A stretch of DNA of 37,410 bases from Thermoplasmata archaeon. GTDB taxonomy: Archaea > Thermoplasmatota > Thermoplasmata > Methanomassiliicoccales > Methanomethylophilaceae. Both the position numbers and the translations under genes were made by a program. Under the pieces are notes generated by a model. That model did no database searches. It was not told where the DNA came from and saw only the letters and a list, made by a program, of their open reading frames with translations. The stretch's first letter is position 1; each line of letters begins with the position of its first letter. The stretch is taken from NCBI GenBank assembly GCA_015063165.1, contig SUSZ01000023.1, positions 1-37,410 of the forward strand. Direction: 5' to 3'. This document shows, one piece after another, positions 1 through 37,410 of this stretch.

Positions 1-45
1 TTCCGGTCTGAAATCGGAGCGTGGGACCAGAAACAATCGTAAACG

Positions 46-330
46 ATGGTAGCGGATGCTATGAAAGCATCCAAGTGGCGAATAGGCCAGACCACGTTCA
101 GCATTCACGATGTGGCGAGGTCAGGATAACGAGGTTCGCTGAAGAATATCTGGTCGTCAATTTTCGAGCACGGAATTCAGCCTGTACGCCAACGGCTCGA
201 TCCGCGCAGACGTGTTCCAGAAAGACGTCAGGAGACATATCGAGGTCTCCACGCTCTCTACAAACGCCTGAAGGGGATGGGGTCATTCCAGAAGAGGAAC
301 AATTACAGCCTGTGTATGCCGAAGGAGATA
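46..330 (+). pseudogene. degraded ORF remnant, unknown family
   Basis: No single frame is open, but joining frames gives protein-like text: a segment from the ATG at 46 (MVADAMKASKWRIG) runs to an in-frame TAA at 127-129, continues (LKNIWSSIFEHG), shifts frame near 165 (YANGSIRADVFQKDVRRHIE) and shifts back near 265 to end as KEIPDE and TAA at about 330. This is what a C-terminal gene remnant with one stop and two indels would look like. I do not recognise the family. The minus-strand ORF across the same bases has no recognisable features. Confidence 0.35.
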
Positions 331-409
331 CCTGATGAATAAGAGATGCCGATACATCCTTCGAGAATTCACGAAACCCGACAACCTCTGCCATCGTGGA
401 TGAGCACGT

Positions 410-1411
410 TCAATCGCGATAGTGCGCCAGGGCGTACAGGTTCTCGTTGGGGGTCATCGGAGGGACCCCGCATTCCGGCATGATCACCGGATACCCTATC
501 TCGGCATACCTCTTCGCCGATGCTCTGACGTCCGAGGGAGTCCCCTGCAGAAGGCATCTCACTGGCTGGACTCCTCCCACCAGGATCGTCTTGTCGGACA
601 GCCTGTCGAATATCCCCTGCGGATCCCCGCTGGTCTCCACGGACAGGGCTGTTCCTCCCAGGGAGGCCAGATCCTCCAGGACCCCTTTGGTCTCCCCGCA
701 TGAATGGACGGTGGAGAACGAGTGCCTGATGCTGGACTGCAGCCTCGTCTGAAACGGCCTGACGAACGTGTCGAACGTCGCGCTGGACTGGGTGTCCTCC
801 GATCCCTCGGTTATCACGAACACGTTGTCGGACGCTTCCGAGAGGGCTTCGGCGTAGGCGCACTGGTACGGGGTCATCGTCTTCACCCATTCCAGGCACC
901 TGTCGGGGCACATCAGCATCGCCATCATGTAGTTCTCCATCCCGGTCAGCAGGCTGGCTACAAGCATAGGGCCGACCATCCCCGAGGTCACGAACAGGTC
1001 CGGATGCTCCTTGGAAAGCCTTCCGGCCGCCTCGATATACATCCTCACCCTTCCGCCGGACAGGAACTCGTCGACAGACATGAAGTCCGGAGGGTCCATG
1101 ATGTCTTCTGGGACCCTGTAAGGAGATCCCACCACGGCCGGCTGGCTGTACTTCCTTCCGGGCATTATCTCGCATCCGAACCTCTCCGCCTCCGCGGTTA
1201 TGTCGAACGGGACCCTGGCGGTGGCGAATCCGAACAACTCCGAAGGCTGGAGGGCCAGCTTTATCATCATGTCGATGTCGAAATTGGCTTCCGGCCAGCA
1301 GCATCCGCAGGCATCCATCATCGGGACTGTCCCGGACTGGGAGAATATCGCTGGAGGATGGGCGTCCCCTTCGCGGTTCATCGCGGCTACGATCTCGTCC
1401 TTGGAGTTCAC
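410..1411 (-). CDS. methylcobamide:coenzyme M methyltransferase (MtaA/MtbA type)
   Basis: A 333-residue protein of the uroporphyrinogen-decarboxylase superfamily, the family of MtaA and MtbA, which move a methyl group from a methylated corrinoid protein to coenzyme M in methylotrophic methanogenesis. The zinc ligands are visible as His236-x-Cys238 (HSCGE) and Cys314 (MPECGVPP). Length fits the family. The start is a GTG at 1411; no in-frame ATG lies closer, and codons just upstream (TCRFVCV) could belong to a longer form. An AT-rich promoter (TTTAAATTT at about 1530-1540) lies about 120 bases upstream. No corrinoid protein or substrate-specific methyltransferase is adjacent, so it could be a solitary paralogue with a different methyl donor. 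The cysteine-rich segment near residue 35 (ACGCC) is unusual. Cytoplasmic; stop TGA. Confidence 0.85.
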   Translation of the reverse strand: MNSKDEIVAAMNREGDAHPPAIFSQSGTVPMMDACGCCWPEANFDIDMMIKLALQPSELFGFATARVPFDITAEAERFGCEIMPGRKYSQPAVVGSPYRVPEDIMDPPDFMSVDEFLSGGRVRMYIEAAGRLSKEHPDLFVTSGMVGPMLVASLLTGMENYMMAMLMCPDRCLEWVKTMTPYQCAYAEALSEASDNVFVITEGSEDTQSSATFDTFVRPFQTRLQSSIRHSFSTVHSCGETKGVLEDLASLGGTALSVETSGDPQGIFDRLSDKTILVGGVQPVRCLLQGTPSDVRASAKRYAEIGYPVIMPECGVPPMTPNENLYALAHYRD

Positions 1412-1565
1412 ACAGACGAACCTGCATGTGAGGATAAAAATGTCTTGAGACGGGAAACTGTGTTCGGTAACACCCCTCGTGCATCGTTTTCTTGAACAAA
1501 GGGTTGAGAACTCTCGTTCGATTAAGAATCAAATTTAAAAAAAAAATCAACGCTGATGCTATTTT

Positions 1566-2939
1566 TTAGTCTTGGAGTCGATACCGCTTATAAGCCGAAC
1601 GCATAACCGCCTTGATCTCGCCCGGCTCGTCCTTTCATCAGGTACGCCCTTCCGTCCTTGGTGCGCGCCACCCGCTCGGCATACTTTCCGAGATGGCTCG
1701 CGGATACCGGGATCCTCCTGAACCCGATCTCCTACGGGAACACGGCGTCCTCCGGGCTGAGAGCGCCGAGCTCCCTCAAGGCATCCATGACGACCAGGCC
1801 CTCTAGATATGACGAATCGACATTGGGGCCATGGAGGACGGCCAGAGCCAGCATCCTCATGACCCTCCCGATGCCGTGCCGGTTTCCCGAAGCCGATTCC
1901 GTCGTACCGCCCAGCTCGGCGATGCGGCGTATCTCCCTCTCGTCGAAGGCGTTATGGATCGTGACGCAGAGCGACCCGTCATCCGACAGATAGGTAGCCG
2001 GCTCGTAGGGGCTGGAGCCTATCAGCTAGTCCGTCTTCCCGTCCATCAGGTGCAGCTTCCCGCCTATGTCCTCCAGGAAGAGCCCGTCCTCCACATGGAG
2101 GACCAGCGCATCGGAGGCCTTTCTGACATCGTCCTGCTGATCTGCCGGCATCGTCGCATCTCCTAAGAGAAGAAGACCGCATAGGATGAAAGGCTTGTCG
2201 CTCCGCCAGGATTCCGATGCCAGGAGATCCCGAGCATAATGGTTCCAGGACGTCCGGACGGAGGCCTAGTCGGCCGCGAGCACGCTGGCAAGAGCCGTCG
2301 ACGGTATCCTAAGAACTCCCTGAGTCCCTTCTTCCTCCTCAGATGCTCCACGGTGAATCCGTAATGTCTCGCGCGGACGAGGGTAACGAGATTCTCCAGA
2401 AGCCCGTCATAAGGCAGGTCCAGCCATTCCTCCGGGACCTCCTCGCGCATGGTGCCGCCGTCGTTGTGGCCGCCTCCCCACCACCAGGCCTCGTCCAGCT
2501 CGGCCTCGAACGTCCCGTCGTCCTTCTTGTTGATGCAGTACCAGGAAGCCCATTCCTTCATGCCATCGATGGGGCCGGAGCCCTCGCAGTGCGGGGCCGA
2601 ATGGTCCTCCTCGTCGTCGTCGGCTGTCCCGCGCTTATATATACGAAAGCTGTCCACGTCCTCGGGGACGCGCGTCACGCTCATGTCGCCTCTTCTGTAC
2701 ACAGTCTTCCTCGTTCCTTGGACGCGATTCTCTTCGTTCATTAGGTCTCTGAAGAAGGGGATTCTGCTGCCGGACCTCGAATCCTTCCTTAAGGCCTCCG
2801 GAAGGTCCTCCAGACCTTTGTACGATGATACGCTGCCGTGGTATACGCCGCTGCCATCCTCCTAGATGCAGTAGCGCCCGATCTCCCGGCCCTTGAAGCA
2901 GACCTTATACCTCACCACGACGTTCATTGCCTGGCCCAT
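1566..2939 (-). pseudogene. unknown protein, ORF interrupted by four TAG codons and two indels
   Basis: A continuous coding-like reading of about 455 codons starts at ATG 2939 (MGQAMNVVVRYKV; an alternative Met lies at 2927) and ends at TAA 1566-1568. It contains four in-frame TAG codons at 2862-2864, 2266-2268, 2026-2028 and 1732-1734, and no in-frame TAA or TGA. A one-base deletion near 2315 (REF to LRIPSTALASVL) and a one-base insertion near 1631 (LMK to DEPGEIKAV) are needed to keep the frame. The middle has a Trp-rich acidic stretch (ELDEAWWWGGGHNDG); the end is basic (SAYKRYRLQD). I recognise no family. TATA-like boxes lie upstream near 2975 and 3015. It may be a decayed gene whose stops happen to be amber, or a gene whose amber codons are tolerated by pyrrolysine insertion. 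Confidence 0.6.
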
Positions 2940-3150
2940 CTCATTCCCTCGAATGCAAGATGCAGATATAGCCATTGTTCTCGTAAAAGCTTAGGATCGC
3001 CGGCCTCGTCTCACGTTTAAAAGTCTTCTTCTCAGCTATCTGCCGGCGATAACGATAGGCGAGAGATCTGGCCCCATCCAGCATCGAGCCATCGTCGCCG
3101 CCCGAACGAGGGTCCTGAACCATCTTCCGTATCACGCCAATGATGGCTTG

Positions 3151-3178
3151 GAAAAGGCGGGGGATGGCTGGTCCCCCT
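3151..3178 (-). terminator. stem-loop terminator after the protease pseudogene
   Basis: On the minus strand GGGGGA and TCCCCC pair around a short loop and are followed by GCCTTTTCC, just after the TAA at 3189-3191. This is a plausible intrinsic terminator for the protease gene. The ORF over 2941-3183 seems not to be coding. Confidence 0.5.
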
Positions 3179-3188
3179 TGCAAGATGT

Positions 3189-5729
3189 TTAGACGGTCTT
3201 TATCCCGCTGTAGTAGCCATGGAATATGTCTGTTATCACAGGCATCTTATCCGTCACTCCTGTTACGTCAAGGCCGCCCGCGCGCACCTCGTATGGCCCG
3301 TCGCCGGCGCCTTCTATGACGGCCTCCGTCATGCCGCCTTCGAGCTTGACCGTCGACCAGTCGCCGACGCCCTGCTGGCGGTATTCGACGTCGTAGTAGG
3401 AGATCCCTGTATTCCACAGGTCTTCGACCGAGACCCTGATCGTGCCTCCCTCCCTTGTGGCAGAGGTTATCTCCGCCTTGCAGGAGGTTATGGCGAAATG
3501 GGAGATTATCGGCGAGGGGTCGTCGGGGTTCACAGTCGCCTATCCCTGTGATCTCCGCTTTGGCGATTCCGCATCTGACGTTGTCGCTGAAGCTCACAGC
3601 GTAGTGCAGGCCCTCCTGGAGCACCGCCAACTCCTTGGTCAGCACGTAGAAGTCGATCTCCCGCTCCTCTCCGGTATATTCGACCGACTTGACCAACGGC
3701 GTCACCAGAAAAGGATAGGCGCCGAAAACGTTTATCTCGAAGACGGTCGTCCCGAAGTCTTCGACGCTGACATAGAGGAGCGCCCTGCCATTGCCGTTCG
3801 TATCTATTGCAATCTGGGAATTGTTGTCCAGAGGCTCGATTGACACCATGTCCTCGTAGCCTTCGACGATTCCCCACTTGACGGTCGGACTGCCGACATT
3901 CCATGACGAAGGGCCCGAGAAGGTGAGCCTCGCAGTGGTCTTGTCAAGCCCTTCGATGTTGTAGAGCGCCGAGTTGGCGACGGTCACATCGGTGGTCACA
4001 TCGCCCGCCAACCTTTTGCTGTAGGTCTTGATGGGGAAGTTGTCGAATAATACAGCGCCATCGGGATAGCCTGTTACGCCCTCGTAGACCTTGTCGACGT
4101 CCTTGTAGTCCTTCCAGCAGCCGTCGATATAGAGGAAGCTCTGCCCTTCGTCCAGCACGACCTCGCTGGCCCTCAGCCCGGGTAGGTTGATCGCTATGGG
4201 GGAGTTGTAATAGGAGGCCCCGTTCTCGTGCGTCAGCGTCAGAATGACGGAATAGACCTGGCCTTTCTGAAGAACGATGTATTTCTCGTCCAGGTGTATC
4301 TTGTGCAATCCGGCGGACTCGAAGGTGGCCTCGCCTTCTACTATCTTGAGCCCGTCTTCGGGATCCTTGAACTTGTCCGGCAGCAGGTATATCTGGTACT
4401 TGGCTATGGTGTTCCCATCGGCGATCTGGCAGGATATGGCGTTCACAGCCTGCGAGTGTCTCGCCTTGAAAATGTTGGCCATCGATGCAGGCGTCGAGGT
4501 GTGCGTGATCTGGAGAATGCTGGCCGGCATGTAGTCGTGCTGGTTGATCTCGTCCGGCGAGACCGCCTCCTCGAAGACCATGGCTTCGGGTAACATCATA
4601 GAACGGTCGTAGTAAGAGAACCAGAAGTATCCCGAGTGAACCATGACCGGGTCGCCGTTACCGTCGAAGACCGGCTTGCCTTTGTCGTCCGTCTTCTGCA
4701 CCAGGATCCCCCAGTTTCCTTCTCCCTTGTTCGGGAAGTCCCTTTCCTCAGAGCCCCAGCTGTTCTTGACCAGCCATGCGCCGTCGGCTTCCGGTTGGTA
4801 CCCGGCGATGAAGTTCTCCTTCGAATAGCTGTCGTCCCAGCCGATTATCGTGACGGCATGGTTGGCCTCCGCGTTGTCCCAGGTGTAGTGCGCCCAGGTC
4901 CTGGTGCTGAGGTATTGGCCGTCCTCCTGCAGTCTCTGGTCAGGCCTGGAAGTGTCCGCATGGAAGCCAATCTCTACCCCGCGCTTCTGAAGGAGCTGCT
5001 TCTTGATCAGCTCGGTCGACTCCGAGTTGTAGGTGTAGTGCCCTTCGACTTAAGAGGCGGGGCTGGAGATCATTATGGACTCCTCCAGGATGTAGTCCTG
5101 GTGGAAGCGCAGGTCTTCCGGCATGAGCCAGTCATCCTTGTTGCTATAGCAGAAGGGCTGGTATTTTCCATCGAAGTACCTCTGAGTCGCGATGCTGTCT
5201 GTGCCGCGGTATTCGAAGAAAGGGTCGGAGGATTCATTCGAGGGCCCTATCCCTTGGGCGAAGGTGGTGGTCGCCAAGAACGGGGTGCCGCCATTGTAGA
5301 TGTCCTGCATCGAGTCTCCCGCAGGGACCATCCCTCTCCCGCCTCCGTGTTAGGCGTGTGGGAATAGTACGCCAGCTGCTTCTCGGAGAGGTCCAGCCAC
5401 TTGTAGGCTTCAAGGTCGTAGTCGTAGACCGAGCCGAGAAGGCTTATCTCCGCGGCGGCGATCGCTGCGAAACCCCAGCAGTCCCCATAGGGGTTCTGCA
5501 GCTTGACTGGAGTGACGTATCATCTGTCGCCGATGCCGTCGCCGTTGGTGTCGACGCCCCTCAGGTCAAACTTGGAGGGGATAGGGCGCGAAGCCCAGTC
5601 GTCGCTCCAGTCGTCCTTGCTGTAGTCGTCTTCGCTGTGATCGGTTTTCTTTTCCTTGTCGGCGAAAACGATGATCGCGACAGCGGCTATCACTATTGCC
5701 ACCACCGCTATCGCGAGAATCTTTTTCAT
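3189..5729 (-). pseudogene. secreted papain-like (C1) cysteine protease with lectin-like and Ig-like domains, broken
   Basis: Reading from ATG 5729 gives a membrane anchor or signal segment (MKKILAIAVVAIVIAAVAII), an acidic linker, then a C1A peptidase: nucleophile region GDCWGFAAIAA, catalytic His in NHAVTIIGWDD and Asn in LVKNSWG. It is followed by a lectin-like region (HSGYFWFSYYDRSMM) typical of large archaeal and bacterial surface proteases, and Ig-like repeats. Four lesions break it: TGA at 5520-5522, a frameshift near 5331-5345, TAA at 5050-5052 and a frameshift near 3535. The catalytic residues and most of the text survive, so inactivation looks recent, or some lesions are sequence errors. 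Intact, it would be about 840 residues and act outside the cell. A TATA-like TTTTATTT lies about 25 bases before the start, so it probably had its own promoter. Confidence 0.85.
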
Positions 5730-6039
5730 GACATAAGGATGATTGTTATCAAATAAAATGATAACTTGCCGATTGCATGGAAAAGCTCGTACGTCCTCGC
5801 CCACATCCACGGCACCACCGACATCCTGTCGTTTTGAAAATGGCTGGAATCCCCGCCGATGGGGCAGGACCCCTTGTTTCCGCAGCAGAGGCACCCGTCG
5901 TAAGTCCTGACGTCCATCCCGCAGACGCCCAGGACCTCTCACCCATGCCAATTCTCCTCCGCGACTTTCACGAAGTTCTTCACCGGCAACGCGGTGGAGC
6001 CGTAGACGTCAGGGCTTCCATCAAGACGACGACCCTCAT
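5726..6039 (-). pseudogene. N-terminal fragment of an iron-sulfur flavoprotein / NADPH-dependent FMN reductase
   Basis: The start MRVVVLM at 6039 overlaps the stop of the upstream flavodoxin gene. The text then needs one frameshift (to SPDVYGSTALPVKNF) and crosses a TGA at about 5949 (NWHG-stop-EVLGVCGMDV). The Cys cluster YDGCLCCGNKGSCPI is the [4Fe-4S]-binding region of Isf-type flavoproteins or close relatives. The reading ends at 5726-5728 after about 100 codons, far short of a full flavoprotein of about 180-200, so the C-terminal part is missing. It was probably the last member of the TetR-tautomerase-flavodoxin operon. Its end overlaps the first codon of the protease pseudogene. Confidence 0.65.
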
Positions 6040-6653
6040 GCCGTCGCTCCCAGCCCAATCCCCAGCCCGGAGATCCAGCCCCTTATCTCGGATGCGGACG
6101 CCGAAGAGGAGAACCTCTTCCCGTCGAGCCAGGTCCCGCCGTCGGAATGTTCCTCGAGATGGTCGTCGCTGCTCCCGACCCCGCTGGAGCCGGAGGTGCA
6201 GAAGGGCACGACGGTCTTCCCTTCGAGCCCGTGGGTCTCGACGAACGTCCACATGATCTTGGGGGAATCGCCGAACCATATCGGATATCCGAGGAACACC
6301 GTGGAGTATCCGCTTAGATCGATACCGTTTGCGATTGCCGGACGTGCGGCCGGATCGTTCTGCTCCAGCCTGGCGCGGCTGCTGCTGTCGTTGTAGTTCC
6401 TGTCCGCGTCGGTGTACGGAACATCTGGAATGATCTTCACGAAGTCCCCGCCGGTGATCTCCGCGATCTCCTTGGCTATCCTCTCGGTGTTCCCGGTCTC
6501 GGAGAAGCATACCACGGCCACCTTCCCGGAGGAGACGGTGACGTCGTTCGACGGAACGTCCTTATCGCCGCCATTGTCCATGACTGCGACCGCCGCTATC
6601 GCCAAAACAACCGCGATGACCACGACCGCCGATACAGCTACGATCTTGTTCAT
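6036..6653 (-). CDS. membrane-anchored flavodoxin
   Basis: A 205-residue protein with an N-terminal hydrophobic segment (residues 5-25, VSAVVVIAVVLAIAAVAV), then a flavodoxin fold. The FMN phosphate loop is VCFSETGNTERIAKEIAE; STVFLGYPIWFGDSPKIMW and VVPFCTSGSSGVGSS match the other flavodoxin_4 loops. It is probably an electron carrier or quinone/FMN-type reductase tethered on the outer face of the membrane. Its ATG overlaps the TGA of the tautomerase gene (ATGA) and its own TGA overlaps the next start, so it is translationally coupled. It is likely co-regulated by the TetR repressor upstream. The substrate is not evident. An intact anchored flavodoxin beside a tautomerase suggests detoxification of quinone-like or aromatic compounds, which is inference. 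Confidence 0.85.
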   Translation of the reverse strand: MNKIVAVSAVVVIAVVLAIAAVAVMDNGGDKDVPSNDVTVSSGKVAVVCFSETGNTERIAKEIAEITGGDFVKIIPDVPYTDADRNYNDSSSRARLEQNDPAARPAIANGIDLSGYSTVFLGYPIWFGDSPKIMWTFVETHGLEGKTVVPFCTSGSSGVGSSDDHLEEHSDGGTWLDGKRFSSSASASEIRGWISGLGIGLGATA

Positions 6654-6853
6654 GGTATCAGTGACCCGGATCGCCTGTCCGAGAGCAGGGTCCCGCCGAC
6701 CCCTATACAGTCCCTCGGGAACTCGTTGATGAACACGTAGAACGCGTTCTGGTCGATCCCGGTGATCCTTGAAGCGGATTCCGTGAACTCCCTCGCTAGC
6801 TGCGCCTTCTGCTCCTTGGTAAGGGGAGCGATATCCAGAGTGATCGATGGCAT
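6650..6853 (-). CDS. 4-oxalocrotonate tautomerase family protein
   Basis: A 67-residue protein beginning MPSITLDIAPLTKEQKAQL. The proline after the initiator Met is the catalytic base of the tautomerase superfamily, and the length fits a single-domain 4-OT subunit, which works as a hexamer or trimer of dimers. The body continues with FTESASRITGIDQNAFYVFI. It lies 4 bases after the TetR stop and overlaps the flavodoxin start by 4 bases, so it is an operon member. Such small tautomerases act on enol/keto compounds, often from aromatic or quinone chemistry; the substrate here is unknown. Confidence 0.88.
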   Translation of the reverse strand: MPSITLDIAPLTKEQKAQLAREFTESASRITGIDQNAFYVFINEFPRDCIGVGGTLLSDRRSGSLIP

Positions 6854-6857
6854 CTTT

Positions 6858-7493
6858 TCACCTTCTATTGTAAGCTGTCAGAAGTCCGAGGACCATCCCG
6901 TACGCGAGACCGTAGACCGTATGGCGAACGAATCCTATGCCGGCGGCCTCCATGGCCTCCTCCTGCTTGGGGGTGACCTCCGTGTAAGGACATAGGCCGT
7001 AAAGGAACGGAAAGAACGAGTAGACGAATCCGGACACGTCCTCGTCGGAGAGGCCGACGCAGAACTTCCTTATCATGGAGCCCACGGAGTCCAGCGTCCT
7101 CCCGTAGGAACGCTTGAATTCCGTCAGGTTCCCGATACGGCTTCCGGCCTCCATGTCGTAATGGTTCATGGAGAGTATCCGGAGCATCTGCCTCCTCTCC
7201 TCCAACGAGCTTGCCAGGAAATCAGCTATGTCCTCCGCGGACATCGATTCCCTGCGTTCCGCCGCGTCGTCTATCGCGTCGGCCCAGGAGTCGTACTCCC
7301 TCTGGAGGAGGGCGAGGAAGATCTCCTCCTTCGTCTGGAAGTAATTGTAGATGGACGTGCGCGTGAACGTGGTCTTCTCGGCGATGTCCGCCATAGTGAT
7401 GTCCTTGAAGCCCTTCGTGACGTAGAGCTCCTCGCACGCCCCGATGATCTCGCTGCGCCTCGCGTCAATCAGTTCCTGAGTCTTTCTCGGCAT
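6858..7493 (-). CDS. TetR/AcrR family transcriptional regulator
   Basis: About 211 residues from ATG 7493 (MPRKTQELIDARR); an upstream reading to 7529 would run into the operator, so 7493 is preferred. The N-terminal HTH is clear: GFKDITMADIAEKTTFTRTSIYNYFQTKEEI. The C-terminal half is the ligand-binding helical domain. It heads an operon with the tautomerase, flavodoxin and broken flavoprotein, and a strong palindromic operator lies directly upstream, so it is probably an autorepressor that releases on binding a small molecule, perhaps an aromatic or quinone (inference). Stop TGA. Confidence 0.92.
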   Translation of the reverse strand: MPRKTQELIDARRSEIIGACEELYVTKGFKDITMADIAEKTTFTRTSIYNYFQTKEEIFLALLQREYDSWADAIDDAAERRESMSAEDIADFLASSLEERRQMLRILSMNHYDMEAGSRIGNLTEFKRSYGRTLDSVGSMIRKFCVGLSDEDVSGFVYSFFPFLYGLCPYTEVTPKQEEAMEAAGIGFVRHTVYGLAYGMVLGLLTAYNRR

Positions 7494-7504
7494 CGGTCCT
7501 CCTC

Positions 7505-7541
7505 TATTCTGACACAATGTCACTGACAAGATGTCAGAATA
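7505..7541 (-). promoter_or_regulatory. TetR operator, two adjacent palindromes within a larger inverted repeat
   Basis: Two 13-base palindromes, TGACA-CAA-TGTCA (7510-7522) and TGACA-AGA-TGTCA (7524-7536), sit one base apart. They are enclosed by perfect 10-base arms, TATTCTGACA (7505-7514) and TGTCAGAATA (7532-7541). A TATA-like TTTAATAC on the minus strand lies just upstream (about 7542-7549) and the TetR start is 12 bases downstream, so a bound repressor would block promoter or initiation complex. Binding of two dimers is inferred from geometry. Confidence 0.85.
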
Positions 7542-7544
7542 GGT

Positions 7545-7740
7545 ATTAAAGCCTTGTCGACAGTCGATTCATGGTATAATAATGGCGATTCCCTCCCACC
7601 TCTCTTCCTCTGCTTCGGATTGTCGATGCGCCCACAAAAATGAGAATGGTCAGCAACTGGTCATTTCGTCTTTATGATGCAATTATCGATCACATCATCG
7701 TTCTAAGTAATGAATAGGCACATAAAAAAACGATCCAGTC
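7545..7740. other. intergenic, promoter-like sequence only
   Basis: AT-rich stretch between the TetR operator and the nrdG remnant. No ORF or RNA gene is evident. A TATA-like CATAAAAAAACG lies near 7720-7731, about 20 bases before ATG 7741, matching a former promoter for the nrdG remnant. TATAATAATGG near 7574 could be another box. Confidence 0.4.
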
Positions 7741-8150
7741 ATGAATATCAATGTTAATCACATCGATTATAGAGGTTCATTCGTAAACAGTCCAGGCATC
7801 CACACTGTGATATACCTGCAGGGCTGCGATGTTCATTGTGCAGGGTGCCATAACGAATAGACCTGGGATTTCACAACCGGGACGATCATGTCGGTGCAAG
7901 TATTGGCTGACCAACTTATAGATAGATGTCGCAATAGAAAGATCGCCATAAGCGGCGGAGAGCCCATGTGCCAGATCGAAGCGCTCTCCGAGCTCCTTGA
8001 CAAACTGGAAGGTTTTGATGTATGATTCTACACCGGAACGACGTTGAGAAGGGCAGATGTCGTAAAGCCATTGCCGCCCCGAGGAATGGGATGACGAAGA
8101 CGACGACTCCTGCAGCCTCCAAACGAAAGATGATTGAAAAGAAGGCAAGT
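7741..8150 (+). pseudogene. nrdG: anaerobic ribonucleotide reductase activating protein (NrdG-like radical SAM), broken
   Basis: From ATG 7741 (MNINVNHIDYRGSFVNSPG) the text matches NrdG: radical-SAM cluster motif Cys-x3-Cys-x2-Cys in QGCDVHCAGCHNE, then TWDF, and the glycine-rich SAM-binding segment AISGGEPMCQ. Two stops interrupt it: TAG at 7858-7860, right after CHNE, and TGA at 8023-8025, between FDV and FYTG, where homologues usually have an aromatic residue. After about 8050 the frame is scrambled, though a tail resembling the NrdG C-terminus can be glimpsed. No nrdD is adjacent. It would have made the glycyl radical on class III ribonucleotide reductase, or acted as a related activase. 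Confidence 0.75.
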
Positions 8151-8303
8151 CGCCTGCATAATGAGATCCGGCAAACCTGCAGAAACTAATCGGGTTTTTG
8201 ATACATCGAAGACGAGGATCCCTTCGCGCCTCTGTGACCGGGCTGCTTCGACTGGAAGTTCGGACTTCAAAGCATTAATTATAACGCGGTTTGATTGCTC
8301 GTC

Positions 8304-8534
8304 ATGATCAGGAAAGCGGAATTCGATTGCTATGGGCACCGTTTCACCATACTCAACAAAGGGTTCTCTTTCGAATTGAAATGCGACGGCGAAACTGTCG
8401 ACGAATCCAAAGGTATCTCCACATGCGATCTCTCATGCGCAGTCGGCGGCCATGCCGTGAGGGTGGACGTCATCATGGGTACGATGGCCATTGCCAACGT
8501 GTTCATCGACGGCAAGTTCCTACGCTCCTTCTGA
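8304..8534 (+). CDS. small protein of unknown function
   Basis: A 76-residue ORF from ATG 8304 (MIRKAEFDCYGHRFTILNKG) to TGA at 8532-8534; an in-frame start at 8295 adds three residues. The alternation of charged and beta-prone residues (FSFELKCDGETVDES, HAVRVDVIMGTMAIANVFIDGKFL) suggests a compact beta-rich protein with a final hairpin. No signal peptide or membrane segment. Three cysteines and two histidines are present but not in a recognised metal-site pattern. It stands alone among remnants. I do not recognise the family. Confidence 0.55.
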   Translation: MIRKAEFDCYGHRFTILNKGFSFELKCDGETVDESKGISTCDLSCAVGGHAVRVDVIMGTMAIANVFIDGKFLRSF

Positions 8535-8591
8535 CCAGCCTGCAGCATCATTGCACGAGTGGTTTTAGAGCCGCCAGCTCTATTATGCCAT

Positions 8592-8780
8592 TTAGGCTTT
8601 AGAGGGCTTTCCCTTGTCCCAAAGAAACTGCTGAAGCATACTCTGCACCGACCCTTTTCCCAGCAGGGGTTCGTCTCCCTCCAGTTGGATCTCCCCCTTC
8701 TCTTGCAGGACCTGCAGGCCCTCTCGTTCGGGTGCATCGAGAGGTTCTCGAGCGCAGAGACGTCGGGTCTCAGCCTCATC
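8592..8780 (-). pseudogene. C-terminal remnant of a Cys-rich repeat family (copy 1)
   Basis: The minus strand reads VSALENLSMHPNERACRSC, then NWRETNPCWEKGRC and CF, and after a frameshift SFLWDKGKPSKA with TAA at 8592-8594. It is a diverged copy of the C-terminal domain of the intact ORF at 36261-37229 and of the remnant at 10665-11034. The conserved frame is HPNER, a Cys-x2-Cys pair, SNWR, and a second Cys cluster (CxxxxxCxxC), a likely zinc-binding module. Only the last 60 codons remain here. Confidence 0.65.
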
Positions 8781-8827
8781 TTGCATCCTACCGTTTCGAT
8801 AAATAAAGGAAATCCCCGCCGATGGTT

Positions 8828-9150
8828 TCACTCGAGCTTCTCGACAATCGGCGTCTGGGACGTTCCTCTGGATGGAGTCGATGCCGTTTGAGCGCTTGCC
8901 TAGGCCTAGTATCCCTCGCTGACGGCGATGATCTGCCCGTTGCCGGCCTTGAGCCTGAACATGGTCCAGCCGGCCTTGTCGACATGGACCTCATACTTAG
9001 GAATCTTCTTGGCCTCGTAGCCCTCGACAGTCTGGACCTCGATCCAGGCGTTTCAGTCTTTCTTAACGGACTCGACCCCGTACTTATGCGTCGAGAGCCT
9101 CGTAGATTTCGGAGGTGCAGATGACCTGGCCGTTGTCGGCGAGGAGCGCC
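8828..9150 (-). pseudogene. YegP-like (DUF1508) pseudogene, third copy
   Basis: A decayed relative of the intact genes at 24679-25053 and 34869-35243. The minus strand preserves NGQVICTSEIYEALDA, VQTVEGYEAKKIPKYEV, AGNGQIIAVSEGY and VEKLE. In-frame stops are TGA in the centre and two TAGs shortly after SEGY, at positions that are Lys codons in the intact copies, plus frameshifts at both ends. The N-terminus is missing. The order relative to the Cys-rich remnant (8592-8780) recalls the YegP and Cys-rich genes at the right end of the window, so this is probably an old copy of the same block. Confidence 0.75.
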
Positions 9151-9194
9151 CGAGACCTCGGATGGCAGGAGGACGTCCCATCCCGCATATCGAC

Positions 9195-9215
9195 ACATAT
9201 CTATACGATTCGTCC
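9195..9215 (+). promoter_or_regulatory. arsR promoter with ArsR-type operator repeat
   Basis: The sequence CATATCTATACGATTCG lies about 25 bases before ATG 9228 and contains both a TATA-like core and the ATATCTAT unit that recurs upstream of arsM. The transcript would be nearly leaderless. An operator overlapping the TATA element is the expected way for an archaeal ArsR to repress. Confidence 0.6.
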
Positions 9216-9227
9216 CGTCTCCCTTAC

Positions 9228-9488
9228 ATGGCGGGAATAGACGCGGAACTGTTCAAGGCGCTTTCCGATGGGAACAGGCTCATCATACTTGAGATGCTGT
9301 CTCGGGGGGAGACATGCGCCTGCAGGCTTCTGGAGGCGCTCGACGTCACACAGCCCACCCTTTCCCATCATATGAAGATTCTCTGCAACAGTGGTCTGGT
9401 CACCTCCAGGAAAAGCGGCCAGTGGTCCTATTATTCTCTGAACCGCGAAAAGCTGGACGAGATCAAGGCATATCTTTCCTCCCTTTGA
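9228..9488 (+). CDS. arsR: ArsR-family arsenic/metal-responsive repressor
   Basis: An 86-residue winged-helix protein (MAGIDAELFKALSDGNRL). The HTH runs DVTQPTLSHHMKILCNSGLV and the wing YYSLNREK. The thiol sensor motif is in the helix ETCACRLLEAL (Cys-x-Cys), as in classical As(III)/Sb(III) sensors. A start at 9162 is open, but that reading crosses the TATA and operator element, so 9228 is chosen. It precedes arsM by 44 bases with a repeated operator between them, so it probably represses both itself and arsM until trivalent arsenic binds. TGA stop. Confidence 0.9.
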   Translation: MAGIDAELFKALSDGNRLIILEMLSRGETCACRLLEALDVTQPTLSHHMKILCNSGLVTSRKSGQWSYYSLNREKLDEIKAYLSSL

Positions 9489-9528
9489 TATATAGACAAA
9501 TATCTATATAGATAGATATCTATGTATC
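9489..9528 (+). promoter_or_regulatory. arsM promoter with repeated ATATCTAT operator units
   Basis: The 44-base gap between arsR and arsM contains ATATAGA-CAAA-TATCTATAT and then AGATAGATATCTAT, overlapping inverted and direct copies of the unit also found before arsR. The TATA core TATCTATATAG is about 25-30 bases before the arsM ATG at 9533. Shared units at both promoters support ArsR as the common regulator. Confidence 0.7.
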
Positions 9529-9532
9529 CCCC

Positions 9533-10582
9533 ATGGAAACAAACGACGTCACGCAGAGAATCAGAGACGGCGTGCGCGAGTACTACGGCAGGACGCTGAA
9601 GGGTAGCTCCGACCTGAAGACCGGCGCCTGCAGATGTTCGACATCGCCCCCGAAGGAGATCGCAGATGTCCTGCCTCTAATCGATGAGGAGATACTCGAC
9701 AGGTTCTACGGCTGCGGCTCCCCGATCCCCTCGCTGCTCGAGGGGACTACCGTCCTGGACCTGGGGTGCGGCACCGGCAGAGACGTGTACATCGCGTCGA
9801 AGCTGGTGGGCCCCGGGGGCCGCGTCATAGGAGTGGACATGACCCGCGAACAGCTGGACGTCGCCGAGGCCCACGTGAAGAGCCAGACGGAGAGGTTCGG
9901 ATACTCCGAACCCAACGTGGAGTTCAGACAGGGGTATATCGAAGACCTGAAGTCCGCAGGCATCGGGGACGCTTCCGTGGATGTGGTCATATCCAACTGC
10001 GTCATCAACCTCTCCCCCCGTAAGGATCTGGTATTCCAGGAGATCCGCCGCGTGCTGAAGGACGGAGGGGAACTGTATTTCTCGGACGTCTTCGCGGATC
10101 GCCGCATTCCAGACGAGGTCTACGCGGACCCCGTCCTGAGAGGAGAATGCCTGGCGGGAGCCATGTATGTTGAGGATTTCCGCAGGCTGATGGAGAGGTC
10201 GGGGTTCCAGGCCGTGAGGTATACGACAATCTCCGACATGCCTATCGGCGACCCCACCATAAGAGAGGCACTGGGAGACGCGAGGTTCACCTCCCGCACG
10301 GTGAGGGCGTTCAAGCTGGACGACCTAGAGGACGAATGCGAGGACTACGGACAGTCCGTGATCTACGACGGCGGGATCCCTGGGCATCCCGACTGGTTCG
10401 ACCTCGACGAGGGGCATCGCTTTTACACCAACCATCCGAAGGCTGTGTGCGGGAACACCGCGTCGATGTGCTCCGGGACGCGTTACGGGAAGCACCTACA
10501 CGCGAGGGGCGACAGATCTCGCCATTACGGGAAGTTCGACAGATGCGATGACGAACCTCGGGGCGGATGCTGCTGCCGGTGA
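9533..10582 (+). CDS. arsM: arsenite S-adenosylmethionine methyltransferase
   Basis: A 349-residue protein with the ArsM layout: N-terminal REYYGRTLKGSSDLKTGAC with conserved Cys, SAM-binding motif I VLDLGCGTGRDVYIASKL, VIGVDMT (motif II acidic residue), a catalytic Cys in VISNCVINLSP, and a C-terminal region with PKAVCGNTASM and a terminal GGCCCR tail. These cysteines coordinate As(III) and take part in methylation to mono-, di- and trimethylarsenic species in the cytoplasm. It follows arsR under a promoter with the same operator units. The Cys-rich tail may add metal binding. In a gut or sediment methanogen it would detoxify arsenic or, as proposed for anaerobes, make toxic methylarsenite. 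Confidence 0.93.
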   Translation: METNDVTQRIRDGVREYYGRTLKGSSDLKTGACRCSTSPPKEIADVLPLIDEEILDRFYGCGSPIPSLLEGTTVLDLGCGTGRDVYIASKLVGPGGRVIGVDMTREQLDVAEAHVKSQTERFGYSEPNVEFRQGYIEDLKSAGIGDASVDVVISNCVINLSPRKDLVFQEIRRVLKDGGELYFSDVFADRRIPDEVYADPVLRGECLAGAMYVEDFRRLMERSGFQAVRYTTISDMPIGDPTIREALGDARFTSRTVRAFKLDDLEDECEDYGQSVIYDGGIPGHPDWFDLDEGHRFYTNHPKAVCGNTASMCSGTRYGKHLHARGDRSRHYGKFDRCDDEPRGGCCCR

Positions 10583-10664
10583 GGTTTGATTCCGTATCGG
10601 TCTGACATCGAACACGGGTCGTTCTAAAGGAATGAAAGGGGGTCTCCCCCATCTTCCAATTTGT

Positions 10665-11034
10665 CACTCCGTTTCCTCGACTGGCTCTACATCTTCAAGT
10701 TGTCTCTTTCTTCCGACATCCTTCTTCGATGCTGTTCTCCTGTCCCACATTTATTCGCCGAAGCATCCGTCGCACCAACCCTTTTTTCCCCTAGGTTCTT
10801 CTTCCTCCAGTTGGAGCTGCTTCTCCTCAGGCAGGTCATGCATGTCCTCTCGTTCAGGTACATCGACAAATTCGCTAGGGCGAGGATGTTGTGCCTAGAA
10901 CTCAACCGGATCCCTGTCACCTCTGCGCGCTCACAGACCTGGGAGAACAACTCGTTAGGGGCAAAGCGGCAGGCGATAGGGGAGCTCTGTCCTCGCCGAT
11001 GCCCCGCTCCGCCCGCCTCTCCACATCCTTGCAT
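10665..11034 (-). pseudogene. Cys-rich repeat family remnant (copy 2)
   Basis: The minus strand reads FAPNELFSQVCERAEVTGIRL, ILALANLSMYLNERTCMTC, SNWRKK, then after a frameshift GWCDGCFGE-TAA-MWDRRTA and a charged tail to TGA at 10665-10667. It is homologous to residues 225-310 of the ORF at 36261-37229 and to the remnant at 8592-8780. The TAA stands where the better copy has Tyr (GGYMWDRR). Only the C-terminal part is present. Confidence 0.7.
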
Positions 11035-11099
11035 AATGCTTGGCGGCCCGGCAGGATCGCATAAGGGATGGTCGCGGGAAGAAGTTTGTCGCCGGGAGG

Positions 11100-11520
11100 A
11101 CCCCAGCGCGATAGCCTCAAGATGTCTAGACGAGGACCTTCCTGGAGCCCTCGAACGTCTTGCCCGCCAGGCCGGATGCGGACACGGCGACCCGCCTCAA
11201 ACACGACCTCCAGCGAACTCCCGACCTCGTCCGAGCGCATACTGATCGTCCTGAGGACTTACGTCCCCGGCGAATCAACGGTCTTCTTGAAGACCTGGAA
11301 TACCCCCATGCCGTCCAGAAGCTCAGGATTCGGGGCCGACACGTACCGGCTCTCGCATCTCAGCCCCCTTCCTAAACGATATACCATTCGAAGCCGGTCT
11401 GAAGTTGGAGCTGACCGAATACTCCGCCGGCTCCCCGGCCTCCCCCGTCAGCCTGGCGCGTATCCTCACCGGCGACTCACGGAGCTTCAGCATCCTCCAT
11501 AACCGCGCCGAAGGCTTCCG
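11100..11520 (-). pseudogene. remnant of a secreted/Ig-like domain protein
   Basis: Minus-strand fragments in changing frames give coherent beta-rich text: ESPVRIRARLTGEAGEPAEY, then PELLDGMGVFQVFKKTVDSPG followed by TAA, then EVGSSLEVVFEAG and VSASGLAGKTFEGSRKVLV followed by TAG. At least two frameshifts and two stops are needed. Alternating polar/hydrophobic patterns suggest Ig-like strands of a surface protein. It sits next to a Big2 remnant (11544-11680), consistent with one former long gene. Family assignment is tentative. Confidence 0.4.
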
Positions 11521-11543
11521 GTCCTGCCGGCGCAGGAGACGTT

Positions 11544-11680
11544 TCACTGGGATCGTCCCACTGTGATGTGGCACACGGCGGAATCGAATCCGAACGACGC
11601 CATGAGGTCGCACTCGCCTGCTCTGTGTGCTACTGCTGTGACCGTGCCAGTCCCGAGGTCAACGGTCACCGTCTTCCACC
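11544..11680 (-). pseudogene. C-terminal Big2-like (Ig-like) domain fragment
   Basis: The minus strand reads TVTAVAHRAGECDLMASFGF and AVCHITVGRSQ, clearly homologous to the C-termini of the proteins at 25306-26085 and 35493-36260 (TAVAHKTGKCDL, SAVCHVTVG). Only about 45 codons survive. Beyond 11664 the homology stops, and plus-strand coding of another fragment begins. Confidence 0.7.
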
Positions 11681-11969
11681 CTGGCACCAGAGGGAGAACT
11701 TCTGGGAGCTGTCGCTTCATTTCCACGTCCTCTGCTACGGATATCTCCAGACCGAGAGGCTCCTCAAGGAGAACCCTGGCTGGATCATAAAGAAGGTGCA
11801 TCCCAGGGAGCATATCAGGAGCATCCGCCATACCGCCGCCTACCCCTACACCCACAAATGTCTCGGCCTCCTGGACCGCATGGTCCCCGGCATTGAGTCG
11901 CCGATGACCGCCCGCTGGAACGGATTCGTACCGACGCCCGGATGGCACGGATGCGGACTCAGGATGTGA
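11664..11969 (+). pseudogene. C-terminal fragment of an HUH-type replication initiator-like protein
   Basis: The plus strand encodes about 100 residues from LPPWHQRENFWELSLHFHVL to TGA at 11967-11969. The His-hydrophobic-His core HFHVL, followed by GYL, ENPGWIIKKVHPREHIRSI and an aromatic-rich AAYPYTHKCLGLL, resembles the HUH catalytic region of plasmid replication initiators and IS91-like transposases. The tail has CGLRM. The N-terminal half is missing; the fragment abuts the Big2 remnant on the opposite strand, so a deletion or recombination junction is at about 11664. Probably a relic of an integrated plasmid. Confidence 0.5.
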
Positions 11970-12036
11970 AGCGAAGGCCCTTAAGGGCTGATGTGAAAAG
12001 GACCGAGGCTCCGAAGCCCCGGCCGGACGAACATCC

Positions 12037-12813
12037 TCACTGCTTGGAAATCGCTTCCTTCATGGCGTCGATATGGCTCTGGAACTCTTTTGCCAGGAAG
12101 TCCATTTCGGGCATCGTCTCCTTGATAGCCTTGACGATCTTGCTGAAGGCCTCGATCCCCTCCTCGTTCTTTCCGAGCTTCTCGCAGCACTTGCCGATGC
12201 CCTCGTAGTCCTCCATGAGGTCCATGTCGCTCTCGACGAACTTCTTCTTTATGTCGAAGCCTCTCTGGTAGTATCCGAGCGCTTCTTCGAACTTCTCCAT
12301 CTTCGAGAGGGTCTCGGCCATGACGCTGTAGAGACGGTAGAATGCGGGGTCGTCCTCGCTTTTCTTCGTCCTCAGGAAGTCCATGGCCGCAGTGAAGCAG
12401 TCGACTGCCTCCTCGTAATTTTCGGAGTAGAAGTGACAGTCTCCGATGTTCCTCATGGCCACGGTTATCCTGTCGCAGTCGTCGGGAGACGTCTCCTTGA
12501 AGGTCTCAAGGGCCTTGGTGTAGTATTCGAGGGCGGTCTCGTAGTCCGATATATTGAACAGTCCATTCCCCGCGTTCATGGCAGCGTCCCCAGCTTCGAC
12601 GCTGGACTCGCCGTACTTCATGAGAGTCTCGGTCAGGGCGTTCATGTAGTACTCCTTGGACTTCTCGAATTCCCCTTCCTCTTTGGCCTTGTCGCCCATG
12701 GCCGTGTACAGGGCTATGATGTCCTCGTCCTCGGCATCGTCGGAATCCAGAAGCTCGTCGAGCTTCCTCTCGCATTCCTCGAGCGTCATATCGCTGATAT
12801 TATCGAGTGCCAT
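12037..12813 (-). CDS. tetratricopeptide repeat protein
   Basis: A 258-residue, acidic, all-helical protein with tandem TPR-like repeats, for example EFEKSKEYYMNALTETLMKY, NISDYETALEYYTKALETF, NYEEAVDCFTAAMDFL and KFEEALGYYQRGFDIKKKF, roughly 40 residues apart. TPR arrays mediate protein-protein contacts; the partner is unknown. No signal peptide, so cytoplasmic. A TATA-like GCATTAATAG and the RBS-like AGGAGAG lie upstream (about 12827-12845). It stands alone as an intact gene in a region of remnants. Stop TGA. A hairpin-prone CCTTAAGGGC lies downstream near 11978-11990. Confidence 0.88.
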   Translation of the reverse strand: MALDNISDMTLEECERKLDELLDSDDAEDEDIIALYTAMGDKAKEEGEFEKSKEYYMNALTETLMKYGESSVEAGDAAMNAGNGLFNISDYETALEYYTKALETFKETSPDDCDRITVAMRNIGDCHFYSENYEEAVDCFTAAMDFLRTKKSEDDPAFYRLYSVMAETLSKMEKFEEALGYYQRGFDIKKKFVESDMDLMEDYEGIGKCCEKLGKNEEGIEAFSKIVKAIKETMPEMDFLAKEFQSHIDAMKEAISKQ

Positions 12814-12841
12814 GGTCCATGGTACGCTCTCCTAGCTATTA

Positions 12842-13000
12842 ATGCAATCTGAGTTTCACTCGGAAACTTTCTCGGACAAGCTATCGCAGGATTCAGGGCT
12901 TCCGGAGGACCTGGACTAGCGCATGGAGGCCGTTCTTCAGAGGATGTGCGAAGAGCGTTTCCGCAAGGCGATGATGTTCCACCATCACGGCGGGATGTAA
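12842..13000 (+). CDS. possible small ORF read through one TAG
   Basis: From ATG 12842 (MQSEFHSETFSDKLSQDSG) the frame runs through a single TAG at 12917-12919 (codon 26) and continues with RMEAVLQRMCEERFRKAMM to a TAA at 12998-13000; total 52 codons. Text on both sides is helix-like and charged, as in real proteins. It could be the C-terminal remnant of a larger gene, or a short protein with one amber codon read as pyrrolysine. It shares a short intergenic promoter region with the divergent TPR gene. No family recognised. Confidence 0.35.
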
Positions 13001-13034
13001 ACCTAATATAACGTTTCATAATTACATTAACTAA

Positions 13035-13458
13035 TTAGACAGTAACCTCGTCCATCTTGTAGGTCCATCTGAATACCACCGGCTCCTGGTTGACCTGGTC
13101 GATATACCGGTAGATCCTTTCAATGAGCTCTTCCTTCGAGCTGACGCGTATGCCTCTGAGAAGCGTTCTGGCCATCTTCCCGAAGAAGGACTCCACAATG
13201 TTCAGCCAGGATCCGTGCTTGGGCGTGAAGACGAACACGAATCTGTTCGGTCTCGTATCCAGGTATTGCATGACCTCTTTGGAGGTGTGCGCCTTGAAAT
13301 TGTCCAGAACGAGGCGGATGCGCTCCGCATCCGCATACTTCTCGTCCACGATCTTCAGGAACTCTATGAAATCGGAGCTCTTATGGGTCTCGCTGACCAG
13401 CGGCACTATCTGCCCGCTCACGAGATCCAGCCCTGCCAGCAGGCTGACCGTCCCATGC
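13035..13458 (-). mobile_element. IS630-family transposase, C-terminal part (truncated insertion sequence)
   Basis: The minus strand encodes about 140 residues of a DDE transposase: GTVSLLAGLDLVSGQIVPLV, the second acidic region LVLDNFKAHTS, and the final Glu region TPKHGSWLNIVESFFGKMAR, ending YKMDEVTV with TAA at 13035-13037. These motifs are typical of IS630/Tc1. The N-terminal half, with its HTH and first Asp, is missing; upstream of about 13458 the DNA switches to a nitroreductase fragment on the opposite strand. The element is therefore immobile. AT-rich DNA at 13000-13034 probably includes the surviving end, but I could not define the terminal inverted repeat. Confidence 0.85.
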
Positions 13459-13664
13459 AGGCATGGCTGATGGCCGAGGAAATAGGCCTCGGCGCGGTAT
13501 GGGTGAGCGATTTCGACAGCAGCCTCCAGGACGCCCTGTTCCCGGAGATGAAGGGAACGGAACTGGTGGCATTGCTGCAGATCGGCCACATCTCCCCGGA
13601 ATACAAGCCGCTGGGATGGCATTCCAAGAAGAGGGACAGGTCCGAGATGTTCTTCGAGCTGTGA
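13456..13664 (+). pseudogene. nitroreductase C-terminal fragment
   Basis: The plus strand reads MQAWLMAEEIGLGAVWVSDF, LFPEMKGTELVALLQIGH, EYKPLGWHSKKRDRSEMFF and TGA at 13662-13664. This matches the C-terminal third of FMN nitroreductases (the LMAEEIGLGAVWV helix and the VALLQIGH strand). The N-terminal flavin-binding part is absent because the IS630 remnant abuts directly at about 13456. Confidence 0.75.
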
Positions 13665-14075
13665 AGGGCCCGGTCTCGAAGGTCGGGACCTCGCTCCCAT
13701 CCGACGGCGCGTTCCTGGAGCGAATTAGCGAAGCCTTGGATGCACAGCCGGTTCGCACCCCGAGCGTGCCTGTGGTGCGCACAGGCCGCGCCTTGTCTGC
13801 GTGGGGCCCGGAACCGGAAATGCTGGCCATCGCCCATTCTTGCCGGTACGACACGAAGGTCGAGGACGGAGTCCGGGACGTTGTCGGAGTCCAGCGCCCT
13901 GTCGACGACTATCAGCCTCATCAGGACCGATGACCTCGCCGCGCTCCTCCTCCTTGGACCAGCGGATCTCGATGCTCGGGTCCCTCTCTATCAGGCCCAG
14001 GCCCTCTAGCCTGCCCAGGGAGGCCCCGATGCTCTTGCGCTTCCCTTCCTTTTCTCCGATTCTCTCGTCCAGAAC
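13665..14075 (-). pseudogene. probable winged-helix regulator remnant
   Basis: The minus strand between 14075 and 13930 reads LDERIGEKEGKRKSIGASL, GRLEGLGLIERDP and WSKEEERGEVIG, a winged-helix pattern (recognition helix, then a wing). A second frame then gives MRLIVVDRALDSDNVPDSVL before decaying. The N-terminus is cut at the junction with the zinc-ribbon ORF on the plus strand. The assignment rests on pattern only; 13665-13850 shows no convincing coding on either strand. Confidence 0.3.
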
Positions 14076-14219
14076 ATGAAGTGCCCTGTGTGCGGCCGGG
14101 ACTCCGGCCTCAATCCCTTCTCGATATGCCAGTTCTGCGGGAACGCCCTGCAGCAGGAAGAGGAAGGGCTGGCGGACAGCGCCGTTGTCCGGACGAAGAA
14201 GGCTTATACCGGCAGTTGA
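14076..14219 (+). CDS. small zinc-ribbon protein
   Basis: A 47-residue ORF: MKCPVCGRDSGLNPF, then ICQFCGNALQQEEEGLADS and a basic end. Two Cys-x2-Cys knuckles (CPVC and CQFC) form a classic zinc ribbon, as found at the N-terminus of many archaeal proteins. It may be the detached head of a larger protein: Sel1-like text appears 120 bases downstream (14340-14459) in plus orientation. ATG at 14076, TGA at 14217-14219. Confidence 0.5.
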   Translation: MKCPVCGRDSGLNPFSICQFCGNALQQEEEGLADSAVVRTKKAYTGS

Positions 14220-14339
14220 ATCACTTACATGCAATGTAAAAGTTGCAACAGACATCTCACGTACCTCCTTCAGAGCTGTCAATAGAGAAGAGAACCAGCA
14301 TGCGCAGGTCACCTACGGAGCAGCACCCTGAGCAAAGGC

Positions 14340-14459
14340 GCAGGCCGGCGGCCGGCCCAGATTCTCCTCGGCGACATGTACTCGTCGGGCGACGGCGTCC
14401 CGAAAGACCCCGTACCGGCCGACCGTTGGTACAATATAACCGAGGGCAACTTCATCTGA
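14340..14459 (+). pseudogene. Sel1-like repeat fragment
   Basis: The plus strand reads AQILLGDMYSSGDGVPKD, ADRWYNITEGNF, TGA. The pattern A-Q-x-x-L-G-x-M-Y-x-x-G-x-G-V-P-K-D with a following W-Y is the Sel1 repeat consensus. Only one repeat remains, and no start codon is in context, so this is a relic, perhaps of a gene that began with the zinc ribbon at 14076. Confidence 0.55.
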
Positions 14460-14491
14460 ACATCCGGTTCCGGATACGCGGATCGATGGCT

Positions 14492-15475
14492 TCATCCGCT
14501 CGATTGTAAGTCGAGCAATACGGCCCCGATGTCCCCATCAATACAGATAGACCTGTCGGCTATCTCCTTCGGACAATAGGTTTCACCGAAGTTCAGACAG
14601 GCATATCTGGCATCCGGGTCCCTCCATGTCCTAAACCAGAACGGATACTTCACGATAATCGGCGTATTGGAGCCCACTCCCATCTCCAGATACAACATGC
14701 TCTGTCCTTCATGCCTGCGGAGAAAATCAGAATATCTGGCAGACGCCGATTTCCATCCGTCGTCCTCGACGAAGGAATCGTCGGATCTCAGATTGAGCGT
14801 CATGGGCATACCGTCATCGGGACAGATAGGTACGAGTCCGCGGTCGACCCTCATGGATACCCCGTCCGCAGGGACACCATAGATTCCTGTTTCGTCCTTG
14901 ACGAATCCTTGTGATTCCAGCATCCTGAAGACATGCTTCTCATTATCGTAAGTCCGGTTGTTGTTTGGATCGGTGCTCTGGAAAAGCCCGTAATCGCCCT
15001 GCGTGTAGAACAGCCTCTCCTTATCGAAACCCGCCCTTTGGAACTGATGGTCCACATTGGTGGTGACCACGAAATAATCCTTTCCGTCCAATATCGACAG
15101 AAGTTGATTGTAGACCGGTTTAGGAGGGTCCACATAGCGGTTGAAGTAGATGTGCCTGCTCCACCAAGCCCACATTATCTCTGGTGAAGGGAACGGATAG
15201 AATCCTCCCGAATACATATCCGTAATACCGTACTCGGCATAAAAATCGGAGAAGATGGACATGAACCTCTCTCCGGAGTAGGTCAGACCCGCCGATGTGC
15301 TGAGACCAGCACCCGCCCCAACCACGATCGCATCGGCATCATCCATGGCCTCCATCAGGGATTGGACCGAACCGCTTCCTCTGGTGAGTTTCCTGTCTAG
15401 GGATCCGATGCATCTCATCCCCTCGGAGATGGTCTCCCTGTAACCATCGGGGATGTTAGGAGAGAAGCCTTTCAT
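14492..15475 (-). CDS. SirTM-type (class M) sirtuin, protein ADP-ribosyltransferase
   Basis: About 327 residues from ATG 15475 (MKGFSPNIPDGYRE). The NAD-binding motif reads VVGAGAGLSTSAGLTYSGER, and other SirTM landmarks are MYSGGFYPF, WAWWSRHIYFNRY, VTTNVDHQFQRAGF and FYTQGDYG. SirTM enzymes transfer ADP-ribose to protein, classically lipoylated GcvH-L, rather than deacetylating. The gene overlaps the macrodomain gene by 20 bases, the usual SirTM-macrodomain pairing, but gcvH-L and lplA2 are not present here, so the target is unknown. The preceding ORF could extend the start to 15505, but 15475 has a GAG-rich RBS and matches typical N-termini. Cytoplasmic. Regulation is presumably through the linked HxlR protein. 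Stop TGA. Confidence 0.88.
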   Translation of the reverse strand: MKGFSPNIPDGYRETISEGMRCIGSLDRKLTRGSGSVQSLMEAMDDADAIVVGAGAGLSTSAGLTYSGERFMSIFSDFYAEYGITDMYSGGFYPFPSPEIMWAWWSRHIYFNRYVDPPKPVYNQLLSILDGKDYFVVTTNVDHQFQRAGFDKERLFYTQGDYGLFQSTDPNNNRTYDNEKHVFRMLESQGFVKDETGIYGVPADGVSMRVDRGLVPICPDDGMPMTLNLRSDDSFVEDDGWKSASARYSDFLRRHEGQSMLYLEMGVGSNTPIIVKYPFWFRTWRDPDARYACLNFGETYCPKEIADRSICIDGDIGAVLLDLQSSG

Positions 15476-16274
15476 AGATCTCCCTGTCCTTGTCCATGAA
15501 TACATCGAAAATCACCTTCTCCATGGAATCGTCGCCCCGCAACCATTCGGAAACGGTATCCACCGCGATCTCCGCGGCCCTCCAGTTGGGGAAACGGAAC
15601 ACCCCTGTGGAGATACAGCAGAACGCCACGCTCTTGATTCCGCTCGACCTGCACAGGTCGAGTACGTTGGTATAGCATTGTGCCAGCAGTTGTTCGTGTT
15701 CCTCTGTGAGGCCGTACTCGACGATAGGGCCGACCACATGGATTACTTTCCTGCAAGGCAGGTTGTATGCATCGGTGATCATGGGGACCGAAGTGGGCTG
15801 TTCATAGTCGCCGCCGTACAATGACCTCAGTTCGGACATCTTCCGATGGCATTCCATCCTCATCTGCATCCCGGCGTAGGTGTGGATACAGTTGTCTATG
15901 CATACATGACAGGGCTGGAAGCACCCGAGCATCCGGGAATTCGCCGCATTCACTATGGCATCACAGTCCAATGTGGTTATGTCCCCTTGCCACAGGGCGA
16001 TCCTGTCCGCAGAAAGGATGCTGCTCCCCAAGGACTCGTCCACCGTGGCGATCCGATCCGCATGACTGACCCCTCTTTCCGAATTCCTATCCTTGAGATA
16101 GCGATCCTGCAGTTCCAGGATATCGGACGGGATCGGAGAGGGACTCCTGACGTTCATGTACGAACGCAGGAGCATCCTCTCCCCCTCCACGGTGTTTGGA
16201 ACCCCGGAGAAAGCCACTTGGGAATCCCCGATCATCGCATTCAGCAGGGGTTGCAGATATTGTTCGGAACTCAT
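15456..16274 (-). CDS. zinc-containing macrodomain protein (ADP-ribosylhydrolase)
   Basis: A 272-residue protein. Residues about 90-270 are a macrodomain: LWQGDITTLDCDAIVNAANS (ADP-ribose binding aspartate and the NAAN loop), VIHVVGPI, and the phosphate loop CCISTGVFRFPNWRAAEIAV. The insertion GCFQPCHVCIDNCIHTYAG has the Cys/His ligands of the zinc-macrodomain class that partners SirTM and removes the ADP-ribose it adds. The N-terminal 80 residues form the helical region common in this class. It overlaps the HxlR stop by 4 bases (ATGA) and the sirtuin start by 20 bases, so the three are translationally coupled. Stop TAA. Confidence 0.88.
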   Translation of the reverse strand: MSSEQYLQPLLNAMIGDSQVAFSGVPNTVEGERMLLRSYMNVRSPSPIPSDILELQDRYLKDRNSERGVSHADRIATVDESLGSSILSADRIALWQGDITTLDCDAIVNAANSRMLGCFQPCHVCIDNCIHTYAGMQMRMECHRKMSELRSLYGGDYEQPTSVPMITDAYNLPCRKVIHVVGPIVEYGLTEEHEQLLAQCYTNVLDLCRSSGIKSVAFCCISTGVFRFPNWRAAEIAVDTVSEWLRGDDSMEKVIFDVFMDKDREIYERLLS

Positions 16275-16594
16275 GATTCGGATTCCATCTTACGATACAT
16301 CTCGCCCCATTCCTTCAGTGAATCCAGGACGGGGCTCAACGTCTTCCCCATGTCGGTCAGCGAGTACTCCACCCTGGGAGGAATCTCGGCGTATGCGACA
16401 CGGTTCAGCAGCCCGTCCGATTCCATCTCACGGAGTTTCTGTGTCAGAACCTTCTGGGATACACCGTTGATAGCACCCAGGATTTCTCCGAATCTCTTGG
16501 TCCCTGCCATGAGTTCCCTCAGAATCAGAACCTTCCACTTGTCTCCAATCATGGACAGCGATACTTCGACCGGACAGAGGGGGAGTTCCTTCAT
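16271..16594 (-). CDS. HxlR-family winged-helix regulator
   Basis: A 107-residue protein from ATG 16594 (MKELPLCPVEVSLSMIGDKW), preceded by GAGGAAAAG as RBS. The HxlR signature is present: Cys7 near the N-terminus, IGDKWKVLILRELMAGTKRF, the recognition region GVSQKVLTQKLREMESDGLL, and the wing EIPPRVEYSLTDMG. HxlR proteins such as YodB and HypR often sense electrophiles or oxidants through this N-terminal Cys. It lies between the MBL-like gene (23 bases upstream) and the macrodomain gene (4-base overlap). Repeated TTACCT sites upstream of the operon are its likely operators. Stop TGA. Confidence 0.9.
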   Translation of the reverse strand: MKELPLCPVEVSLSMIGDKWKVLILRELMAGTKRFGEILGAINGVSQKVLTQKLREMESDGLLNRVAYAEIPPRVEYSLTDMGKTLSPVLDSLKEWGEMYRKMESES

Positions 16595-16617
16595 TGTCTT
16601 TTCCTCGAACGGGCATA

Positions 16618-17409
16618 TCAGTTCTTGAAAAAGAATCCTACGGTCATGTCCAGATAGTTGGCTCCGGAGTAGCCGGGGAACTCTTTCTCGACCTTTCCCT
16701 TGAACTCCGCTGCAGATGAGCAACCGGAGGCGATCTCCTTGAGCTTCTCCAGATAGGCGATCTTGGTCTCGACATCCTTTCTGGTTTCTGGCACATAGTG
16801 GGATGACAGGAAGATCTCGGTCCCTCTGTCGAGGTAGCCCCTAAGATTGGCGATTATCGCATCGGCGTGTCCGGCCCCTGCGACAATGGAGTGACAGTCA
16901 TGACCCAGCATGTGGATGTAAACGGCTTTCGCCTCGGGGATGTAGACCTCGAAAGCATCACCGTTGGGGATTATGTCGAGATCGATTCCAGCCAATGTGA
17001 CGACGCCGGCACTGAGCTTCTCACCCGAGTTGACCTTACCGGAGTCGAATCCTTCTCCGAACACATCGGAGAAATTCTTGATGAGCTGTGCGCCCTGGCC
17101 ATCGGTGTTGAACGCTATGGCCGACTCGGTCAGATAGCTCTTGACGTCAGGGAGGAACGAGGATCCGGCAGCGTGGTAGGAGACCAGCTTCGCTTCGACT
17201 TCGATACCCTTCTCCTTGAGGTAGGATGTCATCTCCTGGATGCTGTTGTGAAATGCGGGGAGTTCGATCACCACGCCTTTTCCCTGCTTCTCCAAGAGAA
17301 TCACCTGATCGTCTATGGCATCTTTGGTCGTGTATACACGGATGTTAAGGTCCCCGCAGGGGATGGTGGTCACGGAACCGTACTTCAGAGCCTCTATGTT
17401 CTGTGTCAT
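16618..17409 (-). CDS. MBL-fold-like protein lacking the usual metal motif
   Basis: A 263-residue protein (MTQNIEALKYGSVTTIPCG). The order of elements suggests a diverged metallo-beta-lactamase fold: a strand-loop VVIELPAFHNS and VSYHAAGSS where the HxHxDH motif is expected, IIPNGDAFEVYIPEAKAVY, HADAIIANLRGYLDRGTEIF, and LSSHYVPETRKDVETKIAYL in place of the terminal PGHG. The canonical His/Asp ligands are not seen, so it may be inactive, or bind ligand or metal differently. First gene of the MBL-HxlR-macrodomain-SirTM operon. TATA TTTATAC lies near 17443-17452 and GAGGTAA is an RBS. Alternatively it is a novel stress-linked hydrolase. Fold call is by pattern only. Confidence 0.6.
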   Translation of the reverse strand: MTQNIEALKYGSVTTIPCGDLNIRVYTTKDAIDDQVILLEKQGKGVVIELPAFHNSIQEMTSYLKEKGIEVEAKLVSYHAAGSSFLPDVKSYLTESAIAFNTDGQGAQLIKNFSDVFGEGFDSGKVNSGEKLSAGVVTLAGIDLDIIPNGDAFEVYIPEAKAVYIHMLGHDCHSIVAGAGHADAIIANLRGYLDRGTEIFLSSHYVPETRKDVETKIAYLEKLKEIASGCSSAAEFKGKVEKEFPGYSGANYLDMTVGFFFKN

Positions 17410-17442
17410 TTGAGTTACCTCTGGAATCCTATAATCCTCAGA

Positions 17443-17512
17443 AGTATAAATGTCAAAAAGAAACTAATAGGTAATGAAGTAACTTGCAGGTACCTTGATT
17501 ACCTGGAGGTAA
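17443..17512 (-). promoter_or_regulatory. promoter and repeated HxlR-type operator of the ADP-ribosylation operon
   Basis: The minus-strand TATA box is at 17443-17452, about 35 bases before ATG 17409. Upstream are AGGTAA (17469-17474), AAGT-A-ACTT (17478-17486), the palindrome AGGTACCT (17488-17495) and the perfect 6-2-6 palindrome TTACCT-GG-AGGTAA (17499-17512). Repeated GGTA/TACC units are like the dyads bound by winged-helix dimers. Their place upstream of the TATA would suit an activator, or repression with several bound dimers. Confidence 0.65.
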
Positions 17513-17559
17513 CCAAAGGTCGATTCTATTCAATTGATAGTATAAAAGAACCGGAGTGA

Positions 17560-17848
17560 TCCCCCGGCTGGTGTTTGGAATCACTTCAGACCGACGACCC
17601 TTCCGTCGTCCGTGAGGTCCATCTGGACCAGGAGGTGGACACCTCGTTCGCCTTCGACCTCTACAAGTCGTATCTGTACCATAAGGCGCTGGGCAGGTAC
17701 CGACGAGGGCGCCCCCGCGCATCCTTCAGCCTGCTCCGGCATTCCAGGGCGGGCCATAAATCCGTTCCGTAACCGCCATCTCCCATCGCCCGGACCGATC
17801 CGCTGGTCTCACACATCCGTCACACGGCATGGGGCAGGTCGGGGATCT
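17560..17848. other. stretch with no convincing gene
   Basis: Both strands have short open text. The minus strand from about 17666 reads MVQIRLVEVEGERGVHLLVQ and LTDDGRVVGLK to TGA at about 17568, which could be a gene-end remnant. The plus strand reads LQTDDPSVVREVHLDQEVD. Neither has a recognisable family or a clear start signal. GC-rich, no RNA-like structure seen. Confidence 0.3.
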
Positions 17849-18595
17849 TCACCAACGCTTTCGCACGTCTATCGGGAAATGCTTCCTCAGCGATACCCCC
17901 TCAGCCGTGATCTCGAAGTTGGCCTGCCATATCTCCACGCCCCTCTCCTTGGCGCGTTCCACCGCGTCCTTGACCTCCTCGTAGTGGGTGCTGTGCGTTA
18001 TGACCCTGAATCCGGGGTTGTCATAGATGAAATCCACGAGGAGCACTGCCTTCTGATGGCTTTCCAGGCTGCCGGCCAACTCGGTTATGTGCCTGACGAA
18101 CCGATCCGTGGAGGAGAACGGGGCGACCTTCTTAGTCCTCACCCATCCCGGTATGTCCAGCTGGATGTCCTGGAGGGGCGTCTTAACCTCGACGTAGGTG
18201 TCCCCCACGAGGAAGTCCAGCTTGGAGCCCCCGAGAAGCACCTCCCTGCGGACCTCCCCCTTCCCGACCATGTCCTCGAAGCCTCCGCCACGGAGATAGT
18301 GCTCCACGTAGCGATTGGCCGCGTTCTGGTTGATGCCGATCCATCTTTTTGGATCGTCCTCCGGGCGGTCAAGGGACACGGCCTCGACCGTATGCCTAGT
18401 CTTCCTCCCCGGGTCGCAGCTCGGCGACAGCAGACAGGGCCTCCCCGCAAGATCTATATTCCCTATCCTCCCCGTCGTGGGGCAGTGGCAGAGGACGGTC
18501 TCGCCGCCGATGGCGACGGCCATCGTAAACTGGCTTCTCCTTTTCTCTATGACGCCCTCCGAACATGGATGGTCGAACTTGATCATATCCGTCAT
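17849..18595 (-). CDS. sfsA: SfsA family DNA/RNA nuclease-like protein
   Basis: A 248-residue protein. It begins with the OB-like part (IEKRRSQFTMAVAIGGETVL, CHCPTTGRIGN), then the nuclease-like core GGSKLDFLVGDTYVEVKTP with the D...E-x-K triad of the PD-(D/E)XK fold. The conserved region KAVLLVDFIYDNPGF and the C-terminal GVEIWQANFEI also fit SfsA. The Escherichia coli name comes from sugar fermentation stimulation; the true role is unclear, with nucleic-acid binding or cleavage likely. The ATG overlaps the stop of the cupin gene by 4 bases. Length is close to the family norm of about 230-240. Stop TGA. Confidence 0.88.
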   Translation of the reverse strand: MTDMIKFDHPCSEGVIEKRRSQFTMAVAIGGETVLCHCPTTGRIGNIDLAGRPCLLSPSCDPGRKTRHTVEAVSLDRPEDDPKRWIGINQNAANRYVEHYLRGGGFEDMVGKGEVRREVLLGGSKLDFLVGDTYVEVKTPLQDIQLDIPGWVRTKKVAPFSSTDRFVRHITELAGSLESHQKAVLLVDFIYDNPGFRVITHSTHYEEVKDAVERAKERGVEIWQANFEITAEGVSLRKHFPIDVRKRW

Positions 18596-19035
18596 CTTTC
18601 CACCAGTTCGTCGGCAGAGATTCCCTGCCGGATGCTCCGATTCTCTTCAGGATCTGTCGTATGCCGGGCGTCCCCCTCCCGCTCCACCTCGTAGACGATC
18701 ACCGTCCACAGGACGAGGTCGGTGGCGCCCGTGTTGGCGATAGAGTGCCTGCTCCCCCTGGGGCACACGTGGCACGTTCCCGGGCGGAGCGGCTCCTCCT
18801 TCCCGTCGCAGAAGGCCGTCCCGGTCCCCTCCACGACGAAGTTCACGTCGTCCCCGGTGGTCTGGAGATGCTCGCCGATGGAGGACCCCGGAGGCATGCG
18901 CGTCTGTATGATCCTGCGGCGCCCGTCAAAGAACATCCTGACGGACATCTCCCCGGCACCACCGTCCATCCCGTTCACGATCACCTCTTCCAGCGAGCCG
19001 AAATCCACCTGCGTAGTAGCACCTGGAAACCCCAT
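18592..19035 (-). CDS. cupin-domain protein
   Basis: A 147-residue single-domain cupin. The two conserved motifs are visible: IGEHLQTTGDDVNFVVEGTG (motif 1, with a His and acidic residue) and GTCHVCPRGSRHSIANTG (motif 2 with His). These would bind one divalent metal. The reaction is unknown; single cupins of this size bind sugars or small acids, or act as isomerases or regulators. It leads a two-gene unit with sfsA (4-base overlap). A TATA-like CAAATAGCC lies about 20 bases upstream. Stop TGA. Confidence 0.85.
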   Translation of the reverse strand: MGFPGATTQVDFGSLEEVIVNGMDGGAGEMSVRMFFDGRRRIIQTRMPPGSSIGEHLQTTGDDVNFVVEGTGTAFCDGKEEPLRPGTCHVCPRGSRHSIANTGATDLVLWTVIVYEVEREGDARHTTDPEENRSIRQGISADELVER

Positions 19036-19287
19036 GCGTTCCGGCTATTTGATTGTCGTCCCCCATGGGCCTCGGCATGAGTATAGGCCGCGCCTTCGAT
19101 TCCTCCATGGTAGGCCGGTCGGCTCTGAGGCGCATTCCATCTCTCCCCGGAGGACGTCCGTCCGACGCCCCACGGGCCGCCCGCCCTCGCCGTCCCGCCT
19201 GCGGCATCCGTTACTGATATACAGATCCGCACACAAGTGCAGTTCTGTACGAGAAGCCTTATCCCCTGAACTTCTATGCTAACGGCC

Positions 19288-19616
19288 ATGACGTTCGAGT
19301 TCCACAGGAACCATACAGGTCGCCCCGCGGGCCCAGCGACGCCGCCGTGACCGTGAGGATGCCCAGGTCGCTCAGCCACGACCTCAGCGCCCTGAGCCTG
19401 GCGTACGAGTAGCCGAAGTACTCGATCCTCCTGCGCATAATCGAGGAGTACGTCGACTCCCACCGGGACGACGTCGAGAAGGACCTGTGGCGGATGGGCC
19501 ACTACCGCTCCGAGGGATGGGGCGACGAGGACGACGGCCCCTGCGGCCGTCGGACGAAAGAGGATCGATCGGGGTGCCGGATCCTCCGGGGAACTCCTGC
19601 TTTGTCGGATGCATAG
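19288..19616 (+). pseudogene. ribbon-helix-helix-like protein, copy A (broken)
   Basis: From ATG 19288 (MTFEFHRN) a frameshift near 19315 leads into SDAAVTVRMPRSLSHDLSAL and SLAYE, then a TAG at 19410-19412, then PKYSILLRIIEEYVDSHRDD and WRMGHY; the reading ends at TAG 19614-19616. The strand-helix-helix pattern (AVTVRMP, HDLSALSLAYE, SILLRIIEEYV) resembles MetJ/Arc-type RHH DNA-binding domains. It lies just before a small acidic ORF and a GNAT remnant, and an equivalent broken copy precedes the second GNAT module at 23471. The RHH proposal is pattern-based. Confidence 0.6.
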
Positions 19617-19660
19617 GATTATGCGCTGAGCACGCACAGCATGCGACAGGAGGCTCCAAT

Positions 19661-19834
19661 ATGGCTACAGAATCTTTCTACGAGACCATGGTGATCGACA
19701 CGCCCGAGGCGGGCGCCAGGCTGGCCGAGGCCATCGAGGACCGCGAGAGGAACGGCCCGCTCGTTTTGGGCCCCACCCAGGGCGTCGACAACGACCCCGA
19801 GCTCATCAGGAAGCTGAGGGATGCCCTGCGCTGA
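19661..19834 (+). CDS. small acidic protein, putative antitoxin-like partner of GNAT (copy A)
   Basis: A 57-residue protein (MATESFYETMVIDTPEAGAR), preceded by the strong RBS AGGAGG at 19648-19653, stop TGA. Its paralogue at 23848 shares the start M-A-T-x-S-F-Y-E-x-x-V-I-D-T-P-E-A and is followed directly by an intact GNAT gene. Small proteins with this N-terminus next to acetyltransferases suggest a toxin-antitoxin or regulator pair, but this is inference. Here the partner gene downstream is truncated, leaving an orphan small protein. Family otherwise unknown. Confidence 0.65.
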   Translation: MATESFYETMVIDTPEAGARLAEAIEDRERNGPLVLGPTQGVDNDPELIRKLRDALR

Positions 19835-19930
19835 GGCCGCACGTCATCTTCAACCTGTCCTCCCTCCTCTCCGACATGGGGGAGGAGGATGTCTCCAGGC
19901 TCTTCTCCGGCTACAGGCCGGCCAGGCCCC
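19835..19930 (+). pseudogene. N-terminal stub of GNAT acetyltransferase (copy A)
   Basis: Directly after the small ORF the plus strand reads HVIFNLSSLLSDMGEEDVSR and LFSGYRPAR, which aligns with the N-terminus of the intact GNAT at 24029 (FTVISLSSLLSSYGDTV). The similarity stops after about 30 codons, so the rest of the toxin-like gene has been lost. Confidence 0.55.
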
Positions 19931-20390
19931 TTCATCGTCGCTCGTCATACCGACGAAGGCCGCCAGCGCCACGGACCGAAGCCACATGAAGGGCCCCACC
20001 CGGTGCGGCACGGCCGCTCACAGTCATGCTCAGGCCCCTGTGAGACCGAGAGACATGTACGGCGACATATCCCCTGCCGCTCCCCCTCCCATCGCTGTTC
20101 GGAATCCATCCTCAATCCCAAGGGCTTTTCGCCGAACTCTGGATAATAAGTAGCTATCCGGAGCCCTTCTTTCGATAGAACCGTGGCGTGAAAACTTCAT
20201 GCTGAGGTCTGAAGCCTTGAAAGCGCTTCTTGCAAGGATCCCGAGACGTTTCCGCCTTGTTTCCTGGCGGAGCTCAGATGCGGCATAGCGCGGAAATGCC
20301 ATCGGGCACCGTCGGCGGCGCAAAAGATCCGCCGGCCTCGGCCTCCGTCTTCTGGTTGCTTGTCGCGCCCGGCCTGGCTGTTGTCGGACG
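19931..20390. other. region without a clear gene
   Basis: GC-rich DNA between the GNAT stub and the EFR1 gene. The minus strand has ELRQETRRKRLGILARSAFK and other short open text, but no start signal or family. An A-run at 20409-20417 (T-run on the minus strand) could terminate the EFR1 transcript. Confidence 0.3.
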
Positions 20391-21266
20391 CTACCCTGAA
20401 ACCGCGGGAAAAAAAACGCCGCCGAACCTTCCTGGGCGCGGAGGCGCTCGACGAGGGGGCCGGCCTTCTGCCCGCGGATTTCGCCGTAAGGGCGGGATTT
20501 TCTGGTGTATCCTCCAGAGCATGTAATCGCGGCATGCTTTTCCGCACGATATCCCGGTATGGCGTCTGCCGCTGTCGTTCCCGCCGAAGGATATGGCTTT
20601 GCAGGGGCAGATGTTGACGCATCTCATGCACAGAGAACAGCCTTTCTCGTCCCATTCCGGTTTTGGCGAGTAGAACGATATCGCTTTTTCCGGGCACAGT
20701 TCGGAACACATCCTGCAGCTGGTGCAGCCGCTGCCGGCATGGAACCCTTCCGGCGATGCCAGTCTGCGGTAGGCTGCCCTGTCCGGTCCGTTGTCCGCAT
20801 CGGAAGCCATCGATCTCAGATCCCCGGAGGACCCGGAAAGGATAGCATCCATTATGCGGTCCGCTTCTTGGGCCGCCGAACCGGCTTCAGGGCCCGCGGC
20901 GGTCTCTCTGGAGAAGGCGAGGCTGTCAGGCATGCGCGCATCGAAAAGGCAATCGATTTTCAGCCTGGTTCCGAGGAGGCCGGCCAGATCCTCTCCTGCG
21001 CGTCCGGAATCGAAAGCGCATGTCAGAACTGCGAACGAACGTCCCGGACGTGAAACGCTCACTTTTCCGGCGAATTCTTCGACGATGAACGGCAGCCCGC
21101 GGAAGTAGACAGGCACCGCGAATCCCACCGGCTTTCCTCCCGCATCATATTCGAAGCGTCTGCGGCGCATTGCATCGGGGATGTCTACGACCGGGATTCC
21201 CATCCTTTCCGAGATGCGGTCTGCGATATCGCGCGAGTTTCCCGTCCCGGAATATACGAATAACAT
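20391..21266 (-). CDS. EFR1-type flavodoxin-ferredoxin fusion
   Basis: Starts at 21266 with the flavodoxin phosphate loop MLFVYSGTGNSRDIADRIS. Flavodoxin core continues (GKPVGFAVPVYFRGLP, SFAVLTCAFDSG). Residues about 185-235 carry two ferredoxin motifs, CTSCRMCSELCPEK and CSLCMRCVNICPCK, for two [4Fe-4S] clusters. Such proteins are common in anaerobes and methanogens and shuttle electrons between flavin and clusters. The last 55 residues (from about DYMLWRIHQK) are arginine/proline-rich and unlike the family, so a frameshift near 20560 or read-on into non-coding DNA is likely. It is the only apparently intact gene here that ends in TAG (20391-20393). It is co-directional with the upstream tetR gene and overlaps its 3' end. 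Confidence 0.8.
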   Translation of the reverse strand: MLFVYSGTGNSRDIADRISERMGIPVVDIPDAMRRRRFEYDAGGKPVGFAVPVYFRGLPFIVEEFAGKVSVSRPGRSFAVLTCAFDSGRAGEDLAGLLGTRLKIDCLFDARMPDSLAFSRETAAGPEAGSAAQEADRIMDAILSGSSGDLRSMASDADNGPDRAAYRRLASPEGFHAGSGCTSCRMCSELCPEKAISFYSPKPEWDEKGCSLCMRCVNICPCKAISFGGNDSGRRHTGISCGKACRDYMLWRIHQKIPPLRRNPRAEGRPPRRAPPRPGRFGGVFFPAVSG

Positions 21267-21879
21267 GTCGCTGCGCTCCTTTCAGCAGATGCGGGCCTAG
21301 GTAAGCGGAGATTATGCGCTCCATGACTTCGAATACGTCTCTGCGTCCGGTAAGGCATTGGTCGAAGACGCAGCCTTTCACTATGGTGCAGATGTCCGCC
21401 GTCATCTCCTCCGTGTTTCCGCTCAGCAGACCTCTGGACTTCGCGTCTTCCAGTTCATCGAGGCATCTGCACATGACGGTCCCTTTTTCGTATTCGTATC
21501 CGCTTCCCATGTAGGAAGCCAGCGATTCGTTGTCTGTGGTGTAGAAATGCTTCATGAACCCGTTCCCAAGCTCCAGATATCTGGAAACCAGCATGCGGTA
21601 CAGCTCGCATACCCTTCCCGCCACGTCGTTTTCCGGCGTTCCAAGGGAGACCGATTCGAATCCCGGATCCTTTACGAACGACATCATCAGATCGTTCCGG
21701 TCCCTGAAGAAATGGTAGAATGTGCCGGATGACAGCCCGGATTCCTCCAGGATTCTTCTGACGGTAAGCGATTCCGCCCCCTCCTCGGCTATGAGTTTCG
21801 CGGCCGAATCTATGATTTTCTGTCTGCTGTCTGCGTTGCCGTCGGTTTTTCTCGGTCTGCCCCGTCCTGCCATGGGCAT
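21145..21879 (-). CDS. TetR family regulator
   Basis: A 244-residue reading from ATG 21879 (alternative Met at 21873): MAGRGRPRKTDGNADSRQKI, HTH AESLTVRRILEESGLSSGTF then YHFFRDRNDLM. The ligand domain runs to about ISAYLGPHLLKGAQR. After that, some 40 codons (HVIRIFRDGKLARYRR) overlap the EFR1 start at 21266 and look out of frame for this family, so the true end may have been lost by a small indel. It is divergent from dsbA across a palindromic operator pair, so it likely represses both directions. Confidence 0.88.
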   Translation of the reverse strand: MPMAGRGRPRKTDGNADSRQKIIDSAAKLIAEEGAESLTVRRILEESGLSSGTFYHFFRDRNDLMMSFVKDPGFESVSLGTPENDVAGRVCELYRMLVSRYLELGNGFMKHFYTTDNESLASYMGSGYEYEKGTVMCRCLDELEDAKSRGLLSGNTEEMTADICTIVKGCVFDQCLTGRRDVFEVMERIISAYLGPHLLKGAQRHVIRIFRDGKLARYRRPHLGKDGNPGRRHPRCNAPQTLRI

Positions 21880-21882
21880 ATA

Positions 21883-21920
21883 TAGAACGTGCTCTATAAA
21901 TATTTATAGAACGTGTTCTA
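21883..21920. promoter_or_regulatory. divergent TetR operator pair around a symmetric TATA box
   Basis: O1 TAGAAC-GT-GCTCTA (21883-21896, one mismatch) and O2 TAGAAC-GT-GTTCTA (21907-21920, perfect) flank ATAAATATTTAT, which is itself symmetric and is placed 25-35 bases from both the tetR ATG (21879) and the dsbA ATG (21931). A single TetR pair could thus switch off both promoters. Confidence 0.88.
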
Positions 21921-21930
21921 TTATTCTTTC

Positions 21931-22608
21931 ATGGAAAACAAAATCGATATAACGTACTGGTCCGACTTCTCGTGCCCTTACTGCTACATCGGAGAGAAGA
22001 GGATGCGCAGGGCGCTCGAAGCCGAAGGCCTGGAAGCGGAGATTACGATGAAGGCGTTCAGGCTGGACCCGTCGGCAGGCATCCATGCAGAATCGGATAC
22101 CGCCAGCAGATTCGCGCGCAAGTACGGGCTGACTTTGGACCAGGCGGAAGCTCAGGTCGGCGCTATTTCGGAGCTCGGCAGAGCGGAGGGGCTGGATTTC
22201 AGGTACGCTTCCACCCTTTTCACGAACACCATGGACGCGCACAGGCTGGAAAAATTCGCCGCCGCACACGGGAAGGGCGAGGAAACGGCCGAAGCTCTTT
22301 ACGACGCATATTTCTGCCGGAATCTGGAGCTGGCCGACAGGCAGGTCCTTCTGGACGCGGCCGAAGGGTGCGGTCTGGACCGCGGCGAAGCCGCCAGGAT
22401 GCTGGACTCCGACGAATATGTGGAAGATGTCCTGGAAGACGAGAGGGAAGCCCGTTCGGCCGGAATATTCGCGGTCCCCGTATTTTTCATAGGCGGAACC
22501 GTCCAGCTGTCCGGCGCAGCGCCTTTGGCGTCCATGCGCATGGCTCTGGCGAGGTCGGCGGAATCAGGCAGCGGCGGAATGTGCGGGCCGGAAGGATGCA
22601 GATTATGA
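21931..22608 (+). CDS. DsbA/FrnE-family thiol oxidoreductase
   Basis: A 225-residue thioredoxin-fold protein (MENKIDITYWSDFSCPYCYI). The active-site motif Cys15-Pro-Tyr-Cys18 and the conserved VPVFFIGGTVQLSGA near the end, with its cis-Pro, match the FrnE/2-hydroxychromene-2-carboxylate isomerase branch of DsbA. The middle is the helical insertion (TLFTNTMDAHRLEKFAAAHG). No signal peptide, so cytoplasmic. The tail adds two cysteines (GMCGPEGCRL). ATG 21931 is preferred to an upstream in-frame start, being about 27 bases from the TATA. It overlaps the next gene by 4 bases (ATGA). Likely role: disulfide or thiol-stress chemistry. Confidence 0.9.
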   Translation: MENKIDITYWSDFSCPYCYIGEKRMRRALEAEGLEAEITMKAFRLDPSAGIHAESDTASRFARKYGLTLDQAEAQVGAISELGRAEGLDFRYASTLFTNTMDAHRLEKFAAAHGKGEETAEALYDAYFCRNLELADRQVLLDAAEGCGLDRGEAARMLDSDEYVEDVLEDEREARSAGIFAVPVFFIGGTVQLSGAAPLASMRMALARSAESGSGGMCGPEGCRL

Positions 22609-23333
22609 GAAGCGTCAGCCGCATCAGAGTCCGCGGGGTGTTCGCCACGAACTGCTATATCATCGCGGACGAGGACTCTGGGAGATGCATGGCAGTCGAC
22701 CCGGGTTTCGAGGGCGCCCGCATCGCAGAATCCATACGTTCGAAGGGGCTGGAATGCGATTGCATCGCCCTCACCCACGGACATTTCGATCATATATGCG
22801 GCGTCGCAGAAGTCAGGGGAAGCTTCGGATGCCCGGTCCTGGCGTTCCGCGGATCGGAGTATCTGGCCGATGCCCGGCTGAATCTGTCCGCGGATTTCGG
22901 GATGAAAGCCGAGGTGCGCGACCCGGTATGGATAGACGAAGGACCGCTTCCCGGGAATTGGGGCATGATCGAAGCCATCCATACGCCGGGCCATACCCCG
23001 GATTCGACGGTGTTCTACGACCGGGAAGGAGGGTTCGCGCTTGTCGGGGACACGATATTCAAAGGCTCGGTAGGCAATTGGAGTTATCCGGGCGGAAACC
23101 GCGGCGATCTCATGCGCAGCATCGGGAGAATCCTTTCCTTGCCGGAGGACACCGTTCTGCTTCCGGGCCATTCGGAGCCCACTACAGTCGGAGCGGAAGC
23201 CAGGAGGCTGCGCAGATTCTTCCGAGGCCGGCCGTGCGCGCATATATCTATCGGCTGGCAGGTTTCCGACCATGATATTTCCGCCGAAAGCGCTTGTCTA
23301 TCCGATGCCTGTGGGCATAGCTGCAGCATATAA
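22605..23333 (+). CDS. metallo-beta-lactamase fold hydrolase (glyoxalase II-like)
   Basis: About 242 residues from ATG 22605 (MRSVSRIRVRGVFATNCYII). The metal motif is THGHFDHICG (HxHxDH), followed by AIHTPGHTPDSTVF, ALVGDTIFKGSVG and LLPGHSEPTTVG, giving the full set of ligands for two metal ions. It is like hydroxyacylglutathione hydrolases or persulfide dioxygenases. It is coupled to the dsbA-like gene by a 4-base overlap. The last 25 residues (from SIGWQVSDHD, with several Cys) run to TAA at 23331-23333, right where the duplicated module begins, so the C-terminus may have been altered by that junction. Pairing with a thiol oxidoreductase hints at thiol-ester or electrophile detoxification (inference). 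Confidence 0.87.
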   Translation: MRSVSRIRVRGVFATNCYIIADEDSGRCMAVDPGFEGARIAESIRSKGLECDCIALTHGHFDHICGVAEVRGSFGCPVLAFRGSEYLADARLNLSADFGMKAEVRDPVWIDEGPLPGNWGMIEAIHTPGHTPDSTVFYDREGGFALVGDTIFKGSVGNWSYPGGNRGDLMRSIGRILSLPEDTVLLPGHSEPTTVGAEARRLRRFFRGRPCAHISIGWQVSDHDISAESACLSDACGHSCSI

Positions 23334-23470
23334 CGGGGACGGCAGGGCCGATGCCCCGGCCGCCCACCCTCATCGTCCTTTCTGCGGCGTCCGTTACAGA
23401 TGTGCAGATCCGCACACGGGTACGGTTCTGTACGAGAAGCCTTATCTTCAGAACACCTACGCTTCAGGCC

Positions 23471-23827
23471 ATGACGTTCGAGTTCCACAGGAACCGTTAC
23501 AGGTCGCGCTGCGGCCCCAGCGACGCCGCCGTGACGGTGAGGATGCCCAAGCCCCTCAGCCACGACCTCACCGCCCTGACGCAGGCGTAAGAGGAGCCGA
23601 AGTGCTCGATTTTCCTGCGCATAGTCGAGGAGTACGTCTACTCCCACCGGGACGACGTCGAGAAGGGGCTGTGGCGGATGAGCCACTACGACCCTGAAGG
23701 ATGGGACGACGAGCCTGCCGATGGCATCATCGATCGCCGGACGAACGAGGATCGAGGAACGGTCAGGACATTCCGGCGATGCCGTCCCGTCCCGGATGCA
23801 TACCATTATACGCACATTCCGCCATAG
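23471..23827 (+). pseudogene. ribbon-helix-helix-like protein, copy B (broken)
   Basis: From ATG 23471 (MTFEFHRNRYRSRCGPSDAA) the frame is better kept than in copy A: VTVRMPKPLSHDLTALTQA, then TAA at 23588-23590, then EEPKCSIFLRIVEEYVYSHR and WRMSHYDPEGWDD, to TAG at 23825-23827. The upstream 110 bases are also similar between the copies. The TAA alone interrupts the RHH-like domain. It lies 20 bases upstream of the small acidic ORF. Confidence 0.6.
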
Positions 23828-23847
23828 CCATCTTCGGAGACACGAAC

Positions 23848-24024
23848 ATGGCAACGAAATCTTTCTACGAGGACCTCGTGATAGACACCCCCGAGGCCGC
23901 CGCCAGGTTCGCCGCGGTTTTCGAGGAGAACAGGCCCTACGAGATCAGGGGCCCCGTCATGAAGGAGTCCGACGCCTCCCTGCTCCGCGGCCTCGCCGAG
24001 GAGCTCGGGTACAAAGAGATGTGA
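23848..24024 (+). CDS. small acidic protein, putative antitoxin-like partner of GNAT (copy B)
   Basis: A 58-residue protein (MATKSFYEDLVIDTPEAAAR, then VFEENRPYEIRGPVMKESDA and LRGLAEELGYKEM), stop TGA, 4 bases before the GNAT start, so the two are co-translated. Strong resemblance to the ORF at 19661 over the first 20 residues and weaker after that. An acidic small protein immediately ahead of a GNAT enzyme suggests a neutralising partner, but no family is recognised with certainty. Confidence 0.7.
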   Translation: MATKSFYEDLVIDTPEAAARFAAVFEENRPYEIRGPVMKESDASLLRGLAEELGYKEM

Positions 24025-24028
24025 GGGC

Positions 24029-24574
24029 ATGTCGACGGACGGCTTCACAGTGATCAGCCTCTCCTCCCTGCTGTCCTCCTATGGAGACACTGTAGCCCAG
24101 GGCATCCTGGACACCTTCGAGCCGTACGCGGACGGCTCCGCCTCGGACTTCGTCAGGACCAAGGCGATACCGATGGAGAAGCGCGACCTCTCAAGGACGT
24201 ACCTCGCCTTCCGCGACGGCGACAAAGCTTTGCTCGGATTCGTCTCGATCGGCATGAAGTGCATAAGGATACCCGAGGAGAACCTCCTGAGCAGGAGCCT
24301 CCTGAGGCAGTGCAACATAGACGGCCCGTCGGGGGTGGCCCAGGCCTATCTCCTGGGCCAGCTCGTCCGCTCCAAAGACTCCCCGAAGGGCTTCGGGGAG
24401 CTGCTCATCGATTTCGCGATGAAGAAGGTCAAGGAGGCCAAAGGCATCGTGGGATGCCGCGTCCTCCGCCTCGACTGCGCCGACGAGCTCATAGGATACT
24501 ACGAGAGGCACGGCTTCAGCCTCATCCGCAAGAACGAGGACAAGGACCTCAACCAGATGGTCACCCTGATATGA
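24029..24574 (+). CDS. GNAT-fold acetyltransferase, possible toxin-type
   Basis: A 181-residue protein (MSTDGFTVISLSSLLSSYGD). The acetyl-CoA site is around AYLLGQLVRSKDSPKGFGEL (motif A, R/K-rich loop with GFG), followed by LLIDFAMKKVKE, then CRVLRLDCADELIGYYERHG (motif B with the conserved Tyr) and FSLIRKNEDKDLNQMVTL. The LLGQLVRS...GFGELLI arrangement and the coupling to a small upstream ORF recall TacT-like GNAT toxins that acetylate aminoacyl-tRNA, but these archaeal proteins may modify something else. Stop TGA. Confidence 0.82.
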   Translation: MSTDGFTVISLSSLLSSYGDTVAQGILDTFEPYADGSASDFVRTKAIPMEKRDLSRTYLAFRDGDKALLGFVSIGMKCIRIPEENLLSRSLLRQCNIDGPSGVAQAYLLGQLVRSKDSPKGFGELLIDFAMKKVKEAKGIVGCRVLRLDCADELIGYYERHGFSLIRKNEDKDLNQMVTLI

Positions 24575-24678
24575 ACGGTGACACGGGTTGACTGCTCAAA
24601 AAGAGTTTGGGCGACCAGCGTCTATCGCCGGATTCTTCGCGTTGTTTGGGAGAATGGCGGGGATCCCCGCCGATGGTT

Positions 24679-25053
24679 TCACTCGAGCTCCTCGACGATC
24701 TCGGCGTCGGGGGCGTTCCTCTGGATGGAGTCGATGCCCTTCAGGGCGCTGGACTTGGCCTTGTACCCCTCGCTGACGGCGATGATCTGCCCGTTTCCGG
24801 CCTTGAGCCTGAACCTGGTCTCGCCGGCCTTGTCGGTGTAGACCTCGTACTTGGGGTTCTTCTTGGCCTCGTAGCCCTCTACGGTCTGGTCCTCGATCTC
24901 GGCCATGCAGTTTTTCCTCACGGACTCGATCCCGTTCTTGGCGCCGTCGATGGCCTTGTAGGTCTCGGAGGTGCAGATCACCTGGTTGTTGGCGGCGAGG
25001 AGGTTGAAAACGTACTGGTCGTTCTTGCTCTTCTTGATGACGAACTTTCCCAT
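24679..25053 (-). CDS. YegP-like DUF1508 two-repeat protein (copy 1)
   Basis: A 124-residue protein from ATG 25053 (MGKFVIKKSKNDQYVFNLLA). It consists of two repeats of the DUF1508/YegP unit: FVIKKSKNDQYVFNLLAAN with SETYKA, and KYEVYTDKAGETRFRL with AVSEGYKA. The fold is a small swapped beta-sheet; the function is not established. A TATA-like TTTAAATACC is about 30 bases upstream. Nearly identical in protein to copy 2 (34869-35243), and the flanking non-coding DNA is also conserved. An upstream Met (25062) is less likely. Cytoplasmic, TGA stop. Confidence 0.88.
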   Translation of the reverse strand: MGKFVIKKSKNDQYVFNLLAANNQVICTSETYKAIDGAKNGIESVRKNCMAEIEDQTVEGYEAKKNPKYEVYTDKAGETRFRLKAGNGQIIAVSEGYKAKSSALKGIDSIQRNAPDAEIVEELE

Positions 25054-25059
25054 GTCTAT

Positions 25060-25305
25060 CAATTATAGAAGCGCGATGTCGGTATTTAAAAAGGGCCTTC
25101 GGAACCCGCGATTCCCCCGTATTATGAAAGGGGCGGACCCCTTCGGCCACGGACAACATGGGAAAATTCATCCTCAGCGGGGCCGGCCCCATGATTCCTT
25201 ATCGCATTGCGTATTTAAGCCTGGCTCCCGTCCTGTCCCTTGCCGCTGAAGCATCAGAGGATGCCGCGTCGGAGGCTTCCTATCCCTGCCGGCGCGGAAG
25301 GCGTT
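25060..25305. other. intergenic conserved between the two YegP/Ig blocks
   Basis: This gap matches 35250-35492 with high identity, including the GC palindrome GGGGCCGGCCCC near 25179-25190 (only partly kept in copy 2) and ATGAAAGGGGCGGACCCC near 25124. It contains no gene I trust. The GC hairpins, just after the Ig gene and before the YegP promoter on the minus strand, may be terminators. Confidence 0.4.
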
Positions 25306-26085
25306 TCACAGGTATCGTCCCACGGTCACGTGGCACACGGCGGAATAGAACCCGAGCGACGCAGTGAGGTCGCATTCTCCAGTCTTGTGGGCGACGGCGG
25401 TGACCGTCCCCGCCACGGGTTCTGCCGACACCGTGCAGACCGACGGGTCGGAGGACTACCACTGGGCCATGGAGAGGAGGGAAAGGTACTCTGAGGGCAC
25501 ATCTATAATCTTCGAGCCTCCCGGCGCCAGTTCCAAGTAAAACTCCATCGCCGGGGATCCTCCGGATACGGACGGCACGTCCGCGGACGCGCCAGATTCC
25601 TTCACCGTTATCACACAGCTCGCAGACTCCTCACCGCACGTCGCGGTCAAGGTGCATGTCCCGGCCTTCAGCGCGGTCAGGGCGCACCGTAGGCCGTCTT
25701 CGTACGGGTGGACCGAGCACACCTTATCGTCATACACGGTCCATTCCGATGCGCGGTTGGCTGAAACAAACCCAGTGCTAGTGAGTTCCATGACCAAGTC
25801 TCCCTCAAGAATCTTCAACAGACCTCCATCAGGTTCGACCGGCTCGTCTGGTTCCACCGGCGATGGTTCCGGTCCATCGGGATTTACCAGCATCGAAGTC
25901 GATCTATCCTTCACCGTCATCGTGCAGCAGGCGGAGGAGTCGCCGACCTTCGACGTCACGATTATATCCCCTGTTCCTTGAAAACCGAATAACGCAATTA
26001 CCACAATATCATGATCACATCGATCGTTCCAGTCAAGTAAATGTTCAAAAATAACTGTTGTGCCAGAAGGACAGTTCAAGTTCAT
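25306..26085 (-). CDS. Ig-like (Big2-type) surface protein with one in-frame TAG (copy 1)
   Basis: From 26085 (MNLNCPSGTTVIFEHLLDWN) the frame is open except for a TAG at 25456-25458, then continues 49 codons to TGA at 25306-25308. The intact paralogue has a Ser codon (TCG) at this site (MAQWSSSDPSV versus MAQW-TAG-SSDPSV). Two Ig-like modules end in ASCVITVKE and AVCHVTVG; a Pro/Glu linker (PDGPEPSPVEPDEP) separates the first module. The N-terminus lacks the membrane anchor of copy 2, and other frames upstream (to about 26170) look coding, so the 5' part seems to be lost or shifted. Either a pseudogene, or readable in a pyrrolysine-inserting cell. Confidence 0.6.
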
Positions 26086-26840
26086 TGTATGTCGCGTTGT
26101 AGACGTGTGTTATGATCTCAACGTAATCTTCTGCAATGGCAGTCGGATCGCTCATTCCCATGATGCGTCAACTTGCTCGACTCCAAGCCTTTCATGCCGG
26201 GCGGCATCGGCTACGGAGGTATGGGGTATCACTTCCGCCCGGCTAGACGATGCAGTCCTTCCGCACTTGTCCCCTGCCTACCAGGCTCCGGACACTAGTG
26301 AAGGCTATCGCATCTAGCTCCATAAATGCGGCCTCTGTATATAGTTATTACGAATTATAAAAAAGTAATACTAAGTATGCTTTAATAGTTTAATTATTAT
26401 TAAGATATGCCGTTCTCTGAAAATTCCCATCCTTTATGCTTCATGCTGTCCTGTCTGAGGCAAAATATCCCGAATGCAGGATGCTGGAAACCCCGTCCTG
26501 AAGTGAAGAATCCATATGATCATGGCCTATCTGCCGTATGTCATCGAACATAGCTCTTCGATGGCCGAGACATTGAACAGACCGAGGCGGTTCGAATCGA
26601 CAGATGGGCAGCCCCATGATGACGTCTAGGTCCTCGGCCATGATCTATTTTCCGAATTGCTCGTGACTGCTTTCTATATCGTCTTCCTCTCCGCCTCTGA
26701 CGGCGTTTATGCTAGGATATCGCTTTCTCCATCGATGCGCATCTCTCTCCAACCGACGTCCGCATGAATGCCCTCTGGTTGAAGTATCCCATGGAGAGAT
26801 TCCTGTCCTTGGACTTCAGGCAGTACGGGATGCTCGTTTA
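26086..26840 (-). other. fragmentary region between Ig protein and ABC locus
   Basis: An AT-rich segment at 26335-26405 looks promoter-like. To its right, the minus strand from about 26641 reads MAEDLDVIMGLPICRFEPPR and, in the same frame, MFDDIRQIGHDHMDSSLQDG to TGA at 26441-26443 (66 codons). To its left, MGMSDPTAIAEDYVEIITHV runs toward the Ig gene in a different frame. None is a recognised family, and frames are short, so I treat them as remnants. Confidence 0.3.
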
Positions 26841-27095
26841 GTACCACGCAAATGAGGAGTCGTGCCCCATTGTCCTCCTTACCTCCTCCTCTAATGATTC
26901 TCCATCGCCTGCTGAGGACGCGTGTACGCGAACGGAATCCTGGGTGTCGAATTCGGCCGCCAGATCGGTCTTCGGATACCTTTCGAGGAGCAAATAGGAC
27001 TCAGTTCCGCGGATATATCGGAATCGTCGACGCGAGGTAGGGCAGGTGACCTCTTTCACTCCGGAAGGGAGGCTACTTTCTCCAGAGGCAAACAT
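26838..27095 (-). pseudogene. unknown ORF or remnant
   Basis: An 85-codon ORF (MFASGESSLPSGVKEVTCP, RRRFRYIRGTESYLLLERYP, LEEEVRRTMGHDSSFAWY) ends in TAA at 26838-26840. The same frame goes on with SIPYCLKSKDRNLSMGYFNQ and MRTSVGERCASMEKAIS to a TAG near 26718, as if the TAA interrupts a longer gene. No family recognised. It follows the ATPase gene on the same strand after a gap of 6 bases. Confidence 0.35.
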
Positions 27096-27101
27096 CGTTC
27101 G

Positions 27102-27884
27102 TTAGAGGCGTCGTCCAGAGTATTTGTCGGACTCTGCCGGAACGACAAAAGGCACCCCGCGGTGCTTTATCACATCGGCTTCCACCCCGTAGACTTTCCG
27201 TATAAGGTCCCTGTCGATGATCTCCATGCCCCCATAAGCCTCTATGGCCCCGTCCTTGAGGAACAGGAACTTGTCGGAATAGTGCACAGCCAGGTTGATA
27301 TCGTGCATGGTCATTATGGTACACATCCCTCTCGAACGCACGGCATCCAATATCATACGCATGGTGGTGTGCTGGTTCGCTATGTCGAGATTGTTCGAGG
27401 GCTCGTCCAGGATCAGCACCGACGGTTCCTGCACGATTGCCCTGGCAATCTGCGTTTTCTGGAATTCCCCGCCGCTTATCTCGTCCAGGTATTTCAGCGA
27501 TATGTCCGCCATGCCCATTGCGTTTATGATTTCGGACACCTTGTCCAGGTCGCTGTCTGACATAGAGAACTCTATGTGAGGTCTCCTTCCGATGAGGACC
27601 GCGTCGAACACGCTCATCCTCGACGGTGGAACGCTCTGAGGAACGAAAGCGATCTTCCTGGACAGCTCTTTGCCCCTATAGGATGAAATCTCCGCTCCGT
27701 CCACCTCTATGCTCCCGGAAGTCGGGCGCTGGATTCCGCACAGGCATTTCAGAAACGTGGTCTTTCCGGTGCCATTGGGGCCGAGTATGGATATCACCGT
27801 GTTCTCCTCGGAACGGAAAGAGACGCCTTTCAGGATTTCCTTGCCGTCCTGGTAGGAGAACCTCAGGTCTTTAGCCTCAATCAT
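27102..27884 (-). CDS. ABC transporter ATPase, FecE/BtuD type (left arm)
   Basis: A 260-residue nucleotide-binding subunit (MIEAKDLRFSYQDGKEILKG). Walker A is SILGPNGTGKTTFLK, Q-loop VPQSVPPSRMS, signature EISGGEFQKTQIARA, Walker B SVLILDEPSNNLDIA, H-loop TIMTMHDINLA. It would power uptake through the permease at 27881-28972. It overlaps that gene's stop by 4 bases (ATGA). The closest relative in the window is the ATPase domain at 33170. Stop TAA. The family transports iron-siderophores, heme, cobalamin or other chelates; in a corrinoid-dependent methanogen either cobalamin or iron chelate is likely. Confidence 0.93.
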   Translation of the reverse strand: MIEAKDLRFSYQDGKEILKGVSFRSEENTVISILGPNGTGKTTFLKCLCGIQRPTSGSIEVDGAEISSYRGKELSRKIAFVPQSVPPSRMSVFDAVLIGRRPHIEFSMSDSDLDKVSEIINAMGMADISLKYLDEISGGEFQKTQIARAIVQEPSVLILDEPSNNLDIANQHTTMRMILDAVRSRGMCTIMTMHDINLAVHYSDKFLFLKDGAIEAYGGMEIIDRDLIRKVYGVEADVIKHRGVPFVVPAESDKYSGRRL

Positions 27885-28972
27885 CTCCTCTTCCTCCTGG
27901 ATTTAAGCAGTATCGCGATGAAAAGCGGCCCGCCTATCGCCGATGTTATGATTCCCACAGGTATGACCGTTCTGAATGCATATGATCCCACTATATACGA
28001 TACTAGAAGCACCACGGATCCGATCAGCATCGATCCGATCAGAACGTAGCGGTTGTCGTTCCCCACTATACGCTTGACTATATGGGGGCCTACGAGACCT
28101 ATGAACCCGATCACGCCCATGAACGAGACGACGGTGGCAGTCAAGATCGCCGACAGAGTCAGACCGATGAATCTGGTCGCTCTTATATTGATGCCGAGGC
28201 CGCGAGCTACATCTTCTCCAGATTCCATGGCGTTGTAGTCCCATCTCTTGTATAGGAAATAGATAGAGACCAGCAGGAGCACCGACCCGACTATCCACAT
28301 CTGGTCCCAGCTGATCTTGCTGACTGTCCCGAACTGCCAGAACACCATTGCCGAAAGGGCCACGTCGTTCGCGATGTATTGGAGGAACGCAAGCCCCGCC
28401 GAGAATATGGAGCTGATGGCCATCCCGGCGAGAACTATGGTCTCCGGCGTGCATTCCGTCAGTTTCACCAGGGCGAGCATGATTCCGGTTGCAAGCATCG
28501 CGAACAGGAACGCGAACACGGTCACCAGAATGGGATTCGTGACGTTGGCGTACGCGCTGGTGGACCCCACTATGGCGCCCCCCTCCATGAACAGTATGGC
28601 CAGAGACGCCCCGAAAGCGGAAGCGTTTGAGAGGCCGAGAGTGAAGGGCGAAGCCAGCGGGTTCCTCAGGATGCTCTGCATCACGGAGCCTGCTATTCCG
28701 AGAGCGGAACCGGCGAGGATGCATGCGACGATCATCCTGAACCTGAGGTCCCATACGACTACGCTGTTCCAGCTGTCGTCAGGGCAGAACAGGTATTCGA
28801 TTATCTCCCAGTAGCTTAGGTCGGAAGCACCAAGCCCGATGGCGTACACCGACAGAAAGAAGAGAAGCACAGCTGAAGCGACGAGGAAGAGCATCTTGCG
28901 GCGCGAATACCTCAGATACCCCTCCTTCACCGCTCCCGCTTTCCCGGGCAGGTCCCGTTCGGTCACATCCAT
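27881..28972 (-). CDS. ABC transporter permease, FecCD/BtuC type (left arm)
   Basis: A 363-residue membrane protein from ATG 28972 (MDVTERDLPGKAGAVKEGYL). It has about ten hydrophobic helices, starting with MLFLVASAVLLFFLSVYAIG. Family landmarks: RMIVACILAGSALGIAGSVM, NPLASPFTLGLSNASAFGAS, SFMGVIGFIGLVGPHIVKRI, AFRTVIPVGIITSAIGGPLF. The start overlaps the FmdE stop by 10 bases. The longer open reading upstream is the shadow of the FmdE gene. It pairs with the ATPase downstream. Specificity cannot be told from sequence. Stop TGA. Confidence 0.92.
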   Translation of the reverse strand: MDVTERDLPGKAGAVKEGYLRYSRRKMLFLVASAVLLFFLSVYAIGLGASDLSYWEIIEYLFCPDDSWNSVVVWDLRFRMIVACILAGSALGIAGSVMQSILRNPLASPFTLGLSNASAFGASLAILFMEGGAIVGSTSAYANVTNPILVTVFAFLFAMLATGIMLALVKLTECTPETIVLAGMAISSIFSAGLAFLQYIANDVALSAMVFWQFGTVSKISWDQMWIVGSVLLLVSIYFLYKRWDYNAMESGEDVARGLGINIRATRFIGLTLSAILTATVVSFMGVIGFIGLVGPHIVKRIVGNDNRYVLIGSMLIGSVVLLVSYIVGSYAFRTVIPVGIITSAIGGPLFIAILLKSRRKRR

Positions 28973-29496
28973 CCCCGACCGTATGGCTCGAAACAGTCGA
29001 GACAGACGATCTTTCCGTTTTGGAAGCGGACCATGTCTTCGCGAGCGGTTTCGCCGCAGATCTCGCACGTCCTCGATCCGAATATCTTCGCCCGCTGTGG
29101 GAGGCTGAATCCCGGCTCCTTGAACATGAACAGGTCTTCGTCCGAGGCTTTCATTATGAGCTCTACCGCCTCTTCTTTGGTCCGGGGCCGTTCCATTGGC
29201 TTGGAAACCACGCGTATGCCCCTGCCGGTCCTGCGGTCGAAGAACGAAAACGCAGTTTTTCCCCTGGGCCTCAGGACCATGTTGCCTTTGCCGACCGTAC
29301 AGGAGAGCAAGCATTGTATGCAGTCGACGCCGCATGCGTCCGTTTCGGACACGCAGACTATGTCTTCGTCCTCCGTGCGGCCGATATCGAAGCCTAGTCT
29401 GGAAGCTGCTGCTCTGGCTGCACGGTATCCGATGGCCAAGCCGCCGCAGGCGTGTCCATGGAATCTAACGCATTCATCCCATAGAGGGTCGTTCAT
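28963..29496 (-). CDS. FmdE-like protein with C-terminal zinc ribbon
   Basis: A 177-residue protein. The FmdE motif FHGHACGGLAIGYRAARAA and the Cys cluster SETDACGVDCIQCLLSC then GKGNMV define the domain; the C-terminal RTCEICGETARED with VCLDCFEPYG is a four-Cys zinc ribbon. FmdE was first seen with formylmethanofuran dehydrogenase but is more widely found next to metal/chelate ABC transporters, where it may bind metal or a cofactor. It is the first gene of the left arm and overlaps the permease. No signal peptide, so cytoplasmic. TATA ATTTATATTAC is about 25-30 bases upstream. Stop TGA. Confidence 0.9.
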   Translation of the reverse strand: MNDPLWDECVRFHGHACGGLAIGYRAARAAASRLGFDIGRTEDEDIVCVSETDACGVDCIQCLLSCTVGKGNMVLRPRGKTAFSFFDRRTGRGIRVVSKPMERPRTKEEAVELIMKASDEDLFMFKEPGFSLPQRAKIFGSRTCEICGETAREDMVRFQNGKIVCLDCFEPYGRGWM

Positions 29497-29584
29497 GCAA
29501 CTTCATTTTCGTAGTAATATAAATCATTTTATTCGTAACAATTAACGCATACGTATTTTCGATAAGTATTATTACCTGGATGCT
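29497..29584. promoter_or_regulatory. divergent promoter of the two ABC transporter arms
   Basis: An 88-base AT-rich gap. The left arm has the TATA ATTTATATTAC at about 29515-29525. The right arm has AAGTATTATT at about 29564-29573. Between them are repeated GTAATA/TATTAC-like units (GTAATATAAAT, ATTCGTAAC, TATTATTACC), which could be sites for a metal-dependent repressor. No confident operator assignment. Confidence 0.55.
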
Positions 29585-32026
29585 ATGCGGGCATATATGA
29601 ACACTAAAGTTCTAGTAGCAGTCGTTGCTGTAGCGTTGGTCGCCATCGCAGCCGTTGCTCTGGTACTTCTGAATGGAAACGGAAGCAACAACAGCGACGA
29701 CCACGGCGGAGATGCAGTCCAGACGGTTACCGATGCCGTCGGGAGAGAGATTGCGATCCCCGACAATCTGAACGGGGGCATAGTCACCGTCGGAGGGACG
29801 GGGCCCCTGAGATTCGCCTCTATGTTCGATGTCTACGACAAGATCATAGAAGTCGACAAAGGCGACGTCACCGACAACAAGAACGGCAGGGCTTATTCTT
29901 ACGCCTATGCTTACGACAAGCTCAATGTCGATACCCAGACCCATCCGGACAACAAGCTGGAGTCCGCCACTGTCGACAGCATAGGTAATAAGTCTCCCAG
30001 CCTGGTAATAACCACGGAGTCCCTATGGAACAACTACAACGAGAATTTTAAGACTCTGGCCAAAAAGTGCACTGTATTGGTGCTGAAGAATCAGCAGATG
30101 CAGTACATGACCGATTCGAACGGCAAACTGTCGGACTACATGACGTTCAACATCAACATTCTCGGAGAGGTCTTAAAGAAGGAGGACAGAGCCAAAGAGC
30201 TCATATCCGGAATGGAGTCTGTCATCTCGGACATATCTAAGCTGTCCGGCGTTTCTGACAAGAAGGTGTACGTGGCCGGAGTTACCATAAGCGGCAGCAA
30301 CACTCTGAACACGACCTTCCCCATCTATCTCCCGTTCTCTCTGAACGGCGTCAAGAACGCGTACAACGGCGGTTCCACCGAGAACAAGGTCGTCATCAAC
30401 GTGGAGGAGTTCGCTACGATGGACATCGACATGATGATCATCGACCCATCCTCTTCCGACAAGATCAAGGGAAACCAGGACAGCCAGAACGTTCTGAAAT
30501 ACATCTACGGCGTCAACAACGACTCCGATCCCTCTAATGACATCCCCATGTACGTCACCGTCCCTATCGTCTGGGACAGCATCAATTACGACTGCGCTCT
30601 GGCAAGCTCGTATTATGTCGAGAGCCTCGTCTACGGAACCCTCACTGTTCAAGAGGTCGAGAACAAGATCGACAGCATTTTCAAGCTCTTCTACGGCAGC
30701 GCCGGAAAGAACGTGTTCGCCGACATGAAGAGCTTCTTCGTGGGAAAATCCTCGTCTAACGGACAGGAGATGCCCGTCCTTCAGAGGGTCTCGGTAGTCA
30801 AAGAAGGAGACGAGTACAGATTCGTGAAGTACACTGAACCCGTTCCTCAGGAGACCGTCGACTTCGCCGGGAAGCCCATCGAGAGGGCAGAGAGCCTCGA
30901 CAACGGCATCGTAGCCGTCGGCCAGGACTCGTTCAGATGGATGACCTACTTCGGCCTGGCCGACAGATGCGTCATGGTCGACATGAACGATATGACCAAC
31001 TACCTCGGCAAGTCCTTCATGTACGTCGGCCGCGCCCTCGTCGACATCGAGGGCGGTGACAGCGCGAAGCTCACTGCCGAGGATCCCGCTAGGGCTTACT
31101 TCACTCACACCAACTGCGGGATAACCGACGAGGACGTCGGTACCATCATATCCCTCAACCCCTCGATGGTTGTCATACCGGAGGGCTTCTACTCCGACTA
31201 TCCCACCCAGACCGCCGCCATCGAGAAGGCGGGGATCAAGACCCTGGCCATCGGATACATCTACACCTTCCTCACCGAGGGGGACTTCGAGGTCACCGAT
31301 GACCTGAGGAAGCAGATAGCCATAATCTCCGAGGCACTGGGCCAGGAGCAGAGGGGGCAGGAGCTCCTTGACGCCTTCAGCTATCTCGCGGATGACTTCG
31401 CCAGCCTCAGGGGCAAATCCACCCAGGCCAGGACCGGCTACGTGGGGGCCCTGGCGTACAACGGCGCCCACGGCCTGGACTCCTCCATCCCGTACTACAT
31501 GCCGATGGCCCTCGCCGGGGTCGAGAACATACTCTCCGGCAAAGCGGTCTACGAGGGGTCCGGTGTCAAGACGTACAGCGCCGCCGACATTGCCAAGAGC
31601 ATGAAGCCCGACACCATATTGTTCGTGGACGCCTCCGGCTACTTCCAGAACACGACAAACGACTCCATGGGCGTCGCGAAGCTGTTCCAGGGCCACGAGG
31701 CGTACATCGTCGCGGACTACATATGGACCGGCGTGAACTACGACACCATATTCGTGGACGCCTACCAGATCCTCAGGTACGCCTACGGGGACTCCGTCCT
31801 GACCGAGCAGGAGTTCGGGGAGAGGATCGACAAGGTCTACGACCTCTTCTACGGCCAGCATGTCAGCAACCGCAACATCTCGGAGTTCTCCAAGACCACT
31901 GTGCCGCTCCCCTCCGACGGGACCACGATATTCGAGGACATGAGCGACTTCCACGTGGCCTTCAGGGGCAACCCGGTCTACGGGACCGTGTCCATAGACT
32001 CCGAAGGGAAGCTCGCATACGCCTGA
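29585..32026 (+). CDS. double-module substrate-binding protein for FecCD-type ABC transporter
   Basis: An 813-residue surface protein (alternative Met at 29597: MNTKVLVAVVAVALVAIAAV). One hydrophobic segment at the N-terminus and no lipobox Cys, so a membrane-anchored tether followed by a Ser/Asn/Gly linker. Module 1 (about residues 40-420) starts TVTDAVGREIAIPDN and ends near NVFADMKSFFVG. Module 2 (about 425-800) starts TVDFAGKPIERAESLDNGIV and ends near TIFEDMSDFHVAF. Both have the class III (TroA/FecB-like) layout with a helix backbone and the matching end motif KVYDLFYGQHVS and SIFKLFYGSAGK. The DNA changes character between modules: module 1 uses more A/T-ending codons, module 2 is strongly GC-ending. 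It looks like two paralogous binding proteins fused. Stop TGA. Confidence 0.88.
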   Translation: MRAYMNTKVLVAVVAVALVAIAAVALVLLNGNGSNNSDDHGGDAVQTVTDAVGREIAIPDNLNGGIVTVGGTGPLRFASMFDVYDKIIEVDKGDVTDNKNGRAYSYAYAYDKLNVDTQTHPDNKLESATVDSIGNKSPSLVITTESLWNNYNENFKTLAKKCTVLVLKNQQMQYMTDSNGKLSDYMTFNINILGEVLKKEDRAKELISGMESVISDISKLSGVSDKKVYVAGVTISGSNTLNTTFPIYLPFSLNGVKNAYNGGSTENKVVINVEEFATMDIDMMIIDPSSSDKIKGNQDSQNVLKYIYGVNNDSDPSNDIPMYVTVPIVWDSINYDCALASSYYVESLVYGTLTVQEVENKIDSIFKLFYGSAGKNVFADMKSFFVGKSSSNGQEMPVLQRVSVVKEGDEYRFVKYTEPVPQETVDFAGKPIERAESLDNGIVAVGQDSFRWMTYFGLADRCVMVDMNDMTNYLGKSFMYVGRALVDIEGGDSAKLTAEDPARAYFTHTNCGITDEDVGTIISLNPSMVVIPEGFYSDYPTQTAAIEKAGIKTLAIGYIYTFLTEGDFEVTDDLRKQIAIISEALGQEQRGQELLDAFSYLADDFASLRGKSTQARTGYVGALAYNGAHGLDSSIPYYMPMALAGVENILSGKAVYEGSGVKTYSAADIAKSMKPDTILFVDASGYFQNTTNDSMGVAKLFQGHEAYIVADYIWTGVNYDTIFVDAYQILRYAYGDSVLTEQEFGERIDKVYDLFYGQHVSNRNISEFSKTTVPLPSDGTTIFEDMSDFHVAFRGNPVYGTVSIDSEGKLAYA

Positions 32027-32067
32027 ACAAACCTTTTACCCCTTTCGGGGCCCGTCTTAGGTGGAAC

Positions 32068-33375
32068 ATGATCGGAAAAGACGATGTCGAAAGCTATTCC
32101 CGCCGCAGGGCGATAATTCTCGCAGCCATGCTCGTGTTGACCGTTTCAGCGGCGATCGTCACTCTCAAGCTCGATCTCGGCTACCTCAGCTATTCGGAGC
32201 TCTTCTTCATTTTGTTCCATAAAGACGACCCCTCGGTCAGCCTGGTAGACAGCATCCTGGTGTGGGATCTGGGGCTTCCTCGTATAACGTCTTGCGTTCT
32301 GGCCGGTTTCGCGCTGGGGATTGCCGGGGCGGTCATGCAGTGCGTGCTGAAGAACCCCCTTGGATCCCCGTACACTCTGGGGGTGTCCAACGCTTCGGCG
32401 TTCGGCGCCTCTATGGGAATCGTCGTGCTCGGAGGAGGCATCATTTCCGGACAAAGCCAAGCCAGCATCGTCATCGGCAATCCTTATCTCGTAGCGGCCA
32501 GCGCTTTCGTCTGGGCCATGATAGCTACGGCGGTCATAATCGTGCTGGTCAAAGTCACCAGGGTGTCGCCGGAGACCATGGTCCTGGCCGGAGTTGCACT
32601 GAGCTCCATATTCTCTGCCGGGATAAGCATGCTCCAGTACATGTACAACGAGTATGCCCTTTCCACCATAGTGTTCTGGCAGTTCGGATCCATGGGTAAG
32701 GCGGGGTGGGATCAGCTGTCTCTTATAGCTGTCGTAACGCTGGTCGCTGCAGCGTACTTCATGTACAGCCGGATGGACTATAACGCCTTGGATGCCGGAG
32801 ACGAGGTTGCCGCGTCCCTGGGGGTGAGCGTGAGCAGACTGAGGCTTCTCACTCTTTTCGTCTCGGCTGTGCTGACCTCCGTCGTGGTCTCGTTCATGGG
32901 CATCGTGGCGTTCATAGGCCTACTAGGGCCGCACATAGTCCGCAGGCTCGTGGGAAACGATCATCGTTTTCTTCTTCCGGGGTCCATGCTGCTGGGCGCG
33001 ATCATACTCCTGGTATCGGATTGCATAGGCCAGACGGCTCTGGATTTCACGCTCCCTGTCGGAATAATCACGTCGTTCCTGGGAGGGCCTCTGTTCTTGT
33101 ACCTTCTGGTTTCCGGATATCGCAAGAAGAGGGGGGTCCTGGAGGGGTTCATCAGAAGGAGGCGGGACAGTGGCGGTTCTCGAAGTCGACGGAGTAGGCT
33201 ATTCTTACGATCGGAAGGAAGTGCTCAAGAAGGTATCCTTCGAATCCGACAGCAACGAGATCGTCTCCGTTCTCGGTCCGAACGGCGTCGGGAAGACGAC
33301 CCTGCTGAAGTGCATATGCAACGTCCTGAAACCTTCCTCGGGAAGCGTGAGGATCTGCGGAAAGGAAGCTTCTGA
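32068..33375 (+). CDS. ABC transporter permease, FecCD/BtuC type (right arm)
   Basis: Starts at ATG 32068 (MIGKDDVESYSRRRAIILAA), 41 bases after the binding-protein stop and a small hairpin (CCCCTTTCGGGG). Landmarks: RITSCVLAGFALGIAGAVMQ, NPLGSPYTLGVSNASAFGAS, SFMGIVAFIGLLGPHIVRRL, TLPVGIITSFLGGPLFLYLL. The normal end would be near YRKKRGVLEGFIRRRRD at about 33165, but no stop occurs and the frame continues 70 codons as Arg/Ser-rich text across the ATPase start to 33375. This may be a real overlap or an indel that removed the stop. It is the paralogue of the left-arm permease. Confidence 0.88.
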   Translation: MIGKDDVESYSRRRAIILAAMLVLTVSAAIVTLKLDLGYLSYSELFFILFHKDDPSVSLVDSILVWDLGLPRITSCVLAGFALGIAGAVMQCVLKNPLGSPYTLGVSNASAFGASMGIVVLGGGIISGQSQASIVIGNPYLVAASAFVWAMIATAVIIVLVKVTRVSPETMVLAGVALSSIFSAGISMLQYMYNEYALSTIVFWQFGSMGKAGWDQLSLIAVVTLVAAAYFMYSRMDYNALDAGDEVAASLGVSVSRLRLLTLFVSAVLTSVVVSFMGIVAFIGLLGPHIVRRLVGNDHRFLLPGSMLLGAIILLVSDCIGQTALDFTLPVGIITSFLGGPLFLYLLVSGYRKKRGVLEGFIRRRRDSGGSRSRRSRLFLRSEGSAQEGILRIRQQRDRLRSRSERRREDDPAEVHMQRPETFLGKREDLRKGSF

Positions 33376-34729
33376 AACCGGGAACCGCGAGATGGCCAAG
33401 CTCGTGGGCTATGTGCCTCAGAAGGCCGATGTCTCCCGTACCACGGTGTTCGATTCCGTTCTCATAGGCAGGAGGCCGCACGTCGGGTTCAGATACTCAG
33501 AGGAGGACATGGATATCGCCTGGAATGTGATAGAGTCCATGGGGCTGGAAGAAAAGGCTCTGGAGTTCGTAGACGAGATCAGCGGAGGGGAGTTCCAGAA
33601 GGTCCAGATAGCGAGAGCCATGGCCCAGCAGCCGAGCCTTCTAGTTCTCGACGAGCCCTCGAACAATCTGGACATAGCCAATCAGCATGTTACCATGAGG
33701 ATGATAGAGGGCGCCGTCAGGAAGCGCGGGCTGTGCACGGTCATGACGATGCACGACATCAATCTAGCCGCGGCCTATTCCGACAAGTTCGTTTTCGTGA
33801 AGGGCGGCAGGATCGCAGCCTTCGGAGGAAGGGAGACCATAACGTCGGAGACTATAAAGGACGTGTACGGAATCAACGCCGACGTAATAACCCATGCGGG
33901 TCAAACGGTCGTGGTCCCGTTAAAGGAGCGATACAGGAGCGAAAGAATGTCAGACATACATCCGTCGATCGGAGAGAGCAAGAGCCACGAGGACATGATA
34001 AAATTCTGGGACGACTACTCGGACCAGTATTCGGGCGTGCAGCAAGGGGACATACCCAGGCGCATCGTTGACCGCTTATTCGATTTGAAAGTTCTGAGAT
34101 CAGAAGACTGCGTTCTCGAAGTCGGATCGGGTCCCGGCACCTATTCACTGGAGATGGCGCCGAGGGTGCGCATCCTGACCTGCATGGATTCCTCCCCTCG
34201 CATGCTGAGGCGGCTGTCGGATCGCGCCGAAGCCATCGGACTGAAGAACATAGAACTTTTCTTGAAGGATTGGACGCTCTACCAGCCGAGGAAAGGGTAT
34301 GACGTCTGCATCGCGACCCTCTGCCCTGGTTCCGGGAACCCCGAATCCATAGAGAGGATGGAGGGCTCCGCCCGCAGGTCGTGCGCTCTCGTCTCCTGGG
34401 TGGATAATCACGGGGACGATCTGAACGCGGCCATATGGAAAGAGCTAGGAAAAGATTACGGCTACGACTTCAGGCATTCCACGAAGACCGAGGATTGGCT
34501 CACCGATAACGGCAGGAATCCTCGCGTTGAGATCCTCACAGCGCATATCGCCGTCGATCTCAATCTGTCGGATCTTGCACAGAAAGAGAGGTCGGCGTTT
34601 TCGGCTTACGGCGTGGACATCGACGCCGAAGGCATGATCAGGGAGATCCTTGGGGACGAACTGGACGGAGATGTGTATCATTACAGCGCCGAAAACAGGA
34701 TGAAGCTCATCGTCTGGGATTCCCGGTGA
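33170..34729 (+). CDS. fusion of ABC transporter ATPase and SAM-dependent methyltransferase
   Basis: A 519-residue protein from GTG 33170 (MAVLEVDGVGYSYDRKEVLK). Residues 1-258 are a complete ATPase: Walker A SVLGPNGVGKTTLLK, signature EISGGEFQKVQIARA, Walker B SLLVLDEPSNNLDIA, H-loop TVMTMHDINLA. Residues about 260-519 begin as a separate gene would (MSDIHPSIGESKSHEDM, with an RBS-like GGAGCG before it) and form a class I methyltransferase: FWDDYSDQYSG, motif I CVLEVGSGPGTYSLEMA, LTCMDSSPRML. No stop codon separates the parts. Either a true fusion or loss of the stop of the ATPase gene. A methyltransferase linked to FmdE and chelate transport suggests chelate or cofactor modification, unproven. 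Stop TGA. Confidence 0.88.
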   Translation: MAVLEVDGVGYSYDRKEVLKKVSFESDSNEIVSVLGPNGVGKTTLLKCICNVLKPSSGSVRICGKEASETGNREMAKLVGYVPQKADVSRTTVFDSVLIGRRPHVGFRYSEEDMDIAWNVIESMGLEEKALEFVDEISGGEFQKVQIARAMAQQPSLLVLDEPSNNLDIANQHVTMRMIEGAVRKRGLCTVMTMHDINLAAAYSDKFVFVKGGRIAAFGGRETITSETIKDVYGINADVITHAGQTVVVPLKERYRSERMSDIHPSIGESKSHEDMIKFWDDYSDQYSGVQQGDIPRRIVDRLFDLKVLRSEDCVLEVGSGPGTYSLEMAPRVRILTCMDSSPRMLRRLSDRAEAIGLKNIELFLKDWTLYQPRKGYDVCIATLCPGSGNPESIERMEGSARRSCALVSWVDNHGDDLNAAIWKELGKDYGYDFRHSTKTEDWLTDNGRNPRVEILTAHIAVDLNLSDLAQKERSAFSAYGVDIDAEGMIREILGDELDGDVYHYSAENRMKLIVWDSR

Positions 34730-34752
34730 TCACGTCAAGGACGCTGTGATCA
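34727..34752 (+). terminator. inverted repeat at the end of the right-arm operon
   Basis: TGATCAC (34727-34733, including the TGA stop) and GTGATCA (34746-34752) form a perfect 7-base-pair stem with a 12-base loop. It marks the end of the ATPase-methyltransferase gene. No T-run follows directly, so it may stabilise the mRNA end or act as a binding site. Confidence 0.4.
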
Positions 34753-34868
34753 AGTGCTCCGGTATTTCGGACTACAAAAATAGAGGGCAAGGCGCATGAC
34801 GGCTTTTGACAACCAAACGCCGAGTCCTCCCTCTTTATAAACGGGGACGGGAAGTCCCGCCGATGGTT

Positions 34869-35243
34869 TCACTCGAGCTCCTCGACGACGTCTGCGTCGG
34901 GGGCGTTCCTCTGGATGGAGTCGATTCCGTTCAGGGCGCTCTTCTTGGCCTTGTATCCCTCGCTGACGGCGATGATCTGCCCGTTGCCGGCCTTGAGCCT
35001 GAACCTGGTCTCGCCGGCCTTGTCCGCGTAGACCTCGTACTTGGGGTTCTTCTTGGCCTCGTAGCCCTCGACGGTCTGGTCCTCGATCTCGGCCATGCAG
35101 TTCTTCCTCACGGACTCGATGCCGTTCTTCGCGCCGTCGAGCGCCTTGTAGGTCTCGGAGGTGCAGATCACCTGGCCGTTGGCGGCGAGGAGGTTGAAGA
35201 CGTACTGGTCGTTCTTGCTCTTCTTGATGACGAACTTTCCCAT
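34869..35243 (-). CDS. YegP-like DUF1508 two-repeat protein (copy 2)
   Basis: A 124-residue protein from ATG 35243, differing from copy 1 (24679-25053) at only a few residues (for example NGQVICTSETYKALDGAKNG instead of NNQ...AIDG, and VYADKAGETRF instead of VYTDK). Both DUF1508 repeats are intact. TATA TTTAAATACAG lies about 30 bases upstream. It is the last gene of a minus-strand block: Cys-rich protein, Ig-like protein, YegP. High conservation at the protein and DNA level suggests recent duplication or gene conversion. Stop TGA. Confidence 0.88.
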   Translation of the reverse strand: MGKFVIKKSKNDQYVFNLLAANGQVICTSETYKALDGAKNGIESVRKNCMAEIEDQTVEGYEAKKNPKYEVYADKAGETRFRLKAGNGQIIAVSEGYKAKKSALNGIDSIQRNAPDADVVEELE

Positions 35244-35492
35244 GTCTATCGGATTTCGAACCGCGATGTCTGTATTTAAAAAGGGCTTCCAGAACCAACG
35301 GTTTCCATGTATTATGAAGGGAGCGGACCCCTTCGGCCACGGGCAACATGGGAAAATTCGTCCTCGGCGGGGCCGGCTCCTCGATTCCTTATCGCATTGC
35401 GCATTTAAGCCTGGCTCCCGTCCTGTCCCCTGCCGTTGAAGCATCAGGGATGCCGCGCCGGAGGCTTCCTATCCCTGCCCGCGGGAGAGGTT

Positions 35493-36260
35493 TCACTGGG
35501 ATTGTCCCACGGTAACATGGCACACGGCGGAATAGAACCCGAGCGAGGCCGTGAGGTCGCACTTGCCGGTCTTGTGGGCGACGGCGGTGACCTTCCCAGC
35601 CACGGGGTCTGCCGACACCGTGCAGACCGACGGGTCGGAGGACGACCACTGGGCCATGGAGAGGAGGGACAGGTACTCGGAGGGGACGTCTATGGCCTTC
35701 GATCCTCCCGGCGCCAGTTCCAAGTAAAACTCCATCGCCGGGGATCCTCCGGATACGGACGGCACGTCCGCGGGCGCGCCCGGTTCCTTCACCGTTATCA
35801 CGCAGCTGGCGGAGGAGTGGCCGACCTTCACCGTTACGGTCAGATCTCCAACTCCTTTTAACTCTTGCAATGTAATCGTTATGCTTTTCTCGTCACTAGT
35901 CCCCAAGCTTAACAAACTGCAGTTGGAAATTTTTACTGTATCGGAGGAGTAGGACAATTCGATAATTTGATTGGCTTGGTATACGCTCCCATTGATTACA
36001 ACGTCGTCTCCTTCATAGGCGGTCAGCCTACTCTCTATCTTAATTATCGGTGTGGGGTCTGTATCGTCTACGGGCCCCACTTGCCAGTTCTCAGGATTGA
36101 TGGGATCCATCCTCTCGTTCTCCGGGCCGTCGAGCCCCGGCGGGTATCCCGACGGGGGCTCCTTGCCGTCTTCTGTCCCTCCACCGTGGAGGGCCAGCGC
36201 CGCTCCTGCCGCCACGATGGCGACCAGAGCGACCAGGATCGGTATCATGCTCTTGTCCAT
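35493..36260 (-). CDS. membrane-anchored Ig-like (Big2-type) surface protein (copy 2)
   Basis: A 255-residue protein from ATG 36260 (MDKSMIPILVALVAIVAAGA). It has an N-terminal anchor, a Gly/Pro/Asp linker (GGGTEDGKEPPSGYPPG), then two Ig-like modules: KIESRLTAYEGDDVVINGSV to SASCVITVKEPG, and SGGSPAMEFYLELAPGGSK to AVCHVTVGQSQ. Each has a Cys pair likely to form a disulfide. A TATA-like GATTTAATT (36282-36291) is about 22-30 bases before the ATG, so it has its own promoter even though the upstream reading frame runs into it without a stop. Its second half is nearly the same as copy 1. Stop TGA. Confidence 0.82.
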   Translation of the reverse strand: MDKSMIPILVALVAIVAAGAALALHGGGTEDGKEPPSGYPPGLDGPENERMDPINPENWQVGPVDDTDPTPIIKIESRLTAYEGDDVVINGSVYQANQIIELSYSSDTVKISNCSLLSLGTSDEKSITITLQELKGVGDLTVTVKVGHSSASCVITVKEPGAPADVPSVSGGSPAMEFYLELAPGGSKAIDVPSEYLSLLSMAQWSSSDPSVCTVSADPVAGKVTAVAHKTGKCDLTASLGFYSAVCHVTVGQSQ

Positions 36261-37229
36261 GGATGAGAATTGCGGTGCGGAATTAAATCGTTTCTTGGAC
36301 GGCAGGCCTTGTCGGTCGCATGCTCGGGGCCTCGAAGGCGTCCTCCTGTCCCACATGTATCCTCCGAAGCATCCGCCGCACCGGTCCTTCTCCCAGCAGG
36401 GGTTAGACTCCCTCCAGTTGGAGTTTCCCTTCCTCAGGCAGGATTTACACGTCCTTTCGTTCGGGTGCATCGAAAGGTTCGCTAAGGCCGGGACGTCGTG
36501 GCTAAGCTTCAACCGGATTCCCAGGGCCTCGGCGCACTCGCATACCTGGGAGAACATCCCGTTCGGGGCGAGAATTCCCGGTATCCTCCCCATGGGGTCG
36601 ATCCTCTTCGCGTCCTCCTCGGTCATCGTCCTGGAGAACGGCCTGAGGGCCGGGGTGCCGTACACGTAGTGCTCCCTCCACGCGAGCATCTCCTCCGGGA
36701 GCCTGTTGCGGTAGCACTCTATCGCCAGGTGCTCCAAGTCGAACGACGGGTCGTACGGGTGGCGGTCGTACCCGCGGACCTCGTCGTCGATATGGATCTC
36801 CGCCGCCCACTCCCCGGAGGGCAGGTCCAGGACCAGCACGTCGCCCTCTATCCTCGCGCCCCTGACCTCCTGGTGCTCGATGGGGCGGAACTGCCTCCCG
36901 TCGTGGTAGTAGTGGCCCAGGGGGTACGGGTCTATGAAGTCCTTCGCATTGCCCTCGTGGTCCACGAGCTTCTCCAGGCCGATCCCGTTCTGCCACCATA
37001 TCCTGGCGCTCCATCCCCTGCACCAGGAGTTGTAGCTTGCGTTCTTGTCTATCTCGAGGCGCCTCAGCCACATCCCCTTGCCGCTGGGCATCGCGTTCAG
37101 GGACTCCACCAAGGCCTCCGCGTCGGTCCTGCAGAGGCAGCGGCGCCCGTCGTGGCCCTCGAGCCATCTCCTCCCTGCCTGGCATTCCGTGGTGTCGAAC
37201 GCCAGCAGGCTCGTCTGCACCGATCCCAT
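36261..37229 (-). CDS. unknown protein with Cys-rich C-terminal domain (best copy of the family)
   Basis: From ATG 37229 (MGSVQTSLLAFDTTECQAGR), preceded by AGGTGATC as RBS, about 310 residues of convincing sequence. The middle is rich in aromatics (YNSWCRGWSARIWWQNGIGL, DPYPLGHYYHDGRQFRP); the C-terminus has FSQVCECAEALGIRL, LANLSMHPNERTCKSCLRKG, SNWRESNPCWEKDRCGGCFG, GGYMWDRRT, a likely two-site zinc module. There is no stop: the frame passes through a short linker (RQGLPSKKRFNSAPQFSS) into the Ig-like protein start at 36260. I give 36261 as the practical end. Either a natural fusion of 578 residues or the stop has been lost; other copies end shortly after WD(R/K). Function unknown; no membrane segment. 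Confidence 0.65.
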
Positions 37230-37247
37230 CTGATCACCTGTAAGGGT

Positions 37248-37269
37248 CCCCGCGGGCCTCCCCGCGGGG
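37248..37269 (-). terminator. GC-rich stem-loop between intron end and Cys-rich gene
   Basis: CCCCGCGGG (37248-37256) and CCCGCGGGG (37261-37269) form a 9-base-pair stem with loop CCTC, 19 bases before the Cys-rich gene start and 15 bases from the group II intron 3' end. Likely the terminator hairpin of whatever gene lies upstream, or a leader hairpin. Group II introns of some classes prefer sites next to such hairpins. Confidence 0.45.
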
Positions 37270-37283
37270 TTTGATCAGGCTCG

Positions 37284-37410
37284 GTCGAATAAGGACAACC
37301 CCTCACGGGGTTGCCCTCTTCAAGGAACCGTACGTGATAGTTTCCCATCATACGGCTCGGACCCAGAATAACCGTGTTTCTCACGGCGGTCATAGATAGT
37401 ACCTCTTATC
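37284..37410 (-). mobile_element. group II intron, 3' end (domains V and VI; continues beyond the window)
   Basis: The minus strand carries a 34-base domain V at 37325-37358: 5' strand GAGCCGTATGATGG, tetraloop GAAA, 3' strand CTATCACGTACGGTTC. It has the catalytic AGC triad near the 5' end, the GAAA loop and the two-base bulge region. Directly after it comes a domain VI-like hairpin GGGCAACCCC-GTGA-GGGGTTGTCC, then TTATTCGAC, the usual 3' intron end, at about 37284. Sequence 37359-37410 would be the end of domain IV. The rest of the ribozyme and any reverse transcriptase would lie past 37410. The short ORF reading MMGNYHVRFLEEG across this element is only the RNA sequence translated. Confidence 0.88.

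Follow-up and report, generated by a model that had tools for sequence, protein, structure and literature searches.

A TAG codon conserved across species in an orphan archaeal gene and its likely reading as pyrrolysine

To our knowledge, conservation of pyrrolysine, the rare 22nd amino acid, is almost entirely confined to the three methylamine methyltransferases, and a genome-wide 'Pyl code' has reportedly been described for some archaea in the literature of 2025. The reactive site of the residue in MttB and MtmB is its imine carbon, to which amines, sulfite, and other nucleophiles can add (PMC9842639). Scattered, unconserved ambers are already known in the Methanomassiliicoccales: in Ca. M. 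alvus, TAG accounts for 1.6% of stops and 16 putative pyrrolysine proteins have been listed (PMC4153887), and ISO4-H5 carries an in-frame amber in 46 genes (PMC5011839). Amber-containing transposases and a TetR regulator are known from Methanosarcina acetivorans (PMC3639795).

Here, we analyze a locus of a rumen methanogen of the Methanomethylophilaceae, positions 1566-2939 of a 37,410-nucleotide stretch of DNA (hereafter, the window), which holds an orphan gene, denoted gene B, with in-frame TAG codons. Similar to MtmB, MtbB, and MttB, gene B carries an in-frame TAG that is conserved across species in a pyrrolysine-decoding archaeon; unlike these proteins of 467-505 aa, its product is only about 187 aa long and matches them neither in sequence nor in fold. 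Gene B resembles the M. acetivorans transposases and TetR regulator in being a pyrrolysine candidate outside the methyltransferases, but matches no transposase or TetR model. The source genome shares with Ca. M. alvus and ISO4-H5 the scarcity of TAG stops and the presence of in-frame TAGs in ordinary genes; however, homologs of the Ca. M. alvus amber genes in the two genomes compared mostly lack the TAG, whereas all six members of the gene B family retain it. As in the archaea with a genome-wide 'Pyl code', TAG acts as a sense codon across the source genome, judging from a 336 kb sample. Conservation of an amber throughout a family of orphan genes seems not to have been described before.

Decoding of TAG in the source genome

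The initial annotation took the DNA to come from a pyrrolysine-decoding methanogen in which ambers are tolerated or even used, and the genome (2.28 Mb, 67 contigs) bears this out. It encodes a tRNA-Pyl with the anticodon CUA as well as PylS, PylB, PylC, and PylD, which lie in one cluster and each score above the curated NCBIfam cut-off, and TAG is found inside mtbB, mttB, and several ordinary genes. Ambers are apparently used as well as tolerated. Among 246 genes called in the 336 kb sample with a home-made, codon-usage-based gene caller that also picked up some antisense ORFs, 212 end in TGA, 24 in TAA, and 10 in TAG. In six of these 10, mtbB and two mttB genes among them, the sequence beyond the TAG still looks coding; the mtbB and mttB of this genome score far above the family cut-offs. 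The ordinary genes with internal TAG encode a MarR-like regulator, a nitroreductase-like protein, and a Sel1-like protein. Thus, in this sample, TAG seldom ends a gene and does occur within ordinary ones, as in the 'Pyl code'; a genome from another family of the order uses TAG as a regular stop codon (18 of 97 genes). The best reading is that TAG is in effect a sense codon in the source genome, where a few true TAG gene ends may remain, for example, at positions 2165-2163 of the window.

We searched four families with control TAGs for conservation, a small sample in which the Sel1-like gene had no relatives in the other 30 congeneric genomes searched. At the TAG of the nitroreductase-like gene, none of the 41 other matches carries TAG; about 25 residues of the query, all away from the TAG, were filled in (92% match to its own locus), so that these counts are usable and the identities approximate. 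In close relatives of the MarR-like gene, the TAG is replaced by Ser, and a single remote copy does contain a TAG, which the alignment did not place at that site. A protein of ~1,000 aa (L025 5453-8422, G000:C15) is present in 28 of 31 congeneric genomes; its TAG is common to the source genome (G000) and G069 alone. In the 26 other congeneric species matched, the frame is unbroken and its length similar or greater. Control TAGs are therefore mostly unconserved, and retention of a TAG in all known members of a family is not the rule here.

Further in-frame TAGs were observed. Two adjacent genes in locus L045 (3760-5424 and 5489-7153), which by eye resemble acetolactate synthase, differ in that the first has an in-frame TAG at codon 256 and the second does not, making them a natural pair for testing tolerated pyrrolysine. 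A congeneric genome without gene B (G053) contains in-frame TAGs at L072 1607 and L069 9874, in genes that by eye appear transporter-like and thymidine/AMP-phosphorylase-like.

Two neighboring genes at positions 1566-2939

The initial annotation described ~1.37 kb of the minus strand as a single protein interrupted by four TAGs and two one-base indels. All four TAGs are present (2864-2862, 2268-2266, 2028-2026, and 1734-1732). The relatives, however, resolve two neighboring genes, A and B, and the single gene with two indels is rejected. The features are as follows.

2163..2939, minus strand: gene A, frame from ATG 2939, with a core homologous to relatives to ~2305
2862..2864, minus strand: TAG at residue 26 of gene A, unconserved (Tyr, Cys, Arg, or Asp in relatives)
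2266..2268, minus strand: TAG outside any supported gene, in a frame (~2310-2152) without detected relatives
1588..2151, minus strand: gene B, 187 codons from ATG 2151 to TAA 1590-1588, with two in-frame TAGs
2026..2028, minus strand: conserved TAG at residue 42 of gene B, candidate pyrrolysine codon, TAG in 6/6 members
1732..1734, minus strand: second TAG of gene B, residue 140, in the window only (GAG or GAA, Glu, in five relatives)

Near 2315, several gene A relatives (L040, L042, and L037) keep their own frame ('..REFLGF/Y-RRRLL..') beyond the position of the supposed indel, so that no indel is needed there. Neither is one needed near 1631, because the gene B relatives differ in their last residues, the C-termini being variable, and the gene B frame continues to its own TAA. 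Hence, both indels, which had been the main argument for decay, are unnecessary. Three of the four TAGs fall within supported genes, one in gene A and two in gene B. For the frame that holds the fourth, the search for relatives returned the window alone, and gene B matches start at ~2151.

Gene A belongs to a genus-restricted family and has a paralog in the same genome (G000:C6:7392-8030), which encodes 213 aa without interruption and is ~55% identical; congeneric species hold further copies. The 3' end of gene A is uncertain: either the TAG at 2165-2163 or, if TAG is sense, the TGA at 2048-2046. The Sel1-like gene (L019, also on G000:C6) adjoins this paralog and contains in-frame TAGs at 6502 and 7123.

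It had further been argued that a dead gene should show a mixture of stops, so that four TAGs out of four would be telling. This argument carries little weight, since under the codon usage of the source genome 57-59% of single-base nonsense mutations yield TAG; the chance of an all-TAG set is ~0.11-0.12 for four of four and ~0.19-0.21 for three of three. The case beyond chance is carried by the comparative sequence evidence, not by the stop-codon count. The contrast drawn with the neighboring protease remnant does hold, with an in-frame TGA near 5522 and TAA near 5052. This remnant (window ~3268-5950, minus strand) derives from a papain-like protease gene that also encoded a lectin-like domain (PF18560); it is a real pseudogene and adjoins genes A and B.

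Elsewhere in the window, an in-frame TAG at 25455-25457 on the minus strand lies in an apparent repeated Ig-like (Big-type) stretch ('..SLLSMAQW-TAG-SSDPSVCTVSAEPVAGTVTAVAHKTGECDLTASLGFYSAVCHVTVG'), and tails resembling this stretch, without the TAG, occur near 11544 and 35493. A group II intron domain match (RF00029, 55.7 bits) is located at 37284-37360 on the minus strand, at the window edge.

Conservation of the gene B amber and its possible explanations

The gene B family, with proteins of ~174-190 aa, is single-copy and known from six species of one genus, that of the window and five others. All members are MAG sequences from that genus; the relatives are Methanomethylophilaceae or Methanomassiliicoccaceae MAGs, mostly from the rumen; for three, the rumen or omasum of roe deer or sheep is named as the source, and two are Tb.RUG isolates. 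Matches in the five congeneric genomes start near ATG 2151 and end before the variable C-terminus. The TAG at residue 42 sits in LHLM[DN]GxxD-TAG-xIxSxP, the most conserved block of the protein, and gene B has the marks of a pyrrolysine protein, an in-frame TAG with both flanks conserved across species. According to the initial annotation, a conserved TAG would mean recoding and scattered residues decay; the alignment divides the sites, with the TAG at 2026 on the side of recoding and those at 1732 and 2862 scattered. Searches of 102 genomes at the level of the family, 147 at that of the order, and 390 at that of the phylum found no gene B relatives lacking the TAG at residue 42, and neither did a scan of GTDB genomes; one 59-residue match at E 0.0036 in the former searches was taken as chance. 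IMG/VR, phage records, and plasmids yielded no match to gene B, and a mobile or viral origin was dismissed.

Across all 15 pairs of members, dN/dS is 0.09-0.27 before the conserved TAG and 0.22-0.44 after it, and gene B is under purifying selection on both sides. We consider it likely that TAG is a sense codon in the genus, read by tRNA-Pyl, that gene B is functional, and that its residue 42, encoded by the TAG at 2028-2026, is a conserved pyrrolysine. The tRNA-Pyl would then decode this codon so that the full 187-aa protein is made, and we infer that pyrrolysine, rather than another residue, would be inserted and that residue 42 would be functionally needed. The TAGs at 1734-1732 in gene B and 2864-2862 in gene A would be recent substitutions, tolerated because TAG is sense.

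That gene B is instead a pseudogene and its ambers dead stops is very unlikely. A decayed protease gene does lie nearby, the window copy has two TAGs, and the codon-usage scores of gene B are low, but the TAG is common to six species, purifying selection acts downstream of it in all 15 pairs, and the gene has no other stop before its end and needs no frameshift. The window copy itself could be starting to decay, given its second TAG and the adjoining protease remnant. We can practically dismiss the reading that the real gene lies on the plus strand, where an ORF of 111 aa (1831-2166) exists and the TAG would lie opposite a leucine codon, CTA. Some relatives do have a fairly open antisense frame; however, its stops fall at differing places among the members and mismatches are enriched at the third codon positions of the minus frame (0.46-0.50 vs 0.21-0.30), which refutes an antisense gene as the main explanation.

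A regulated stop, yielding a product of 41 residues under pyrrolysine shortage and the complete protein under ample supply, and so serving as a gauge of pyrrolysine or methylamine, would likewise conserve the codon itself. In four of the six members there is no start codon within 40 codons behind the TAG, which makes reinitiation there unlikely and agrees with such a switch. Nevertheless, we regard this as quite improbable: genes of general function elsewhere in the genome use TAG as sense, a point in favor of constitutive reading, and no shared RNA structure after the TAG was seen by eye in six single-sequence folds.

Possible, if doubtful, is that TAG is sense and gene B functional but the pyrrolysine at residue 42 is not specially needed, having arisen by an early substitution in a constrained stretch and never reverted. 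Tolerated ambers are common in the source genome and have been published for the order (PMC4153887, PMC5011839), the probability of an unchanged codon 42 at the average replacement rate of the protein itself is ~0.095, and 61 of the 168 aligned columns are invariant. Against this stand the retention of the TAG in all six members over a synonymous tree length of 3.3, in which a neutral TAG would change ~9 times (P ~1e-4), its location in the most conserved block, and the loss of most control TAGs between close relatives. Codon 42 is thus constrained, but the degree of constraint may be merely ordinary and, given the P of ~0.095, need not be special. Taken together, the initial observation is real, if in another form: several species share a TAG at one position of an orphan gene, in a genome that reads TAG as sense, for which the sequences make pyrrolysine the likeliest residue.

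Predicted structure and significance of the gene B protein

The AlphaFold2 model of gene B, obtained with the six sequences (pLDDT 83.8, pTM 0.77), begins with six strands (residues 15-66), continues with a helix and further helices, and closes with a terminal hairpin (159-173). Residue 42, modeled as Lys, lies in the predicted strand 41-47; pyrrolysine would accordingly sit on a strand of the all-beta domain predicted at the N-terminus, ahead of a helical part that includes a beta hairpin. No fold match to the model at E <= 0.001 was found in the PDB or a viral library. Weak partial matches above this threshold include the winged-helix proteins TubR, LOTUS, Nur, SaeR, and RTP, which hint at a possible winged-helix-like C-terminal part. 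Searches of Pfam, NCBIfam, and PDB sequences gave no significant match, and PHROGs none for the window sequence. PP2C was rejected, as it fell below the cut-off and was absent from the fold matches, and so was a methylamine methyltransferase: TIGR02368, TIGR02369, and the MtmB family were unmatched in all six members (NCBIfam, Pfam). Gene B is best read as a new protein family, unrelated to the methyltransferases in sequence and predicted fold.

By analogy with the methyltransferases, a conserved pyrrolysine in a small beta domain could bind an amine by imine chemistry. A methylamine or ammonium sensor coupled to a putative winged-helix-like C-terminal part is one conceivable form of such binding, which we regard as unlikely; if true, it would be a second natural role of pyrrolysine besides methyl transfer.

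To conclude, ambers in these methanogens should not be taken for decay, and automatic annotation will fragment gene B or label it a pseudogene. The comparison of the six members suggests that pyrrolysine is conserved in a protein other than the methylamine enzymes, and the gene B family offers a concrete test case for whether evolution has used pyrrolysine beyond the methylamine methyltransferases.
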